A stretch of 64,000 nt of DNA from Streptomyces sp. 71268 (GTDB lineage Bacteria; Actinomycetota; Actinomycetes; Streptomycetales; Streptomycetaceae). This document shows positions 1-64,000 of this stretch, one piece after another. The DNA is taken from positions 5,363,001-5,427,000 of the forward strand of contig NZ_CP114200.1 of NCBI RefSeq assembly GCF_029392895.1. The letters run 5' to 3'. The notes under the pieces were generated by a model that was not told the origin of the DNA, ran no database searches, and was given only the letters and a program-made list of their open reading frames with translations. A program made the position numbers and the translations under genes. How positions within the stretch are numbered: position 1 is the first letter of the stretch; every line of letters begins with the position of its first letter.

Positions 1-620
1 CGTCGGCCTCCGGCGCGACGGTGATCTCGGTGGGCTACCGGCTGGCCCCCGAGCACCCGTTCCCGGCCGCCTTCGACGACGCGTACGCCGTACTGACCTG
101 GGCCAGCGAACACGCGGCCGAACTCGGCGCCGAAGCGGACCGGATCGCGGTCGGCGGGCACAGCGCCGGCGGGGGACTCGCGGCCGGACTCGCGCTGCGC
201 GCCCGCGACGAGCAGGGGCCGCCGATCCGCTTCCAACTCCTCAACCAGCCCGGGCTCGACGACCGCCAGGTCACCTGGTCGAGCCGGAACTTCACGGACA
301 CGCCCTGGATGAACCGGGACACGGTCGCCGCCGCCTGGAAGCACTACCTGGCCGGCCAGGCAGCCACCCCGTACGCCGCCCCCGCCCGCGCCACCGACCT
401 GTCCGGGCTACCACCGGCCTACGTCGCCTCCGCGGAACTCTGCCCGAACCGCGACGAGAACATCGACTACGCGCTGCGCCTGCTCCAGTCCGGCGTGTCG
501 GTCGAACTCCACCAGTGGGCCGGCACCTTCCACGGCTCGCAGGCCATCCTGTCCGCCGAGATCTCCCAACGACAGTTCACCGAACTCGGCGGCGCGCTGC
601 GCCGCGCCCTGGACGCGTGA
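1..620 (+). CDS. alpha/beta hydrolase (HSL/lipase family), 5'-truncated
   Basis: C-terminal part of an alpha/beta-hydrolase-3 (hormone-sensitive lipase/esterase group) enzyme; the reading frame is open to the window edge, so the true start and the HGGG oxyanion motif lie outside. Visible are the YRLAPEHPFPAAFDD segment that follows the oxyanion loop in this family and the nucleophile elbow GGHSAGG, whose serine is the catalytic nucleophile. An Asp near DENIDYALRLLQ and the His in GTFHGSQ are positioned as the remaining triad members. It is predicted to hydrolyse a small carboxylic ester or lactone in the cytoplasm; the substrate cannot be told. The GTG at 21 is an internal valine codon, not a start. 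The family call is firm and the specificity unknown. Confidence 0.85.
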   Translation, partial: SASGATVISVGYRLAPEHPFPAAFDDAYAVLTWASEHAAELGAEADRIAVGGHSAGGGLAAGLALRARDEQGPPIRFQLLNQPGLDDRQVTWSSRNFTDTPWMNRDTVAAAWKHYLAGQAATPYAAPARATDLSGLPPAYVASAELCPNRDENIDYALRLLQSGVSVELHQWAGTFHGSQAILSAEISQRQFTELGGALRRALDA

Positions 621-628
621 GCCGGCCG

Positions 629-735
629 TGATCGTACGGACACGGGGCTCGGAGCACCGACCGTACGGACCCGGGGTCCGGAATCCTGGCCGTACGGGCC
701 CGGTCCTGACCGTACGGGCCAAGCCTCCGGTACGC
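629..735. repeat. GTACGG-rich degenerate direct repeats in spacer
   Basis: Four imperfect copies of a (ATC/GACC/GGCC)GTACGG(A/G)C(C)C-type unit follow the hydrolase stop codon at intervals of about 20-30 bases. The rest of the 621-854 spacer shows no gene with convincing codon use. Similar CCGTACG-rich spacers occur at about 3190-3260 and 37190-37330. Confidence 0.5.
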
Positions 736-854
736 GGGAGCCGGCACCGGCCGTCGGAGGGCGGCGCCCTCCGCGTACGACCAACCAACCCCACCACCCC
801 CTCGCGCACGACCCTGACCCCAGAGAACCTGATCCCAGAGACGGAGCCCTCGCC

Positions 855-1265
855 ATGACCGCGACCCCGATCGACCCCGCCGCCCCCATCCGTCCCGTCG
901 ACCTCTTCGCCTCCTTCCTCCACCTGCACCAGGACGGCCGAGCCCGGGCGGCGGAGCCCGTGTTCCAACACGAGGGAGAGGGCTGGCAGTTGATGACCTT
1001 CCACGTGGAGACCGACGCCGACGTCCACGGCGACCACTGGGAGGTGCACCCCGAAGCGGAGGAGGTCGTGGCCTGCCTCGCCGGCGGGATACGCCTGTAC
1101 TTCCGCCCGGAGCGCCCGGACGAGGCCGAGGAGGAGGTCGCGGTGGCGGCCGGCTCCGCGGTCATCGTCCCGCGCGGCCGCTGGCACCGCATCGCCCTGG
1201 ACGGCCCGAGCGACATCATGTCCCTCACCGTGCCGCGGGGCAGCCGGTTGGAGAAGCGGGAGTGA
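855..1265 (+). CDS. small single-domain cupin protein
   Basis: A 136-residue protein made of one cupin beta-barrel. Metal-site-like motifs are seen: GDHWEVHPEAEEVVACLAGG fits cupin motif 1 (G-x5-H-x-H-x3,4-E-x6-G) with HWEVH-x4-E, and GSAVIVPRGRWHRI fits motif 2 with its conserved His. It therefore probably binds a divalent metal and may be a small dioxygenase, isomerase or ligand-binding protein. The ATG at 855 is preceded by a GGAG (GACGGAGCCCTCGCC). It reads with the same polarity as the upstream hydrolase and the downstream RpiR gene. No substrate can be assigned from context. Confidence 0.85.
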   Translation: MTATPIDPAAPIRPVDLFASFLHLHQDGRARAAEPVFQHEGEGWQLMTFHVETDADVHGDHWEVHPEAEEVVACLAGGIRLYFRPERPDEAEEEVAVAAGSAVIVPRGRWHRIALDGPSDIMSLTVPRGSRLEKRE

Positions 1266-1313
1266 GGGGGGCGGAGCCCCGTAAGCCCACCCGTTTCGCG
1301 CCACCCCCACCTG

Positions 1314-1331
1314 CTGCATATATTCATGCAG
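1314..1331. promoter_or_regulatory. candidate RpiR operator palindrome
   Basis: Inverted repeat CTGCAT-N6-ATGCAG with an AT-rich centre (ATATTC), standing out in very G+C-rich DNA, about 110 bases upstream of the RpiR gene start. Arms are perfect over 6 bases. RpiR regulators bind such palindromes and often autoregulate, so this is a reasonable operator candidate; the link is inference. Confidence 0.5.
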
Positions 1332-1441
1332 AGTCAGCCGTAGCTGAATGAGCGGCGCTGGCCGGCGCCGGTCCGACCGGTGCCGGTTCGGTGTCGGTGG
1401 GCGAGCGCCCGTGGGGCGCCGATGTCGCCGGGAGGGCACGA

Positions 1442-2293
1442 ATGGACGAGACGCCGGACGCGAGTGGGGCAGCCGCGCGGCTCCAGAAGCTCTTCGAGGG
1501 GCACCGGCTCACGCCCACCCAGCGCCGCATCGCCCACTGCATGGTGCGCCGCGCCGCCGACGCGCCCTTCCTGTCCAGCGTGGAACTCGCCGAACTCGCC
1601 GGCGTCAGCCAGCCGTCCGTGACCCGCTTCGCGGTGGCGCTCGGCTTCGACGGTTACCCGGGGCTCCGCAAGCACCTGCGCGACGTCGCCCCGACCGAGC
1701 GGAGCGGCGACCAGGCGGGGGTCAACGAGTACCAGCAGGCGGTCCAGGCCGAGATCGACAACCTGCGCCACCTGGCCACGCTGCTGGCCGACCCGGAGCC
1801 CGTCGCCCGCGCCGGCCGGCTGCTGGCCGCCTCCCGGCCGCTGCCCGTGCTCGGACTGCGCGCGGCCTCGGCGCAGGCCGCCGGGTTCAGCTACTTCGCG
1901 CGCAAGGTGCACCCGGACGTACGACTGCTCGACGAGGGCGGCACGATGCTCGCCGACCGCATCGACGCCGCCACCGCCGCGGGCGCCAGCGCCCTGCTGT
2001 GCTTCGCGCTGCCCCGTCACCCGCGCGAGGTGGTCGCCGCGCTGGAGTACGCGCGCTCGGCCGGGCTGGCCGTCGTCACGGTCGCCGACAGCGCCTTCGC
2101 GCCGGTCGCCGGCCACAGCGACCTGCTGCTGCCGGCCGCCGTGGGCACCGGGCTCGCCTTCGACACGGCCTGCGCGCCGATGCTGCTGGGCCGGGTGCTG
2201 CTGGAGGCCATGTGCGACGAGCTGCCGGACGCGCAGGCCCGCCTGGAGGAGTTCGACGCCAGGGCGGCGGCGCGCGGCCTCTTCGAGGACTGA
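1442..2293 (+). CDS. MurR/RpiR family transcriptional regulator
   Basis: A two-domain regulator. An N-terminal HTH_6 domain (about residues 10-85; QRRIAHCMV...SSVELAELAGVSQPSVTRFAVALGFDGYPGLRKHL) carries the RpiR signature in which the recognition helix is followed by LGF.GY..L. The C-terminal SIS sugar-isomerase-like fold (about 115-260) normally binds a phosphosugar or related ligand and controls DNA binding. The ATG at 1442 is preferred because GGGAGGG lies 4-5 bases upstream; a GTG 17 codons earlier (1391) lacks a good site. The AT-rich palindrome at 1314-1331 is a likely autoregulatory site. The regulated genes cannot be named from this window. Confidence 0.9.
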   Translation: MDETPDASGAAARLQKLFEGHRLTPTQRRIAHCMVRRAADAPFLSSVELAELAGVSQPSVTRFAVALGFDGYPGLRKHLRDVAPTERSGDQAGVNEYQQAVQAEIDNLRHLATLLADPEPVARAGRLLAASRPLPVLGLRAASAQAAGFSYFARKVHPDVRLLDEGGTMLADRIDAATAAGASALLCFALPRHPREVVAALEYARSAGLAVVTVADSAFAPVAGHSDLLLPAAVGTGLAFDTACAPMLLGRVLLEAMCDELPDAQARLEEFDARAAARGLFED

Positions 2294-2452
2294 CCCGCCC
2301 ACCGTCGGGAGGCTCCGGACCCGGGACGCTCCGCACTCGAGAGGCTCCGCACCTCACGCGCGTCCCCGCCCCCGCGGCCGGGCCCGTCGCCCCGCCCCCT
2401 CCGTACCGCCCGCACCTCCCGTACCCCGCCCGTCTCCCGACTGTCCGGGTAT

Positions 2453-2478
2453 CTCAGCGAACTCTCATCCGCGCTGAG
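2453..2478. promoter_or_regulatory. inverted repeat upstream of membrane protein gene
   Basis: CTCAGCG-N12-CGCTGAG, perfect 7-base arms, 60-85 bases before the start of the small membrane protein. It could be an operator or a 5' UTR hairpin; nothing links it to a known regulator. Confidence 0.3.
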
Positions 2479-2539
2479 TACAGTCCCGCCGAAAGAGCCG
2501 GGCGGGCGCGAGCGCGCCGGTGGGTCCGGGCGGAGTTCG

Positions 2540-3157
2540 ATGACGGAGTCGAGGAGGTTCATCGTGGGGCGCGGCGCGTACGCGGTGGCACGGGTGGCGG
2601 TGTTGGTACGGGCACCCGCCGGGTGGCTGTGGTGGCTGGGGGTGGTCGCGGCCGGCATCGGGCTGCTCTTCCCGGGCGTGACCGGCCGCACGATCGGCGT
2701 GCTGGGCGGCGCGGCCCTGTTCCTGGTCGCGCTGGCGGTGACGGCGACGGTACGGCGCAAGCGGTACCTGGCGCTCGCCCGCTCCGCGTCGCGCGCCGGC
2801 AAGACCGTCATCCTCCAGGACCGCGCCGTCAGCGTGCGCGTCTGGCGGCGCACCCACCGCTGGCACCTGGCTGCGGCGTTCCTGCTGGCCGTCGCCGCCT
2901 CGTTCGCGGCGCCCGCCGCGGGCGGGATGCTGCTGGCCGGCGTCGGTGTCGGGCTGTGGTGGAAGGCGCTGTGGATCGGCCGCTGGGAAGAGGCCAACGA
3001 GAGCCTGCTGTGGGTGCGTACGGACGCGCTGCCGGGCCCGTGGGCGGTCGGTGGCCCGTCCCACGCGGCGGTGCCCGGCTACCTGACGACCGGCGTGGTC
3101 GCCGGCGACGCCCGACCCGGCGGCGCCAAGCGCGTCGTGGCGAGGGCGGCCCGCTGA
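2540..3157 (+). CDS. small multi-spanning membrane protein of unknown function
   Basis: A 205-residue protein with about four hydrophobic segments: WLWWLGVVAAGIGLLF (about 29-45), the adjacent IGVLGGAALFLVALAVTA (about 52-70), and after a basic cytoplasmic-looking loop a second pair, HLAAAFLLAVAASFAAPAAGGMLLAGVGVGLWW (about 108-142). The C-terminal 60 residues are soluble. No enzymatic motif is seen and the family is not recognised. The ATG at 2540 is chosen because GGGCGGAG lies just upstream. Codon use is typical of the neighbourhood, so it is likely a real gene. Confidence 0.7.
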   Translation: MTESRRFIVGRGAYAVARVAVLVRAPAGWLWWLGVVAAGIGLLFPGVTGRTIGVLGGAALFLVALAVTATVRRKRYLALARSASRAGKTVILQDRAVSVRVWRRTHRWHLAAAFLLAVAASFAAPAAGGMLLAGVGVGLWWKALWIGRWEEANESLLWVRTDALPGPWAVGGPSHAAVPGYLTTGVVAGDARPGGAKRVVARAAR

Positions 3158-3450
3158 ACCACCGGCGCTGAACCGGCGTCGCTGACCGGCCGCGCCAGCC
3201 CGTACGTCGTGCGCCGACAGCCCGTACGCCCCGCCAGCCCGTACGCCGCGCCCCGACGGCCCGCCTGACCAGCGGGTACGCCATGACCCGACGGTCCGCG
3301 AGCCTTTGCCGAACGGTCAGCCACCTCGCCGGATCCGCGGGCTAACGTCCTGGTCAGGGCCGTCCGGACCGGGGCGGTGAGCGGTAGCCGGCCGCGGCCC
3401 GCGGGGCGGGCTCGGCGCGACGGGAAGAGCGTGCGGTGCGCGGAGCGCGA

Positions 3451-3841
3451 GTGGACGACACGACGGAACCGGCGACCGACCCCGGGCGGGAGCCCGGCAC
3501 GGCCGGGCCCGGGGCGCCCGGCGAGCCGCCGCTGACCGCCGTCGCGCTGGGGCGGGCCGCCGGCCAACTGGCGTGGCGGTCGCGGGTGCTGGGCCGGGTC
3601 GGTACGAGCGCGGTCAAGGTGTTGCGGATGAGCGAGCTGCCCCTCGCGGAGGAGCGCCACGAGAGCGCGGAGGCCCTGCTCGTGCTCGACGGCCTCCTCG
3701 CCCTGGAGGTGCGGGGCGAGCCGGTGGACGTACGGGCCGGAGAGCTGTTCCTCGTGCCGGCCGGCGCCCCGCACCGGGTGCGCCCCCGGGAGCACGGGAA
3801 CGCTGCTGGTCGTGGAGGAGGACCCGGCGCCGGGGGAGTAG
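3451..3841 (+). pseudogene. cupin protein with +1 frameshift near its C-terminus
   Basis: A cupin of about 130 residues: RMSELPLAEERHESAEALLVLDG is motif 1 and VRAGELFLVPAGAPHRV is motif 2. After HRVR the frame breaks. As written, translation leaves the conserved C-terminus and runs to 4143 through sequence with poor coding character. Removing one C from the run at 3783-3787 restores RPGSTGTLLVVEEDP and a stop at 3839-3841, exactly where such a small cupin should end. The GTG at 3451 has GGAG at a usable distance; the GTG at 3436 is an alternative. It is either a sequencing error or a recently broken gene; the cupin call itself is good. Confidence 0.7.
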
Positions 3842-4307
3842 GGGCGAGCCGGGGAGTAGGGCGGCCCGCCCTCGCCGGAGGTGGGTCGGGGCACCTGTCG
3901 GTACGGCCGTGCCGGCCGGGCGCGGGGCCAGGGCGGTGGGCGCACCCGGTCGGGTGCGGTGGGACGCCACCTGCCGGTGGGTGCGCACCGCACAGCGCCG
4001 CGAACCGTTGTGTGCGTACCGTCGGCTGTGCGCCTTCCGACGTCCATGCCACCCACACCGCCGCACGCCGCCCGACGCCGTCCACGCCGTCCTGGCCATC
4101 CGGTACCGCCCACGCGGGCCCACCGTCCGGCTGCCCCGTGTGAACCGCTCGAACTGCGCGTACGTGGTGGTCGGCCTGATGCTGGAGGCGGGGCCCGTGC
4201 GGGCGTGACGGGCGCCGGGCGGGCCTGACGTCCGCCGCGGAGCCCGCCGTACCGCCGGCCACCCGACTGGTGGACCCGGCGCGGACCGGGATGAGGAAGG
4301 TGAGCCC
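3842..4307. other. non-coding spacer with a perfect 8-bp-arm hairpin
   Basis: No reading frame here has convincing codon bias. The spacer contains the palindrome CGCACCCG-GT-CGGGTGCG at 3941-3958, which could end transcription from the cupin gene. The open frames that cross it are extensions of the frameshifted cupin or shadows. Confidence 0.45.
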
Positions 4308-5684
4308 ATGGCCCGGAACGCGGGGGACGCGCCGGACGGCGAGTCGGCCGACGAGCCCCGGCCGTCGCTGCTGAACCTGCCGCTCAGCGCGGACCTGGAC
4401 CGCATCGGCGAGCAGATGCACGCCCTGGCCCGCGCGCAGCGCAGCCTCCAGGGCCTGCTCTAGGCGGTCCTCGGCATCACCGGCGAACTGGAGCTGCCGG
4501 CGGTGCTGCGCCGGATCGTACGCACCGCGATGGACCTCGTCGGCGCCCGTTACGGGGCCCTGGGCGTGCTGGACGAGGAGGGCACCTTCCTCACCGAGTT
4601 CGTCCCCCTCGGCCTGAACTCGCAGGAGTTGGCGGACCTCTCCGGGGTGGAGCTGCCGCGCGGGAGCGGCCTGCTCGGGCATCTGATCCGGCACCCCGAG
4701 CCGCTGCGGGTGGAGCACATCGCGGCGCACCCGGAGTCGGCCGGCTTCCCGGCCGGCCACCCGCCGATGCGGACGCTGCTGGGGGTCGCCATCTCCGTGC
4801 GCGGGCGCGTGTACGGCAACCTGTACCTGTCGGACCGCGAGGACGGGAAGCCCTTCGACGAGCACGACGAGGGGGTGATCCTGGCCCTGGCCGGTACGGC
4901 GGGGGTCGCGATCGAGAACGCCCGCCTGTACCGCCAGGCCCGCAACAGGGCCGAGCAGTTCCAGCGCCTGCTGCTGCCCCGGCTTCCGGACCTGGACCCG
5001 TTCCAGGCGTGCGCGGTCTACCGGCCGGCCACCCCGCCCGGGCACCTGGGCGGGGACTGGTACGACGCGGTGAAGCTGCCCGACGGCTCCTGTGTGGCCG
5101 TCATCGGCGACGTGGTGGGCCACGACATGCGGGCGGCGGCCGCGATGTCGCAGACCCGCGGCATGTTGCGGGCCCTGTCGTTCGAGGCCGGCACCCCGCC
5201 CAGCGCCTCCCTCGAACAGCTCGACCGCATCATGGAGGTGACCGGCGGCGAACTCCTGACCACGGCGTGCGTGGTACGCATCGACCCGGGCCAGCGCGGG
5301 TGGACCCTGCACTGGTCCAGCGCGGGCCACCCACCACCCCTCGTCCTGTGGCCCGACGGCACCGCGCGCTACCTGGACGCCGAGCCCGGCACGCCGCTGG
5401 GCGTGGACACCACCCTGCCGCGCCCCGGTCACCACGTCGCGCTGCCGGCGAACAGCACCGTCGTCCTCTACACGGACGGGCTCGTCGAGCGCTCGGACGA
5501 GTCGCTGGACCGGGGACTGGACTCGCTCGCCGACACCGCCCACCGCCACGCCGGCGCCCCGCTGCGGGAGCTGTGCGCCGCGCTGGCCGACCACCACCCC
5601 GGCGACGGCCACGACGACATGGCGGTCCTCGCCCTGCGCACGCCCGCGACGCCGGGGAACGCCCCGTCGGCGGGCCGGGGCTAG
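4308..5684 (+). pseudogene. GAF-SpoIIE (PP2C) serine phosphatase interrupted by in-frame TAG
   Basis: The frame starts at ATG 4308 behind a strong GAGGAAGGTGAG site, reads 51 codons, meets TAG at 4461-4463, then continues in the same frame (AVLGITGELELPAVLRRIV) to 5684. This helix normally leads into the GAF domain (about residues 60-205 of the full frame), followed by a SpoIIE/PP2C phosphatase (about 220-445). The metal-binding acidic motifs GGDWYD, GDVVGHD, DGLVE and DDMAVL are all present. Reverting TAG to GAG would give a 458-residue protein that dephosphorylates an anti-sigma antagonist in the RsbU style. GTG 4503, nine bases after a GGAG, could allow restart and a 393-residue product. 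A base error, a real nonsense mutation or re-initiation are all possible. Confidence 0.75.
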
Positions 5685-5813
5685 GCAGCGCGCCGCCCGC
5701 GAAAGTCGGGTGCGCGGGCCCGGGGGCGGCTGCGACGATGCCGCCCGACAGGGCCGGCTCCCGGTGGCCTCGCGCCCGGCGCGGCCGGCTGGCCAGGCGA
5801 TGCGGGAGGGTTC

Positions 5814-6362
5814 GTGGCACAGCGTCCGCGCTCCACGGGGTGCCTGATCATCTCGGGCATGCCCGGCTCGGGAAAGTCGACGGTCGCACCGCTGGTGGCC
5901 GCCCACCACGAACGCGCGGCCCACATCAGCGGCGACGTCCTGTCGTACATGGTGGTGCGGGGCCGCGTCGGCTTCCTCGGCGAGCCCGCCGATGAGTCCC
6001 GGCGCCAGGCGATGCTGTGCGCCCGCAACATGTGCGCGCTGGCCGACAACTTCGCCGAGAACGACGTCTTCCCGGTCATCGAGCACACCATCGCCGACCG
6101 CGAGATGCTCGACGCCATGGTGGGCTGGCTGCGGCCCCGTCCCGTGCTGTTCGTGGTGCTGGCGCCGCCGCTCGCGATCTGCCGGGAGCGCGACGCCCGC
6201 CGCCCCGAGCGCTCCCGGGTCCACTTCGACTTCGGCCCGCAGTACCGGGAGATGAGCGAGCGCCTTGCCGGCACCGGCTGGTGGCTGGACACCGCGACCC
6301 AGACCCCGGGGGAGACGGCCGCCGCGATCGCGAGCCAGGCGCACGAACGGGCCGCGCTCTGA
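5814..6362 (+). CDS. small P-loop kinase-like ATP-binding protein
   Basis: A 182-residue single-domain P-loop protein. Walker A is GMPGSGKST at about residues 15-23. The Asp in HISGDVLSY follows about 20 residues later, as in chloramphenicol-phosphotransferase/zeta-toxin/shikimate-kinase-like folds, and an Arg-rich lid segment (CRERDARRPERSR) lies near residue 125. It most likely phosphorylates a small molecule or a sugar; the substrate is not evident. The GTG at 5814 is preceded by GGGAGGG. It may be cotranscribed with the phosphatase 129 bases upstream. The last codons plus stop are part of a 20-base tandem repeat that continues downstream. Confidence 0.8.
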   Translation: MAQRPRSTGCLIISGMPGSGKSTVAPLVAAHHERAAHISGDVLSYMVVRGRVGFLGEPADESRRQAMLCARNMCALADNFAENDVFPVIEHTIADREMLDAMVGWLRPRPVLFVVLAPPLAICRERDARRPERSRVHFDFGPQYREMSERLAGTGWWLDTATQTPGETAAAIASQAHERAAL

Positions 6363-6426
6363 CACCACGGGCCGCGCTCTGACGCGGCGGGCCGCGCTCT
6401 GGCGGCGGGCCGCGCTCTGACGCGGC
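6349..6426. repeat. tandem repeat duplicating the 3' end and stop of the kinase gene
   Basis: Four copies of GGGCCGCGCTCTGRCRCSRC-type units start at 6349, 6369, 6389 and 6407 (periods 20, 20, 18). The first copy contains the last codons and stop (GCC GCG CTC TGA) of the kinase gene, so the repeat duplicates the gene end into the spacer. It looks like replication slippage; no function is evident. Confidence 0.7.
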
Positions 6427-6478
6427 GGGCGGGGCACGGATCGGGGCCTGGGCGGGACCGCGGGGCGGCGGCGGATGG

Positions 6479-6508
6479 TTCGACGCAGCGTGAGGCTTGG
6501 GGTAAAGT
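6479..6508 (+). promoter_or_regulatory. candidate promoter of the tRNA-like RNA
   Basis: The hexamer TAAAGT at 6503-6508 matches the actinobacterial TANNNT -10 element, with TTCGAC 18 bases upstream as a weak -35. This would start RNA near 6515, about 30 bases before the cloverleaf. A hairpin CCGCCCC-GA-GGGGCGG (6522-6537) would form the leader. Confidence 0.4.
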
Positions 6509-6545
6509 GGATCACGCAACGCCGCCCCGAGGGGCGGGGGTTGAT

Positions 6546-6614
6546 GCGTCGGTCGTCTAAGGAAAGATACTCGTCTCCAAACGAGGGATGTAGGTGCAAG
6601 GCCTGCTCGGCGCT
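6546..6614 (+). tRNA. tRNA-like RNA, CCA (Trp-type) anticodon, non-canonical
   Basis: The sequence folds as a cloverleaf. Acceptor 6546-6552 with 6607-6613 gives 7 of 7 pairs including wobbles. Position 8 is U, and the D stem is GTC/GAT with an AA..GG loop. Anticodon stem CTCGT/ACGAG encloses a loop CTCCAA that carries U33 and anticodon CCA (Trp). The T stem GTAGG/CCTGC is perfect, with loop TGCAAGG keeping C56 and A58. Against a normal tRNA: the anticodon loop has 6 instead of 7 bases, the variable region 4 instead of 5, the T loop starts TGC rather than TTC, and no CCA end is encoded. A terminator follows 8 bases after. It may be a divergent or decayed tRNA-Trp, or a tRNA-shaped regulatory RNA. 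Confidence 0.5.
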
Positions 6615-6621
6615 CTTTTCG

Positions 6622-6656
6622 GAAGCCCTTCTCCAGCTCAGGCTGGGGAGGGCTTC
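6622..6656. terminator. strong hairpin terminator, probably bidirectional
   Basis: GAAGCCCT (6622-6629) pairs with AGGGCTTC (6649-6656), and after one bulged T the inner CTCCAGC pairs with GCTGGGG around a TCAG loop, 15 pairs in all. It ends the tRNA-like transcript on + and, on -, the decarboxylase-like gene that stops at 6730. TTTT precedes and TTCC follows the stem. Confidence 0.75.
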
Positions 6657-6729
6657 TTCCGTGTGCGCCGGCGCGCACGCGTGCCACCCGGGGCCCGGGA
6701 GAGCCCGAGCCGTACGCCGTGACCCGCCG

Positions 6730-8241
6730 TCAGGAGTCGAGGTCGGTCAGCGCCTCGCTCTGGGCGCCGCCGCTCTCCGCCACGATCTCGCTCACGGTCT
6801 GCGGCTCGCGCACGGTGGCGAACCGCACGCCCCCCGCCGACCCCGGGTCCGTGACGAAGCCGTAGACACCCGGCCTGGGCAGGCTGTTGTAGGCGAAGTG
6901 GTGGCAGAAGTAGTACGCCCCGGTGTCGAGCAGGGCCGTCAGGTCGCCCGCCTCCAGCAGCGGCAGGGGCCGGTTCTTGGCCACCAGGTCGCCCGCGAAG
7001 CAGCACGGGCCCGCCACGTCCTGGGCCACCAGCGGGCCGCGCTTGGGCAGGCCCCGCGGGGTGTAGCCGGCGACGCGGATGGGCCAGGAGCGGGGGGCGA
7101 AGACGGTACGGGTGGCCACCTGGGCGCCCGCGTGGGTGATGGCGATGGCGCGGCCCCCGGCCGACTTGGCGTACTCGACGCGCGCCAGCACGGTGCCCGT
7201 CTTGGCCAGCAGGGACCGGCCGAACTCGGTGACCAGCGCGTACCGGCCGTCGAGCAGCCCGGGCACGGTCGCGTGCAGCAGCCGGGCGTAGTCGCGGTAG
7301 GTCGGGGCGACGGTGTCGGACGCGAAGTTGACCGGCAGCCCGCCGCCCAGGTCGAAGCCGGTGATCTGCTGCCGGCCGGCCGCCTCGTTGATCTCCTCGG
7401 CCAACTCGTAGACCTCGCGCACGCCGCCCGCCAGCAACTCCAGCGGACAGCCCTGCGAGCCGACGTGGGCGTGCAGCCGGGTGAGCCAGGGCCGGGCCAA
7501 CACCGCGTCCACGACCCTGGCCCGCACCTCGGCCGGCGAGCCGCCGCGCGGGCCGTCGTCGCGCAGCGGCACGCCGAACTTGGAGGTCGCCGTGGCCGTG
7601 CTCAGCGCGCTGATCGTGCCCCCGCCCACCTGCGGGTTGACGCGCAGCCCGAGCGGTGACGCGGTCGGCGCCGCCGCCACCAGCTCGTCGAGGCGTGCCA
7701 ACTCCTGAAAGCTGTCGGCGTTGACGGCGATGCCGAGTGCGAGGGCCGTCCGCAGCTCGGCCACGGTCTTGGCGGGCGAGTCGAGCACCATGCGCTCGGG
7801 GGCCACGCCCGCCGCCTGGGCCAGGGCGAGTTCGCCGGGGCTGGCCACCTCGCAGCCCAGGCCCGCGTCGGTGAGCAGCCGCAACACCGGTACGAGGTTG
7901 GCCGCCTTGACCGCGAACGCGTGCAGCACCGGCGTGCCGGGCGCGGTCACCTCGGCGAACGCGGCCTGGAGCGCCGCGGCCGAGGCGCGGATCGCGGCCA
8001 CGTCAACGAGCGCGATCACGGGGGCGTCCGGGCCGATCAGGCCCTGTTCGACGGCGGCCCGCACCGCCTGGTCGCGCCGGCGCGCGGCGGCCTCGCCCAG
8101 GTCGGCCTCGCCGTTTCCGTTCGGCCCGGCCACCGGGCCCGCCGTCGCTCGGTCCCGTGCGGGCGTGTCCGGGCCCGTCGGCTCCGGTTGCCCGAGCGTC
8201 GCGTCGTCCCGTGGCCCCTGGCCCGTCTCGATTGAGGTCAT
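6730..8241 (-). CDS. fold-type III PLP-dependent decarboxylase-like protein
   Basis: A 503-residue member of the ornithine/DAP/arginine decarboxylase-2 superfamily (alanine-racemase-type TIM barrel plus beta domain). The PLP-lysine motif is HAFAVKAANL at about residue 115. HAHVGSQG and FDLGGGLP are the phosphate-binding Gly-rich segments, and the distal motif GPCCFAGDLVAKNR carries the Cys and Asp that in DAP decarboxylase contribute to the second active site. The first 55 residues are low-complexity Gly/Pro/Asp and probably disordered. It is most like the Y4yA/LysA-related decarboxylases of unknown substrate and should not be called lysA without more evidence. It is transcribed divergently from the XRE-cupin regulator, 246 bases away. 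Confidence 0.85.
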   Translation of the reverse strand: MTSIETGQGPRDDATLGQPEPTGPDTPARDRATAGPVAGPNGNGEADLGEAAARRRDQAVRAAVEQGLIGPDAPVIALVDVAAIRASAAALQAAFAEVTAPGTPVLHAFAVKAANLVPVLRLLTDAGLGCEVASPGELALAQAAGVAPERMVLDSPAKTVAELRTALALGIAVNADSFQELARLDELVAAAPTASPLGLRVNPQVGGGTISALSTATATSKFGVPLRDDGPRGGSPAEVRARVVDAVLARPWLTRLHAHVGSQGCPLELLAGGVREVYELAEEINEAAGRQQITGFDLGGGLPVNFASDTVAPTYRDYARLLHATVPGLLDGRYALVTEFGRSLLAKTGTVLARVEYAKSAGGRAIAITHAGAQVATRTVFAPRSWPIRVAGYTPRGLPKRGPLVAQDVAGPCCFAGDLVAKNRPLPLLEAGDLTALLDTGAYYFCHHFAYNSLPRPGVYGFVTDPGSAGGVRFATVREPQTVSEIVAESGGAQSEALTDLDS

Positions 8242-8487
8242 GGCAGCACTCCACCACTCGGGCCGGGCGCTGCCCAGTACGCGTGGCCGACCGGCGCCCG
8301 GCGGCTACGCCAGCCACGCCACTCGGCGTAGCGGAACCACCACGCGCGTCGAGGCGCCGACGGCCGTGGCGGGGGGCCTCGTTCCGCACGCCGGGGCCGG
8401 CCCGCCACGCACCGCTCGGGCCGGCCGTCGCGGCGCTGGCTACAGTGGCGCCGGCCGTCAGCCGCCGAGAGCCGAGGAGGAACCGCC

Positions 8488-9249
8488 ATGGGGGAGCCGG
8501 ACGGGGAGCTGGTCGGAGAGCCGGACGGGGAGCCGGTCGACGGGCGCGGCGCGACGGGCGCCGGGGGAGCGGCGGGCCGGCGGGCTCCGGCGGACCGGCC
8601 CGTGAGCCGGAACCAGGGCCCGGGCGGCGCGCCGCCCGAGCGGCGGGGCGGCGGCGAGGCCAGGGAAGCGCAGCGGGCCGGGCACATGCTCGGGGTCAAC
8701 GTGCGCGCGCTGCGCGGGGAGCGCGGCCTGTCGCTGTCGGAGGTCGCGCGCCGGTCCGGCGTCGCCAAGAGCGCGCTGTCCCAGTTGGAGAGCGGACTCG
8801 GCAACCCCACCATCCAGACGGTGTTCTCTCTGGCGAACGCTCTCCAGGTCCCGGTGTCCGATCTGCTCGCCGAGCCGGCGCCGCCCGACGTGCTGCTGGT
8901 CCGCTCGGCCGGCCTCGAGGTGCTGCGCAGCCGGGCCGTCGACCTGCGCATGCTGCGCCGGATCGAGCCGCGCGGCGGGGTGCTCGAACTGTACGACCAG
9001 CGGGTTCGGCCGGGGGCCAGGCAGCACTCCAACGGCCACCCGGGGGTGGAACACGTGGTGGTGACGCAGGGTGTCCTGCGCGTCGGCCCGCCGGCGGACC
9101 CGTACGAACTCGGCCCGGGCGACTACGTCCGCCTGCCCGGCTCCCAGCCGCACGTCTACGAGACGGCGGGCCCGGAGCCGGTGCTGTCCGTGTTGCTCAT
9201 CGAGTATCCGGCCGGCACCGGTATTGACCGCCCCGCCAGGCCGCACTAG
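8488..9249 (+). CDS. XRE-cupin transcriptional regulator
   Basis: A 253-residue regulator. An acidic/Gly low-complexity head of about 65 residues precedes an HTH_3 domain (about 70-125; NVRALRGERGLSLSEVARRSGVAKSALSQLESG-type motif) and a C-terminal cupin (about 170-245) containing RQHSNGHPGVEHVVVTQG and DYVRLPGSQPHVYE. This architecture (SutR/PuuR-like) senses a small metabolite through the cupin. It sits immediately before the hydroxyproline-type catabolic operon in the same direction and is probably its pathway regulator. The inverted repeat at 9253-9282 begins 3 bases after its stop. The ATG at 8488 has GAGGAGGAACC upstream, a strong site. Confidence 0.88.
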   Translation: MGEPDGELVGEPDGEPVDGRGATGAGGAAGRRAPADRPVSRNQGPGGAPPERRGGGEAREAQRAGHMLGVNVRALRGERGLSLSEVARRSGVAKSALSQLESGLGNPTIQTVFSLANALQVPVSDLLAEPAPPDVLLVRSAGLEVLRSRAVDLRMLRRIEPRGGVLELYDQRVRPGARQHSNGHPGVEHVVVTQGVLRVGPPADPYELGPGDYVRLPGSQPHVYETAGPEPVLSVLLIEYPAGTGIDRPARPH

Positions 9250-9252
9250 CGT

Positions 9253-9282
9253 CACCAACGTTCTTTCTGGAGAACGGTGGTG
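9253..9282. promoter_or_regulatory. inverted repeat covering the SD and start of the catabolic operon
   Basis: CACCAACGTTCT (9253-9264), 6-base spacer, AGAACGGTGGTG (9271-9282): 11 of 12 arm positions pair. It covers the GGAG site and the GTG start of the FAD oxidase, so it could be an operator for the preceding XRE-cupin regulator or an RNA hairpin that masks the ribosome site. Which of the two it is cannot be told. Confidence 0.55.
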
Positions 9283-10887
9283 CGCTGCATGCACGGTTCA
9301 CGGACGTACGGACAACATCCCGACGCGGTCGTCGTCGGCAGCGGCATCATCGGCGCGGCCTGCGCCGAGGCGCTGACCCGGCGCGGCGTGCGGGTGCTGG
9401 TGCTCGACCGGGGGCCCGTCGCCTCGGCCACCACCGCGAGCGGCGAGGGCAACCTCCTGGTCTCCGACAAGCCGCCCGGCCCCGAACTGGAGCTCGCGCT
9501 CGCCTCGTTACGCCGCTGGCCCGCGCTCCTCGCCGAGCTGCGGGAGGAGATCGGGCCGCGCCGCGCGGCGTGCGAGTACGAGCGCAAGGGCGGTCTCGTC
9601 GTCGCGATCGGCGCGGCGCAGTCGGCCGCCCTGCACACCTTCGCCGAGGCCCAGCGCGCCGTCGGCGTCGAGGCCCACGCGCTCGCTCCCGACGAGGTCG
9701 CCGCGTACGAGCCACACCTGACGCCACGGGCCACCACCGTCCTGCGCTACCCGCAGGACGCCCAGCTCCAGCCGGTGTTGGCGGCGACGGCGCTGCTCGC
9801 CGCGGTGCGGGCGCGGGGCGGCGAGGTACGCGGCGGCGTCGCCGCGCTCGGCGTGCGGCGCGACCGGCACGGCCGGGTGCGCGCGGTGCGCACCGCGCGC
9901 GGGGACGTGCCGTGCGGCGCGGTCGTCAACGCCTGCGGCCCGTGGGCGGGTTCGTTCGCCGACGCGGCCGGGGCCCCGCTGCCGGTGGCGCCGCGCCGTG
10001 GCCTGGTCCTGGTCACCGCCCCGCTGCCGGCCGGCACCGTGCGGCACAAGGTCTACGCCGCCGACTACGTCGGCGCGGTCGGTGCCGCCGACGCCGACCT
10101 GCGGGTCTCCACCGTCGTGGAGGCCACGCGGGCGGGCACCGTGCTCATCGGCTCCAGCCGGCAGCGGGTGGGCTTCGACCCGGCGATCCCCGTCGCGGTG
10201 CTGCGCGCGCTGGCCCGCGGCGCCACCACGCTGTTCCCGCCGCTCGCCGCGGTGCCGGTGCTGCGCGCCTACGGCGGCTTCCGCCCGTACACCCCCGACC
10301 ACCTCCCCGTCATCGGCCCCGATCCGCGCCGGGCCGGCCTGTGGCACGCCACGGGCCACGAGGGCGCGGGCATCGGCCTCGCCGCCGCCACCGGCGACCT
10401 GCTCGCCGAACTCCTCACGGGCGAGCCGCCCCACCTGGACCCGGCCCCGTTCCGGGTGGACCGCCCGGGGCTGCGCGGCGCGCCGGAGGCGGCGGGAGAC
10501 GTACCGGCGGCGGAAGCGGCGACGGTACGGCCGGGGTCCGGGGCGGTCGGGGCGGGGACGGATGCGGCCGGGGCGGCGGGGCACGAGGCGCGGGTGGCGG
10601 CGGGCGGGGGCGTGTCGCTCACCGTGGACGGTGTCGCGCGGCGCGCCCGCCCCGGGCAGACGGTGGCCGCGGTCCTGTTGGAGGCGGGGCGGGCCGCGTG
10701 GCGCACCACCCGTGGCGGCGGTCGGCCACGCGGCGTCTTCTGCGGCATCGGGGTGTGCCACGACTGCCTCGTGGTCGTGAACGGGCTGCCCGACGTGCGG
10801 GCCTGCCTGCGGGAGGTCGCGGCGGGCGACGTGGTGGAGACGCAGCGCGGCGCCGTACTGCCGGGGTCCGCGACGGACCGGGCATGA
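9277..10887 (+). CDS. FAD-dependent D-amino acid (hydroxyproline-type) dehydrogenase fused to a 2Fe-2S domain
   Basis: A 536-residue protein. A DAO-family FAD oxidoreductase occupies about residues 10-390: AVVVGSGIIGAACAEALTRRG is the dinucleotide-binding fold and GHEGAGIGLAAATGDLLAELL the C-terminal FAD contact. After an Ala/Gly linker (about 395-445) comes a Fer2_4 ferredoxin domain with CGIGVCHDC and a later RACL supplying four cysteines (C-x4-C-x2-C-x11-C) for a [2Fe-2S] cluster. In other bacteria the D-hydroxyproline or D-proline dehydrogenase complex has these as separate subunits; here they are one chain. Start codon GTG 9277 or 9280 follows GGAG. It is the first gene of the operon and overlaps the next by ATGA. 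Confidence 0.87.
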   Translation: MVRCMHGSRTYGQHPDAVVVGSGIIGAACAEALTRRGVRVLVLDRGPVASATTASGEGNLLVSDKPPGPELELALASLRRWPALLAELREEIGPRRAACEYERKGGLVVAIGAAQSAALHTFAEAQRAVGVEAHALAPDEVAAYEPHLTPRATTVLRYPQDAQLQPVLAATALLAAVRARGGEVRGGVAALGVRRDRHGRVRAVRTARGDVPCGAVVNACGPWAGSFADAAGAPLPVAPRRGLVLVTAPLPAGTVRHKVYAADYVGAVGAADADLRVSTVVEATRAGTVLIGSSRQRVGFDPAIPVAVLRALARGATTLFPPLAAVPVLRAYGGFRPYTPDHLPVIGPDPRRAGLWHATGHEGAGIGLAAATGDLLAELLTGEPPHLDPAPFRVDRPGLRGAPEAAGDVPAAEAATVRPGSGAVGAGTDAAGAAGHEARVAAGGGVSLTVDGVARRARPGQTVAAVLLEAGRAAWRTTRGGGRPRGVFCGIGVCHDCLVVVNGLPDVRACLREVAAGDVVETQRGAVLPGSATDRA

Positions 10888-12551
10888 CGGACGGGCGGCG
10901 GATCGTCGTCATCGGCGCCGGGCCGGCCGGGCTGCACGCGGCCCTGGCCGCCGCGCGCGCGGGCGCGCGGGTCACCCTCGTGGACAACGGCGCGCGCGTC
11001 GGCGGCCAGTACCACCGCCACGCGCCGCCCGCCGACGCGCCGAATCCCGGCCACGCCCAGGCCGGCCCCCACCTCGCGCCGCCCGCAGGCGGGCCCGCAC
11101 CCGGCCGCGCCCCGGAGGGCCAGCGCCTGGCGCGGGCCGTCGCCGCGCACCCCGCCATCGACCACCTGCCGCACACCACCGCCTGGTCGATCGAGCCGGC
11201 CCGGGGCGCTAGGGGCGGCGCGCCGGCGCCGCACCTCGTACACGTCCTCACCGGGCCGGCCGACGGGTTCCGTACGCCGCGCGCGCTCGCCGCCGACGCG
11301 CTGGTGCTCTGCCCGGGCGCGTTCGACCGGTCGCTGCCCTTCCCCGGCTGGGACCTGCCCGGCGTGGTCACGGCCGGCGGCGCCCAGGCGTTGGCCAAGG
11401 GGCAGCGGCTCGCCGTGGGGCGGCGGGTGATCGTGGCCGGCACCGGCCCGTTCCTGCTGCCGGTGGCGGCGGCGCTGCTCGGCGCCGGCGCCCGGGTGCT
11501 CGGGGTCTGGGAGGCCGGCTCGCCCGCCGGCTGGCTGCGCTCCCCGCTCGCCGCGCTCCGCGACGGACGCGGCAAGCTGCCCGAACTCGCCGCATACGCC
11601 GCCACGTTGGCCCGACACCGCGTCCCGTACCGCACCCGGCGCGCGGTCGTCGCGGCGCACGGCGAGGACCGGCTGCGCGCCGTGACCACCGCCCGGCTCG
11701 CGCCGGACTGGACGGTGCGGCCCGGGAGCGAGCGCCGTGTCGAAGGCGTGGACGCGCTCTGCGTGGGCTACGGGTTCAGCCCACAGCTCGAACTCGCGCT
11801 CGCGGCGGGCTGCGCGCTCGAAGACGGCCCCGACGGCACGCCGCGCGTCGCGCTGCGTGCGGGGCAGCGCACGTCGGTGCCCGGCGTGTACGCGGCCGGC
11901 GAGCTGACCGGCGTTGGTGGCGCTGAACTAGCGGCGTACGAGGGAGAGTTGGCGGGTGTGCTGGCCGCCGCCGCGCTCGGCCACCGCGCGGCCGACCCGG
12001 CCCGCGTCGCCTGGTTGCGCCGCCGGGTCCGCTCGGGCCGCCGCTTCGCCGCCGCGCTCGCCCTGGCCCACCCGGTCCGGCCGGGCTGGCGCACCTGGCT
12101 GCGGGACGACACCCTCGTCTGCCGCTGCGAGGAGGTGTCGTACGACGCGCTGCGCGCGGCCGTCACCGAGCGGCACGTCGACGGCACGCGCGCGCTCAAG
12201 CTCGCCTGCCGCGCCGGCCTCGGCGCCTGCCAGGGCCGCACCTGCGGACGCGCCGTCACGGATCTGGCGGCGGGCCTCATGCCGGACGCGCCGGCGCCGG
12301 TTGCTCCGGCCCCGGGTGCGCCGACCCCGCGCGGGCGTCGGCCCCTCGGCCATGCCGACCGGTACGCCATCGACGCCCGCCCCGTCGCCCAGCCGATCCG
12401 CCTCGGCGACCTCGCCGGGCTCCCGGTCGTCTCCCCGATACTCGCCGACCCCCCGAACCCCACCGACCTCACCCAGTCCCCGCTCACCTCCCCGCCCCCG
12501 GACGAACTGGCGCCCCCGCACCACCGCGACCCCCAGCCCCCGGACGCGTAA
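10884..12551 (+). CDS. NAD(P)/FAD oxidoreductase with BFD-like 2Fe-2S domain
   Basis: A 555-residue pyridine-nucleotide-disulfide-type flavoprotein: VVIGAGPAGLHAALAAARAG (FAD site, residues about 7-26), GRRVIVAGTGPFLLPVAAALLGAG (NAD(P) site), and GVYAAGELTGVGGAELAAYEG (second FAD contact). The C-terminal quarter holds CRCEEVSYDALRAAV and GLGACQGRTCGRAV, whose four cysteines match the BFD-like [2Fe-2S] domain of the LhpA/HcnB-type subunit of hydroxyproline and glycine (HCN) dehydrogenases. It probably passes electrons from the upstream oxidase subunit. The last about 85 residues are Pro-rich and low in complexity. Translation is coupled to the upstream gene through a 4-base ATGA overlap. Confidence 0.87.
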   Translation: MTDGRRIVVIGAGPAGLHAALAAARAGARVTLVDNGARVGGQYHRHAPPADAPNPGHAQAGPHLAPPAGGPAPGRAPEGQRLARAVAAHPAIDHLPHTTAWSIEPARGARGGAPAPHLVHVLTGPADGFRTPRALAADALVLCPGAFDRSLPFPGWDLPGVVTAGGAQALAKGQRLAVGRRVIVAGTGPFLLPVAAALLGAGARVLGVWEAGSPAGWLRSPLAALRDGRGKLPELAAYAATLARHRVPYRTRRAVVAAHGEDRLRAVTTARLAPDWTVRPGSERRVEGVDALCVGYGFSPQLELALAAGCALEDGPDGTPRVALRAGQRTSVPGVYAAGELTGVGGAELAAYEGELAGVLAAAALGHRAADPARVAWLRRRVRSGRRFAAALALAHPVRPGWRTWLRDDTLVCRCEEVSYDALRAAVTERHVDGTRALKLACRAGLGACQGRTCGRAVTDLAAGLMPDAPAPVAPAPGAPTPRGRRPLGHADRYAIDARPVAQPIRLGDLAGLPVVSPILADPPNPTDLTQSPLTSPPPDELAPPHHRDPQPPDA

Positions 12552-12561
12552 CGGAGACCCC

Positions 12562-13647
12562 ATGAGCACCAAGCCGCCCACCGACCTTCCGCAGCCCACC
12601 ACCGCCGCGCCGTCGGCCACGCCGGGCGCCCGCTCGAAGCCGCACGCGCGCGCCCTCACCGGCGTCGTGGTCGCCACCGCGCTCCCGTACGCCGACGACC
12701 CCGCCGCCCCCGCCGGGCTACGGCCCGACCTCGACCGGTACGCCGAACACTGCCGCTGGCTGGTGGACAACGGCTGTCACGGGGTCGGCCCGAACGGCTC
12801 GCTGGGCGAGTACTCCTCGCTCACCGACGCCGAGCGGCGCGCGGTCGCCCGCGCGGCCGTCGCGGCCGTCGGCCGGGACGCGCTGGTGGTGGTCGGGGTG
12901 CACGGCGTCGGCGCGCACCAGGCCAGGCGCTGGGCGGAGCACGCCGCCGAGGACGGCGCCGACGGGGTGCTGTGCCTGCCGCCGACGCTCTACCGCGCCA
13001 ACACCGCCGAGGTCGTCCACCACTTCGAGCAGGTGGCGGCGGTCGGGCTGCCGGTCATGGTCTACAACAACCCGCTCGACACCAAGGTCGACCTCACCCC
13101 GGAGGTGATCGGGGAACTCGCCGCCATCGACAACGTCGTCGCGATCAAGGAGTTCTCCGGCGACGTGCGGCGCGTACGGCACATCAAGGAGTGCGCCCCG
13201 GACCTCGCCATGATCGCCGGCGCCGACGACCTCGTGCTGGAGTCGTTGCTGATGGGCGCCGAGGGCTGGTTCGCCGGCTTCCCGAACGTCTTCCCCGCCG
13301 CGTCGGTACGCCTCTTCGACCTGGCCCGCGCGGGCCGGCTCGCGGAGGCGCGGGCGCTGTACGAACCGCTGGTGGCGGCCTTCCGTTGGGACTCGCGCAC
13401 CGAGTTCGTCCAGGCCGTCAAGCGGGCGATGGACCTGGTCGGCCGGTACGGCGGCCCGTCCAGGCCGCCGCGCGGGCCGCTGTCAGGGGAGCAACTCGCC
13501 GCGCTGGACGCGGACGTACGGCGCGCCGTCGACGCGCTGGCGGCGGTGGACGACGCGGCCGCCCCCCAACCCGGCGAGGCCGCGTCGGCCGGGCCGCGGC
13601 AGCCCGTCGCGCCGGCGGTCGGCGCTCCCGTGGCCGAGGCCCGCTGA
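12562..13647 (+). CDS. DapA/NanA-family lyase, probable 1-pyrroline-4-hydroxy-2-carboxylate deaminase
   Basis: A 361-residue class I aldolase-fold protein of the dihydrodipicolinate synthase family. NGSLGEYSSL is the ligand-binding loop (GTTGE in DapA), MVYNNP carries the catalytic Tyr, and VVAIKEFSGD the Schiff-base Lys. In hydroxyproline operons this family deaminates 1-pyrroline-4-hydroxy-2-carboxylate to 2-oxoglutarate semialdehyde (HpbC/LhpC); its place between the dehydrogenase subunits and the racemase/epimerase supports that role here. Both termini (about 30 and 45 residues) are Pro/Ala-rich additions. ATG 12562 lies behind GGAGA. The stop overlaps the next start (TGATG). Confidence 0.85.
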   Translation: MSTKPPTDLPQPTTAAPSATPGARSKPHARALTGVVVATALPYADDPAAPAGLRPDLDRYAEHCRWLVDNGCHGVGPNGSLGEYSSLTDAERRAVARAAVAAVGRDALVVVGVHGVGAHQARRWAEHAAEDGADGVLCLPPTLYRANTAEVVHHFEQVAAVGLPVMVYNNPLDTKVDLTPEVIGELAAIDNVVAIKEFSGDVRRVRHIKECAPDLAMIAGADDLVLESLLMGAEGWFAGFPNVFPAASVRLFDLARAGRLAEARALYEPLVAAFRWDSRTEFVQAVKRAMDLVGRYGGPSRPPRGPLSGEQLAALDADVRRAVDALAAVDDAAAPQPGEAASAGPRQPVAPAVGAPVAEAR

Positions 13648-14759
13648 TGCGCGCCGCGCGCTGCCTGAGCGCCGTCGACTCGCACACCGAGGGCATGCCG
13701 ACCCGCGTCATCACCGGCGGCATCGGCCCGGTGCCGGGCCAGACGATGGCCGAGCGGCGGCGCTACTTCGTAGAACACCTCGACGCGGTACGGCGGTTCC
13801 TGGTCAACGAGCCGCGCGGGCACCCCGCCATGAGCGGCGCCATCCTCCAGCCCCCGACCCGACCGGACGCCGACTGGGGCGTCCTGTTCATCGAGGTCTC
13901 CGGCTGCCTGCCGATGTGCGGCCACGGCACCATCGGGGTGGCCACGGTGCTGGTCGAGACGGGCATGGTCGAGGTCACCGAACCGGTCACGACGGTACGC
14001 CTGGACACCCCGGCCGGCCTGGTCGAGGCCCGGGTGGAGGTGAGCGGTGGCCGCGCCGAGCGGGTCACGCTGCACAACGTGGCCTCGTACGCGCACGAGC
14101 TGGACGCCGCCGTGGAGGTCCCCGGCATCGGGAGGGTCCGCTACGACATGGCGTACGGCGGCAACTTCTACGCCATCACCCCGCTGAGCCGGCTCGGCAT
14201 CCCCTTCGACCGGCGGCACAAGGACGAGATCCTCGCCGCCGGCATGGCGATCATGGCGGCGGTCAACGAGCAGCGGCGGCCCGAGCACCCCACCGACCCC
14301 GGCATCGCCGGCTGCCGCCACGTGCAGTTCACGGCCCCGGGAACGCCGGGTGCCGGCGCGGCGGAGGCCGGGGGCGGGAGCGGGGGCGGGGTGGCCGGGT
14401 CGGTCGGGGACGGTACGGCCGTGGCCGGGGGAGTCGAGGGGGCGGGGCCGGGCGCGGGCGGTAGCCACGCCCGGAACGCGATGGTGATCCACCCCGGCTG
14501 GTTCGACCGCTCGCCGTGCGGCACCGGCACCTGCGCGCGGATGGCCCAGCTCCACGCTCGCGGCGAACTTCCCCTACACGAGGACTTCGTCAACGAGTCC
14601 TTCATCGGCACCCACTTCACGGGCCGCCTCGTCGCCGCCGACCGCGTCGGCGACCGCGCCGCGGTCCGCCCCGCCCTCACCGGCCGGGCCTGGATCACCG
14701 GCATGGGGCAGTACCTCCTCGACCCGACCGACCCCTTCCCGGCCGGCTTCGTGCTGTAG
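13647..14759 (+). CDS. proline racemase / 4-hydroxyproline 2-epimerase family protein
   Basis: A 370-residue proline-racemase-family enzyme. Both catalytic cysteines are present: MCGHGTIG (about residue 91) and DRSPCGTGTCARMA (about residue 292), along with the DSHTEGMPTRV N-terminal motif. With the upstream genes it should epimerise trans-4-hydroxy-L-proline to cis-4-hydroxy-D-proline, the substrate of the dehydrogenase pair. A Gly/Ala-rich stretch of about 45 residues (14338-14466) interrupts the domain between HVQFTAPG and the HARNAMV segment. It keeps the frame and probably forms a surface loop. The start overlaps the previous stop. The next pathway enzyme, 2-oxoglutarate semialdehyde dehydrogenase, is not in the window. 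Confidence 0.88.
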   Translation: MRAARCLSAVDSHTEGMPTRVITGGIGPVPGQTMAERRRYFVEHLDAVRRFLVNEPRGHPAMSGAILQPPTRPDADWGVLFIEVSGCLPMCGHGTIGVATVLVETGMVEVTEPVTTVRLDTPAGLVEARVEVSGGRAERVTLHNVASYAHELDAAVEVPGIGRVRYDMAYGGNFYAITPLSRLGIPFDRRHKDEILAAGMAIMAAVNEQRRPEHPTDPGIAGCRHVQFTAPGTPGAGAAEAGGGSGGGVAGSVGDGTAVAGGVEGAGPGAGGSHARNAMVIHPGWFDRSPCGTGTCARMAQLHARGELPLHEDFVNESFIGTHFTGRLVAADRVGDRAAVRPALTGRAWITGMGQYLLDPTDPFPAGFVL

Positions 14760-14839
14760 GGGCGGCTGGGGGCGCCCTGGGGGCGGCCGGCCTCGCGCTG
14801 GGGGCGCGGGCGCCCGCCCTCAGCGCGCCCCAGCGCGCC

Positions 14840-16147
14840 TCAGTGCCCGCCTGCCGACTCGCCCCCCGCCGCGCTCGTAAGGTGCCCATCCTGGTCACTG
14901 TCGCCGTCGCCGTCGCTCTCGCCGTCGTCCCGCCATGGCCGGGCCAGCGCGACCAGCGCCAGCGCCGAGAGCAGGACGCAGGCCAACACGACAACGGCCA
15001 TCGACAGGGCGGTCGTGTGCCCCAGCGCGCCGGGCAGTGGCGCCGCCGCCGCGCCGAGCACGAACTGGGCGCCGCCGAGCAGGCCGGACGCGGCCCCGGG
15101 GGCGTCGCCGCCGAGCGCGAGGACGAGGGTCGTCGAGGCGGGCAGCACGAGGCCGAACCCGAAGGTCAGGCCGAACAGGCAGGCCCAGGTGGCGCCGAAC
15201 GCGCCGCCTCCCGCGACGAGTCCCGTGGCGAGCAGCGCCACCAACGTGAGCGCGCAGAGCACGGTGGTGGCCACGCCGCCGAGCAGCAGGGCGCCCAGGC
15301 GCACCCGTCCGGCCAGCGCCCCGAACAGCACCCCGGCCAGCACGGTGCCCACGGCGTTGGTGGCGAAGACGAGGCCGTACGCCGTGGGCGACAGGCCGTA
15401 GCCGTCCTGGAAGACGAAGGGCGAGCCGGTGATGTAGGCGAAGAGCGCGCCGAGCGCGCAGCCGATGACGAGCAGGTGGCCGACCAGCGCCCGCCGCCGC
15501 ACCAGCGGGCCCATCGCGGCCAGCACCGACCGCGCGCCGCCGCGCCGGCGCCGCTCGACCGGCAGCGACTCGGGCACCCACGCCCAGACCGCGGCCACCA
15601 GCAGCAGCCCGGCCCCGGCGAGGGCGACGAACACCAGCCGCCACGACCCGACGCCGAGGAGCAGTCCGCCGGCGACCGGGGCCAGCACCGGCGCGGCCAT
15701 TCCGACCACGCTCAGCGTGGAGAGTTGGCGGGCCGCCCGGGCGCCGGTGTACCGGTCGCTGATCACCGCCCGGCCGATGACCAGGCCCGCGCCGCCGGCC
15801 ACGCCCTGGAGCAGCCGGGCCACCTCGAACACGGCGATCGACGGCGCGAGCGCGCAGACCAGGGACAGGCCGGCGAACGCGCCGGACCCCGCGAGCAGCA
15901 GCCGGCGCCGCCCCAGCGCGTCGCTGACCGGGCCCAGCACGACCTGCCCGACGGCGAGCCCGATCAGACAGGCCGTCAGGGAGAGTTGGACGGCCGTCCC
16001 CGAGGTGCCGAACGAGGCGACGATCTCCGGGAAGCCGGGCGCGTACATGTCGGTGGCGAACGGCGATATCGCCGACAACCCACCCAACACGATCACCAAC
16101 CGCACCGTCCCGGTCGCTTGCGAAGCGGAGCCGGCTCGCTCGGTCAT
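14840..16147 (-). CDS. MFS drug/solute exporter, Bcr/CflA family
   Basis: A 435-residue major facilitator with about 12 membrane helices. The start (VIVLGGLSAISPFATDMYAPGFPEIVASFG) is the characteristic first helix and DMY/FP motif of Bcr/CflA-type H+ antiporters. The loop 2-3 motif is seen as GPVSDALGRRRLLL (G-x3-D-x2-G-R-R). The C-terminal tail is Asp/Gly-rich. It likely exports a drug or a metabolite (some relatives export sulfonamides, bicyclomycin or cysteine). It is convergent with the racemase gene and downstream, on the same strand, of the AraC regulator. Confidence 0.88.
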   Translation of the reverse strand: MTERAGSASQATGTVRLVIVLGGLSAISPFATDMYAPGFPEIVASFGTSGTAVQLSLTACLIGLAVGQVVLGPVSDALGRRRLLLAGSGAFAGLSLVCALAPSIAVFEVARLLQGVAGGAGLVIGRAVISDRYTGARAARQLSTLSVVGMAAPVLAPVAGGLLLGVGSWRLVFVALAGAGLLLVAAVWAWVPESLPVERRRRGGARSVLAAMGPLVRRRALVGHLLVIGCALGALFAYITGSPFVFQDGYGLSPTAYGLVFATNAVGTVLAGVLFGALAGRVRLGALLLGGVATTVLCALTLVALLATGLVAGGGAFGATWACLFGLTFGFGLVLPASTTLVLALGGDAPGAASGLLGGAQFVLGAAAAPLPGALGHTTALSMAVVVLACVLLSALALVALARPWRDDGESDGDGDSDQDGHLTSAAGGESAGGH

Positions 16148-16500
16148 CGCCGCTCACCCGGGGGCGAGGGCCGCCGGGGCGAGACGCCGGCGGGTTCCCG
16201 GCGGCGCCGGCTGGCTGGGTGCCGGCCGACTGGGCGGCGGCCGGCGGGGGCGTACGGAGGGGACATCGGGCGCCTTCCTCGTGTGGGTGCGACGGCCGGT
16301 GCGACCGCCGCCGGTCACAGCCTCGGCGCCGGAAGCGGACGGTGGTGTGGAGCGCGGGTCCGGAGGGTGTGGAGGGCGGTGCGCGGTGTGTCCCGGCCGA
16401 CGGGCAGGCAGGCGGGCAGGCCGGTGGGCGGACAGCCAGGCCGGGCGGGCGGCCAGGCCAGGCGGGGGGCAGGCCAGGCAGGCGGTCAGGCCGTGGGCGG
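16148..16500. other. spacer with GGCAGGC/GGCCAGGC low-complexity repeats
   Basis: No gene is seen. Positions about 16405-16495 are a run of degenerate 4-8 base repeats (GGCAGGCGGGCAGGCC and variants) between the AraC stop codon and the exporter start. The exporter promoter should lie in this spacer, but no clear -10/-35 pair is visible. Confidence 0.45.
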
Positions 16501-17514
16501 TCAGGTGTGCGCGCGGCGGAAGCGGGCCGGCGTGGTGCCCCGGTCGCGACGGAAGGCGTAGCCGAAGTTGCTGGGCGAGGCGTAGCCGACCTCGTGCCCG
16601 ACGCGGGAGACCGGCCAGTCGGTCTCGACGAGCAGCGCCGCGGCCCGGTCGAGGCAGCGCCGCCGGTGGTACGCCCACACCGAGTCCCCGTACAGCGCGC
16701 GGAAGCCCGTGGTCAGGCGTCGGACGGACATGGACGACGCGCGGGCCAACTCGGCCAGGGTCGGCGGGGCGTGGCGGCGTTGCCAGAGCAGTTCGGGGAC
16801 CCGGCGCAGGGCGGCCACCTCGTGCGCGGCCAGCGCGGGGCCCGGCGCGCCGCTGGCCGGCGGGTCGGCGGCGAGCCCGTCGAGCAGCGCGGCGAGCGCC
16901 GCCACCAGCCGCGACTCCAGGTACAGCAGGCGCCCGGGGGAGGCGCGCCGGTGCGCGTACATCTCCGCCAGCGGCTGCGCCACCGGGCGCAGCGCGGCGG
17001 ACCGGCCGAGGTACCGCTCGCGCGCGACGTGCTCGGGACCGATGGCGGGCAGCTCCCGCGCGCCGAGACCCCCGAGGTAGGTGTCCAGGCCGGCCCAGCT
17101 CCCGGTGACCGACACGGCCCGGTACCGCTCGCCGGCGCCGTGCGCGACGACGCCGCCGGTGGCGCGACGCGGGCTGAGCGCCACCGAGCCGGCGTGCAAC
17201 TCGTCCGCGCCGGCGCCGTCCTCGCTGACCCGCAGCCGCCCCTCGACGCAGTGCTCCAGCTCGAAGTGGTCGCCCGGGAACCGGTAGTCGATCCGGTGCC
17301 CGGCGGCGAACGCGACGTCGTAGCGGACGACGTGGAACCCGCTGCGCAGCGGCGTCACCTCGATCGTCCCGTCGCCGACCTCGGGCCGCAGGAGGTGTCG
17401 TACGGTGCCGTCGCCGCGCGCGTCGGCCCGCGCGATCGAGGCGTAGTACGCGGCGGACGTCGCCTCCCACGCGGCGGAGCCGGCCGCGCCGGCGAGCTGG
17501 TGAACCCGGGTCAC
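16501..17514 (-). CDS. AraC family transcriptional regulator
   Basis: A 337-residue regulator with an N-terminal AraC-binding (cupin-like) region and a C-terminal HTH_18 pair (about 245-337). The first HTH reads TLAELARASSMSVRRLTTGFRALYG and the second PVSRVGHEVGYASPSNFGYAFRRDRGTTPARFRR, a textbook AraC signature. The YGDSVWAYHRRRCLDRA linker resembles PchR/siderophore-type regulators. It is upstream of, and reads toward, the Bcr/CflA exporter, so control of that exporter is plausible. The start is uncertain: GTG 17514 is the most upstream start compatible with the domain, with no good ribosome site. Confidence 0.82.
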   Translation of the reverse strand: MTRVHQLAGAAGSAAWEATSAAYYASIARADARGDGTVRHLLRPEVGDGTIEVTPLRSGFHVVRYDVAFAAGHRIDYRFPGDHFELEHCVEGRLRVSEDGAGADELHAGSVALSPRRATGGVVAHGAGERYRAVSVTGSWAGLDTYLGGLGARELPAIGPEHVARERYLGRSAALRPVAQPLAEMYAHRRASPGRLLYLESRLVAALAALLDGLAADPPASGAPGPALAAHEVAALRRVPELLWQRRHAPPTLAELARASSMSVRRLTTGFRALYGDSVWAYHRRRCLDRAAALLVETDWPVSRVGHEVGYASPSNFGYAFRRDRGTTPARFRRAHT

Positions 17515-17701
17515 ACGTCCGCAGGTTAGCCGCCGTGGCAAGGAGCGCGCGCTGCTCCCCTGGACGAGGAGCGAACTGTCGTGCGCCCGCCCGCCCCCCC
17601 GTCCGGGCCCTTGCCCCCTACAGCCTGAGTAGCCCGCACGGCCCGAGGGCACCCATACGCACCGTAAGGGAGCTGTTGCCGAGCGTGCGGGAAGGCGTGA
17701 C

Positions 17702-18451
17702 GTGGGAAGCAAGCAGTACGACGAGACGGCCGATGTCTACGACGACACCTTGAACGTCCTCACCTATGCGCGACACGCGGAGGAACCCACCTTCCGCGCG
17801 GTGATGGGGGACGTGCGCGGCCTGGACGTGCTGGACCTGGGGGCGGGGACGGGGATCTGGACCCGCCGGATCAAGCGGGCGGGCGCGGGCCGGGTGGAGG
17901 GCCTGGAGATCTCGGCGTCCATGGTGGAGACGGCCCGCGAACGCGAGCGGGCCGAACGGCTGGGCATCACGTACCACGTCGGCGACGTCGCCCGTGGACA
18001 CGAGGCCATCGAGGCGGCCGCCTTCGACGTGGTGACCGGCGTCAACGTCCTGCACTACAGCGCCAGCCGGGACGAGTTGGTGGCCATGTGCCGCACCGCG
18101 AGTCGGGCGCTGCGGCCGGGCGGGCGCCTGGTGGCCAACTGCGCCAACTACGACATGCCCGCCGACCCCGACTACTACGGCCCGTTCGGCATCACCGCCG
18201 ACGTGCCCCAGCCCCGCGCCGAGGGCGCGACGGTGCGCGCGCACACCACGATGGGCGGGCGCCCGGTCGACATCGAGTTCCACTTGTGGCTGTCCGGCAC
18301 CTACGAGTCGGCCCTGCGTGAGGCCGGGTTCGGCCAGGTGCGCTGGCACCCGTGGCGGATCTCGCCGGAGGGGATCGCCCAGTACGGCCAGGACTACTGG
18401 CGGCGCTACACCGAGCACCCGCCCACGCTGGTCCTGGAGGCGGTGAGGTGA
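17702..18451 (+). CDS. class I SAM-dependent methyltransferase
   Basis: A 249-residue Rossmann-fold methyltransferase: LDVLDLGAGTGIWTRRIKRAG (motif I, about residues 41-60), EGLEISASMVETARE (motif II acidic residue), and FDVVTGVNVLHYSASRDELVAMCRTASRALRPGGRLV (motifs IV-V). The central region matches Methyltransf_11/25 small-molecule methyltransferases. GTG 17702 is the only start that keeps the N-terminal YDETADVYDD segment typical of these proteins. It lies alone between the AraC gene (divergent) and the hut operon; the substrate is unknown. Confidence 0.85.
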   Translation: MGSKQYDETADVYDDTLNVLTYARHAEEPTFRAVMGDVRGLDVLDLGAGTGIWTRRIKRAGAGRVEGLEISASMVETARERERAERLGITYHVGDVARGHEAIEAAAFDVVTGVNVLHYSASRDELVAMCRTASRALRPGGRLVANCANYDMPADPDYYGPFGITADVPQPRAEGATVRAHTTMGGRPVDIEFHLWLSGTYESALREAGFGQVRWHPWRISPEGIAQYGQDYWRRYTEHPPTLVLEAVR

Positions 18452-18566
18452 GGCCGCCCGCCCGCTGACCGTCGCGAACCGGCCCGACCCAATCGGCGGC
18501 CCGACCCGACAGGTGGCCCGACCCGCCAGGCGGCGGCCTCGCCTGGCCGGAGGTCGGGCCGTCCTG

Positions 18567-18604
18567 TTGACTGGGACTATTCATCACAGGACTATGTGAA
18601 TGAA
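18567..18604 (+). promoter_or_regulatory. candidate hut operon promoter and overlapping operator
   Basis: TTGACT (18567-18572), 17 bases, then GACTAT (18590-18595) resemble a vegetative -35/-10 pair 55 bases before hutU. An imperfect inverted repeat overlaps the -10: TTCATCACA (18580-18588) and TGTGAATGAA (18595-18604). The A+T content is high for this genome. No known hut repressor gene is adjacent. Confidence 0.45.
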
Positions 18605-18650
18605 CTAATCCAATCGGCGTACCACCCGTCGAGCCAGGGAGGCAGCACCC

Positions 18651-20315
18651 ATGTCGGGACCGCGACCCGTACGAGCACCGCGCGGCACGGAGCTCAACAC
18701 GCTGGGCTGGCAGCAGGAGGCCGCCCTGCGGATGCTGCACAACAACCTCGACCCCGAGGTCGCCGAGCACCCCGACAAGCTCGTCGTCTACGGCGGCACC
18801 GGCAAGGCGGCCCGCGACTGGCGCTCGTTCGACGCGATGGCGCGCACCCTGACCACGCTGCGCCAGGACGAGACGATGCTCGTGCAGTCCGGCCGCCCGG
18901 TGGGCGTCATGCAGACCCACGAGTGGGCGCCGCGCGTCCTCATCGCAAACTCGCACCTGGTCGGCGACTGGGCCAACTGGGAGGAGTTCCGCCGCCTGGA
19001 GGCCCTCGGCCTGACCATGTACGGGCAGATGACCGCCGGCTCCTGGATCTACATCGGCACCCAGGGCATTCTGCAGGGCACGTACGAGACCTTCGCCGCC
19101 GTCGCCGCCAAGAAGTTCGGCGGCTCCCTGGCCGGCACCATCACGCTCACGGCCGGCCTCGGCGGCATGGGCGGCGCCCAGCCGCTGGCCGTCACCATGA
19201 ACGGCGGCGTGGTCATCTGTATCGACTGCGACCCGCGCGCCATCGACCGCCGCATCGAACACCGCTACCTCGATGTCAGGGCCGACAGCCCCGCGCACGC
19301 CCTGGAGCTGGCGACCGAGGCCCGCGACGCCCGCAAGCCGCTGTCCATCGGTGTCCTCGGCAACGCCGCCGAGCTGCTGCCCGAACTGCTCGCCGCCGGC
19401 GCGCCCATCGACATCGTCACCGACCAGACCAGCGCCCACGACCCGCTGGCCTACCTGCCGATCGGCGTCGACTTCGCGGACATGGCGACGTACGCGGCCG
19501 ACAAGCCCGCCGACTTCACCGCCCGCGCCCGCGAGTCGATGGCCCGACACGTGGAGGCGATGGTCGGCTTCCAGGACGCCGGCGCCGAGGTCTTCGACTA
19601 CGGCAACTCCATCCGCGGCGAGGCGCGGCTCGCCGGCTACGAGCGCGCCTTCGACTTCCCCGGCTTCGTCCCCGCGTACATCCGCCCGCTGTTCTGCGAG
19701 GGCAAGGGCCCCTTCCGGTGGGCGGCGCTCTCCGGCGACCCGAAGGACATCGCGGCCACCGACAAGGCGATCCTCGAACTCTTCCCGGAGAACGAGTCGC
19801 TGGCCCGCTGGATCAAGCTGGCCGGCGAACGGGTGCACTTCCAGGGGCTGCCCGCGCGCATCTGCTGGCTCGGCTACGGCGAACGCGACCGGGCCGGCGA
19901 GCGGTTCAACGACATGGTCGCCGACGGCACGCTCCAGGCGCCGCTGGCCATCGGCCGCGACCACCTGGACTGCGGCTCGGTCGCGTCCCCGTACCGCGAG
20001 ACCGAGGGCATGCTCGACGGCTCGGACGCCATCGGCGACTGGCCGATGCTCAACGCCATGGTCAACGTCGCCTCCGGCGCCTCCTGGGTCTCGCTGCACC
20101 ACGGTGGCGGCGTCGGCATGGGCCGCTCGCTGCACGCGGGCCAGGTCACGGTCGCCGACGGCACGCCGCTCGCCGGCGAGAAGATCCGCCGGGTGCTCAC
20201 CAACGACCCGGGCATGGGCGTGATCCGGCACGTGGACGCGGGGTACGACATCGCCGAGCGCGTCGCCGAGGAGAAGGCGGTCCGTGTCCCGATGCGCGAG
20301 GGTGACCAGTCGTGA
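18651..20315 (+). CDS. hutU: urocanate hydratase (urocanase)
   Basis: A 554-residue urocanase, full length for the family. It converts urocanate to 4-imidazolone-5-propionate in histidine degradation in the cytoplasm, with tightly bound NAD+ as electrophile. Recognisable blocks are [12 protein letters not shown] near the N-terminus, the NAD-binding Gly-rich segment [22 protein letters not shown] (about 165-186), [14 protein letters not shown], and [17 protein letters not shown] (about 480-497). A Cys lies in [16 protein letters not shown], the conserved active-site area. ATG 18651 follows GGGAGG. It is the first gene of a four-gene hut operon; the next gene overlaps by GTGA. Confidence 0.97.
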
Positions 20316-21709
20316 GCGAACGCGCCCCGGAGGGACCCGCGGCCGACGCGGCCGCGTCACCAGGCTCGGCAGACTCACAAGACCCGGCAGGCGCACGAGG
20401 TACGGAAGGCTCGCAAGGCCCGGCGGGCGCGCGAGGCCCGGCGGGCTCGGCCGCGTCACCAGGCTCGCCCGGCCCGGTCGGTACCGGTGCCTCCTTCCAC
20501 GAGATGTGGCGCGACCTGCGCCCGATCGGCCGCGACGCGGACAGCGGCGGCTACCGCCGCTTCGCCTGGAGCGGCGCCGACACCGACTGCCGGGCCTGGT
20601 TCCAGGCCCAGGCCACCTCCCGTGGCCTCGCCTACGAACTGGACCGCAACGGCAACCAGTGGGCCTGGCTCGGCGCCCGCGACCACCGCGACGTGGCCCC
20701 GGGTGAGGCCGTCGTCACCGGCTCGCACCTGGACTCCGTCCCGGACGGCGGCGCCTTCGACGGGCCGCTCGGCGTCGTCTCCGCCTTCGCCGCGCTCGAC
20801 GAACTCCGCCGGAGGGGAGCGGAGTTCGCCAAGCCGGTGGCCGTCGTCAACTTCGGCGACGAGGAGGGCGCCCGCTTCGGGCTGGCCTGCGTGGGCTCCC
20901 GGCTGGCCGCGGGCCAGCTCACCGTGGAGGCCGCGCACCAGCTCCGGGACGGTGAGGGCACCAGCCTGCCGCGGGCCATGGAGCGCGCCGGGTACGACCC
21001 GGAGGCGATCGGGCCCGACCCCGAACGCCTGGCCCGCGTCGGCGCCTTCGTGGAGCTGCACGTCGAACAGGGTCGGGCGCTCGACCTGTCCGGCGACCCG
21101 GTCGGCATCGCCTCCGCCATCTGGCCGCACGGCCGCTGGCGGTTCGACTTCCGGGGCGAGGCCAACCACGCCGGCACGACCCGCATCGAGGACCGCCGCG
21201 ACCCGATGCTCACCTACGCCAACACCGTGCTGGCCGCCCGCAAGAAGGCGGCCCTGGCCGGCGCGCTGGCCACCTTCGGCAAGGTCAGCGTCGAACCGAA
21301 CGGCGTCAACGCCATCCCCTCGCTGGTTCGTGGCTGGCTCGACTCCCGCGCGGCCGACCAGGGCACGCTGGACGCGGTGGTGGCCGAGATCGAGCGCGCG
21401 GCCGTCGAGCGCGGCCAGCGCGACGGCGTGGACGTCCGCATGGTGCGCGAGTCCTTCACCCCCGTCGTGGAGTTCGAGCACGCCCTACGGGACGAGCTCG
21501 GCCGCATCCTGGGCGGCGCCCGCCCCGTCCTCGGCACGGGCGCAGGCCACGACGCCGGCATCCTCTCCGGCACCGTCCCGACCGCCATGCTCTTCGTCCG
21601 CAACCCCACCGGCGTCTCCCACTCCCCGGCCGAGCACGCCACCGAGGACGACTGCGTCGCCGGCGTCCACGCCCTCGCCGACGTACTGGAGGGCCTCGCG
21701 TGCGCGTGA
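20312..21709 (+). CDS. M20-family amidohydrolase (allantoate amidohydrolase-like), probable N-formylglutamate hydrolase role
   Basis: A 465-residue dimetal M20/M40 peptidase-family hydrolase (allantoate amidohydrolase/L-carbamoylase group). [20 protein letters not shown] holds the metal His and bridging Asp, [13 protein letters not shown] the catalytic Glu and a metal ligand, and ELHVEQG and [14 protein letters not shown] are further family blocks. In hutF-type histidine pathways the product N-formylglutamate must be deformylated. No classical HutG is present, and this gene sits between hutU and hutF, so that role is inferred; carbamoyl- or allantoate-type substrates are not excluded. The first about 60 residues are a Gly/Ala/Pro/Ser repeat not found in the core family. 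The stop overlaps the hutF start (GTGA). Confidence 0.85.
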
Positions 21710-23278
21710 CGTACTGGGCGGAGCACGCCTGGCTCAACCCCACCCCTACCACCGAGCCGGCCCCGGGCGCCGCCCCCGCCCAGCCCCCCGGAGACCTCGC
21801 CTTCCGAGGGCGCGGACTCCGTGGGCGCGACCCCCGCTGGCCCGCGCTCCGAAGGCGCGACCCCCGCGGGCCCGGCGCCGGGCGGCGGCGTCCTGGCCGG
21901 CGTCCTCATCGAGGTACGCGACGGTCGGGTGGCCGCCGTGCGCCCGGGCGTGGCCACGCCACCGCCCGGCGCGGTCGTGCTGCGCGGACTGACCGTGCCC
22001 GGTCTGGCCAACGCGCACAGCCACGCCTTCCACCGCGCCCTGCGCGGCGCCGCCCAGGTCAGCCCGGCCGCCCGGGCCACCTCCCCGGATGCCACCACCT
22101 CCTCATCCACCTCCTCCTCGGGTGTCGCGCCCACCGATGCCCACCGTGGCGGCGGGCGCGCCCCGGACTCGTTCTGGACCTGGCGCGAGGTCATGTACGG
22201 CGTGGCCGAGCGGCTCACCCCGGACAGCTACCACGCGCTCGCCCGCGCCACCTACGCCGAGATGGCGCTCGCCGGCATCACCAGCGTCGGCGAGTTCCAC
22301 TACCTGCACCACGCCCCGGGCGGCGCCCGCTACCAGGACCCCAACGCCATGGGCGAGGCCCTCCTCGCGGCGGCCGCCGACGCCGGCATCCGCATCACCC
22401 TCCTCGACACGGCCTACCTCTCCGCGGGCTTCGGCGATCCGCCGACCCGCCCCCAACTGCGCTTCAGCGACGGCACGGCCGACGCGTGGGCGGAGCGCGC
22501 GAGCGCCCTCAAGGCGCCCGAACACGCCCGGCTCGGGGCGGCCATCCACTCCGTACGCGCCGTGCCGGCCGACCAGCTCGCCACCGTCGCCGGCTGGGCC
22601 GCCGGGCGGAGCGCCCCCCTGCACGTCCACCTGTCCGAGCAGACCGCCGAGAACGACGCCTGCCGCGCCGCGCACGGCCGCACCCCCACCGAACTGCTCG
22701 CCGAACACGGCGTACTCGGACCGCGCACCGTCGCCGTCCACGCCACGCACCTGACCAGCGCCGACATCGCCCTCCTGGGCGGCGCCCACACCGGCGTGTG
22801 CATGTGCCCGACCACCGAACGCGACCTCGCGGACGGCATCGGCCCGGCCGTGGCCCTCCAGGAAGCCGGCTCGCCGCTCTCCCTGGGCAGCGACAGCCAC
22901 GCCGTCGTCGACCTGCTCGAAGAGGCGCGCGCGATGGAGCTGGACGAGCGGCTGCGCACCCGGGCCCGGGGCCACTGGACGGCGGCCGAACTCCTGCACG
23001 CCGCGACGGCGGCCGGTCACGCGGCGCTGGGCTGGCAGGACGCCGGCCGCATCGCTCCCGGAGCGCTCGCCGACCTCACCACGCTGGCGCTGGACTCGGT
23101 GCGCACCGCCGGCCCGCCGCCGGCGCTGGGCGTCGAAACGGCCGTATTCGCGGCGTCCAGCGCGGATGTCCGGCACACGATCGTCGGCGGTCGCCATATC
23201 GTCCGGGACGGGGCACACGCCCTGCTCCCCGACGTGCCCACCGCACTGGCCCAGTCCATCGCAGCCGTGCTCGGCTGA
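21706..23278 (+). pseudogene. hutF: formimidoylglutamate deiminase, +1 frameshift near the N-terminus
   Basis: An amidohydrolase-superfamily enzyme that deiminates N-formimino-L-glutamate to N-formylglutamate. The main frame holds the metal site ([16 protein letters not shown]), [21 protein letters not shown] and [15 protein letters not shown]. The expected N-terminus (TYWAEHAWL) is encoded from GTG 21706, which overlaps the previous stop as GTGA, but it is in the other frame. One extra C in the C6 run at 21784-21789 separates the two; dropping it joins them through a Pro/Ser/Gly linker. A GTG at 21821 could start a shorter protein lacking the first strand. The frameshift is either a sequencing artefact or a real defect. 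Confidence 0.8.
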
Positions 23279-23295
23279 AGGAGAACAACCCCGCG

Positions 23296-24546
23296 ATGAC
23301 CCCCAACACCCCCACGGACGGCGCCCCCGCCGGCCGGCCCGCCGCCACCCCCGGCAGCACCCACGGCACCCACAGCGCCCGCACGACGACGGCCATCACC
23401 CACATCAGCACCCTCGTCACCAACGACCCCTCCCTCGGCGAAGGCCCCCTCGGTCTGATCCAGGACGCGGCGCTCGTCATCGACGGCGACCGCATTGCCT
23501 GGGTCGGTGTCACAAGCAAAGCACCCGCCACTGACAGTCACCTCGACGCCGCAGGTCAGGCCGTCATTCCCGGCTTCGTGGACTCGCATTCGCACCTGGT
23601 GTTCGCCGGCGACCGCACCGCCGAGTTCAGCGCGCGCATGTCCGGCAGGCCGTACACCGCGGGCGGCATCCGCACCACCGTCGCCGCCACCCGGGCCGCC
23701 AGCGACGAGCAGCTCGAAGCCAACCTGCTGCGCTACCTGCGCGAGGCCACCCGGCAGGGCACCACGACCCTGGAGACCAAGTCCGGCTACGGGCTCACGC
23801 CGCACGACGAGGCCCGCGCCCTGCGCGTCGCCGCCGCCCACACCGAGGAGACGACGTTCCTCGGCGCGCACATCGTGGCCCCGGAGTTCGCCGACGACCC
23901 GGCGGGCTACGTGGACCTCGTCACCGGGCCGATGCTCGACGCCTGCGCCCCGTACGCCCGTTGGGTGGACGTCTTCTGCGAGAAGGGCGCCTTCGACCGG
24001 GACCAGGCACACGCCATCCTCAGCGCCGGCAAGGCGCGCGGCCTGACCCCCCGGGTGCACGCCAACCAGCTCACGTACGGGCCCGGCGTCCAGCTCGCCG
24101 TCGAGCTGGACGCCGCGTCAGCCGACCACTGCACGCACCTGACCGACGCCGACATCGACGCGCTGGCCAGCGGGAACACGGTGGCCACGCTGCTGCCGGG
24201 GGCCGAGTTCTCCACCCGCGCGAAGTGGCCCGACGCGCGCCGGCTGCTCGACGCGGGCGCCACCGTCGCGCTGTCCACGGACTGCAACCCGGGCTCGTCC
24301 TTCACCAGCTCCATGCCGTTCTGTATCGCCCTCGCCGTGCGGGACATGGGCATGACGCCGGACGAGGCCGTCTGGGCGGCCACCGCGGGCGGCGCCCGGG
24401 CCCTGCGCCGCGACGACGTCGGCTACCTGCGCCCGGGCTCCCGCGCGGACCTGGCCCTGCTCGACGCGCCGTCGCCGGTCCACCTCGCCTACCGCCCCGG
24501 CGTCCCGCTGGTCACGGCCGTCTGGCGGGGCGGCCAGCGCACCTGA
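23296..24546 (+). CDS. hutI: imidazolonepropionase
   Basis: A 416-residue metal-dependent amidohydrolase that opens the imidazolone ring to give N-formimino-L-glutamate, the third step of histidine degradation. Family features: [16 protein letters not shown] (metal-binding His-x-His), [32 protein letters not shown], the His in [17 protein letters not shown], and [16 protein letters not shown] with the catalytic/metal Asp. The first about 30 residues are a Thr/Pro/Ala-rich extension. ATG 23296 follows AAGGAGAAC. It is the last gene of the hut operon, 17 bases after hutF. Histidase (hutH), the first step, is not in the window. Confidence 0.96.
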
Positions 24547-24786
24547 GCCCACCGCGTCTGGCCCGCGCCTCCCCTGCCCACCGGGGCCCGGCGCCCGGGG
24601 AGGCTCCCGTCCGGCAGCGGGCGGCTCAGGGAGCGGGCGGCGCGGGTCGGGGTCGGGCCACCGCGCCCGGTGGCCCCGGTCGCCGCCCGTGGCCGCCGCG
24701 GCGGCCGTTGTCAGTGGCCCGTGGGAAGGTGTCTCCAGCGCGTCGGGACCTCGCCGCGCGCCCGTCGCCCCGCGAGGCTGGAAGAG

Positions 24787-26178
24787 ATGCACACCCCTGA
24801 TCCGCGCCGTACCACCGCCGCCGGCGACACCGCCAGCGGCGACACCGGCCCCGCCCCGTCGGCCGTCGGCACCCCGCCGCCCGGCGCCACGGCCGGGCAG
24901 GCCCGCTCGGCCGAGTCGCCCACGGCCGGCGCCGACGACGCGGCCCACCCCCGCGTCGGCTGGACCGAGGGCGAGGTGCCGCACACCGCGCGCTGGCGCT
25001 CCGAGAGCGGTGCGCCGGCGCCCCGGCGAGTGGTGGTCGGCGACGACCGGATGACCGCGGACGCCGCGTACAAGCTCGTCTGCGAGGGCACGGCGGTGCT
25101 CTGGCGCGGCGACTACCACAACGCGCGCCAGCTTCTCCAGGCCATGGCCCGCCGCGCCGACCGCAAGCGCCCCGCCCGCAAGCGCCGCCGTGGCGCGGCC
25201 GGTCCCGCCGCGCCCGTGGCCGGCGACCAGGTCTCGCCCGACGAGTCGCCCGCCCGCGCCTTCCACCTGCACCGCAAGGCCCAGGCGCAGCGGGCCCGGC
25301 TGCTCGGCATGCTGCTCGTCCCGCTGGAACCCGGGCCCGACGCGGACGCCGGCCCCCGCGTGCCGCTGCGGCGCGCGCCGGACGTCGGCGCGGCCTGCCG
25401 CGAGGCGTGGGGCGCCGACGACGCGGCCGAGCCCGCGGTGATCTCGCTTCGTGAACTGCTCGGCCTCATCGGCGCCCACGAGTGGCGGCGCAAGGGCGTG
25501 CCGATCCCGGCGCTGGGCGGCGAGCGCGTGCACGCGTACTACGGCGTGTTCTCGCCGGTCCGTGGGGAGTACGTGGACCTGGTGGCGAAGGCGCCGCTGC
25601 CCCCGGGCGCGTCCGAGGTGGCGTTCGACATCGGCACCGGCACCGGGGTTCTGGCCGCGCTGCTCGCCCGTCGGGGCGTACGGCGCGTGGTGGCCACCGA
25701 CCAGGACCCGCGCGCCCTCGCCTGCGCGCGGGAGAACGCCGCCCGGCTCGGGGTCGCGGAGCGCGTGGAGGTGCGCGCGGCCGACCTCTTCCCGCCCGGC
25801 CGGGCCCCGCTCGTCGTCTGCAACCCGCCCTGGGTGCCCGCCCGGCCCAGCTCGCCGGTCGAGTACGCGGTGTACGACCCGGACAGCCGCATGCTGCGCG
25901 GCTTCCTGGACGGCCTGGCCGCCCACCTCGCGCCCGGCGGCGAGGGCTGGCTCATCCTCTCCGATCTGGCCGAACACCTCGGCCTGCGCACCCGGGACGA
26001 GTTGTCGCACCTCATCGCGGCGGCCGGCCTGCGCGTGCTCGACCGCCTCGACACCCGCCCCCGGCACGGCCGCGCCACCGACCCGACCGACCCGCTGCAC
26101 GCGGCGCGTGCGGCGGAGGTCACCTCGCTGTGGCGGCTCACCGCGATATCCGACCCGCCGCCCTCGGACGCCGACTAG
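24787..26178 (+). CDS. HemK/RsmC-like SAM-dependent methyltransferase
   Basis: A 463-residue protein whose C-terminal two thirds are a class I methyltransferase: VAFDIGTGTGVLAALLARRG (motif I, about residues 278-297), VVATDQDPRALACARENA, and VCNPPWVPA, the NPPY/W motif of N-methyltransferases acting on amide or exocyclic amines (HemK/PrmC, RsmC, TrmN6). The N-terminal half has an Ala/Pro/Gly-rich head and a region of about 150 residues without a recognised domain, containing a Lys/Arg-rich segment (RKRPARKRRRG). The target (protein, RNA or small molecule) is unclear. ATG 24787 has GGAAGAG close by. No operon partner; a convergent terminator follows at once. Confidence 0.82.
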   Translation: MHTPDPRRTTAAGDTASGDTGPAPSAVGTPPPGATAGQARSAESPTAGADDAAHPRVGWTEGEVPHTARWRSESGAPAPRRVVVGDDRMTADAAYKLVCEGTAVLWRGDYHNARQLLQAMARRADRKRPARKRRRGAAGPAAPVAGDQVSPDESPARAFHLHRKAQAQRARLLGMLLVPLEPGPDADAGPRVPLRRAPDVGAACREAWGADDAAEPAVISLRELLGLIGAHEWRRKGVPIPALGGERVHAYYGVFSPVRGEYVDLVAKAPLPPGASEVAFDIGTGTGVLAALLARRGVRRVVATDQDPRALACARENAARLGVAERVEVRAADLFPPGRAPLVVCNPPWVPARPSSPVEYAVYDPDSRMLRGFLDGLAAHLAPGGEGWLILSDLAEHLGLRTRDELSHLIAAAGLRVLDRLDTRPRHGRATDPTDPLHAARAAEVTSLWRLTAISDPPPSDAD

Positions 26179-26218
26179 CCCGGCGCCCGCGCGCCGACGC
26201 GTCCGCCCGGGCGCCGGG
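26179..26218. terminator. convergent hairpin terminator
   Basis: CCCGGCGCCC (26179-26188) and GGGCGCCGGG (26209-26218) form a perfect 10-bp stem with a 20-base loop between the converging methyltransferase and SnoaL-like genes. The first base is right after the methyltransferase stop. Confidence 0.55.
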
Positions 26219-26273
26219 CCGGTGACGGCCGGGCGGCCGAGCGGGCGGTTCCCGGCGCGGCGCGGGCCGTGGG

Positions 26274-26690
26274 TCAGTCCGTGAGCTGCCGGTCGCGTTC
26301 GGCGATGGCCAGGTCGTTGATGCTGGCGTAGCGCCGCCGCATCAGGCCGTCCGCGGCGAACTCCCACTGCTCGTTGCCGTAGCTGCGCCACCACTGCCCG
26401 GCCTCGTCGTGCCACTCGTAGGTGAAGCGGACCGAGATGCGGTGGTCGGTGTAGCTCCACAGCTCCTTGCGGAGTCGGTAGTCGAGTTCGCGGCGCCACT
26501 TCTCGCGCAGGAAGGCGCGGATCTCCTCGCGTCCGCGCAGGAAGACGTCCCGGTTCCGCCACTCGGAGTCCTCGGTATAGGCCAGCGCCACTCGCTCGGG
26601 GTCGCGGGAGTTCCAGGCGTCCTCCGCCGCCTGGACCTTGCGGCGCGCGGTCTCCTCCGTGAACGGCGGCAGGGGTGGCCGAGTGGACAT
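26274..26690 (-). CDS. SnoaL-like/NTF2-fold protein (DUF1348 type)
   Basis: A 138-residue single-domain NTF2-like protein: [35 protein letters not shown] is the typical start, followed by [29 protein letters not shown] and [24 protein letters not shown]. The fold serves as isomerase, cyclase or lipocalin-like pocket; this subgroup has no assigned reaction. The start at 26690 has GGAGAGCGAC before it. It is divergent from a TetR gene, with two near-identical palindromes between them, so repression by that TetR protein is very likely. Confidence 0.88.
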
Positions 26691-26749
26691 GTCGCTCTCC
26701 TTCGTCCGGGCGCGGCGGTGCCGGGCCCCGAACGACCGGGGCACGGAAG

Positions 26750-26767
26750 GGAGAACGATCGTTCTCC
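26750..26767. promoter_or_regulatory. TetR operator palindrome 1
   Basis: The perfect 18-bp palindrome GGAGAACGATCGTTCTCC lies 60 bases upstream of the SnoaL-like gene start. It is nearly identical to the palindrome at 26787-26804 (differing only at the centre), with 37 bases between centres, as expected for a TetR repressor controlling divergent genes. Confidence 0.85.
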
Positions 26768-26786
26768 GGCGCTGCCGCGTACGATA

Positions 26787-26804
26787 GGAGAACGCTCGTT
26801 CTCC
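26787..26804. promoter_or_regulatory. TetR operator palindrome 2
   Basis: GGAGAACGCTCGTTCTCC, with the same arms as the copy at 26750-26767. A TACGAT hexamer (26780-26785), a possible -10, lies just before it, so protein bound here would block transcription. Confidence 0.85.
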
Positions 26805-26924
26805 GCGCAAGCGGCCATGACGGCGGCCGACGGTCGATGGCGGAACGCGGCGGGCGGGGGGCGCGAGGATGACGGCGGGCGGGCGGGTGTCGCCCGGACG
26901 CGGGAGAGGCGAGGCGGGATCGGG

Positions 26925-27623
26925 ATGACGGTGGGCGACACGGTCGAGGAGCGGGCGCGGGCGCGCGTGTTGGACGCGGCCGAGGAACTGTTCTACGCGC
27001 GCGGGGTGCGGGCGGTCGGCATGGACGCCGTGCGCGGCGCCGCCGGCGTCTCGCTCAAGCGCCTCTACCAGCTCTTCCCCGCCAAGGACCACCTGGTGGA
27101 GGAGTTCCTGCGGCGCCGGGACCACGCCTGGCGCGCCGCGCTCGTACGCCACGCCGACGCCCGGCCCACCCCCCGCGCCCGGTTGCTCGCGGTCTTCGAC
27201 TGGCTGTACGAGTGGTTCGCCGAGCCGGACTTCAGGGGCTGTGCCTTCCTCAACTGCTTCGCCGAACTCGGCGGCACCTCGCCGGCCGTGGCCGAGGCGG
27301 CGCGCGCCCACAAGGCGGCGGTACGGGCCTACCTCGGCGAACTCACCGCCGCCACGGGCGCGCCCGCCCCCGGGCCGCTGGCCGACCAGTTGGCCCTGCT
27401 CGCCGAGGGGGCGATCGTCACGGCCGCCGTCACCGGTTCGCCGGAACCGGCCCGCGCGGCCCGCGCCGCGGCCCGGGCGCTGCTGGCGGCGGTGGGCGTC
27501 GAGGGCGTCGAGGGCGACGGCGACGGGGCCGCCGCGGACCTGCCGGGCGCCGAGCAGGGCGACGACGGGGCCCCGGCCGACCCCCGTACCGCGACGGCCC
27601 GCACGGACCTGGCGGGCGGGTGA
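26925..27623 (+). CDS. TetR/AcrR family repressor
   Basis: A 232-residue TetR protein. The N-terminal HTH is about residues 8-55: [51 protein letters not shown], with the usual YxxFxxKxxL pattern as [11 protein letters not shown]. The ligand-binding domain contains [15 protein letters not shown], common to the group that includes YcdC/LfrR-like relatives. The C-terminal 40 residues are Gly/Asp-rich. The ATG at 26925 is chosen because translation before it lacks the domain, and GGGATCGGG lies upstream. The twin palindromes at 26750-26804 are its probable operators, controlling itself and the divergent SnoaL-like gene. Confidence 0.9.
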
Positions 27624-27726
27624 CGCCCTCGCCCCGCCCGCGCGTGCGGCGGGGCGGGGCCGCCCGGCTCCGGGGGAGCCGGGCCGGGGGCGGGGTCGGG
27701 CCAGACCGGCCGCGCGTTGGTCGCCG

Positions 27727-28713
27727 TTACGCGTCCGCCGCCGGTATCTCAAGCACCGCCTTGCCCGGCACCCGGCGCCCGGCCAGCGCCCGCGTGGCCT
27801 CGCCGATCAGGGACCAGTCGCCGCGCCAGGCGATCTGCGGGTCGAGGGTGCCGGCGGCCAGCAGCCCGGCGAGCCAGGACAGGTCGTCGCCCAGCCGCGT
27901 GGCGTCCTGGAGCAGGTAGAAGGTGGCCAGCGTGCGGTTGTGCCGTCCCTGGTGGCCGAAGAGCGCCCCGAACGGGAAGGTCTCCCCGACGCCGGACGCG
28001 TGGCCCACCGACACCAACGTGCCGTTCGCCTCCAACGCCGCGTGGGCGGCCACCAGTTGCTCTCCCCCCACCGTCTCGACCACGCCGTACACCGGCCCGC
28101 TGGGCACCAGGCCCGCGCCCCCGTCCGGGGACGAGGAGTCCGCCGGCTCCGCCGCCCCGGTGAGCACGACCTCGTCGGCGCCCAGCGCGCGCAACGCGTC
28201 AACGTGCGCCGGGGTGCTGGTGGAGGCCACCACGTGGGCGCCGCCGAGGGCCGCGAGCTGGACGGCGAAGCGTCCCACGCCGCCGCCCGCGCCGGTGACC
28301 AGGACGCGGCGGCCCAGCACCGGGCCGATGCGGCGCAGCGCGCGCAGCGCCGACCCCGCGGCCACCGGCAGCGTGCTCGCCGCGGCGAGGTCCACGCCGT
28401 CGGGCACGGCGCCGACGAGCTCGGTGTCCACGGCGCGGAGTTCGGCCCAGGCGCCGCCGTCGCCGAGGGTCACCACCCGGTCGCCGACGCCCGGCCCCGA
28501 GCCGTCGGCGGCGGCCCGTACGACGGCGCCGGCCGCGTCCCAGCCGGGCACCGTCCCCGCCGTGCCGCCCGGGATGACGCCGTCCACCTCGCCCCGGTTC
28601 AGCGAGAACGCCGCCACCCGCACCAGCGCCTGACCCGGACCCGGCACGGGGTCGGGGGTCTCCGTCAGGCGCAGTCCGTCGGGGGCGCCGGGGTCGATCG
28701 TCCATGCGCGCAT
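27727..28713 (-). CDS. zinc-independent MDR-family NAD(P)H:quinone-type oxidoreductase
   Basis: A 328-residue medium-chain dehydrogenase/reductase: GroES-like N-terminus ([33 protein letters not shown]) and a Rossmann domain with [25 protein letters not shown] (about 140-164). The structural and catalytic zinc cysteines of true alcohol dehydrogenases are missing, so it fits the quinone oxidoreductase/enoyl reductase side of the family. It uses NAD(P)H to reduce quinones, enones or similar electrophiles. It is divergent from a TetR gene 126 bases away with two palindromes between, a usual arrangement for an electrophile- or drug-inducible reductase. Confidence 0.9.
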
Positions 28714-28768
28714 GGCTCACTCACATCCTCGCGGGTACGCGGGGTCGGCGACCCCGGTGCCGCGATAG

Positions 28769-28783
28769 TGCCACTCAGTGGCA
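28769..28783. promoter_or_regulatory. candidate operator palindrome
   Basis: TGCCACT-C-AGTGGCA, perfect 7-base arms, in the 126-base gap between the MDR oxidoreductase and the divergent TetR gene. Confidence 0.6.
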
Positions 28784-28790
28784 TAAGCCT

Positions 28791-28805
28791 GCAAGAGGCT
28801 CTTGC
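28791..28805. promoter_or_regulatory. second candidate operator palindrome
   Basis: GCAAGAG-G-CTCTTGC, perfect 7-base arms, 22 bases (two helical turns) from the preceding palindrome centre to centre, though the arm sequence differs. One or both may be the TetR site. Confidence 0.6.
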
Positions 28806-28839
28806 CTCTGCAAGGCGAGCGCGTGGGTAGACTGCTTGT

Positions 28840-29538
28840 GTGACCTCCGCGACCGCGCCCCCATCCGGCCCCTCCGGCTCGACCCCACCCGACCCGGCGC
28901 GCCAACTCCCGTTGCGCGAGCGCAAGAAGCTGCGCACCCGACAGGCGTTGGTGGACGCGGCGCTGCGCCTCTTCGTCGAGCGGGGCTTCGCGGATACCAC
29001 GCTCGACCAGCTCGTGGACGAGGTGGAGGTCTCCAAGCGCACGTTCTTCCGCGCCTTCTCCTCGAAGGAGGACGTGGCGCTCGCGCCCGAGAAGGAGCTG
29101 TGGGACACCTACCGGCGGCGGATCGAGGCCGCCCCCCTCACCGGTCCGCTGCTCGACGCGTACCAGGACGCGCTCATCACCGCCATCGGGGACATGTCCG
29201 ACGGCTGGGAGGGCCGGTTCCTGATCAGCCGCGCCCTCGCCGACCGCACGCCGGCCCTGACCGCGCACAGCCTCCAGCACTGCGCGGAGGTGACGGACGC
29301 GGTGGTGCGCACGGTCGTCGGCAGGCTCCCGGCCGACAGCGGGATCGGCGAACTGCCCGCGCGCCTGCTGCTCGAACTCATGGTGGCCGCCTGGCGCGGC
29401 GCGCTCAGGGAGTGGTCGGCCGCGGCCGACGAGGCGGCGCCGGCGGCCGACACCGGCCGGGACCGGGAGGCCCTGCGCGCCAGCGTGCGCGCGGCCTTCG
29501 CGGCCCTCCCCGACGTGGCCGCCCTCGTCCGCGCCTAG
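28840..29538 (+). CDS. TetR family transcriptional regulator
   Basis: A 232-residue TetR protein. After a Pro/Ser-rich head of about 25 residues comes the HTH (about 30-80): RERKKLRTRQALVDAALRLFVERGFADTTLDQLVDEVEVSKRTFFRAFSSKEDVAL. The C-terminal domain resembles the MftR/SCO-type TetR_C group. The likely -10 element TAGACT (28828-28833) ends 6 bases before GTG 28840, so the mRNA is probably leaderless; no Shine-Dalgarno is present. It is a likely repressor of the divergent oxidoreductase. Confidence 0.9.
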   Translation: MTSATAPPSGPSGSTPPDPARQLPLRERKKLRTRQALVDAALRLFVERGFADTTLDQLVDEVEVSKRTFFRAFSSKEDVALAPEKELWDTYRRRIEAAPLTGPLLDAYQDALITAIGDMSDGWEGRFLISRALADRTPALTAHSLQHCAEVTDAVVRTVVGRLPADSGIGELPARLLLELMVAAWRGALREWSAAADEAAPAADTGRDREALRASVRAAFAALPDVAALVRA

Positions 29539-29682
29539 CCACCCCGCGCCCGGCGCTCCCGGGCCCCCCGGAACCACGGCCGGCCACCAGCGTCACCGAC
29601 GATCACCAGGACCAGCGGTCAGGACCAGCGGCGGCCGTCAGGGTCAGCGGCGACCGCCGTCCGCGCCCCGGCCCGGAAACGG

Positions 29683-29733
29683 AGCAGGGCCCCTCCCGTA
29701 TCGCGTGTGTCGCGGCCCGGGATGGGCCCTGCT
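29683..29733. terminator. long-loop hairpin, probable convergent terminator
   Basis: AGCAGGGCCC (29683-29692) pairs with GGGCCCTGCT (29724-29733), a perfect 10-bp stem with a 31-base loop, in the 254-base gap between the converging TetR and sigma factor genes. TTCC follows the stem on +. Confidence 0.5.
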
Positions 29734-29792
29734 TCCGAGGTGCGGTCGGCCGTGACCGGTGCGCCGTCGGCTCCGTAGGAGTGATGCGGTGG

Positions 29793-30740
29793 TCATTCCT
29801 CCAGCATCAGGCCCTTGCGAAGTTTGGTCAGCGTGCGAGAGAGCAGACGTGAGACGTGCATCTGGGAAATGCCGAGCTCCTCGCCGATCTCGGACTGCGT
29901 CATGTTCGCCACGAACCGCAGGGAGAGGATCTTGCGGTCGCGCGGCGGAAGTTCGGCGATCATCGGCTTCAACGACTCGACGTACTCGATGCCTTCGAGC
30001 CCGTGGTCCTCGTAGCCGATACGGTCGGCGAGCGCGCCCTCGGTGTCGTCGTCATCCGGTTGGGCGTCCAGCGAGCTGGCGGTGTACGCGTTGCTCGCGG
30101 CCATGCCCTCGATGACCTCTTCGTTGGTGATGCTCAGGCGCGTCGCCAGCTCGCTCACGGTGGGGGCGCGGTCGAGCGTCTGCGCCAGCTCGTCGCCGGC
30201 CTTGGCCAGGTCGAGCCGGAGCTCCTGGAGGCGTCGCGGGACGCGCACCGACCAACTGGTGTCGCGGAAGAACCGCTTGATCTCGCCGATGATGGTTGGC
30301 ATCGCGAAGGTTGGGAACTCGACGCCTCTGCTGAGCTCGAAGCGGTCGATGGCCTTGATCAGGCCGATGGTGCCGACCTGGACGATGTCCTCCATCGGCT
30401 CACTGCGGGAGCGGAACCGGGAGGCGGCGAACTTGACCAGTGCCAGATTCAGTTCGACCAGGGTGTTGCGGACGTACGCGTACTCGTGCGTGCCTTCCTC
30501 AAGCGACTCAAGGCGCTCGAAGAGGGTCTTGGACAGGGCCCTCGCATCGACCGGTCCGACCTCGTCGAAGGGCGGGATCTCGGGCAGATCCTCGAAATGA
30601 CCGGTGAGCGCCGGGTCTTCCGGCACGCTGACCGTCCGGGTCTCCGGGGCCGGTACGAGCTCGGCCTGCTGGGGCGAGGGTGTCGACGAGGCGGGGCTCC
30701 GATGGTGTTCGGTGCGCGGTCCGTCGAGCCGGGGTGACAT
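29793..30740 (-). CDS. SigB/SigF/SigG-type RNA polymerase sigma factor
   Basis: A 315-residue group 3 sigma-70 factor. Region 2 includes EYAYVRNTLVELNLALVKFAASRF and the core-binding/-10 segment EDIVQVGTIGLIKAIDRFELSRGVEFPTFAMPTIIGEIKRFFRD. Region 3 is RVPRRLQELRLDLAKAGDELAQTLDRAPTVSELATRL. Region 4 is LPPRDRKILSLRFVANMTQSEIGEELGISQMHVSRLLSRTLTKLR, the -35 recognition helix. This is the SigB/F/G/I stress-sporulation class, normally held by an RsbW-like anti-sigma kinase and freed by an anti-sigma antagonist. Genes for both partner types lie just upstream, divergently transcribed. Confidence 0.95.
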   Translation of the reverse strand: MSPRLDGPRTEHHRSPASSTPSPQQAELVPAPETRTVSVPEDPALTGHFEDLPEIPPFDEVGPVDARALSKTLFERLESLEEGTHEYAYVRNTLVELNLALVKFAASRFRSRSEPMEDIVQVGTIGLIKAIDRFELSRGVEFPTFAMPTIIGEIKRFFRDTSWSVRVPRRLQELRLDLAKAGDELAQTLDRAPTVSELATRLSITNEEVIEGMAASNAYTASSLDAQPDDDDTEGALADRIGYEDHGLEGIEYVESLKPMIAELPPRDRKILSLRFVANMTQSEIGEELGISQMHVSRLLSRTLTKLRKGLMLEE

Positions 30741-30992
30741 GGGAGTCCTCCATCATTCTCGGCATGTGGCTGCCGAAGCCATATCGTCGTGCTGCGGTGA
30801 GCGGCGCCTCCAAAGCCGGGCCGTGTTCGGGTGTGTCCTACTACGCCTACCCGCATTGACCCGGAAGTGGCAAGTGCGTGTTGTCCGTATTTGGTGATAT
30901 ATGCCAGTTGTTCGGCTACCGCATGCCGTATCGAGGGCGTAGGGTTCGAGGCGCGCAATCGAAAGCCACGAGACACCAGAAGAGGTGCGTGC

Positions 30993-31361
30993 ATGGACCG
31001 CGGGATGGTCGGCAGCACGAGCAGAGGCCGACTGCGAGTCGAGGTACGACACCAGGGGGTGAGTGCGGTGGTAACTCCGGCAGGTGAGCTCGATCACCAC
31101 ACCGCCGAGTTGCTCCGCGAGCCACTGGAGCAGTGCGTTACCGACGGGCGGCCCCGGCTGGTCGTGGACTGCTCGCGGCTGGAGTTCTGCGATTCCACGG
31201 GTTTGAACGTGCTCCTCGGGGCACGGCTCAAGGCGGAGGCGGCCGGGGGTGGTGTCCATTTGGCGGGCATGCTCCCGGTGGTGGCTCGGGTCTTCGAGAT
31301 CACCGGTGCCGAAGCCGTTTTCACGGTGCACGACACACTGGACGCCGCGCTCGTCGAATGA
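30993..31361 (+). CDS. STAS-domain anti-sigma factor antagonist (RsbV/SpoIIAA-like)
   Basis: A 122-residue single STAS domain. The phospho-site motif is CDSTGLNVLLGA (about residue 67), with Ser as the residue phosphorylated by the partner kinase; ELDHHTAELLREPL is the typical preceding helix. When dephosphorylated it should bind the anti-sigma kinase and release the sigma factor. ATG 30993 is chosen because AGAGG lies 7 bases upstream. It is divergent from the sigma gene and followed by an HATPase protein, forming a partner-switch locus similar to the sigI locus described in S. coelicolor. Confidence 0.92.
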   Translation: MDRGMVGSTSRGRLRVEVRHQGVSAVVTPAGELDHHTAELLREPLEQCVTDGRPRLVVDCSRLEFCDSTGLNVLLGARLKAEAAGGGVHLAGMLPVVARVFEITGAEAVFTVHDTLDAALVE

Positions 31362-31532
31362 CGCGGTACGGGTCTGTTGCGTGCGCTTCATGCGTGCGTT
31401 ACCTGAGTCACACAGTCCGGGGCGAACAAGTGGGTGTTCTCACGCCGCATCCGGGCAGGAGACAGCTAAATCTGCTCGATGCGACAGGCAGCCCCTGTCC
31501 TAGATTCGGTGAATCGGTGAGGTGAAGCGCTG

Positions 31533-32018
31533 ATGAGCTCTGCGCGGCCGTACTCGCCGGGCGACCGCGGCCCGGAGGCTGGTGCCACTGCTCCGGCCCG
31601 CCCGTCGAACGGGCAGACCCGCCGACTCGCCCTGAGCGACGCCAGCGGTGCCGTGCCGCGCGCCCGCGACTTCGCGCGGGAAGCGCTACGCGACTGGGGC
31701 TGGCTGCCCGCCGCGAACGCGGACCAGCGCGCCGCCGCGGAGGACGTGCTGCTCGTCGTCTCGGAACTGGTCACCAACGCGTGCCTGCACGCCGAGGGGC
31801 CCGAGGAAATCCGGGTGAGCTGCGACGCCAAGTCGCTCCGCCTTGAGGTGCGCGACCGGGGCACGGGCACGCCGGCCCCGCGTACCCCGCACCGTGCCGG
31901 CCGCCCCGGCGGCCATGGGATGTTCATCGTGGAGCGCCTCTGCCTGGACTGGGGTGTCATACGGAACGCCGACGGTGCCGGAAAAACGGTCTGGGCGGAA
32001 CTCGCCGCGCCAGGCTGA
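31533..32018 (+). CDS. RsbW-like ATP-binding (HATPase) anti-sigma kinase
   Basis: A 161-residue GHKL-fold protein. The N box is VVSELVTNACLHAEG, G1 is VRDRGTGTPAP and G2 is GGHGMFIVERLCLDWG, as in RsbW/SpoIIAB-type serine kinases. It would bind and inhibit the sigma factor and phosphorylate the STAS antagonist encoded 172 bases upstream. ATG 31533 follows GAGGTGA. Many Streptomyces HATPase proteins of this size have other partners, so pairing with the adjacent sigma factor is inferred from position. Confidence 0.87.
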   Translation: MSSARPYSPGDRGPEAGATAPARPSNGQTRRLALSDASGAVPRARDFAREALRDWGWLPAANADQRAAAEDVLLVVSELVTNACLHAEGPEEIRVSCDAKSLRLEVRDRGTGTPAPRTPHRAGRPGGHGMFIVERLCLDWGVIRNADGAGKTVWAELAAPG

Positions 32019-32626
32019 CCCGCCCGTTCGCCCACTCCGCCGCGGCACCGCCCGTCGGCCCGGGCCCCGAGCCGCCCCGGCATGCCCGCCGGGCCCGCGG
32101 CCACGCCCCGCCTCCGCCCTGAGCCGACCCCGCCCGCCCCGCGCCCCTCGCGCTCGCGTCCGCACCGCCGTACGCCGTGCCGCCCGGCACCGGCACTCCC
32201 GTACGCGCTGACACACCACACGCCCCCTCACCCTCACGAGCCCCGCCCCCACCCGGCCGGGGCTCGCACGCGTGCCAGGGGCCAGCCCTCGGCGCCCCGC
32301 CCAGTCGCCGCGTACGCGCTTCGCGCGCCCGGGCCCGGCGAACGGCACCCAGTCGCCGTGTACACGCCGCACGCGCCCCCACGCCGCCCTCCCACAGGGC
32401 CCGCCGCGCTCACCCGCCCCGGCCCCCGGCCTGCTCCCCGTAACCGAGCGGCTCGGCCCGCGCGCCGTATCCGCCGACGCGACGCGCGGAGCCGCCCGAC
32501 AGGCCCGGCCCGCACCCCCGCGCCCCGTACGACATTCCGGCCCGCGCGCTCCACACGCACCACCGCTCCGACCGCGCGCCCCGTACGACGGGCGTGCACG
32601 GCGATTCCGGGGGGCGTACGCGACAA
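32019..32626. other. non-coding spacer, Pro/Ala/Arg-type shadow frames only
   Basis: About 600 bases with no credible gene. All open frames give Pro/Arg/Ala-rich translations without a domain or ribosome site. The + strand is C-rich with scattered CCGTACG and CGCCCC words. It ends at the transporter terminator. Confidence 0.5.
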
Positions 32627-32654
32627 GGGCCCCGGCGCTGGTGCGCCGGGGCCC
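32627..32654. terminator. hairpin terminator of the peptide transporter gene
   Basis: GGGCCCCGGCGC-TGGT-GCGCCGGGGCCC: a perfect 12-bp stem with a 4-base loop, 50 bases beyond the stop of the minus-strand POT transporter. Confidence 0.8.
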
Positions 32655-32703
32655 TCGGGGGTGCTTCAGGTGCCCGCTGGGGGCGGGCCGGGGGGTGGGG
32701 ACG

Positions 32704-34233
32704 TCAGCGGACGTCGCCCATCATCGCCACGACCTTCTTGCGGTACATCCAGATGGCGACACCGGCCAGGACCGCCAACGAAGCCTCCGCGGCGACCACC
32801 CCTTCACCGCTGAGGTCCACACCGGCGATGGAGAGCAGGCCCGTCGTGCAGTCGCCCGCGGTGACCGCGAGGAACCAGACGCCCAGCATCTGGCTGGCGT
32901 ACTTCTCGGGCGCCATCTTCGTGGTGACCGAGAGGCCGACCGGGGAGAGGCACAGCTCACCCATGGTCTGGAGCATGTAGATCGAGAGCAGCCAGCCCGG
33001 GCTGACGGTCGAGCCGTCGTTGGCCATGCTCATCGGGACCACGAAGACGAAGAACGAGGCTCCGGTGAGGACCAGCGCCATGGCGAACTTCACCGTGGTG
33101 CTGGGTTCCTTGTTCCGCCGGGCCAGCGCCAGCCACATCCAGGCGAAGACCGGGGCGAGGGCCATGACCCAGGCCGAGTTGACCGACTGGAACCAGGACG
33201 ACGGGAAGCGGATGCCGAAGACGTTGTCCGCCGTCTTGGTCTCGGCGAAGGCGGACAGCGTCGACCCGCCCTGGTCGAAGATCATCCAGAAGACGGCCGC
33301 CGCGGCGAAGAACCAGATGTAGCCGCTGACCTTGGTCTGCTCAAGCTCGGTCAGCTCCTTGTCCCGCTTGATGCGGACGAGCACCGCGATCGGGATGACC
33401 AGGCCGGCGATGGTGATCGGCACGAGCGCCCAGTTGAGGGTGAAGTGACCGGTCAGGGTGACCACGGCGTAGAACGCGGCCGTGATCGCCGTCCAGATCA
33501 GACCCTTGCGGAGCCAGCTCTTGCGCTCCTCGATGTTGAGCGGCGTCGGCACCTGGCTGGAGAGCGGGCTCAGGTGACGGGTGCCGATCAGGAACTGGAT
33601 CAGGCCGAGCGCCATGCCGAGCGCGGCGATGGCGAAGCCGAGGTGCCAGTTGACCTCCTGGCCCACCGTGCCGATGATCAACGGCGCCGCGAAGCCACCG
33701 ATGTTGATGCCGATGTAGAAGATCGTGAAGCCGCCGTCACGGCGCGGGTCTTCCGGGCCCTCGTACAGGTGGCCGACCATCGTGGAGATGTTGGCCTTCA
33801 GCAGGCCGGAGCCGAACGCGACGAGCGCCAGGCCGCCGAAGAACGGCAACTGTCCGGGCACCGCGAGCAGGAGGTGGCCGGCCATGATGATGCTGGCGGC
33901 GATGGCCACGGTCTTCCGCGGCCCCCACACCCGGTCACCGAACCAGCCGCCGGGCATCGCCAGGAGGTAGACCATGGCCAGGTACACGGAGTAGATCGCG
34001 ACCGCGTTGGCCTCGGTCATCTCCAGGCCGCCGCCTTGGCTGCCGTCCTTCGAGTCCGGCCCGCCGGAGATCAGGTAGAGGACGAGCAGGGCCCGCATGC
34101 CGTAGAAGCTGAAGCGCTCCCACATCTCGGTCATGAAGAGAGTGGCCAGGCCGCGAGGGTGGCCGAAGAAGGTCTTGCCGCCGTTGGCAGGGGTTCCCTG
34201 CTTGGCCGCGCCCTTCGTCAGGCTGGACGCCAT
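32704..34233 (-). CDS. POT/PTR2 family proton-coupled di/tripeptide transporter
   Basis: A 509-residue membrane protein with about 12-14 helices. The first-helix motif FMTEMWERFSFYGMRALLVLYL contains the ExxERFxYY-type proton-coupling motif of the family, and GGWFGDRVWGPRKTVAI is the MFS loop 2-3 motif with the PTR2 signature nearby (GSGLLKANISTMVG; FTIFYIGINIGGFAAPLIIG). It imports di- and tripeptides with protons. The start at 34233 (MASSLTKGAAKQG) follows AAGGAAC, and upstream in-frame codons have no family similarity. A perfect inverted repeat, ACCTTTGG-N13-CCAAAGGT, lies about 260 bases upstream. Confidence 0.95.
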   Translation of the reverse strand: MASSLTKGAAKQGTPANGGKTFFGHPRGLATLFMTEMWERFSFYGMRALLVLYLISGGPDSKDGSQGGGLEMTEANAVAIYSVYLAMVYLLAMPGGWFGDRVWGPRKTVAIAASIIMAGHLLLAVPGQLPFFGGLALVAFGSGLLKANISTMVGHLYEGPEDPRRDGGFTIFYIGINIGGFAAPLIIGTVGQEVNWHLGFAIAALGMALGLIQFLIGTRHLSPLSSQVPTPLNIEERKSWLRKGLIWTAITAAFYAVVTLTGHFTLNWALVPITIAGLVIPIAVLVRIKRDKELTELEQTKVSGYIWFFAAAAVFWMIFDQGGSTLSAFAETKTADNVFGIRFPSSWFQSVNSAWVMALAPVFAWMWLALARRNKEPSTTVKFAMALVLTGASFFVFVVPMSMANDGSTVSPGWLLSIYMLQTMGELCLSPVGLSVTTKMAPEKYASQMLGVWFLAVTAGDCTTGLLSIAGVDLSGEGVVAAEASLAVLAGVAIWMYRKKVVAMMGDVR

Positions 34234-35082
34234 GGTTGTTCCTTGGGGGGCTCGGGACGCGAGGCCAAGACGGCTAGCCGGAATCAAGATCACGCGCCCG
34301 GTCGGGTAGCCGGCTTCGACGACGCGTCGCCCACCCCCGTCCCGCGGGGGGCGGTACCCATGGGGGGAACCGGGAAGGGCGGTCACACCGCCGCGCTCCA
34401 CGCCCCCCGCGCGAGGAACACGCGGCGGACCCGGCCGGCAGGTCATTCACTGTGCTTGACGGGGCTGGTGGCTCCAGTCCCGGGCACAAAGAAACCTTTG
34501 GCGCGTCTTGCGAACCAAAGGTCTCAGGGCAGTGCTACAGACGTTCCGTCACCATACGCCAGACGCGGGGCACGAATGGAAGGCGATGAGACGTAACTCA
34601 CGACACATGGTCGCAACTTTTGCCTCGCATTTGAAGAGAACTGGTCAGTCGCTCACGGTGGCCTGATAACGGTCTAACACACACCAGATCGCCCGCGCCG
34701 GGGCGGCGCCGGCAACGGCGGTTCAGCGGCGGCCGTTTGGCCTCCGGAACGCGCGGCTCCGGGTGACACGACTCCGGGGGTGGCCGGCCCGGGTGGCCCG
34801 GGTCGGCGTCGCGGCGGCTCGACCGCGCGCGGCGGGCCTGGGCCGGTGACGTTGGCGGCGGAGCGAGGCCGCCCGCACGTGGCGTGGGCCACGTTCCACG
34901 GGGAGCCGCGAGGCGCGCGGGCTCGGCGCGGAGCGCGCGGCGGGCGCCGGGGGGCGTACGCGGGAGTGGCGGCCGCGACCCGGCGGGCACCCGTGGTCGG
35001 CGGGCCGGGCCCGCGAGGCGTCCGTCGAGCTGAGAGCGCGGGCCCGGCCCTCCTCCGGCCGGTCGCGGACTACCATTCCCGC
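34234..35082. other. non-coding spacer between transporter and two-component system
   Basis: 849 bases with promoters for both divergent units but no supported gene. It holds the inverted repeat ACCTTTGG (34494-34501)/CCAAAGGT (34515-34522) in the more A+T-rich part (34470-34690), probably the transporter control region, and a very G+C-rich part (34700-35070) with only shadow frames. Confidence 0.5.
34494..34522. promoter_or_regulatory. inverted repeat upstream of the peptide transporter
   Basis: ACCTTTGG-N13-CCAAAGGT, perfect 8-base arms, in A+T-richer DNA about 260 bases before the transporter start. Likely an operator or long 5' UTR element; the binding protein is unknown. Confidence 0.45.
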
Positions 35083-35763
35083 ATGACCCGAGTACTGCTC
35101 GCCGAGGATGACGCGTCCATCTCGGAGCCGCTCGCCCGCGCTCTGCGCCGCGAGGGGTACGAGGTCGAGGTGCGCCAGGACGGCCCCACCGCGCTGGACG
35201 CTGGCCTGCAAGGCGGCGTCGATCTGCTCGTCCTCGACCTCGGCCTGCCGGGCATGGACGGCCTGGAGGTCTGTCGGCGGCTGCGCAACGAGGGCCACGG
35301 CTTCCCCGTGCTGGTGCTCACGGCCCGCGCCGACGAAGTAGACACCGTTGTCGGACTGGACGCCGGGGCCGACGACTACGTCACCAAGCCGTTCCGGCTC
35401 GCCGAACTGCTGGCCCGCGTGCGGGCCCTGCTGCGCCGTGGCTCCGTCGAGGCGCAGCAGCCGCAGCCCGCCACCCACGGCGTACGGATCGACGTCGAGT
35501 CCCACCGGGCCTGGATGGGCGACGAGGAGTTGCAGCTCACCGCCAAGGAGTTCGACCTGCTGCGGGTCCTGGTCCGGGACGCGGGCCGGGTCGTCACGCG
35601 CGACCAGCTCATGCGCGAGGTCTGGGACACCACCTGGTGGTCCTCGACCAAGACGCTCGACATGCACATCTCCTGGCTGCGCAAGAAGCTGGGCGACGAC
35701 GCCGCCAACCCGCGCTACATCGCCACGGTGCGCGGCGTGGGCTTCCGGTTCGAGAAGAACTAG
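35083..35763 (+). CDS. OmpR/PhoB family response regulator
   Basis: A 226-residue two-domain regulator. The receiver domain (1-115) has the acidic pair EDD, phospho-acceptor Asp in LLVLDLGLPGMDG, Thr in VLTARA and Lys in VTKPFRLAELLAR. The winged helix (about 130-225) contains LTAKEFDLLRVLVRDAGRVVTRDQLMREVW and STKTLDMHISWLRKKLGDD. ATG 35083 is the family start; TACCAT (35071-35076) ends 6 bases before it, so a leaderless mRNA is likely. It pairs with the histidine kinase 167 bases downstream. Confidence 0.95.
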   Translation: MTRVLLAEDDASISEPLARALRREGYEVEVRQDGPTALDAGLQGGVDLLVLDLGLPGMDGLEVCRRLRNEGHGFPVLVLTARADEVDTVVGLDAGADDYVTKPFRLAELLARVRALLRRGSVEAQQPQPATHGVRIDVESHRAWMGDEELQLTAKEFDLLRVLVRDAGRVVTRDQLMREVWDTTWWSSTKTLDMHISWLRKKLGDDAANPRYIATVRGVGFRFEKN

Positions 35764-35820
35764 CGCCGGAACCCGGCGAGGAGACCCGGTGGTAAACGCC
35801 GGAAACTCGCAGAGACGGTG

Positions 35821-35855
35821 AAAGTCGACAGAAAGCCAGTAAAAAGCCGACAGAA
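35821..35855. promoter_or_regulatory. direct repeats between response regulator and kinase genes
   Basis: AAAGTCGACAGAA (35821-35833) and AAAGCCGACAGAA (35843-35855) match at 12 of 13 positions and are spaced 22 bases, two helical turns, as in tandem sites of OmpR/PhoB-type regulators. They could be an autoregulatory site giving the kinase its own promoter. Confidence 0.5.
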
Positions 35856-35889
35856 TGTGGGCGGAAGACTGGCCGGAACCGCACCTGAA

Positions 35890-35905
35890 CGCTGAACACT
35901 CAGCG
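35890..35905. promoter_or_regulatory. inverted repeat just before the kinase start
   Basis: CGCTGA-ACAC-TCAGCG, perfect 6-base arms, 25 bases before the histidine kinase start. It may be an operator or an mRNA hairpin controlling kinase translation. Confidence 0.4.
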
Positions 35906-35930
35906 CTGACCCGAACACGGTAGTGGGCCC

Positions 35931-37184
35931 ATGCGTCGCCGTTTGATCAATTCCACGCTCGCGGTGGTGCTCGTCGTCATCGCCGTCTTCGGCGTCTCCC
36001 TGGTCATCGTGGAGACCCGCACCATCGAGAACAGCGCCCAGGAGAGCGTGGAGTCCGAGGCCCTGCGGCTGCTCAGCATCGTGGACGGGCGGCTCATCGG
36101 CGGCGAGGCGGTCACCCCCAAGGTGCTGAGCGAACAGATCACCACCGACCGCTACGCCCGCATCACCGTCCCCGGCCAGTCCGCCCCGCTGGAGATCGGC
36201 GACCGCCCGTCGGGCGGCGTCATCGCCGCGGAGGAGAAGGGCGCGAAGGGCGTGACGGTCCGGGTCGAGGAGTCGCACGGCACCGTCGGCCGGGAGATCG
36301 GCCGCACGTTACTGATCATCCTGGCGGTGGCCCTGCTGGCCGTCGCGGCGGCCGTCATCCTCGCCGTACGGCAGGCGCACCGGCTCGCCGCGCCCCTCAC
36401 GGACCTGGCCGAGACCGCCGAACGCCTCGGCTCGGGCGACCCGCGGCCCCGGCACCGGCGGTACGGCGTCCCCGAACTCGACCGGGTCGCCGACGTACTC
36501 GACTCCAGCGCCGAGCGCATCGCGCGGATGCTCACCGCCGAGCGCCGGCTCGCCGCCGACGCCTCGCACCAACTGCGCACGCCGCTGACGGCGCTGTCCA
36601 TGCGCCTTGAGGAGATCACGCTCACCGACGAGCCGGAGACCGTCAAGGAGGAGGCCACCATCGCGCTGGCCCAGGTCGAGCGGCTGACCGACGTCGTACA
36701 GCGGCTGCTCACCAACTCCCGGGACCCGCGCTCCGGCTCGGCCGTCGCCTTCGACCTGGACGAGGTCGTCAAGCAGCAGATCGAGGAGTGGCGCCCGGCT
36801 TACCGCAGCGAGGGCCGGGCCGTCGTCCGCTCCGGCAAGAAGGGGCTGCGGGCGGTCGGCACCCCGGGCGCGGTGGCCCAGGTGCTGGCGACGTTGATCG
36901 AGAACTCGCTGATGCACGGCGGCGGCACGGTGGCGCTGCGCACCCGGGTCACCGGCAACCAGGCCGTGGTCGAGGTCTCGGACGAGGGCCCGGGCGTCCC
37001 CGCCGACCTGGGCGCCCGCGTCTTCGAGCGCACGGTCAGCGGCCGCAACTCCACGGGCCTCGGCCTCGCCGTGGCCCGCGACCTGGCCGAGGCGGACGGC
37101 GGCCGACTGGAACTCCTCCAGCAGCAGCCGCCGATCTTCGCCCTCTTCCTCAGCCGCGAGGCCGAGTCCGCGTACGAGGCGTGA
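35931..37184 (+). CDS. sensor histidine kinase (HAMP-HisKA-HATPase)
   Basis: A 417-residue membrane kinase: helix 1 at about 9-28 (LAVVLVVIAVFGVSLVIV), an extracytoplasmic sensor of about 95 residues, helix 2 at about 124-146 (LLIILAVALLAVAAAVILAV), then HAMP. The H box is LAADASHQLRTPLTALSMRLEEI (phospho-accepting His about 213), with N box LIENSLMHGGG, G1 VSDEGPGVP and G2 NSTGLGLAVARDLAEADGG. It is the partner of the OmpR-type regulator just upstream. The signal is unknown; there is no extra cytoplasmic PAS or GAF domain. Confidence 0.94.
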   Translation: MRRRLINSTLAVVLVVIAVFGVSLVIVETRTIENSAQESVESEALRLLSIVDGRLIGGEAVTPKVLSEQITTDRYARITVPGQSAPLEIGDRPSGGVIAAEEKGAKGVTVRVEESHGTVGREIGRTLLIILAVALLAVAAAVILAVRQAHRLAAPLTDLAETAERLGSGDPRPRHRRYGVPELDRVADVLDSSAERIARMLTAERRLAADASHQLRTPLTALSMRLEEITLTDEPETVKEEATIALAQVERLTDVVQRLLTNSRDPRSGSAVAFDLDEVVKQQIEEWRPAYRSEGRAVVRSGKKGLRAVGTPGAVAQVLATLIENSLMHGGGTVALRTRVTGNQAVVEVSDEGPGVPADLGARVFERTVSGRNSTGLGLAVARDLAEADGGRLELLQQQPPIFALFLSREAESAYEA

Positions 37185-37189
37185 GCCGT

Positions 37190-37340
37190 AGGCGTAAGCC
37201 GCAGGTGTCAGGCGTGTGGGCGCGAGGAGTGAGCCGTGTGCGCGCGGGCGCGAGCCGTACGTGGGTGGGCGCGCGCCGTACGTAAGAGGCCCGCGCCGCG
37301 CGTACGAGGCGTGGGCCGTGGGCGCGAGGTGGCGCGGGGG
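37190..37340. repeat. degenerate GAGCCGTACGTGGG-type repeats
   Basis: After the kinase stop codon, words such as GTGAGCCGT, GCGAGCCGTACG and GCGCCGTACG recur every 20-35 bases. They resemble the CCGTACG-rich spacers elsewhere in the window. No gene is seen here. Confidence 0.4.
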
Positions 37341-37352
37341 CGTGCGGGTGGG

Positions 37353-37868
37353 CTACTTGGCGCGGCCGGCCTGGGCGCGCTCGCGCTGCTCGGCCGTGGT
37401 GAGGAACGACTCGGCCGTCTGCACCGCCTCGCGGGCGGGCAGCGCCCGGAACACCCAGGTGCGGTACGACCAGAAGCGGAAGAGGGTCGCGATGCCGATG
37501 CCGAGGAACTTGAACACGTTGCTCTGCAGCGGGGTGTCCCAGTCGAAGCCGTACGTCGCGGTGTAGAGGATGCCGTTCTCGATCACCAGGCCGATCGCGC
37601 TGAACAGCAGGAACAGGCTCAGCTCCTTGGCCCGGCCGCTCTTGTCGCGGTCCCGGTAGGTGAAGTACCGGAAGCCCACGTAGTTGAAGGCGATGGCGAC
37701 GACCGTCGCCAGGATGCTCGCGCGCACCACGGGCAGCTCGGTCATGTGCCGGACGAGGTTGAAGACCGCGAGATTGACGAGGAGGCCCACACCACCCACG
37801 GCGCCGAACTTGGCGACCTCGCGCATGAGCAGTTCCAGCCGCATACGCAGCGCGCGCCGTTCACTCAT
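37353..37868 (-). CDS. GtrA-family membrane protein
   Basis: A 171-residue protein with four transmembrane helices typical of GtrA (flippase-like, often linked to lipid-carrier sugar transfer in cell-wall polysaccharide assembly). It begins with the family pattern EVAKFGAVGGVGLLVNLAVFNL, followed by ILATVVAIAFNYVGFRYFTYR, LFLLFSAIGLVIENGILY and NVFKFLGIGIATLFRFWSYRTWVF. The C-terminal 30 residues are soluble. The start at 37868 is preferred over 37904, which has a Shine-Dalgarno too close. It is convergent with the kinase and divergent from purK. Confidence 0.9.
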   Translation of the reverse strand: MSERRALRMRLELLMREVAKFGAVGGVGLLVNLAVFNLVRHMTELPVVRASILATVVAIAFNYVGFRYFTYRDRDKSGRAKELSLFLLFSAIGLVIENGILYTATYGFDWDTPLQSNVFKFLGIGIATLFRFWSYRTWVFRALPAREAVQTAESFLTTAEQRERAQAGRAK

Positions 37869-38038
37869 AGTGATCGTCTTACTCCGTATCGCGGTTGTCG
37901 GCATTACTCCATCTGCTTCATGCTAACCAGCCGCGGCCGGGGGCGCGTCCGGGTATCGGGGATCACCGCCCTGACCCACCTTGGAGGTTCCTACGAGCGC
38001 ACGCGGGGCCCACTGGCTGATACGGCTACCCTGGGTGG

Positions 38039-39187
38039 GTGACGTTCCCTGTAATTGGCATGGTCGGCGGGGGCCAGCTCGCGCGTATGACGCACGAGGC
38101 GGGCATCCCCCTCGGCGTCAAGTTCAAGCTCCTCAGCGACACCCCGACGGACTCCGCGGCGCAGGTCGTCGGCGATGTCGTCGTCGGTGACTACCACGAT
38201 CTGGAGACCCTTCGTAGCTTCGCACAAGGCTGTGACGTGATCACGTTCGATCACGAGCACGTGCCGATGGAGCACCTGCGAGCCCTGGAGGCCGACGGCA
38301 TCGCGGTCCGGCCCGGCTCGCGGGCGCTGGTGCACGCCCAGGACAAGGGCGTCATGCGGGCCAGGCTCGACGAGATCGGCGTGCCGTGCCCGCGTCACCG
38401 GATCGTCACCGACCCCGCCGACGTCGCCCGGTTCGCCGCCGAGGGCGACGGCTTCCCCGTCGTCCTGAAGACGGTGCGCGGCGGCTACGACGGCAAGGGC
38501 GTCTGGGTCGTGCGCGACGAGGCCGAGGCGGCCGAGCCGTTCCGCGCCGGCGTGCCGGTGCTGGCCGAGGAGAAGGTCCCCTTCGTGCGTGAGCTGGCGG
38601 CCAACGTGGTGCGCTCGCCGCACGGCCAGGCCGTGGCGTACCCCGTGGTCGAGTCGATCCAGGTGAACGGCGTCTGCGACACGGTCATCGCCCCCGCGCC
38701 CGACCTGGACCCCGAGCTGTCCGCGCACGCGCAGCAGCTCGCCCTGCGGATCGCCGAGGAACTGGACGTCACCGGCCACCTGGCCGTGGAACTCTTCGAG
38801 GTCCAGCGCCCCGACGGCCCCGCGGTGCTGGTCAACGAGCTGGCGATGCGCCCGCACAACTCGGGCCACTGGACCCAGGACGGCGCCGTCACCTCGCAGT
38901 TCGCCAACCACGTGCGCGCCGTGCTCGACCTGCCGCTGGGCGACCCGCGCCCGCGCGCCCGCTGGGCCGTGATGGCCAACGTCCTCGGTGGCGACTACCC
39001 CGACATGTACGGGGCGTACCTGCACTGCATGGCGCGCGACCCTGGCCTGAAGATCCATATGTACGGTAAAGATGTGAAGCCCGGCCGCAAGGTCGGCCAC
39101 GTCAATACCTACGGCGACGACTTGGCCGACGTGCGCGAGCGCGCGAGCCATGCCGCCGGTTACCTGCGAGGAACGATCACGGAATGA
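38039..39187 (+). CDS. purK: 5-(carboxyamino)imidazole ribonucleotide synthase
   Basis: A 382-residue ATP-grasp enzyme that makes N5-CAIR from AIR, bicarbonate and ATP in purine synthesis. The start [17 protein letters not shown] is the PurK signature. [34 protein letters not shown] (ATP-grasp loop) and ELFEVQ...[20 protein letters not shown] (metal-binding Glu/Asn, then ATP/substrate site) are all present. A possible -10 TACCCT (38027-38032) ends 6 bases before GTG 38039, so it may be leaderless. It overlaps purE by ATGA, and the two enzymes work in sequence. Confidence 0.97.
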
Positions 39188-39708
39188 CTTCGCCGCTCAT
39201 TGGGATCGTCATGGGGTCCGACTCCGACTGGCCCGTCATGGAAGCCGCCGCCAAGGCCCTGGACGAGTTCGAGATCGGTTACGAGGTCGATGTCGTCTCC
39301 GCGCACCGGATGCCCCGCGAGATGATCGCGTACGGGGAGCAGGCCGCGGACCGGGGGCTCAAGGCGATCATCGCCGGCGCGGGTGGCGCGGCCCACCTGC
39401 CGGGGATGCTGGCCTCCGTCACGCCGCTGCCGGTCATCGGCGTGCCGGTGCCGCTGAAGTACCTGGACGGCATGGACTCGCTGCTGTCCATCGTGCAGAT
39501 GCCGGCGGGCGTCCCGGTCGCCACGGTCTCGGTCGGCGGCGCCCGCAACGCGGGCCTGCTCGCGGCCCGGATGCTCGCCGCGTACGACCCGGACCTGCTG
39601 GCCCGGATGCGGCAGTTCCAGGAGGAGCTGAACGAGCAGGCCACCGAGAAGGGCAAGCGCCTGCGGGCCCGCGTCGAGGGTTCGGGCAGCTTCGGCTTCG
39701 CGAAGTAG
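39184..39708 (+). CDS. purE: N5-carboxyaminoimidazole ribonucleotide mutase
   Basis: A 174-residue class I PurE that converts N5-CAIR to CAIR. It has [16 protein letters not shown] (substrate-binding Ser/Asp), [16 protein letters not shown] (catalytic His), [12 protein letters not shown] and PVIGVPVP...[20 protein letters not shown]. Its length is normal for bacterial PurE. The ATG at 39184 overlaps purK by 4 bases, implying coupled translation. Confidence 0.97.
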
Positions 39709-40036
39709 CCGGCCCGGGCGTCGCGGGGCGGCGGGTTCCGGTCGCGCGGGCCGGGCGGTGGCGCCGCGCCGTACGCCCCGCGCGCCCGCCCCACGACCTG
39801 CCGCCTACCCCGCGCCGCGGTCCGCCGCGCACGGCTCGCGGCGCCGCGGCCAGCCGCCGCCCGTCGTTTAGCGGCCGCCCGGGACGGGGAACCCAGCATC
39901 CGCGGAAACGATGTCAGCACGGAAGCGCGGAAGCACGGAAGCGCGGAACGAGCCGCCACCGCCGGCACCTCCGCCGGCGACCGCACGACCGCGCGCGCCA
40001 GCGACAGCGCGCGCGACAGCGACGATGGGGATGTGA
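39709..40036. other. spacer with a 16-bp tandem duplication
   Basis: No gene. Positions 39918-39949 hold two copies of CACGGAAGCGCGGAA(G/C), 15 of 16 identical. The rest is G+C-rich filler upstream of the dipeptidase; no clear promoter is seen. Confidence 0.45.
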
Positions 40037-41302
40037 GTGACCGTGTCACGTGAAGGCGCCAGCGACGGGCAGCAGTCGGAGTCGGGTCCGGCCGTGGTCG
40101 CCCCCGCCCCCGAACTCCTGGCCCGCGCCCGCGAACTGCTCGCCGAGTATCCCGTGGTCGACGGCCACAACGACCTGCCCTGGGCGCTCCGGGAGATCGG
40201 CTACGACCTCGACGAGCGCGACCTGGCCACCGACCTGAGCGCCCACCAGCACACGGACATCCCGCGCATGCGGGCCGGCGGCCTCGGCGCGCAGTTCTGG
40301 TCGGTGTTCGTACGCTCCGACTACGCCGGCGACCAGGCGGTCAGCGCGACCCTGGAACAGATCGACGTCGTACGCCGCTTCGTGGACCGCTACCCCGACG
40401 ACCTGCGGCTCGCCCTGACCGCCGACGACATGGAGGCGGCCCGCGCCGAGGGCCGGATCGCCTCGCTCATGGGCGCCGAGGGCGGCCACTCCATCGACTG
40501 CTCGCTGGGTACGCTGCGTGCCCTGTACGAGCTGGGCGTCCGCTACATGACGCTCACCCACAACGACAACGTGCCCTGGGCGGACTCGGCCACCGACGAC
40601 CCGGGCGTGGGCGGCCTCAGCCCCTTCGGGCACGAGGTCGTGCGCGAGATGAACCGCCTTGGCATGCTCGTGGACCTCTCCCACGTGGCCCCCGCGACGA
40701 TGCGGGCCGCGCTGCGCACCAGCGAGGCCCCGGTGATCTTCTCGCACTCGTCGGCGCGGTCCGTCTGCGACCACGTCCGCAACATCCCGGACGGCGTCCT
40801 TGAGCAACTGCCCGCCAACGGCGGCGTGGCGATGGTGACGTTCGTACCGAAGTTCATCCTGCCCGAGGCCATCGAGTGGACCCTGGCCGCCGACGCCAAC
40901 ATGAGCGCCAACGGCCTGCACCCGCTGGACACCTCCGCCGAGGGCATGCGCGTACAGCGCGCCTTCGAGGCGGCGAACCCGCGCCCGCTGGCCACGGCCA
41001 AGACGGTCGCCGACCACCTGGACCACATGCGCGAGGTCGCGGGCGTCGACCACCTGGGCATCGGCGGCGACTACGACGGCGTCGCCTTCACCCCCGCCGA
41101 CCTCGCCGACGTCTCCGGCTACCCCACCCTCATCGCCGAACTCCTCGACCGCGGCTGGTCGGAGGCCGACCTCGCCAAGCTGACCTGGAAGAACGCGGTC
41201 CGGGTACTCCGCGCGGCGGAGGACGTCTCCCGCGACCTGCGGGCCCGCCGCGCCCCGTCGATCGCCACGTTCGAGGCGCTGGACGGCAAGAGCAGGCGGT
41301 AG
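40037..41302 (+). CDS. membrane dipeptidase (renal dipeptidase, M19 family)
   Basis: A 421-residue dizinc M19 dipeptidase. [10 protein letters not shown] holds the first metal His-x-Asp, [42 protein letters not shown] contains the bridging Glu and substrate residues, and [15 protein letters not shown]-like [11 protein letters not shown] and LGIGGDYDG provide the other metal ligands. No signal peptide is visible, so it is probably cytosolic despite the family name. It may hydrolyse dipeptides including those with D-residues. It follows purE by 328 bases. Confidence 0.94.
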
Positions 41303-41546
41303 CGGCTGGGGCTGCGCCTGCGGTTGGGGCGGGCTGGGTTGGGTGGGGTTGGGCCGAAGCTGGCCTGGCTCTCCCCGCCCCGGCACGGCCGTCTGACCGC
41401 GCGTGGCTGGGCGTGGCGCCATCGCGGTCGTCGGTGATCGATTGATGGCCACTTCTGTCCTTCGCGGACCTCGGCCGCCCACCCACCCCCATGCTGGTGT
41501 CAGCCTCCAGCCGGGAGGACAGCCAGGACAGCCAGGAGGGGCCGCC

Positions 41547-41660
41547 GTGGGCGATCACCGCAAGCCGGACCCGGACCCAGGCCAGGGGAAGCCGCCGCCC
41601 GGCAACTCCGACGGGAAGGTGCCGGACCCGCCACCGCCCTCGGGCAACCGGCGGAAGTAG
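41547..41660 (+). CDS. 37-residue charged Pro-rich peptide, probable RiPP (imiditide-like) precursor
   Basis: This gene is below usual annotation size. GTG 41547 lies 7 bases after a perfect AGGAGG (41534-41539). The product is 37 residues, lacks Cys, Trp and any hydrophobic stretch, is rich in Pro and Gly, and carries many charges (Asp, Lys, Arg). It has one Asp-Gly pair at residues 22-23 (NSDGK), the bond most prone to aspartimide formation. Eight bases after its stop begins a PIMT-like methyltransferase. Imiditides are RiPPs made of a linear multiply charged precursor and such a methyltransferase that esterifies one Asp, which then cyclises to aspartimide. Longer in-frame starts (41445, 41403) have poor codon use. 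Confidence 0.65.
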   Translation: MGDHRKPDPDPGQGKPPPGNSDGKVPDPPPPSGNRRK

Positions 41661-41668
41661 CCGTACCC

Positions 41669-42823
41669 GTGCCCCGACTCCGCCGCCGTCAGACCCGGTT
41701 GGCCAACGCCATGACGAGCAAGGGCCTGTGGCCGGCGGACTCCCCGTGGGTCCGCCCCGCCATGCGGGCGCTACCGCGCCACGCCTTCGCCCCGGACCGG
41801 CTCCGCGCCTGGACCGGCCACGCGTACGAGCCCGTCGACCGGGCCGCGAGCCCGGGCCGGTGGGCCGACCTCGTCTACGGCGGCCCGTACGACTCCACCG
41901 TCATCCAGGTGACGGACGGCCTCCCCACCTCCAGCCTGAGCTGTGAGGCGGTGGTGGCCGACATGCTCGACTCCCTGATGCTGGAGCCGGGCCACGCCGT
42001 CCTCGAACTCGGCGCGGCGACGGGGCGCAACGCGGCGCTCATGGCACACGGCGTCGGCCCCGACGGGCGGGTCACCACCATCGAGGCCGACCCCCGACTG
42101 TCCGACCTCGCGCGGCGCAACGTGTCCGCGGCCGGCGCCCGCGTCACCGTGCTGACCGGCGACGGAACGCGCGGGGCGCCCGCGCACGGCCGCTTCCACC
42201 GGGTCATGGCCACCTACGCGGTCGACCTCGTCCCCTGGGCCTGGGTCGAGCAGACGCGACCCGGCGGCCGGATCGTGGCCCCGTGGGGACGGCTCGGTCA
42301 CGTCGCCCTGACCGTCGCCGCCGACGGCCGCTCGGCGAGCGGTTGGATGCAGGGGCTGGCGACCTTCATGCCCAGTCGCGGAACGGACCAGGGCCGGCCG
42401 TGGGAGACGGTCAGGGGAGCCGCCCCGCCGGACGAGGAGACCCCGATGGCACGGGACGACCTGGCCTCACTGCACACCGACGCCAACCTCCTGTTCGCCC
42501 TGCGGGTCGCCCTGCCCGACGTACGGGTGCGCACCGCGGCGCCCCCCGACCGGCGAGCGACGGCCTGGCTGCACGACGGCCACTCGTCCTGGGCGACCAT
42601 CGTCAGCCCGGCCGACGGACCCACCCTCGCCTACCAGGGCGGCCCGCGTCGCCTCGCCGCCGAACTCGACGCCGCCTGGCGCGACTGGCAACAGGCCGGC
42701 TCGCCCACGGTGTACGACTTCGGCATGACCCGCACCCGCGAGGAACAGTACGTCTGGAGCGGCGACCCGGCGACGGGCAGACGGTGGTGGGTCGAGCGGG
42801 AGCTGCCGCCGGCTGAGGGGTGA
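41669..42823 (+). CDS. PIMT-like O-methyltransferase of RiPP type (imiditide-like)
   Basis: A 384-residue protein-L-isoaspartate methyltransferase homologue, much longer than housekeeping PIMT (about 210-230). The N-terminal helical part is MRALPRHAFAPDRL and a substrate-loop segment is STVIQVTDGLPTSSLSCEAVVADML. Motif I is VLELGAATGRNAALMAHGVG, and RVTTIEADPRLSDLARRN and RFHRVMATYAVDLVPWAWVEQTRPGG follow. The extra C-terminal domain ends with YDFGMTRTREEQYVWSG, a pattern like the C-terminal extension of methyltransferases in lasso, graspetide, lanthipeptide and imiditide clusters. It probably methylates an Asp of the adjacent 37-residue peptide. GTG 41669 is 8 bases after the peptide stop; ATG 41711 is an alternative. 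Confidence 0.82.
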   Translation: MPRLRRRQTRLANAMTSKGLWPADSPWVRPAMRALPRHAFAPDRLRAWTGHAYEPVDRAASPGRWADLVYGGPYDSTVIQVTDGLPTSSLSCEAVVADMLDSLMLEPGHAVLELGAATGRNAALMAHGVGPDGRVTTIEADPRLSDLARRNVSAAGARVTVLTGDGTRGAPAHGRFHRVMATYAVDLVPWAWVEQTRPGGRIVAPWGRLGHVALTVAADGRSASGWMQGLATFMPSRGTDQGRPWETVRGAAPPDEETPMARDDLASLHTDANLLFALRVALPDVRVRTAAPPDRRATAWLHDGHSSWATIVSPADGPTLAYQGGPRRLAAELDAAWRDWQQAGSPTVYDFGMTRTREEQYVWSGDPATGRRWWVERELPPAEG

Positions 42824-42881
42824 CGGTTGGGTGTCGGTGCCCCTGGTCAGCGCGCGGTGACAGGTACACCGGGCTCGCCGC

Positions 42882-44084
42882 CTACGTGGCCAGACCGACC
42901 CGGCGCGCCATCTCCAGCAGGCGAGGCCGCGTGCGCTGGTTGAGGACGAAGAGAACGCGAATGACCTCGCGGCTCATCGGGTGCACCGCGGCCATCTCCG
43001 GGGCCACGGCGAAGGCCTGCCCCAGTGCTCGTTCGGCCTCCTCGTACCCGCGTACCGCGAGGTGGGCACGGGCGGCGTCGATGGCCAGGCGCCCCACCCG
43101 CGTGGGGCGGAGGCCGGCGGGCGGGGAACTCAGCAGGGGTGTCGCCATCCGCGCCGCGTCGGCCGGCTTGTCCAACTCGATGTGGGCGGCCAGCTCGTAG
43201 AGGGCGACGTTGCCGGGCCCGAACGTCAGGTTGTGCGCGAGCACGTCCCTCGGGAGTTGTTCCGCCAGCGCCTTGGCCTTGGTGACGTGCGCCTCGGTCG
43301 CTGCGGCATCCCGGTGCCGCGAGGCGAGGACGACGCCGCGCAGGTGCAGCGAACCCAGGGAGACCAGCCGCTCGGGCGTGGTCCCGAGAGCGTGCGTGGC
43401 TCGCTCGTACGCGCTGATGGCCCGCTCGATGACGGCCAGCCCGTCGTCGTACTGCCCGGCGGTCTGGTACGTGCCGGCCTCGTTCCACGCCGCGGACGCC
43501 TCGACGTCCGGGGCCCACGCCTGCCGGGCTGCCCACATCTGTCGGGAGACGATCATGTCGGCGAGGTCGGCCTGCCCGAGCCGGTGGGCTACGCCGTACG
43601 CACACCCGTACAGGTCGGCCACCTGTGCCCAGACCGTCGCGTCCCCGGGGGCCTCGAACGCGCTCGCCGTGGCCTGGCCCAGCAGCTTGGGCAGCAGCGC
43701 CAGCAGGTCCAGGTAGCGGGTCCGCGCCCGCAGGTCCACCGCCTCGCGTACCGCGCTGAGCAAGGCCGCGGGCGGTAGCGCGTCCTCGCGGGGCAGGGTG
43801 TGCCGGCGAACGGCCGCACGGAGCACGTCGAGCCCTTCGGCCTGCTGCGACGTGTCGGCGAACGGCTGTCCGTAGACCCGGGCGGTCGTGATGCGCATGG
43901 CCGCCGCAACTGCGGCGACGAACTGCGGAGTCGCGGGCCGCAGGCCGGTCTCCACCTTGCTGAGATAGCTCACCGAGAACCCACTGCGCTTCGCGAGCTT
44001 GGCCTGTCCGATGCCCCGCGCTTTGCGGAGGACGGCGATGTTCTCTCCGGGCGTTGGCGGCGTGTCCGCCGTGGTGCTGCTCAT
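42882..44084 (-). CDS. XRE-family regulator with TPR-like C-terminal domain
   Basis: A 400-residue protein. The N-terminal HTH_31/XRE domain is about residues 10-70: GENIAVLRKARGIGQAKLAKRSGFSVSYLSKVETGLRPATPQFVAAVAAAMRI. The rest is all-alpha, about eight tandem helix pairs rich in Ala/Leu (such as SLGSLHLRGVVLASRHRDAAATEAHVTKAKALAEQL), TPR-like, typical of Streptomyces regulators that may sense peptides or partner proteins. The start at 44084 removes a poorly supported 13-residue extension. It converges on the RiPP methyltransferase (58-base gap) and diverges from the unknown/Nudix pair, with a strong palindrome between. It could regulate either side. Confidence 0.85.
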   Translation of the reverse strand: MSSTTADTPPTPGENIAVLRKARGIGQAKLAKRSGFSVSYLSKVETGLRPATPQFVAAVAAAMRITTARVYGQPFADTSQQAEGLDVLRAAVRRHTLPREDALPPAALLSAVREAVDLRARTRYLDLLALLPKLLGQATASAFEAPGDATVWAQVADLYGCAYGVAHRLGQADLADMIVSRQMWAARQAWAPDVEASAAWNEAGTYQTAGQYDDGLAVIERAISAYERATHALGTTPERLVSLGSLHLRGVVLASRHRDAAATEAHVTKAKALAEQLPRDVLAHNLTFGPGNVALYELAAHIELDKPADAARMATPLLSSPPAGLRPTRVGRLAIDAARAHLAVRGYEEAERALGQAFAVAPEMAAVHPMSREVIRVLFVLNQRTRPRLLEMARRVGLAT

Positions 44085-44141
44085 GGGGGGAGTTTCCCAT
44101 CGTAGGGGCCTGCCATAGCCCACTCATCCCACCCAGTTGTG

Positions 44142-44165
44142 CAAGATCAGTGTGAACTGATCTTG
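44142..44165. promoter_or_regulatory. strong palindrome in the divergent XRE promoter region
   Basis: CAAGATCAG (44142-44150), spacer TGTGAA, CTGATCTTG (44157-44165): perfect 9-base arms, 58 bases upstream of the XRE start. A second long-range pair, CAGTTGACT (44174-44182) and AGTCAACTG (44240-44248), flanks the other side. This is a good candidate XRE operator. Confidence 0.65.
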
Positions 44166-44271
44166 AAATGCGCCAGTTGACTCTCGTGACGACCGGATGA
44201 CGGACGGTAGCGGGGAGCGGCTCCATGCCACAGATGCTCAGTCAACTGTGTTCTCGTGCAGGGACGGTGAC

Positions 44272-44715
44272 ATGACAGCCATGGGTTCACGTCGAGTGCG
44301 TGTACCGGACGACGCTTCCAGCGGTCAGTCCGCTGGCATCGCACACGACCTCGGCGCGCGCAACGCCGTGCTCACCGGACAGCACACCGTACGGACCGCG
44401 CTGGGCTGCGTGCTGCGGTTCTTCCTCGCGGACGTCGGGTCCGGCGCCGGGCGCGGGTGGCGGCCGGTGTCGGACTGCGCGTTCCAGCACGCCTACGAGC
44501 TGAGCCTGTTCGACCCCGCCGGCCTTGCCGCCGGCGACCTGCGGCCCAACGCGCATCGCGTCCAACTCTCCCTGGACGCGCTGACCGGGCCAGGCAGCTT
44601 CCTCTGGTCGGACGGCGCGGACGCGGCCGGGGTGATGACGACCAACGGCAAGGCCCCCGAGGACTGTGGCCTGGGTGTGGAGGAGTGGCGTCGAGGTACG
44701 GGAGGGACGGCATGA
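44272..44715 (+). CDS. conserved-looking hypothetical protein paired with a Nudix-like gene
   Basis: A 147-residue protein of no recognised family. Codon use is typical coding and the downstream gene overlaps it by ATGA, so it is real. The central part (HTVRTALGCVLRFFLADVGSGAGRGWRPVSDCAFQHAYELSLFDP) looks compact and alpha/beta, with two Cys overall and no membrane or signal segment. ATG 44272 follows GGGACGGTGAC; ATG 44281 is possible. It shares an operon with the degenerate Nudix protein and a divergent promoter with the XRE-TPR gene, which suggests a three-gene functional unit. Confidence 0.7.
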   Translation: MTAMGSRRVRVPDDASSGQSAGIAHDLGARNAVLTGQHTVRTALGCVLRFFLADVGSGAGRGWRPVSDCAFQHAYELSLFDPAGLAAGDLRPNAHRVQLSLDALTGPGSFLWSDGADAAGVMTTNGKAPEDCGLGVEEWRRGTGGTA

Positions 44716-45278
44716 CGGAACGACAGGTACGCGTGAGCCTGTTGGTGTGGCGGCCACGCGACCCCGACCACCCCGGTGACCTCTCGGCGGGCTGGCCGCG
44801 CGTGTTGCAGGTCCGTACGGGCGCGGGCCCCTGGCAGGTGCCCAGCGTGTTGCTGCGGGCGGGCGAACCGCTGATGGCCGCGGCGGAACGTACCGCGTAC
44901 GCACTCGGCCTGACGTTGCCGAACGCCCACCGCGTACTGGCCGTCGACCAGCGGGCGCCCACGGGCCGGGAGCCAGAGGAACTGATCGTCATCGTCGACG
45001 GTGGCTGGGTGGCCGGCGATGACGTTCCCGCGCCGGACGGGGCCCGCTGCGCCTGCTCACCCGCCTGCCCGCACCAGCGGCGCTGGGCCGGTACGGACGC
45101 GCTGGCCGACGACGTGGGGCTGGCCTCGGCCCTCGGCGCGGCGGTCGCGGCGATCCCGGCGTTCATCGTGAACACGTGGCCCGCGGGCGACACGGCGCCG
45201 CACCCCGCGCCCCGCCACGGGTGGCACGCCCGGCACCCAACTCCACGCGACCGGCGCAACTCCCCGCCCGGGGCGTGA
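44712..45278 (+). CDS. degenerate Nudix-fold protein
   Basis: A 188-residue protein whose first about 120 residues resemble a Nudix hydrolase: RVSLLVWRPRD (first strand), PWQVPSVLLRAGEPLMAAAERTAYALGLTLPNAHRVLAVD at the Nudix-box position, and EELIVIVDGGWV after it. The box G-x5-E-x7-R-E-x2-E-E-x-G has lost most catalytic acids (here Gly-Glu then Glu-Arg-Thr without the EE pair), so metal-dependent hydrolysis is doubtful; a ligand-binding role is more likely. Residues about 110-125 contain CACSPACPHQRRW, a Cys/His cluster that might bind metal. The C-terminus is Pro/His/Arg-rich. It overlaps the upstream gene by ATGA. Confidence 0.7.
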   Translation: MTERQVRVSLLVWRPRDPDHPGDLSAGWPRVLQVRTGAGPWQVPSVLLRAGEPLMAAAERTAYALGLTLPNAHRVLAVDQRAPTGREPEELIVIVDGGWVAGDDVPAPDGARCACSPACPHQRRWAGTDALADDVGLASALGAAVAAIPAFIVNTWPAGDTAPHPAPRHGWHARHPTPRDRRNSPPGA

Positions 45279-45357
45279 CGTTGGCTCGCGTACCGCGTCG
45301 CCTACCGTGATCGCGACAGGCGGAAGACACGGACGAGACGACGAGGAGCCGCAGACC

Positions 45358-45885
45358 GTGGAACGACAGGAGCAGAAGCAGGATCAGAGCCGGGAGCAGG
45401 GCCAGGGCGGGGGCCGGGAGTACGTGAGCGCCACGCTGACGGTCGCCGCGTCCGCCGAGCGGGTGTTCGCCGTGTTGGCGGACCCGGCGACGCACGCGGC
45501 GATCGACGGCACCGGGTGGGTGCAGGAGGCCGTCGAGCGGGCGCCGCTGGCCGAGGAGGGGCAGATCTTCCGGATGGCCATGTACCACCCCAACCACCCC
45601 GACGGTAACTACCGGGTGGCCAACAAGGTGCACGTGCTGGACGCGCCGCGCGCCATCGGTTGGCTGACGGGGGAGGAGAAGGAGGACGGCCGGTTGACGT
45701 TCGGCGGCTGGTTCTGGCGGTACGACCTGGTGCCGCTGGGCCCGTCCGAGACGGAGGTGACGCTCACCTACGACTGGACCGAGGTGCCGCCGTCCATTCG
45801 GGAGTACCTGGAGTTCCCGATGTTCGGCCCGGACCACCTCTCCAACTCGCTCAAGCACCTGGCCGACCTGGCCGTCAGCGGCTGA
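45358..45885 (+). CDS. SRPBCC/START-like domain protein
   Basis: A 175-residue protein. After a Gln/Glu/Gly-rich head of about 22 residues is a polyketide cyclase/dehydrase-2 type helix-grip domain: YVSATLTVAASAERVFAVLADPATHAAIDGTGWV, then GNYRVANKVHVLDAPRAIGWLTGEE and EVTLTYDWTEVPPSIREYLEFPMFGPDHLSNSLKHLADLA, the C-terminal long helix. These proteins bind hydrophobic ligands; no partner is indicated. GTG 45358 (GAGGAG about 10 bases before) is preferred to GTG 45307. A clear terminator follows at 45915. Confidence 0.87.
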   Translation: MERQEQKQDQSREQGQGGGREYVSATLTVAASAERVFAVLADPATHAAIDGTGWVQEAVERAPLAEEGQIFRMAMYHPNHPDGNYRVANKVHVLDAPRAIGWLTGEEKEDGRLTFGGWFWRYDLVPLGPSETEVTLTYDWTEVPPSIREYLEFPMFGPDHLSNSLKHLADLAVSG

Positions 45886-45914
45886 CCCCGCCGCGCTGAG
45901 GCCGTCAGGCTGAC

Positions 45915-45937
45915 GGGGCGGGCCGCCGGCCCGCCCC
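45915..45937 (+). terminator. hairpin terminator after the SRPBCC gene
   Basis: GGGGCGGGCC-GCC-GGCCCGCCCC, perfect 10-bp stem with 3-base loop, 30 bases after the SRPBCC stop. Confidence 0.75.
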
Positions 45938-46397
45938 CTTCGCGACCTGCCCCCTTCCCTTCCTCCGACCCGCTCGCCGCAGCTCGCGCGCTCAACCGGG
46001 GTCGCGCCCGCTCTCGCGGAGCCCCCGCCCTCGTTCTCCCTCCCGGCCCTCCCTCCTCGCCTTCACTCTCGCCCCCGTGCCTGCCTCTGTCCCGCAGGCC
46101 GCACCTGGCTCACGGCCCTCTGCCCGGCCCCTGCCCTTACCCCCACCCCGCCCGCCCCGCCGTGGCATCCCCCAGGGGACCCGTCGTACCCCGGTACTAC
46201 GTCCGGCCGGCCCGCAGCGGACCGCGGGCTGACGAGTGGGGGCGGCGGCGTGCCTAACGTCGGATGTGGGCCACGGGAGCGCCGGGCCCGCACGTCAGGG
46301 CGTACGCCGACGCACCTGCTCTGACGTGCTCCGACACCCGCGGGCCAGGCCGCGGGGCGGCCCAACCAGGGGGCGCGGCGATGACGGGAGCACAGCG
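45938..46397. other. non-coding spacer with a long C/T-rich + strand
   Basis: No gene. From about 45935 to 46175 the + strand is mostly C and T (runs such as CCTCGTTCTCCCTCCC), a marked strand asymmetry. The part from 46180 to 46397 should hold the ABC operon promoter; no clear hexamers are seen. ATG 46398 is preceded by GGGAGCACAGCG. Confidence 0.45.
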
Positions 46398-47390
46398 ATG
46401 ATCAGGGCTTACGGGCTCACCAAGCGGTACGGCGAGAAGACCGTCGTGCGGGACCTGACCTTCACCGTGCGGCCGGGTACGGTCACCGGGTTCCTCGGCC
46501 CGAACGGCGCCGGCAAGTCGACCACGATGCGGATGCTGCTCGGGCTCGACGCCCCCACCAGCGGCCGGTCCACGATCGGCGACCGCGCGTACGTCAGCCA
46601 CCCCGCGCCGCTGCGCCATGTCGGCGCGCTGCTCGAAGCCCGCTCCTTCCATCCCGGCCGCACGGCCCGGGCGCACCTCCAGGCCCTCGCGCACACGCAC
46701 GGCATCCCATGCCGCCAGGTGGACGCGGTCATCGACCGGGTGGGGCTCGGCGAGGCGGCGGACCGGCGGGTCAAGGGGTTCAGCCTCGGCATGGGGCAAC
46801 GGCTCGGCATCGCCGCCGCGCTGCTGGCCGACCCGGCCACGGTCATCCTGGACGAGCCGGTCAACGGGCTCGACCCGGAGGGCGTGCTGTGGATACGCAA
46901 CCTGCTCAAGTCACTCGCGGCCGAGGGCCGTACGGTCTTCGTCTCCTCGCACCTGATGAGCGAGATGGCGGTCACCGCGGAGCACCTGATCATCATCGGC
47001 CGCGGCCGGCTGCTCGCCGACACCACCGTGGAGCAGTTCGTACGCGACGCGGGGCTCGGGGAGATCACGGTCGTCTCGCCGGAGGCGGACCGGCTACGAA
47101 CCCTGCTCGCGGGCCCTGGCGTGCGGATCGAGGCGGCCGACGACGGCCCGGACACGCTGCGCGTCACCGGCGCCGACGGTGAGCGCATCGGCCGCACCGC
47201 GGCGGCACACGGCATACCCCTCTTCGAACTCACCCCGCGCCGCGCCTCGTTGGAGGAGGCGTTCATGGAGCTGACGCGGGACGCGGTGGAGTACGTGGCC
47301 CACGCCGACGACCCGACCGCCCCTCAGTCCCCCTCCACCTCCACTCCCACCACGCAACAAGCCACCGCGTCCCAAGGAGCCGCCACGTGA
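46398..47390 (+). CDS. ABC transporter ATP-binding protein (DrrA/CcmA-like)
   Basis: A 330-residue ATPase: Walker A GPNGAGKST (about residue 38), signature region FSLGMGQRLGIAAALL (a variant of LSGGQ common in this group), Walker B VILDEPVNGLDPEGV and switch His in VFVSSHLMSEM. A C-terminal regulatory extension of about 90 residues is typical of ABC-2 ATPases for drugs or lantibiotics. It energises the ABC-2 permease encoded next (4-base GTGA overlap). The transporter is followed by a NarL-type two-component system, suggesting a signal-induced export or resistance module. Confidence 0.94.
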   Translation: MIRAYGLTKRYGEKTVVRDLTFTVRPGTVTGFLGPNGAGKSTTMRMLLGLDAPTSGRSTIGDRAYVSHPAPLRHVGALLEARSFHPGRTARAHLQALAHTHGIPCRQVDAVIDRVGLGEAADRRVKGFSLGMGQRLGIAAALLADPATVILDEPVNGLDPEGVLWIRNLLKSLAAEGRTVFVSSHLMSEMAVTAEHLIIIGRGRLLADTTVEQFVRDAGLGEITVVSPEADRLRTLLAGPGVRIEAADDGPDTLRVTGADGERIGRTAAAHGIPLFELTPRRASLEEAFMELTRDAVEYVAHADDPTAPQSPSTSTPTTQQATASQGAAT

Positions 47391-48262
47391 CCGGCCGACC
47401 CGGCGACCTCGCCACCCAGCCTCAACAGCACCAGTCGCAACAGCAGCGCCAGTCCGGGCGGCAGGCCACGGGCCCGGCCGCCGTGCCCGGCCCACCCGTC
47501 GACTACCGGATCACCTGGCCGCGCGTGGTCCGCTCGGAATGGGCCAAGCTGTGGTCGCTGCGCACCACCTGGAGCATCCTCGCCGCCACCCTGCTGGTGA
47601 CAGCCGGTCTCGGCGCGGTGGTCGCTGGGACGTACCAGAGCGGCGACGGCGACGGCGTCGAGCCCGTCGAACTCACCCTGCTGGGAACGCAGTTCGGCCA
47701 GATACTGCTCGCCGTGCTCGGCGTTCTGGTGACCGCGGGGGAGTACGCGTCCGGCATGATCCGGACCTCCCTCACCGCCGTGCCGCGCCGGCTGCCCGTG
47801 CTGTGGGCCAAGGCGGCCGTCTTCGGCGGCGTGGCCCTCGCGGTCATGTTCGCGACCGTCTTCCTCACCTTCCCGCTGGCCCAGGTCTTCCTGTCCGGTA
47901 CGGACATGGAGGCGGACCTCGGCGACCCGGGCGTGGTGCGGGCACTGTGCGGGGCGGCGGTGGGCATCGCCCTCCTCGGCCTGTTGTGCCTGGGCCTCGG
48001 CGCGCTGCTGCGCAGCGTTCCGGCGGCGATCGGCGCGTACATAGGCGCGGTGCTCGTACTGCCCGAGGTGGTCGGGCTGCTGCCGTACGACGTGGTGGAC
48101 GACGTCGTCGCCTGCCTGCCCAGCAAGGCGGCGCAGGCCCTGATGCTGGTGGGCGGGGGCCCCGACCTGCTGGCCCCGGGCCCGGCCCTGCTCGCCCTGT
48201 GCTGCTCGGTCGCGGGGACGCTGGCGCTGGCGGCGCTGTTCCTCAGGCGCCGGGACGTGTGA
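47387..48262 (+). CDS. ABC-2 type transporter permease
   Basis: A 291-residue membrane protein with about six helices. A Gln/Gly/Pro-rich head (about 40 residues) precedes ITWPRVVRSEWAKLWSLRTTW, the usual cytoplasmic start of Streptomyces ABC-2 permeases (RVVRSEWTKLRSLRST-type). Membrane segments include ILAATLLVTAGLGAVVAG, ILLAVLGVLVTAGEYASGMIRTSLTA (the coupling-region motif), VFGGVALAVMFATVFLTF, GAAVGIALLGLLCLGLGALL and LLALCCSVAGTLALAALFL. It forms a transporter with the ATPase just upstream. GTG 47387 overlaps the ATPase stop. Confidence 0.92.
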   Translation: MTGRPGDLATQPQQHQSQQQRQSGRQATGPAAVPGPPVDYRITWPRVVRSEWAKLWSLRTTWSILAATLLVTAGLGAVVAGTYQSGDGDGVEPVELTLLGTQFGQILLAVLGVLVTAGEYASGMIRTSLTAVPRRLPVLWAKAAVFGGVALAVMFATVFLTFPLAQVFLSGTDMEADLGDPGVVRALCGAAVGIALLGLLCLGLGALLRSVPAAIGAYIGAVLVLPEVVGLLPYDVVDDVVACLPSKAAQALMLVGGGPDLLAPGPALLALCCSVAGTLALAALFLRRRDV

Positions 48263-48614
48263 GCGACGGGTTCGCGCGGCGCGCGGGCCGGGTGCGTGGC
48301 GCCGGGCGTACGCCCACCCGCGGGGCGGGCGGCCGGCGCGCGGGGTACGAGGATGGTGCCGGGTGGGACGGCGTACGGGCGGCCGGCCCGACACCTCGCC
48401 GGCCGATGTGAGGCCGACGAGGTGTCGATACGGGACTGGCCGACGCAGGCTTGGCACGGGGCCGGCCGAAGCAGGGACGGCACGGGACCGGTCGGCGTGG
48501 GCCGGTACGGGGGAGGCCGACGAGAGGTCGGCGAGGGTTGGCCGACATGTCGGCCGGCGAGGTCGGCCGACGTGGGGTCGGTACGGGGAGAGTGACGAAC
48601 GAGGGGTGGCGGGG
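48263..48614. repeat. spacer of GGCCGAC/GTCGGCC repeats with a 16-bp palindrome
   Basis: Between permease and kinase there is no gene. From 48400 to 48600 the words GGCCGACG, GGTCGGC and GGCCGATG recur about a dozen times. GGCCGACATGTCGGCC at 48540-48555 is a perfect 16-bp palindrome. These may be repeated regulator sites or simple slippage repeats. Confidence 0.5.
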
Positions 48615-50157
48615 ATGAGTGCGGTCGGGGGCGTCCAGGAGTGGACGCCGAGTGGCCCGTATCCGATCCGATGGGCGCACCGGGCCGCGCGGCGGGTGTG
48701 TGCCCTCGACGCCCGCCGCCCGGTGCTGTGGGACGCGTTGCTGACGCTGGTGTTCGCCATCGCGGCCTGCGTGGACGTGGGCGGCGGCAACTGGCGGCGG
48801 ATCGCCCACTCCGGCGAGGTGCCGGTGGCGCTGGTGGCGGCCATGGCGGCGGGCTTCGTCCTGGCACTGCCCTGGCATCGCAGACGCCCGCTGGCCGCGT
48901 TCGCCGTCATGACGGCGGTCGGCCTGGTGGACGCGTGGGTGGGTACGCGGCTCCAGGTCGGCCAGTTGGGTCAGTTGATCGTGCTCTTCTGCATCGCCCT
49001 GCGGCTACCGGGCAAGGCCCTGACGGTCGCCGGCGCGCTGGTCGTCACGCAGGCGGCGGTGGGCGCCTCGCGCTGGCCCGAGGGGGACTGGGGGCAGGCG
49101 TTCCTCCCCGTCGTCACGGGCAGCGTCGTGGTGGCGCTGCTCGGCATAGCGGTCCGCAGCCGCCGCGACTACACGGCCTCGCTCGTGGATCGGGCCCGCC
49201 AGCTTGAGGTCGAACGCGACCAGCAGGCCCAACTCGCCGCCGCGGCCGAACGCGCCCGCATCGCCCGCGAGATGCACGACATCATCGGCCACAACCTCTC
49301 GGTCATCACCGGCCTGGCCGACGGCGGTTCGTACGCGGCGCGCAAGAACCCCGAGCGCGCGGCTCAGGCGCTGACGGCGATCGGCGCCACCAGCCGGCAG
49401 GCGCTGGACGAGTTGCGCAGACTGCTCGGCGTGCTGCGCGACGACGACGACACGGACGCGCGGCCCGAGCCCGAACTCGGTCCGCAGCCCACGCTCGCCG
49501 ACCTCGGCACACTCGTGGACCGGGTACGGGAGGCGGGGCTACCGGTCCGCCTGTCGGAGCGCGGCACGCCCGCGCCGGGCTCACCCGGCCGCGAGCTGAC
49601 CGTGTACCGGGTCGTACAGGAGGCGCTGACCAACACGCTCAAGCACGCGGGCCCGCAGGCCACGGCCATGGTCGAGGTGACGCACGCGCCGCACGCGCTG
49701 TCCGTCGCCGTCACCGACACGGGTGGGCCCGTGCGCCGGCTACGCCACGCACAGCTCGCGACGGGCGACGGCCACCAGGGCAGGGGCCTGCGCGGCATGC
49801 GCGAGCGGGCCGCGCTCTACGACGGGGCCCTCACCGCAGGGCCACGCTCGGACGGCGGCTGGCACGTACGCCTGGAACTCCCCGCGTCCACCACCACCCC
49901 ACCCCCCACGCCCACCAGCCCCCGGCGGCGCGGACCCCGAGCCGGCCCCGCGAGCCGAGCCCGGTGCGCCCGACCCCGACCCCCAGGACGCGGACGCCGC
50001 CGCGACGGACGCTGTGCGCGCCAAACGGGCGACGCGCGAGAGGCGAGACGCGCGGGCCACGGGCACTGAGCGCGGGACGCGCGAGAGGCGGGACGGGCGG
50101 GCGACGGGTACAGAGCGCGGGACGCGCGAGAGGCGAGAGGCGGGTGGTGCGTCGTGA
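48615..50157 (+). pseudogene. NarL-type sensor histidine kinase with +1 frameshift in its C-terminal tail
   Basis: Five or so N-terminal membrane helices (about 35-160), then HisKA_3 with ERARIAREMHDIIGHNLSVITGLADGG (phospho-His about 221) and an HATPase domain ending in VAVTDTGG...GRGLRGMRERAALYDG. All catalytic parts lie before the break. As written the frame ends at 50069 after a tail with many A-ending codons, unlike coding DNA here. Removing one C from the C5 run at 49919-49923 gives a tail with normal third-position G+C and a TGA at 50155-50157 that overlaps the regulator start as GTGA, the arrangement expected in this operon. The kinase is probably functional either way. Confidence 0.82.
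50031..50135. repeat. 45-bp in-frame tandem repeat in the kinase tail
   Basis: The word GACGCGCGAGAGGCG recurs at 50031, 50076 and 50121, exactly 45 bases (15 codons) apart, within imperfect 45-base units. In the corrected kinase frame it encodes repeated charged T-R-E-R-R segments. Confidence 0.75.
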
Positions 50158-50840
50158 CCACCGTCCTCATCGTCGACGACCAGCCGTTGCAGCGCTTCGG
50201 CTTCCGCATGTTGCTGGAGAGCCAGGACGACATGGCGGTCCTCGGCGAGGCGGACAACGGGACCGCGGCCGTCCGCCAGACCGCCGAACTACGCCCCGAC
50301 GTCGTCCTGATGGACGTCCGGATGCCGGGCCTGGACGGCGTGGAGGCCACCCGCCGCATCGTGGCCGCCGGCGACCGCAGCCGCGTGCTGATCCTGACCA
50401 CGTTCGACCTCGACGAGTACGCGTACGCCGGGTTGCGCGCCGGGGCCAGCGGCTTCCTGGTCAAGGACGCCCAGCCGGAGGAGTTGCTCGCCGGCATCCG
50501 CGCGGTGGCCAGCGGCGACGCCGTGGTCGCCCCGGGCCTGACCCGCCGCCTGCTCGACGCCTACGCGGACCGGTTGCCGACGCCGGGCGCCGGGCCGGGT
50601 GGGAACCGTGCGGAGGGCGCGCCCGACCCGCGGCTTGAGGCCCTCACCGAGCGGGAGCGGGAGATCCTCACCGTGATCGGCAAGGGCTGGTCCAACGCCG
50701 AGATCAGCGCCCGCTTCCGGCTCGCCGAGTCCACGGTCAAGACCCACATCAGCCGCATCCTCGCCAAGACGGGCGCCCGCGACCGGGTGCAGGCCGTGAT
50801 CCTGGCGTACGACACACGACTGGTGCGTCCCGCGCCATGA
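50154..50840 (+). CDS. NarL/FixJ family response regulator
   Basis: A 228-residue two-domain regulator. Receiver: VLIVDDQPLQRFGFRMLL, phospho-acceptor in VVLMDVRMPGLDGVEATRRI (Asp about 54), Thr in ILTTFD and Lys in GFLVKDAQPEELLAGI. LuxR-type HTH (about 165-225): LEALTEREREILTVIGKGWSNAEISARFRLAESTVKTHISRILAKTGARDRVQAV. It is the partner of the kinase it overlaps and likely controls the ABC transporter genes upstream. GTG 50154 is set by the GTGA overlap and the receiver start. Confidence 0.95.
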   Translation: MTTVLIVDDQPLQRFGFRMLLESQDDMAVLGEADNGTAAVRQTAELRPDVVLMDVRMPGLDGVEATRRIVAAGDRSRVLILTTFDLDEYAYAGLRAGASGFLVKDAQPEELLAGIRAVASGDAVVAPGLTRRLLDAYADRLPTPGAGPGGNRAEGAPDPRLEALTEREREILTVIGKGWSNAEISARFRLAESTVKTHISRILAKTGARDRVQAVILAYDTRLVRPAP

Positions 50841-50863
50841 CGCCGTCACGGCCCCGGGGGGCC

Positions 50864-52204
50864 TCAGAGGCGGGGGCGGCCCAGGGCGCGGTACGTCCAG
50901 TCGGCCTGGCGCCAGACGTCGGGGTCGAGCGCGTTGCGGCCGTCGAGGATGCGGCGGTCGTCCACGACGGCGCCCAGCTCCTCCGGGTCCAGTTCGCGGA
51001 ACTCGCGCCACTCCGTCAGGTGCAGTACGACATGGGCGCCGCGCACCGCGTCCAGGGCGCTCGGGGCGTACCCCAGGGTGGGGAACAGGGCGCGCGCGTT
51101 GTCCATCCCCTTCGGGTCGAACACCGTGACCTGCGCGCCTTGGAGGTGGATCTGACCGGCCACGTTGAGCGCCGGCGAGTCCCGTACGTCGTCCGAGTCC
51201 GGCTTGAACGCCGCGCCCAGCACCGCGACCCGCTTGCCCAGGAAGGAGCCGCCCACGGCGTCGCGGGCCAGTTCGACCATGTGGCCGCGGCGCCGCATGT
51301 TGATCGAGTCGACCTCGCGGAGGAAGGTGAGGGCCTGGTCGGCGCCGAGTTCGCCGGCGCGGGCCATGAAGGCCCGGATGTCCTTGGGCAGGCATCCGCC
51401 GCCGAACCCGATCCCGGCGCGCAGGAACTTCTTCCCGATCCGCTCGTCATGGCCGATCGCCTCGGCCAGCTTGACCACGTCGCCGTCGGCGGCCTCGCAC
51501 ACCTCGGCCATCGCGTTGATGAACGAGATCTTGGTGGCCAGGAAGGAGTTCGCGGAGGTCTTCACCAGCTCGGCGGTGGGGAAGTCGGTCACCACGAACG
51601 GCGTGCCCGCGGCCAGTGGCGCCGCGTACACCTCGCGCAGCACCTTCTCGGCCCGCTCGCTGGTGACGCCCGCGACGATGCGGTCCGGCCGCAGGGTGTC
51701 CTGGACGGCGAAGCCCTCGCGCAGGAACTCCGGGTTCCAGGCCAGCTCCGCGTCCTCGCCCACCGGCGCCAGCTCGCGCAGGCGCGCGGCCAGCCGGCTC
51801 GCGCTGCCGACCGGGACCGTGGACTTGCCGACGACCAGCGCGGGGCGGCGCAGCAGCGGGGCGAGGGACTCGAAGGCGCTGTCCACGTACCGCATGTCGC
51901 AGGCGTACTCGCCCTGCTTCTGTGGCGTGTTGACGCACACGAAGTGCACGTCGCCGAAGTCGGCGACCTCCTCGTAGGAGGTGGTGAACCGCAGCCGCCC
52001 GGTGCTGCCCTCGTGGCCGGCGACGTGCTGCCGCAGCAGGTCCTCAAGGCCCGGTTCGTACATCGGCACCCGGCCCGAGGAGAGCAGTTCGATCTTCGCG
52101 GGGTCGATGTCGAGGCCCAGCACCTCGAACCCGAGTTCGGCCATGGCCGCGGCGTGGGTGGCGCCGAGATACCCGGTGCCGATCACAGTGATCTTGGGGG
52201 CCAT
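50864..52204 (-). CDS. UDP-glucose/GDP-mannose dehydrogenase family protein
   Basis: A 446-residue NAD+-dependent four-electron sugar-nucleotide dehydrogenase. Residues 5-20 (ITVIGTGYLGATHAAAMAELG) form the NAD site, VNTPQK and GKSTVPVGS follow, ELVKTSANSFLATKISFINAMAEVCE is the central helix with catalytic Lys/Asn, and GFGGGCLPKDIRAF holds the catalytic Cys (about 261). FKPDSDDVRDSPALNV begins the C-terminal UDP-binding domain. It would make UDP-glucuronate (or a related uronate) for cell-envelope glycopolymers, fitting the LCP and glycosyltransferase genes downstream. It is divergent from the acyl-CoA dehydrogenase gene. Confidence 0.94.
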   Translation of the reverse strand: MAPKITVIGTGYLGATHAAAMAELGFEVLGLDIDPAKIELLSSGRVPMYEPGLEDLLRQHVAGHEGSTGRLRFTTSYEEVADFGDVHFVCVNTPQKQGEYACDMRYVDSAFESLAPLLRRPALVVGKSTVPVGSASRLAARLRELAPVGEDAELAWNPEFLREGFAVQDTLRPDRIVAGVTSERAEKVLREVYAAPLAAGTPFVVTDFPTAELVKTSANSFLATKISFINAMAEVCEAADGDVVKLAEAIGHDERIGKKFLRAGIGFGGGCLPKDIRAFMARAGELGADQALTFLREVDSINMRRRGHMVELARDAVGGSFLGKRVAVLGAAFKPDSDDVRDSPALNVAGQIHLQGAQVTVFDPKGMDNARALFPTLGYAPSALDAVRGAHVVLHLTEWREFRELDPEELGAVVDDRRILDGRNALDPDVWRQADWTYRALGRPRL

Positions 52205-52348
52205 GCTGTGCTCCGTGGGTACGAATCGTGGTGAGGGCGGGCCGGACTGCGTGGCCCGAGCATAGTCGGGGGCTCATCCGGGAAACTGAGCCGCTGTCGT
52301 CTAACTCACGTACCCGCGTCTCGGCCGCCACCCCTAGGATTGGGTTAC

Positions 52349-52364
52349 TTAACGGTTATTAACG
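52349..52364. promoter_or_regulatory. A+T-rich TTAACG direct repeats in a divergent promoter region
   Basis: TTAACG (52349-52354) and TTAACG (52359-52364), 10 bases apart, in the only A+T-rich stretch between the sugar dehydrogenase and acyl-CoA dehydrogenase genes. They could form a regulator site or promoter of the acyl-CoA dehydrogenase, which starts 34 bases later. Confidence 0.4.
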
Positions 52365-52397
52365 CTCGGGTACGCCTACTCAGGGAGTGAGGACACC

Positions 52398-53582
52398 GTG
52401 GCCTCCGCGGAGAAGAACACTGTCGGATTCGACCTCTACCGCCCGGCCGAGGAGCACGACATGCTCCGCGAGTCGGTGCGTGCCCTCGCCGAAGCCAAGA
52501 TCGCGCCGTTCGCGGCCGAGGTGGACGAAGAGGGCCGCTTCCCGCAGGAGGCGCTGGACGCGCTGGTCTCCAACGACCTGCACGCCGTGCACGTCCCCGA
52601 GTCGTACGGCGGCGCCGGGGCCGACGCCCTCGCGACGGTGATCGTCATCGAGGAGGTGGCCCGCGTCTGCGCCTCCTCCTCGCTGATCCCCGCCGTGAAC
52701 AAGCTCGGCTCGCTCCCGGTGATCCTCTCCGGCTCCGAGGAGCTGAAGAAGAAGTACCTGGGCCCGCTGGCCAAGGGCGACGCGATGTTCTCGTACTGCC
52801 TGTCCGAGCCGGACGCGGGCTCGGACGCCGCGGGCATGAAGACCAAGGCGGTCCGGGACGGCGACTTCTACGTCCTCAACGGCGTGAAGCGGTGGATCAC
52901 CAACGCGGGCGTCTCCGACTACTACACGGTCATGGCCGTCACCGACCCGGAGAAGCGGTCCAAGGGCATCTCGGCTTTCGTCGTCGAGAAGGGCGACGAG
53001 GGCGTCTCGTTCGGTGCCCCGGAGAAGAAGCTCGGCATCAAGGGCTCGCCCACCCGCGAGGTCTACTTCGACAACGTCCGCATCCCCGCGGACCGGCTGC
53101 TCGGCGCCGAGGGCACCGGCTTCGCCACCGCGATGAAGACCCTGGACCACACCCGCATCACCATCGCGGCCCAGGCCCTCGGCATCGCGCAGGGCGCCCT
53201 CGACTACGCCAAGGGGTACGTCAAGGAGCGCAAGCAGTTCGGCAAGCCGATCGGCGACTTCCAGGGCGTGCAGTTCATGCTGGCCGACATGGCGATGAAG
53301 CTGGAGGCGGCGCGGCAGCTCACCTACGCGGCGGCGGCCAAGTCCGAGCGCGTCGCGGCCGGCGGCCCCGACGAGGACCTGACCTTCTACGGCGCCGCGG
53401 CCAAGTGCTACGCGTCGGACGCCGCCATGGAGATCACCACCGACGCGGTCCAACTCCTCGGCGGTTACGGCTACACGCGTGACTACCCGGTCGAGCGCAT
53501 GATGCGCGACGCGAAGATCACCCAGATCTACGAGGGCACCAACCAGGTGCAGCGCATCGTCATGGCCCGCAACCTGCCGTAA
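52398..53582 (+). CDS. acyl-CoA dehydrogenase
   Basis: A 394-residue FAD flavoenzyme of the short/medium-chain acyl-CoA dehydrogenase type. The N-terminal helical domain begins RPAEEHDMLRESVRALAEAKI. The middle beta domain has YCLSEPDAGSDAAGMKTKA (FAD/substrate loop) and NGVKRWITNAG. The C-terminal helices have ERKQFGKPIGDFQGVQFMLADMAM and QLLGGYGYTRDYPVERMMRDAKITQIYEGTNQVQRIV, where the Glu in IYEGTN is the catalytic base. It oxidises an acyl-CoA to the enoyl-CoA; chain length cannot be told. GTG 52398 follows GGGAGTGAGG. Confidence 0.96.
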   Translation: MASAEKNTVGFDLYRPAEEHDMLRESVRALAEAKIAPFAAEVDEEGRFPQEALDALVSNDLHAVHVPESYGGAGADALATVIVIEEVARVCASSSLIPAVNKLGSLPVILSGSEELKKKYLGPLAKGDAMFSYCLSEPDAGSDAAGMKTKAVRDGDFYVLNGVKRWITNAGVSDYYTVMAVTDPEKRSKGISAFVVEKGDEGVSFGAPEKKLGIKGSPTREVYFDNVRIPADRLLGAEGTGFATAMKTLDHTRITIAAQALGIAQGALDYAKGYVKERKQFGKPIGDFQGVQFMLADMAMKLEAARQLTYAAAAKSERVAAGGPDEDLTFYGAAAKCYASDAAMEITTDAVQLLGGYGYTRDYPVERMMRDAKITQIYEGTNQVQRIVMARNLP

Positions 53583-53643
53583 CGGGAGCCGCGCGGGACG
53601 CCGCCACCGCGACTGGCGTGCCCGCGTGACCCACGTACGGAAC

Positions 53644-53672
53644 ACGACCCCCGGTATCGCGCCGGGGGTCGT
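53644..53672 (+). terminator. hairpin terminator after the acyl-CoA dehydrogenase
   Basis: ACGACCCCCGG (53644-53654) pairs with CCGGGGGTCGT (53662-53672), an 11-bp stem with a 7-base loop followed by TTCCGTTT, close to a classical intrinsic terminator. Confidence 0.85.
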
Positions 53673-53733
53673 TTCCGTTTCCCGCGCTCGATGCCGTGCC
53701 AGGGCGTCCGGGGCGCGCCAGGCCCCGCGCCGG

Positions 53734-53805
53734 TCCCGGCTCACAGCCGTGCCCAGTTCAAAGCCCTGCCCCAGTTCACAGCCCTGCCCTAGTTCACAGC
53801 CGCGC
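53734..53805. repeat. 18-bp tandem repeat
   Basis: CCCAGTTCAMAGCCCTGC-type units start at 53752, 53770 and 53788, with a weaker copy at 53734: four copies of an 18-base unit. The surrounding 53673-54036 spacer has no supported gene. Confidence 0.7.
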
Positions 53806-54036
53806 CCCAGGCCACCATCGGCCGCCACCGGCGTACCCCGGCGCGCCCCGCGTCCCGGCGCGCGCCGGGACCCGAGTGGCGGGCGCGTGGCGGTGGCGGG
53901 GGCGCGCGGGTGGTGGCGGCGCTTCGGGCCGGCGGGGCGCGGCGGCGCGAGGCCCGTCACCGGCTTCTCCCGCGGCCTACCGTGAGGACGACAGGTGCGG
54001 CCACGCGGACGCACCGCTCATCCTCGGGGAGCAGCC

Positions 54037-55002
54037 GTGGGAGACGTCTTCGACAAAGTGACCTGGTGGGGCGATGGCAGTACGTCGGGCCCCGCCGTGA
54101 TCCAGCCGATGGACACGCCGATCCTCGCCTGGCGCGGCAACCAGAACAGCCGCAACATCACCGTGGCCAACGCGACCGGCCCGCCCGGTCAACTCGCCGG
54201 CACCGTACTGCGGAAGACGGTCCTCGCCGACGCCTCGCCGTACGCGCCGGCCCTCGCCGGCGGGCTGTTGGCGGACATCCACGGGCAGATGGCCTGGGTC
54301 GACATCAGCGCCGGGCAGCGGCTGCACGTCGCCACGTTGGAGATCGAGACCCGCACCTTCACCTTCACCGGCCGCCTCGCCGGCCGCACCATCGTGAGCG
54401 ACGGCGTCCTCAGCGGGCGCGGCGCCCCCACGCTGGCGGGCTCCAGCCGGGCGGTCCCGCAGCTCGGCGTGGTGGACCAGCAGGGCAACCAGGTCGTGGC
54501 GAACGAGACCAGCCCACTGGTGTTCAGCGCGCTCTCCACGCTGGCCTGGGTCGGGGCGACGCGCGGCCCCGTGCGCCGGTTCAGCCTCAGCGACGTGCCC
54601 GGCGGCCGGTTCCTGTGGGCCTGGACCGCGTCGGACGGCTTCCTGCGGTTCGCGTTCACCACCTCGCCGACCCCGAGCGGGGAGACGCCGGCGGTCGTCC
54701 GCTCGGCCCAGCAGAGCATCGCCCAGCCGTCGGTCGCCTCGTACCGGGGCGGGGTGCACGTCGGGTGGACCGGCGTGGACGGTACCGGGCTGCTCAACGT
54801 CGCCGCCCTCGACCTCGGCCGACTGACGAACGGGGCCGACCCCATCACCTCGGTGAACATCCTCAACGAGCGCGGCATCGGCGCCCCCACGCTGGTGGGC
54901 ATGGCGCCCACCGCCAACGTCCGCGCGCACCGCCTGGCCGTCTTCTGGGCCGGCACCGACGGACAGGGCACCCTCAACGGGGGCCTCGTCTACCGCGAGT
55001 GA
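54037..55002 (+). CDS. hypothetical repeat-rich beta protein (beta-propeller-like)
   Basis: A 321-residue protein without signal peptide or membrane helix and of no recognised family. It contains about six degenerate repeats of roughly 50 residues with an aromatic-Gly core: ILAWRGNQNSRNITVA, MAWVDISAGQRLHVATL, LAWVGATRGPVRRFSL, LWAWTASDGFLRFAF, VGWTGVDGTGLLNVAAL and VFWAGTDGQGTLNGGL. Such spacing suggests a sialidase- or lectin-like beta-propeller of about six blades. GTG 54037 has GGGGAGC upstream and the start GDVFDKVTWWGDG. It stands alone after the acyl-CoA dehydrogenase terminator; a carbohydrate-binding role is a guess. Confidence 0.7.
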   Translation: MGDVFDKVTWWGDGSTSGPAVIQPMDTPILAWRGNQNSRNITVANATGPPGQLAGTVLRKTVLADASPYAPALAGGLLADIHGQMAWVDISAGQRLHVATLEIETRTFTFTGRLAGRTIVSDGVLSGRGAPTLAGSSRAVPQLGVVDQQGNQVVANETSPLVFSALSTLAWVGATRGPVRRFSLSDVPGGRFLWAWTASDGFLRFAFTTSPTPSGETPAVVRSAQQSIAQPSVASYRGGVHVGWTGVDGTGLLNVAALDLGRLTNGADPITSVNILNERGIGAPTLVGMAPTANVRAHRLAVFWAGTDGQGTLNGGLVYRE

Positions 55003-55184
55003 GCCCCGCGTACTCCGGCGTACGCACATCCACCCCGGGCGGGCTCCGGCGAGGCCGGCGCCGCCCCAGCGCGGACCGTCCCGACGCCGGTCACGCACCG
55101 CTCGCGCGAGACCGGTCCCCGTGGGGAGCGTCCTCGCGGGCCCCGGCGGGGGCCGGTCGATCGCGTGGGGTTGGCGCTTCCGCG

Positions 55185-55370
55185 TCAGCGGCCGGGGTCG
55201 TCCCGGCGCTTGCCCAGTTGGTCGTCGAACTTCTGCTGGGCGGTGTCGATCTTGTCGCGGTGCTTGCCGCCCGTCTTGCGGTCCACGGCGTCACCGGCCT
55301 TGTTCATGCCCTTGCGCGCGGTGTCCTCGTGCCCCTTGAGCATGTTCTTCAGCTTGTCGAGCATGGACAT
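55185..55370 (-). CDS. small antitoxin-like protein (MT0933/Rv0909-type)
   Basis: A 61-residue, highly charged helical protein: MLDKLKNMLKGHEDTARKGMNKAGDAVDRKTGGKHRDKIDTAQQKFDDQLGKR matches the actinobacterial MT0933-like family, annotated as antitoxin from mycobacterial Rv0909. No toxin gene is adjacent, and in Streptomyces many solitary copies occur, so a toxin-antitoxin role is unproven. The ATG at 55370 is preceded by AAGGAGGAC, a very strong ribosome site, suggesting high expression. Confidence 0.85.
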   Translation of the reverse strand: MSMLDKLKNMLKGHEDTARKGMNKAGDAVDRKTGGKHRDKIDTAQQKFDDQLGKRRDDPGR

Positions 55371-55488
55371 GGCGTCCTCCTTGCCGATCCGGCTCTGCTC
55401 TTGTCACCAGCATCTCCGAGCCCGGCCGACCCCGCATCCGCACCCGTTCGGCGGCCCGCGGGCCAGCGTCCGGGCCCGCACACGCCGG

Positions 55489-55517
55489 CGGGCCCCGACA
55501 CGTACTGTCGGGGCCCG
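55489..55517 (-). terminator. hairpin terminator of the first LCP gene
   Basis: CGGGCCCCGACA-CGTAC-TGTCGGGGCCCG: a perfect 12-bp stem with a 5-base loop, about 85 bases beyond the stop of the minus-strand LCP gene. Confidence 0.8.
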
Positions 55518-55600
55518 CTCGCTGCCTCATCGTCCTGCCACACCGCCGCCGCCACCGGGCGCCGGCTCACCGTACCGGCGCGGGACTGCTCAGGCGGCGG

Positions 55601-56944
55601 TCACTTCGCCGAGACGGTGACCTTCTCGTCGTTCTTCAACTGCTCGACCAGCTTCTTGACCTGCGGCATGTCCCAGAGCACCGCCGAGCCCTTGGGGGTG
55701 CTGTAGCCGGGGTTGGCGACCGGCATGTTCATCTGCTTGCCGTCGCCGCCCGTGACGCCCTTCATCGCCCAGAACATCGAGCGCAGCTTCCACAGGCTCA
55801 TGTCCTTGTCCACGATCAGCGAGTCGAGGCCCGCGCTCATCGTCGGGTAGAGCCGGAACGGGTTCATGATGGTGCCCGGCGTGGCGGCCTGGGAGGCCAG
55901 CGTGGACAGGAACTTCTGCTGGTTCTTCGTACGCTCCAGGTCGCTGCCCGCCTCGTACCGGTTGCGGACGAAGGCGAGCGCGTCCTTGCCGTCCAGCGTC
56001 TGCTTGCCCTTCTTGAAGTCGGCGCCGGACTTCTTGTCCTTGATGTCGCGCGGGATGTCCATCTCGACGCCGCCGACCGCGTCCACGATCTTCGCGAAGC
56101 CGCCGAAGCCGATCTCCGCGTAGTGGTCGATCTTGAGGCCGGTGTTGTACTCGATCGTCCGGACCAGCAGCTCCGGGCCCTGGATGGAGAACGCGGCGTT
56201 GAGCTTCTGCTGCTGCTGCGGGATGCGCTTGCCGGACTCGGAGCCGGTGAACGCGGGGATCGTCACCCAGGAGTCGCGCGGGAGGCTGACCATGGTGTTC
56301 CCGTTGTCCCCGACGTGCAGGATCATCATCGAGTCCGTGCGCTTGCCGTCGGCCGAGCCGGTGTGCAGGTCCTTCTTCTCCTCGTCGGACATGCCCTCGC
56401 GGCTGTCGGAACCCACGATCAGGTAGTTGGTGCCGCTGCCGCCGCTCGGCCGGTCCTCCACGGCGCCCAGGTCGACCTCGCGCTTGAGCTTGGAGTCGGC
56501 CCAGAAGTACGTGCCGACGGAGACGACCAGGAGGAACGCGAAGACGCTGACCAGGCCGATCGTGATCCGCTTGCGCCAGTTCGGGCGCGCGGGCGGCGGC
56601 CCGGGCGGGGCGCCGTGCGGCGGCTGGCCGCCACCCGGGTCGCGGGGGAGGGGACCGCGGCCGGCGCCGTAGACCTGACCGGTGTTGTACCCGTCGTCAT
56701 AGCCGTCGCCGGCGTGCGCGCCGTCGTAACCAGGGGGCTGCTGCTGGGGCGGGACCGCGCCGCGCGGCGACATCCCGGGCGGCAGCGGCGGCTCGCCGTG
56801 CGGGCCGCGGGACGCGGGGTCGCGGCGGACGTGCGGCATCGAACGTGCGATGTCGGGCGCGGGGCCGCGACCGGCACCGCGACCGGCGCCGCCGCCGCGC
56901 CCCCGGTCGCCGTCGCCATTCCACCCCTCGGGCCAATTGCTCAT
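55601..56944 (-). CDS. LytR-CpsA-Psr (LCP) family glycopolymer ligase
   Basis: A 447-residue type II membrane protein. A cytoplasmic Gly/Pro/Asp/Tyr-rich head of about 125 residues, one helix (ITIGLVSVFAFLLVVSVGTYFWA, about 128-150), then the LCP domain: TNYLIVGSDSREGMSDEE, TDSMMILHVG...MVSLPRDSWV, KLNAAFSIQGPELLVRTIEYNTGLKIDHYAEIGF and DAVGGVEMDIP. LCP enzymes move lipid-linked glycopolymers (teichoic acids, arabinogalactan, capsule) onto peptidoglycan. No LytR_C domain is present, unlike the other three LCP genes here. ATG 56944 is chosen because in-frame sequence upstream does not look coding. Confidence 0.93.
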   Translation of the reverse strand: MSNWPEGWNGDGDRGRGGGAGRGAGRGPAPDIARSMPHVRRDPASRGPHGEPPLPPGMSPRGAVPPQQQPPGYDGAHAGDGYDDGYNTGQVYGAGRGPLPRDPGGGQPPHGAPPGPPPARPNWRKRITIGLVSVFAFLLVVSVGTYFWADSKLKREVDLGAVEDRPSGGSGTNYLIVGSDSREGMSDEEKKDLHTGSADGKRTDSMMILHVGDNGNTMVSLPRDSWVTIPAFTGSESGKRIPQQQQKLNAAFSIQGPELLVRTIEYNTGLKIDHYAEIGFGGFAKIVDAVGGVEMDIPRDIKDKKSGADFKKGKQTLDGKDALAFVRNRYEAGSDLERTKNQQKFLSTLASQAATPGTIMNPFRLYPTMSAGLDSLIVDKDMSLWKLRSMFWAMKGVTGGDGKQMNMPVANPGYSTPKGSAVLWDMPQVKKLVEQLKNDEKVTVSAK

Positions 56945-57331
56945 AGCCGAAGTTTGCCCGCTCACACCAGCGCCCTCACAGGGCGGGTGCGGTCTTGGGG
57001 CGGTGCTGTTGCAGAGCTGATGCATTACGGGGCGCGTGAACGGCGGTCTCGACCCTTCAGGCCCGGGCCGTGGAGGCGGCGATACCGGGCAGTCCGCCCA
57101 CGGGCCCGCGCCGGGGGTCGCCCAGCGTGCCGACATCGCGTACGGACCGTGTCGGGCGGTGGGCGGGCGGTGTGCCGGTGAGCCCGGGCCGGCCGGCGCC
57201 AGGTCGCCCCGTACGCTCGATCGCGCCCGCGACACCCGGGCTGACCAGCGTAGATGTACGGCGAGCAACGACAGGGCGGCGTCGACGGCGTCCGAACATG
57301 ATGTCGGGGCCGTCCGCTTATGGTGGAGGGC

Positions 57332-57871
57332 ATGACTGATCAGGGCCCTACGGCGGCCGGGGACGATCTTCCCGGCAAGCCGACCTCGGCGTCGCGCACG
57401 ACGCTGTCGCACATCATGACGGCGGCGGACACGAACCTCCTCGGGACCGTCCACGGCGGCGTGATCATGAAACTGGTCGATGACGCGGCCGGAGCGGTCG
57501 CCGGCCGGCACTCGGGCGGGCCCGCCGTCACGGCGTCCATGGACGAGATGGCGTTCCTCTCGCCGGTGCGCGTCGGCGACCTCGTCCACGTGCACGCGCA
57601 GTGCAACTGGACCGGCCGCACCTCCATGGAGATCGGCGTGCGCGTCATGGCCGAGCGGTGGAACGAGTCGACCCCCGCCACCCAGGTCGGCAGCGCCTAC
57701 CTGGTGTTCGCCGCCGTCGACGCGGACGGCATGCCGCGCAGCGTGCCGCCGGTCATCCCCGACTCGGAGCGCGACGCGCGTCGCTTCCAGGAGGCGCAGA
57801 TCCGGCGCACGCACCGGCTCGCCAGGCGCCGAGCCATCCGGGAACTGCGCGAGCAGCGCCCGGACGAGTGA
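57332..57871 (+). CDS. hotdog-fold acyl-CoA thioesterase
   Basis: A 179-residue single hotdog thioesterase of the YciA/BACH type: LSHIMTAADTNLLGTVHGGVIMKLVDDAAGAVAGRHSGG contains the family N-terminal motif with Asn and His and the acidic active-site Asp, followed by AFLSPVRVGDLVHVHAQCNWTGRTSMEIGVRV. It hydrolyses acyl-CoA to free acid and CoA in the cytoplasm. ATG 57332 is the usual start; ATG 57320 is 4 codons earlier. It lies convergent with the lipoprotein gene, in the middle of the LCP region. Confidence 0.92.
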   Translation: MTDQGPTAAGDDLPGKPTSASRTTLSHIMTAADTNLLGTVHGGVIMKLVDDAAGAVAGRHSGGPAVTASMDEMAFLSPVRVGDLVHVHAQCNWTGRTSMEIGVRVMAERWNESTPATQVGSAYLVFAAVDADGMPRSVPPVIPDSERDARRFQEAQIRRTHRLARRRAIRELREQRPDE

Positions 57872-57899
57872 CCCGGCCTCCCCGGCACACGAACCGGGC

Positions 57900-58142
57900 T
57901 CAGCGAGGCACCGGCGTCGTCGTGGTGCGCCCCGGCTGCCTGCCGTCCGGGGCGTAGTCGCAGTCGAGGCTGGACATCTCGCGGTCGCCGTCCTCCGAGT
58001 CGATGATGACCACGCCCGTGCAGGCCCGGCCGTGTTCGTCGGTCCACGTGACGAGTTCGCTGCGGTCCGACTGCGTGCAGCCCACGAGCAGCGCGCCCAC
58101 GGCCGTCGCCGCGGCCGCCGTGACGAGTCTTCGTGCCCTCAT
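57900..58142 (-). CDS. small secreted lipoprotein
   Basis: An 80-residue protein with a clear lipoprotein signal: basic MRAR, hydrophobic LVTAAAATAVGALLVGC, with the lipobox LVGC giving the acylated Cys at residue 22. The mature part is 58 residues, acidic, with two further Cys (GRACTG, SSLDCDY). It is likely attached to the outer face of the membrane. No family is recognised. Stop codons of this gene and the thioesterase are 28 bases apart. Confidence 0.8.
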   Translation of the reverse strand: MRARRLVTAAAATAVGALLVGCTQSDRSELVTWTDEHGRACTGVVIIDSEDGDREMSSLDCDYAPDGRQPGRTTTTPVPR

Positions 58143-58312
58143 GTCCTTCTCCCCCCGCCGCCCCGTGCCGGGGCGGGACGTCGCGGCGCACCCCCGTGCG
58201 CCGACCCCACCCGTCATCATGCGACTGGTTGGCCGCCGGACACAGAGGGCGGACGAAGCCGGTCGAGGACGTCGGGCGGACAGGAGCGGGGCGGCACCGG
58301 CCGACGGCGCCG

Positions 58313-59809
58313 CTACGAGCAGTTGACCTCGTCGCCCTTCACCGCCGACCCGGCGACCGGGGTCGGGTGCTCCGGGCGTACCGGGCGCACCCCCCGGTGC
58401 TCGGTGCCGAGCGTGACCCGCAGCACCGGGCCCTGGCCGCGCACCGGGCGGAGCGTGGCGCCGGGCAGGGCCGTGGCCAGGGAGCGGGCCGAGTCCCGCC
58501 AGCGTGGGTCGTGCGCGATCACGGTGTGCGGGGCGCCGCGCTCGCGCGCGTTGCTGGCCACGCCGGTGGTGGCGAACCCGGTCGCGCGCAGGGCGCGGTC
58601 GGTCCTGGCGCCGAGCCCGGTGCGGTCGGTGCCGTTGACGACCTGGACCCGGATCTGCGCCGGGTCGATCTCGACCGCGGTGGCCCGGGGCCGGCGCGGC
58701 CGCTGCGGGGCCAGCGGGCGGTCCTCGCGGATGGCCTCGAAGAGCTTGTCGGCCCGCGCCTCGTTCCACCGTACGGTCGAGCCGACGCCCGGCACCGAGT
58801 AGCTCACGTCCCCGACGGGCACCGAGGCGAACTCCGACGAGGCGGGCGAGAAGCCCCGCATGGCCTTGCCCAGCTTGAGGAGTTCGGCGCTGCCCAACTG
58901 CCGGTCGGCGCGTACCGAGCCGAGCACCGACGAGGCCACCTTCGCGAACTTGACCGGGTTGAGCAGCACCCCGCTGGTGGTCGCCTTGTCGATGAGGGCG
59001 GCCAGGAACCGCTGCTGACGCTGCATCCGGCCGAGGTCGGCGGCGCCGTCGACGTGCCGCGACCGTACGTACTGCAGGGCCTCGCCGCCGACCAGCGTGT
59101 GCCGCCCGGCGGCCAGGTCGAGCCCGGTGTACCGGTCCCTCAGCGGCCGTACGGTGCACACCTCGACGCCGCCGACCACGTCCACGGTCCGCATGAAGCT
59201 GGCGAAGTCGACCTCCAGGTAGTGGTCGATGTGCACGCCCGTCATGTGCTCGACGGTGCGCACGGTCAGGCTCGGCCCGCCCTCCGCGTACGCTGCGTTG
59301 ATCTTCTGCGGGTGGGTGCGGCGCACGGTGCCGGTGGCCGGGTCGGTGTACGCGGGGATCTCGGCGTACGAGTCGCGCGGCAGGCTGACCACGCTGGCGC
59401 GGTCGTGGTCGTCCGAGAGGTGGACGAGCATCAGGGTGTCGGCGCAGTTGCAGGGGGCGCCGCCGAGCCGGTACTTGGCCTTCTCCTCGGGCGTGATCGC
59501 CTCGCGCCGGTCGACGCCGGCGACCAGGAAGTTCGTCCCGTCGCCGGCGGCGGGGCGGTGGTCGAGGGAGCCGAACGCGTCGACCCGGTCGATGCCGTTC
59601 TCCAGGCCGGAGACCATCGCGTGCCCGGCCCCGCCGGCGATCAGCACCGTCACCGCGGCGGACACGGACAGCCGCCGCCCCCAGCGAGGCCGGTCGCCGC
59701 GCCCCGGCCTGGTCCGAGCCGCCGCGGCGGGCGGGGCGGCGGCGGGGCCGCGTGGGATACGGGGCCGGCGCGGTGGGGGCGGGTGCGGGGTGCGGGCCGG
59801 TTGGGTCAC
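58313..59809 (-). CDS. LCP family glycopolymer ligase with LytR_C domain
   Basis: A 498-residue protein. A Pro/Arg-rich cytoplasmic head of about 45 residues is followed by one membrane helix (LSVSAAVTVLIAGGAGHAMV), the LCP domain (TNFLVAGVDRREAITPEEK, DRASVVSLPRDSYAEIP, KINAAYAEGGPSLTVRTVEHMTGVHIDHYLEVDF, DVVGGVEV) and a C-terminal LytR_C domain (about 390-480; IRVQVVNGTDRTGLGARTDRAL). GTG 59809 was chosen because GGAGGT lies 8 bases upstream. It is divergent from the glycosyltransferase gene. Confidence 0.93.
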   Translation of the reverse strand: MTQPARTPHPPPPRRPRIPRGPAAAPPAAAARTRPGRGDRPRWGRRLSVSAAVTVLIAGGAGHAMVSGLENGIDRVDAFGSLDHRPAAGDGTNFLVAGVDRREAITPEEKAKYRLGGAPCNCADTLMLVHLSDDHDRASVVSLPRDSYAEIPAYTDPATGTVRRTHPQKINAAYAEGGPSLTVRTVEHMTGVHIDHYLEVDFASFMRTVDVVGGVEVCTVRPLRDRYTGLDLAAGRHTLVGGEALQYVRSRHVDGAADLGRMQRQQRFLAALIDKATTSGVLLNPVKFAKVASSVLGSVRADRQLGSAELLKLGKAMRGFSPASSEFASVPVGDVSYSVPGVGSTVRWNEARADKLFEAIREDRPLAPQRPRRPRATAVEIDPAQIRVQVVNGTDRTGLGARTDRALRATGFATTGVASNARERGAPHTVIAHDPRWRDSARSLATALPGATLRPVRGQGPVLRVTLGTEHRGVRPVRPEHPTPVAGSAVKGDEVNCS

Positions 59810-60106
59810 TGGGGGAGACCTCCGCGACGGGCTGGGGCGGGCGGGCACGCAGGATGGGCGGGGCGCCCGGCGCAGCGTGGGTGAAGCAGGGCGAAACAGC
59901 GCAGAATTGGACGAAGGGTGGCGAGCTGTAATGAAGCCGGTCGAAGTGAACATCGTAAGTCCATATGATGAGCGCCACAGCTCCCCACGCCGGGCGTCGC
60001 GCCGGCGGCCACCCGCCCGGTGCGCCTCCGCATCCCCCATTAGCGGTAACGTGGCCCGTACTACCCGCAGTCACCTGGGCGGCGACCCCTGTACCCCCGA
60101 GGGAAG

Positions 60107-61135
60107 ATGTCTGAGTCACAGCCTCCGGCCGTATCCGTGATCATGCCGGTGCTCAACGAGGAGCGTCACCTGCGCAATTCCGTCCGGCACATCCTGGAAC
60201 AGGAGTACGCCGGCGAGCTGGAGGTGGTGATCGCCCTCGGCCCCTCGACGGACCGTACGGACGAGATCGCCGCCGAGCTGGTGCGCGAGGACCCTCGGGT
60301 GCACACGGTGCCCAACCCCACGGGACGCACGCCCGCCGCGCTGAACGCGGCGATCAAGGCGTCGCGCCACCCGGTGGTGGTGCGCGTCGACGGCCACGGC
60401 ATGCTCTCCGCGAACTACATCGCCACCGCGGTGCGACTCCTTGAGGAGACCGGCGCGCAGAACGTGGGCGGCATCATGCACGCCGAGGGGGAGAACGACT
60501 GGGAGCACGCCGTCGCCGCCGCCATGACCTCCAAGATCGGCGTGGGCAACGCGGCCTTCCACACCGGCGGCGACGCGGCCCCGGCCGAGACCGTCTACCT
60601 GGGCGTCTTCCGCCGCGAGGCGTTGGAGCAACAGGGCGGCTACAACGAGGAGTTCATCCGCGCCCAGGACTGGGAGCTGAACTTCCGCATCCGCGAGGCG
60701 GGCGGCCTGATCTGGTTCTCGCCCGAGCTGAAGGTCTCCTACCGGCCGCGGCCGAGCATGCGCGCGCTGGCCAAGCAGTACAAGGACTACGGCCGCTGGC
60801 GGCACGTGGTCGCCCGCTACCACCAGGGCTCGATCAACCTGCGCTACCTCGCCCCGCCCACCGCCGTGGTGGCCATCGCGGCGGGCCTGGTCGTCGGCGT
60901 CGCGCTCACCCCGTGGGGCCTGGTCGTCCCCGGTGGCTACCTCGCGGCGATCGTCGCCGGCTCCGTCCCGGCGGGCAGGGGGCTGCCGGTCGGCGCCCGG
61001 CTGCGGATTCCGCTCGCCCTCGCCACCATGCACCTCTCCTGGGGCTGGGGCTTCCTGACCAGCCCCCGGGCGCTGGCGAAGAAGGTCATCGCCAGCCGCC
61101 GCCCCGCCGTCGTCGCCAGCGGCTCGGGCGTCTGA
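60107..61135 (+). CDS. family 2 glycosyltransferase
   Basis: A 342-residue GT-A glycosyltransferase: VSVIMPVLNEERHLRNSVRHIL (nucleotide site), VIALGPSTDRTDEIAAEL, VRVDGHGMLSANYIATAV (the D-x-D-like metal motif is DGH) and FIRAQDWELNFRIREAGG, the acceptor QDWEL motif. A C-terminal pair of membrane helices (VVAIAAGLVVGVALTPWGLVVPGGYLAAIVAG) anchors it. It transfers a sugar from a nucleotide donor to a membrane-linked acceptor, consistent with making the polymer that the nearby LCP enzymes attach. ATG 60107 follows GAGGGAAG. Confidence 0.93.
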   Translation: MSESQPPAVSVIMPVLNEERHLRNSVRHILEQEYAGELEVVIALGPSTDRTDEIAAELVREDPRVHTVPNPTGRTPAALNAAIKASRHPVVVRVDGHGMLSANYIATAVRLLEETGAQNVGGIMHAEGENDWEHAVAAAMTSKIGVGNAAFHTGGDAAPAETVYLGVFRREALEQQGGYNEEFIRAQDWELNFRIREAGGLIWFSPELKVSYRPRPSMRALAKQYKDYGRWRHVVARYHQGSINLRYLAPPTAVVAIAAGLVVGVALTPWGLVVPGGYLAAIVAGSVPAGRGLPVGARLRIPLALATMHLSWGWGFLTSPRALAKKVIASRRPAVVASGSGV

Positions 61136-61168
61136 GCCAGGCCGCGAACACCGCCGTACGACGCCGAC

Positions 61169-61198
61169 GGCCGGGCCGCCCGCCGTGGCGGCCCGGCC
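61169..61198. terminator. convergent hairpin terminator
   Basis: GGCCGGGCCGCC (61169-61180) pairs with GGCGGCCCGGCC (61187-61198), a perfect 12-bp stem with a 6-base loop, between the converging glycosyltransferase and LCP genes. Confidence 0.75.
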
Positions 61199-61207
61199 CG
61201 GCCGGGG

Positions 61208-63130
61208 CTAGAACGTGTAGACCGGGTTCACCTTCATGCACGCCGTCTTGTCGTCGCCGTTGAGCGCGTCCGCGCTGTCCGGGGCCTTGGTGTCCTGGTC
61301 CCGCTCCTCGCTCCCGGCGCCGTCGCCACTGCCCGCGTCCCCGCCGTCGGCCGGCTTCGGGTAGCTGGTGCCCTCCCGCCAGTCCGCGCCGACGACCACC
61401 GTCACCTGCGGCAGCCCTGAGCCGAGCTGGACGGCGCTCTTGGGCAGGCCGAGCGATTCCGCGACGGCCAGCGCGTTGGCGCGCTGCTCCTCGGTCGCGT
61501 ACGTGACCGTCGTCGTCGCCTGCGGCTTGGGCGTCGGGTCCGCGATGGCCTGGTTGAAGCCGTTCGCGATCAGCGCGTCCGCGATGGCCGAAGCGCGCTG
61601 CGGCACCGGGGCCAGCGAGGGGGAGCCGGTGCCGTTCTGGACGGCGACGGCGATCTCGCCCTTGGGCGCGGCCGGCACCGTGGGCTCGGCGGTCTTCTTC
61701 GGCGGGAGCTTCTTCTTGTCCTTGCCGTCGAGCGCGATGTCGTTGCGGATCAGCTCGAACAGCTTGTCCGCGTCGCCCGGCTTGGGCACGACGTGTGCCT
61801 TGCTCCGCGGGTCCGGAATCCACGGCATCGTCGTCATGGTGATCCGCTTGGTGGGCACCCGCTTGAGGTCGTTGCCCAGGTCGTAGAGCTTCTTGACGGT
61901 GCCGAGCCCCGGGTCCACCTTGAGCGCCTTGGTCGCCGCCTCGGCCAGGTCCATCAGCTTGCCCGGGTCGGACAGCTTGGTGCCGGACTTGAGCTGGCGG
62001 ACCATCGCGTTCATGTACATGTGCTGGGCCTTGGCCCGGCCGATGTCGCTGCCGTCCTCGAAGCCGTGCCGGGTGCGCAGCCACTGCAGGGCCTGCTGGC
62101 CCTTGATGTCGTGCTCGCCCTTCTCCAGGTGCAGCCCCGAGTCGGGGTCCTTGACGTTGTTGTCCACGCAGACCGGCACGCCGCCGACGGCGTCGGCCAT
62201 GTCCACCACGCCCGCGAAGTCGATCATCATGAAGTGGTCGATCGGGACCCCGGCCAGCCCCTCCCAGGTGGCGACCGTGCAGCCGGGGCCGCCGTTCTGC
62301 AGGCTGGAGTTGATGATGTTGCGATCGGACTCCGGGTAGACCGTGCCGTCGTCGTCGATGCACTTGGGTATGGTCACCCGGGTGTCGCGCGGGATGCTCA
62401 CCACCGACATGTTGCTGCGGTCGGCGGAGACGTGCACCAGCATCTGCACGTCGGCCAGCGGCTTGCGGTCGGCGTCCGCGCGCGAGCCGCCGAGCTTGAT
62501 GTTCTCCTCGGTGTTCCGGCTGTCGGAGCCGAGCAGCAGGATGTTCAGCGGGGTCTGGCCGTCCGCGTTGGGCGTGCTGCGGTCCAGCCGGTTCTCGCCG
62601 AGGTTGAGGGTGTCCTTCTCTATGTTGCCGTTGAGGTGCTGGTAGTAGAGGTAGCCGGCGCCGGCCGTGCCGAGGATGACGAACGCCAGCCCGCCCGCCG
62701 ACCACAGCAGCACGCGCCGCCCCTTGCCCCGCTCCCGGTTCCGCCGCCGACTGCCCGCGCGCCGCGCGCCGCCGCCCCGGGGCGCCGGTACGCCACCGCC
62801 ACCATGGCCGCCGCCGCGCTCCCCGTCGTCACCGCCGCCGGGCGCGGCCGGCGGCGCGGCCGGCCCACGGGCGCGCCGCCCCCCGGCGCGCGAGCCCGCG
62901 CCGGACCTCGCCGCACCGGACCCCGCCGTGCTGGACCTCGCCGCACCGGGGCCCGCCGCGCCGCCCTCGCCCGGGCGCGCGCCCGGCAGGTCCGCGCCGG
63001 CCCGGCCGGAGGCGGCCCGGGGTTCGGCCTTCTCGGCGTCGCCCTCGTACAGGCTGTCGTCCCAGCCGAGTTCGCGGGCCTCCGGAACGCGCCGTCTCGA
63101 TCGCCCCCCTCGCGTGCCGTTGTGCCGCAT
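61208..63130 (-). CDS. LCP family glycopolymer ligase, long form with LytR_C domain
   Basis: A 640-residue protein. A cytoplasmic Arg/Gly/Ala-rich head of about 135 residues, one helix (VLLWSAGGLAFVILGTAGAGYLYY, about 137-160), the LCP domain (LNILLLGSDSRNTEENIKLGGSRAD, MSVVSIPRDTRVTIP, NSSLQNGGPGCTVATWEGLAGVPIDHFMMIDF, DAVGGVPVCVDN) and a LytR_C domain (about 475-575; EIAVAVQNGTGSPSLAPVPQRASAIADALIANGF). It lies 55 bases downstream of the next LCP gene on the same strand, probably in one operon. Confidence 0.93.
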   Translation of the reverse strand: MRHNGTRGGRSRRRVPEARELGWDDSLYEGDAEKAEPRAASGRAGADLPGARPGEGGAAGPGAARSSTAGSGAARSGAGSRAGGRRARGPAAPPAAPGGGDDGERGGGHGGGGVPAPRGGGARRAGSRRRNRERGKGRRVLLWSAGGLAFVILGTAGAGYLYYQHLNGNIEKDTLNLGENRLDRSTPNADGQTPLNILLLGSDSRNTEENIKLGGSRADADRKPLADVQMLVHVSADRSNMSVVSIPRDTRVTIPKCIDDDGTVYPESDRNIINSSLQNGGPGCTVATWEGLAGVPIDHFMMIDFAGVVDMADAVGGVPVCVDNNVKDPDSGLHLEKGEHDIKGQQALQWLRTRHGFEDGSDIGRAKAQHMYMNAMVRQLKSGTKLSDPGKLMDLAEAATKALKVDPGLGTVKKLYDLGNDLKRVPTKRITMTTMPWIPDPRSKAHVVPKPGDADKLFELIRNDIALDGKDKKKLPPKKTAEPTVPAAPKGEIAVAVQNGTGSPSLAPVPQRASAIADALIANGFNQAIADPTPKPQATTTVTYATEEQRANALAVAESLGLPKSAVQLGSGLPQVTVVVGADWREGTSYPKPADGGDAGSGDGAGSEERDQDTKAPDSADALNGDDKTACMKVNPVYTF

Positions 63131-63185
63131 CCGGCCTCCCCTACTCGGTCGTGCTGCCGGCCTGATGGGGCGGGCGAATCGCAGG

Positions 63186-64000
63186 TTACTTCGCGCAGAC
63201 GTTCTTATCGTCCGCCCCTATGCGCTGGACACCCTCCGGTGCCTTGCGCGGGGCGGTGATCGGAACGCCCTTGCCCTTGTAGTCCTCGCCCAGTGTCAAC
63301 GTCATCTCCGCCATGGGGTCGGCCTCCACCGTGCCCGGCTTGAGCGCGGACCCCGGCAGACCCATGCTGTCGGCGAGCCGTCGGGCCTGGTCGGCCTGGT
63401 TGGGCGCGTACTCCAAGGTGGTCTTCTTGATGTCCGACGGCGCGTTCTGGCCGTTGGTGCTGTGAATTATCCCCTCTTCGTTCTGCATCCAGGTCACCGT
63501 CTCCTGTGCCGCCCCCAGCTTGCCGCTGCCGTTCAGCACCTTCACCCGAACGTTCGCGGGATCGGCCTTGGTTCCCTTCAGCCGGGCGGCCTCCTTGCTC
63601 TTGGCGGCCTTTTCCTTCTTCTTGACCTCGGTCAGCGACACGTCCTGGCGGACCATGGCGAACAGCGGCTCCGCCTTGGGTTTGTCCAACAGCACGGTCA
63701 CCTGATCGGTGTTGTCGAAGACCGGCACTGTCGCGAAGGTGATGTTCTTGATGTCGACCTTGCTCAGGTCCTTACCGAGATCCATCAGCTTTTTTACGCT
63801 CCCAATGCCCGTGTCGACGGTGAGGGCGTCGGTGGCGGCATTGCTGAGCTTCCACATCTTCTTCGGGTTGGAGAAGGTGCCGCCCGACTTCATCTCGCGG
63901 ATCATCGAACTCAGGAACTGCTGCTGGAGCTTGATGCGGTCCAGGTCGCTCTCGAAGCCGACGCCGTGCCGGGTCCGGACGAAGGCGAGCGCGTCCTCGC
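63186..64000 (-). CDS. LCP family glycopolymer ligase, 5'-truncated by the window edge
   Basis: The C-terminal 270 residues of a further LCP protein; the frame is open through position 64000 (EDALAFVRTRHGVGFESDLDRIKLQQQFL), so the start lies outside. The ATG at 63905 is internal. The fragment contains the last third of the LCP domain, including the RxRHxxxxSDxxRxxxQQ-type motif, and a LytR_C domain (about residues 145-240 of the fragment; NVRVKVLNGSGKLGAAQ). It precedes the 61208-63130 LCP gene in the same direction and is the fourth LCP gene in 8.4 kb. Confidence 0.92.
   Translation of the reverse strand, partial: EDALAFVRTRHGVGFESDLDRIKLQQQFLSSMIREMKSGGTFSNPKKMWKLSNAATDALTVDTGIGSVKKLMDLGKDLSKVDIKNITFATVPVFDNTDQVTVLLDKPKAEPLFAMVRQDVSLTEVKKKEKAAKSKEAARLKGTKADPANVRVKVLNGSGKLGAAQETVTWMQNEEGIIHSTNGQNAPSDIKKTTLEYAPNQADQARRLADSMGLPGSALKPGTVEADPMAEMTLTLGEDYKGKGVPITAPRKAPEGVQRIGADDKNVCAK

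Follow-up and report, generated by a model that had tools for sequence, protein, structure and literature searches.

Imiditides and type I pamtides

The imiditides, or type I pamtides, are a class of RiPPs whose two-gene loci pair a Gly/Pro/Asp/Lys-rich precursor with a PIMT homologue (PMC13001092, PMC10787088). According to the same accounts, this homologue methylates an aspartate of the linear peptide, after which an aspartimide forms that can open to isoaspartate or aspartate. The class precursor is described as about 45 residues long and devoid of the tetracysteine motif, and the mean composition published for type I precursors is 17.3% Gly, 16.8% Pro, and 10.2% Asp (PMC10787088). The review of the class counts 1,414 predicted type I members, most frequent in Streptomyces and Actinomadura (PMC13001092).

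The closest described pairs are SpaA/SpaM from Streptomyces sparsogenes and NmaA/NmaM from Nonomuraea maritima. The SpaA aspartimide is reported to be fully hydrolyzed by 24 h in vitro, and in NmaA a Gly at the n+1 position lowered the accumulation of methylated species (PMC13001092). The same review names electrophilic traps, immunity factors, and membrane interaction as possible roles, and considers the biological function of aspartimide RiPPs the larger open challenge.

Layout of the locus

The locus described here lies in a window of 64,000 nucleotides, the whole stretch of DNA that was analyzed, which corresponds to positions 5,363,001-5,427,000 of the 8.38 Mb single-contig genome of Streptomyces sp. 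71268. On the forward strand, a GTG-initiated gene of 37 codons plus TAG (41547..41660) follows an AGGAGG sequence (41534..41539) that matches a ribosome-binding site and probably serves as one. Eight bases separate the TAG from the GTG start of a second forward-strand gene (41669..42823), predicted to encode a PIMT-like peptide aspartyl O-methyltransferase of 384 residues with an extra C-terminal domain. Positions and translations agree with the arrangement given in a preliminary description of this DNA, as do translation and composition with its picture of a Cys-free, charged, Pro/Gly-rich peptide with a single Asp-Gly bond at residues 22-23. Of the named relatives that the searches brought up, Streptomyces buecherae is the closest, with an enzyme that is 94% identical and a precursor peptide that is the same except for the start-codon letter.

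Upstream of the pair, a Pfam scan recognizes purK, purE, and an M19 dipeptidase. Downstream lie an HTH regulator gene on the other strand (42882-44123) and, farther away, an ABC transporter ATPase (46236-47390) and a histidine kinase (48363-50069). The same scan, covering the neighbors at about 36-50 kb, found no lanthipeptide, lasso, or graspetide enzymes. The preliminary description had also denied the presence of any ATP-grasp enzyme, which needs qualification: there is one 2.4 kb upstream, but it is only purK (38039-39187), which stands beside purE, belongs to ordinary purine synthesis, and is the sole ATP-grasp protein among the scanned neighbors.

The precursor peptide

The 37 residues of the precursor, VGDHRKPDPDPGQGKPPPGNSDGKVPDPPPPSGNRRK, include 11 Pro (29.7%), 6 Gly (16.2%), 5 Asp (13.5%), and 7 Lys/Arg, with Lys alone at 10.8%; Cys and aromatic residues are absent. 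Family-wide, Pro, Gly, Asp, and Lys stand at 27.2%, 15.8%, 8.0%, and 10.9%. The Pro content of the peptide exceeds the published type I mean of 16.8%. The earlier suggestion that Pro-richness marks an unusual member or a new subgroup is nevertheless unsupported, since the published accounts describe richness in Gly/Pro/Asp(/Lys) as the norm for type I precursors. With no Cys, the peptide lacks the two CXXCXGXG motifs that surround the Asp in type II pamtides (cysimiditides).

The small frame is a real gene, beyond what chance would produce. Its 37 codons are under purifying selection, with a mean pS of 0.59 and a mean pN of 0.24 among 13 representatives of 18 homologues; pN is below pS in 78/78 pairs in the true frame, against 9/78 and 0/78 in the shifted frames of the same DNA, where pN exceeds pS on average. 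All four differences past the start codon between this gene and that of S. buecherae are synonymous, and other genomes show the same start and frame as well as Asp22. When annotated precursors were sought with a 44-residue relative, the one cluster found was a hypothetical protein from Streptomyces spiramenti.

Conservation was assessed in an alignment of the 61 precursor sequences scoring at least 39 bits, out of 69 distinct profile matches. Apart from the start-codon letter, this precursor and that of S. buecherae, both among the 61, are identical; two others (L140 and L149) have no recognizable N-terminal part. Among the eight matches below 39 bits that were left out, N-x-D-G is present in four (L052, L160, L053, and L058) and N-x-D-Q in one (L056), two are without N-x-D-G (L019 and L150), and one (L064) resembles chance. 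Five residues are found in 61/61 aligned precursors (G14, P17, N20, D22, and G33), and the invariant D22 sits inside a PPPGN-x-DG core. Mean column entropy is lowest at positions 14-26 (0.64 bits), with 1.26 bits at 2-13, 1.35 at 27-33, and 0.87 at 33-37. Conserved acidic/basic residues at the N-/C-termini are described for the class; here the C-terminus agrees, with H/R35 (61/61), R/K36 (58/61), and K37 (58/61), and the N-terminus is mixed, with E/D/K at position 3, E or R at position 5, and K6 in 56/61. Cys occurs in a single precursor of the 61, that of S. philanthi (L005). These features combine into the subfamily signature G-x-PPPGN-[SA]-DG-Q-V-P ... G-x-[HR]-[RK]-K.

Asp22, encoded by the forward-strand codon GAC at 41610..41612, begins the sole Asp-Gly of the peptide. 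Across the alignment, residue 23 is Gly in 56 sequences, Ser in 3, Asp in 1, and Val in 1, so that Asp22 is never followed by Pro; L158, L133, L129, and L147 are among the carriers of Ser, Val, or Asp. Asp10 is present in 46/61 precursors and is mostly unfit because the next residue, in 38 of these 46, is a Pro, whose lack of an NH prevents aspartimide closure. Asn20 is disfavored as the cyclizing residue because position 21 is Pro in one of the 61 sequences. These two points leave Asp22 as the site that fits, and from the alignment and by analogy with the described systems we infer that it is the residue modified.

The same conservation bears on a different reading of the small frame, namely that it encodes a regulatory leader peptide whose PPP/PPPP runs would hold up ribosomes and thereby adjust how the methyltransferase is translated, the true substrate being encoded elsewhere. 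Pro runs can stall ribosomes, and a short upstream gene with two such runs and close spacing (8 bases here) would suit this role. Stalling at Pro, however, would need none of the Asn, the Asp, and the basic end that are conserved here along with G14, P17, and G33, and comparable two-gene loci are reported in the class literature to yield a modified precursor. A leader peptide is accordingly judged very unlikely, and the peptide is treated below as the probable substrate of its neighbor.

The methyltransferase

The enzyme matches the Pfam PCMT family at 90 bits and falls under every NCBIfam cut-off. Its best model is that of graspetide methyltransferases (TIGR04188; 212.9 bits, cut-off 380), and it scores 129.1 bits against that of FxLD lanthipeptide methyltransferases (TIGR04364; cut-off 320), 73 bits against the pimt model TIGR00080 (cut-off 159), and 85.6 bits against NF001453 (cut-off 188). 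An AF2 model computed from a 54-row alignment has a mean pLDDT of 94.1. With this model, Foldseek ranks the T. maritima PIMT 1DL5 first, aligned over 368-369 columns that include the C-terminal domain, at 19-20% identity with an rmsd of 8.5-8.9 and a TM-score of 0.52 by query length; the other PIMTs among the best 16 rows align over 210-253 columns. A C-terminal domain common to 1DL5 and RiPP-associated PIMT homologues has been described (PMC10787088). The PCMT match, the model, and the full-length match to 1DL5 all bear out the earlier reading of a PIMT homologue with an additional C-terminal domain. The motif then taken as its RiPP signature, GMTRTREEQYVW at residues 352-363, finds no support in that role: the review names WXXXGXP as the motif of RiPP-associated PIMTs (PMC13001092), which corresponds to WQQAGSP at residues 340-346 in the C-terminal domain (42686..42706, forward strand). 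By pattern search, WXXXGXP falls within the final 90 residues in 100 of 121 proteins, this enzyme included.

In a 40-row tree, which leaves out L125 and L033 and uses re-extracted sequences for L122, L124, L126, and L128, the 28 rows of the enzyme's family form one clade (100/100). Its sister is the group of L008, a pamtide-like locus of the same genome (fork 80/80). With midpoint rooting, E. coli Pcm falls outside the family clade on a long branch, which is the opposite of the clustering with a housekeeping PIMT that the preliminary description had named as evidence against its proposal. The graspetide-type enzymes of this genome occupy a separate, well-supported branch. A tethered single-chain AF2 model leaves the precursor disordered and without sign of docking (residues 1-13, 15-21, and 23-40 at pLDDT < 50); it says nothing either way about docking.

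Three ready assignments were rejected on these data: (i) housekeeping PIMT (pcm), given pimt models below cut-off, Pcm outside the clade, and a length of 384 residues vs about 210; (ii) graspetide methyltransferase, given a TIGR04188 score below 380 bits and no maturase among the scanned neighbors; and (iii) FxLD lanthipeptide methyltransferase, given a TIGR04364 score below 320 bits and no lanthipeptide domains among the scanned neighbors.

Two of these ideas have broader forms. One holds that the enzyme is a protein-repair PIMT, converting isoAsp to Asp, and that the peptide is merely a substrate that ages at Asn20 or Asp22. Membership in PCMT is compatible with this, as is the extra domain, which the T. 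maritima PIMT, annotated as repair-type, also possesses. The 73 bits of the pimt model against its cut-off of 159 and the position of Pcm outside the family argue the other way, and a dedicated tiny substrate gene beside the enzyme has no obvious use in repair, so that this reading appears extremely unlikely. The other holds that the methyltransferase is a secondary tailoring enzyme in a larger graspetide-type pathway with its cyclizing enzyme elsewhere in the genome. Here the nearest NCBIfam model is indeed TIGR04188, the genome has two loci that combine a TIGR04187 maturase with a TIGR04188 methyltransferase (L011 and L013), and most characterized PAMTs are described as needing a cyclic or hairpin substrate (PMC10787088). 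Against it stand the 212.9 bits where 380 are required, the separate branch of the graspetide-type enzymes of this genome, and the flanks of 22 regions around enzyme copies, in which no enzyme gene is consistent; a tailoring role is hardly to be expected.

The genome holds further PIMT-like genes. At L008 (5,631,982), L009 (5,746,214), and L010 (2,866,638), small Pro/Gly/Asp-rich frames lie directly upstream of the enzyme, for a total of four type I pamtide-like loci with the one studied here. L011 (4,576,512) and L013 (3,165,213) have a TIGR04187 ATP-grasp maturase, over its cut-off, beside a methyltransferase over the TIGR04188 cut-off. L012 also passes TIGR04188, with no precursor or maturase recognized nearby. 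At L014 (4,824,313) and L016 (4,440,126), the PIMT-like enzyme immediately follows a DUF397 gene and an HTH-like regulator.

Pairing across genomes

The precursor profile was derived from precursors adjacent to the enzyme and then used for genome-wide searches; for this reason, the linkage tests from the two sides are not wholly independent. Of 295 Streptomyces genomes, 18 carry the enzyme (E<=1e-60) and 26 match the precursor profile (E<=0.01). Seventeen of these 26 reach E<=1e-10, in 18 places; at 17 of the 18 the enzyme lies within the 1.5 kb fetched, and 16 genomes are common to the precursor and enzyme sets. Across 297 Streptomycetaceae genomes, the precursor is matched at 58 places in 50 genomes (E<=1e-4) and the enzyme at 55 places in 47 genomes (E<=1e-60). 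The enzyme is directly downstream of the precursor at 51/58, and the precursor is directly upstream of the enzyme, on the same strand, at 51/55. Match-to-match gaps measure 8-77 bases in 50 of the 51 pairs and 402 in the remaining one, where the enzyme match is broken across two frames. A small frame that was not conserved beside homologous methyltransferases would have counted against the original proposal; these figures show the contrary. Pairing is near-strict, not absolute.

The exceptions are of several kinds. Among the seven unpaired precursors, L144, L145, and L149 adjoin only partial or frame-split enzyme matches; for the other four (L146, L147, L148, and L150, which is partial), the 4.5-6 kb fetched contains no enzyme match. 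Among the four unpaired enzymes, L152 has a divergent precursor upstream, and a pattern search saw no precursor at L151, L153, and L154. The genus sample adds an orphan precursor with Asp-Ser in G121 (L051), with no enzyme match in the fetched stretch, and remnants in G150 and G005 (L052 and L053). In G224 (L019/L054), a truncated precursor runs in frame into the methyltransferase and the Asp-Gly site is gone. The searches found the enzyme without a precursor in S. zagrosensis (L002) and S. sp. SID3212 (L004), and in S. philanthi a precursor with Asp22 is accompanied by an enzyme match split between frames. Precursors that look intact and have no enzyme match in the fetched stretch are those of L051 and of L146, L147, and L148 (G585, G663, and G698); in L147, Asp-Asp replaces Asp-Gly.

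Over 24 rows, distances between precursors correlate modestly with those between enzymes (rho 0.39, permutation p 0.004). A sample of 296 genomes from across the phylum contains seven that match the precursor profile, this one included; the other six are weak (E 0.001-0.008). Two of the weak matches (L063 and L064) were unconvincing on inspection, and L058 is a sister-group precursor beside a 36% identical enzyme.

Flanks and possible mobility

In 22 regions around enzyme copies, colinear flanks are common to close kin only: (i) this genome, S. buecherae, and S. philanthi, (ii) G135 and G113, and (iii) two copies in G096. The gene upstream of the G096 copies weakly matches G164 at the same position, the remaining flank matches are weak and at varying positions, and no third gene recurs consistently. 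The M19 dipeptidase occurs in 60/61 Streptomyces genomes, and the cassette adjoins it at 2 of the 30 dipeptidase loci fetched, those of this genome and S. buecherae. Because flanks are mostly not common between species, the two genes seem to travel alone.

A DUF397/XRE regulator was considered as a fixed partner after DUF397 genes were seen within 1.5 kb of 3/10 PAMT-like genes of this genome (L009, L014, and L016). DUF397-like frames occur at 3/10 L014-type loci, the one in this genome included, and at 3/42 loci of the enzyme's own family, by a pattern that undercounts (it missed the L085 gene, and L002 and L003, outside the 42, have DUF397 genes too). Since the partnership is not fixed, DUF397 was dropped as an explanation. 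The weak tblastx matches whose positions vary (L002, L003, L077, L079, L083, and L085) may, judged by eye, come from abundant DUF397/XRE-type regulators. At L078 (G186) and L085 (G028), a second PIMT-type methyltransferase-like frame lies beside the locus on the opposite strand.

Proposed chemistry and possible function

The two genes very probably form an imiditide/type I pamtide locus modified at Asp22, with a chemistry modeled on SpaA/SpaM and NmaA/NmaM. By this analogy, which underlies every chemical step, the 37-residue peptide would be translated and its unmodified linear form taken as substrate by the PIMT-like enzyme. The enzyme would methylate the Asp22 side chain with S-adenosylmethionine as the donor (+14 Da). 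Attack by the backbone NH of Gly23 would next expel methanol without enzyme help to give the aspartimide (-18 Da), and hydrolysis would then yield a mixture of isoAsp22 and Asp22 (0 Da). Since Gly at n+1 lowers the methylated species in NmaA, little ester is expected here. The -18 Da product predicted earlier stands as the expected aspartimide, and a stable form of it would be just one part of the outcome: the SpaA aspartimide hydrolyzes completely within 24 h in vitro, and the end product may therefore have the unmodified mass.

A more speculative and rather doubtful proposal concerns function. The locus could be a two-gene module of the Streptomycetaceae that is complete in itself and moves horizontally, with the entire 37-mer as its uncleaved product. 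The modified peptide would then act within the producing cell instead of being secreted as an antibiotic, and its aspartimide at Asp22 would serve as a slow chemical switch or a covalent trap. The proposal is prompted by a center that is the most conserved part of the peptide, conserved residues at both ends, and the fact that no protease, exporter, or immunity gene was seen traveling along. If the two genes do travel alone, any model calling for dedicated export or immunity genes has to locate these elsewhere in the genome.

The subfamily offers a compact test case for the class, with an invariant site, natural n+1 residues (Gly, Ser, Val, and Asp), a partner that is seemingly broken or absent in several genomes, and four loci in one genome. 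To the published picture these data add the subfamily signature, a pairing that is close to strict, natural variation at n+1, cases in which a partner is lost or broken, and the apparent mobility of the bare two-gene unit.

Comparison with known systems

The locus combines a precursor and a PIMT homologue, without the primary enzyme of another RiPP class among the scanned neighbors, with the precursor make-up of type I members and a C-terminal domain bearing WXXXGXP. Nearly all sequence-level traits of the class are thus present, the charge of the N-terminus being the mixed case. The conserved pair, an enzyme apart from Pcm, and Asp22 as the sole invariant Asp likewise favor the imiditide assignment made at the outset. 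On the sequence evidence, this is a well-supported further imiditide/type I pamtide of an already described class, and the subfamily is expected to be within the published type I list.

Compared by description, SpaA/SpaM (PMC10787088) has the same two-gene locus; SpaA is a linear Gly/Pro/Asp-rich precursor with a conserved Asp near Pro/Gly and a basic C-terminus, and SpaM, like the enzyme here, is a PIMT homologue with an extra C-terminal domain. Recognition through the C-terminus has been reported for SpaA. NmaA/NmaM (PMC13001092) is alike, again by description, in class, two-gene layout, and, presumably, chemistry. It differs in that His follows the modified Asp of NmaA where Gly follows here, and the conservation of positions 33-37 in the present precursor family is a further difference.

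L008 of the same genome and its relatives L056 and L058 resemble this locus in having, ahead of a PIMT homologue, a small precursor that contains PPG-[ND]-x-D and finishes in a G-x-HRK-like sequence; their enzymes form a separate neighboring clade, and their precursors are without the PPPGN-x-DGQVP core. The TIGR04188 graspetide methyltransferases of L011 and L013 have the fold family and C-terminal domain in common with the enzyme but act beside an ATP-grasp maturase and belong to a distinct branch. The T. maritima PIMT 1DL5 is the best structural match, C-terminal domain included, at 19-20% sequence identity.
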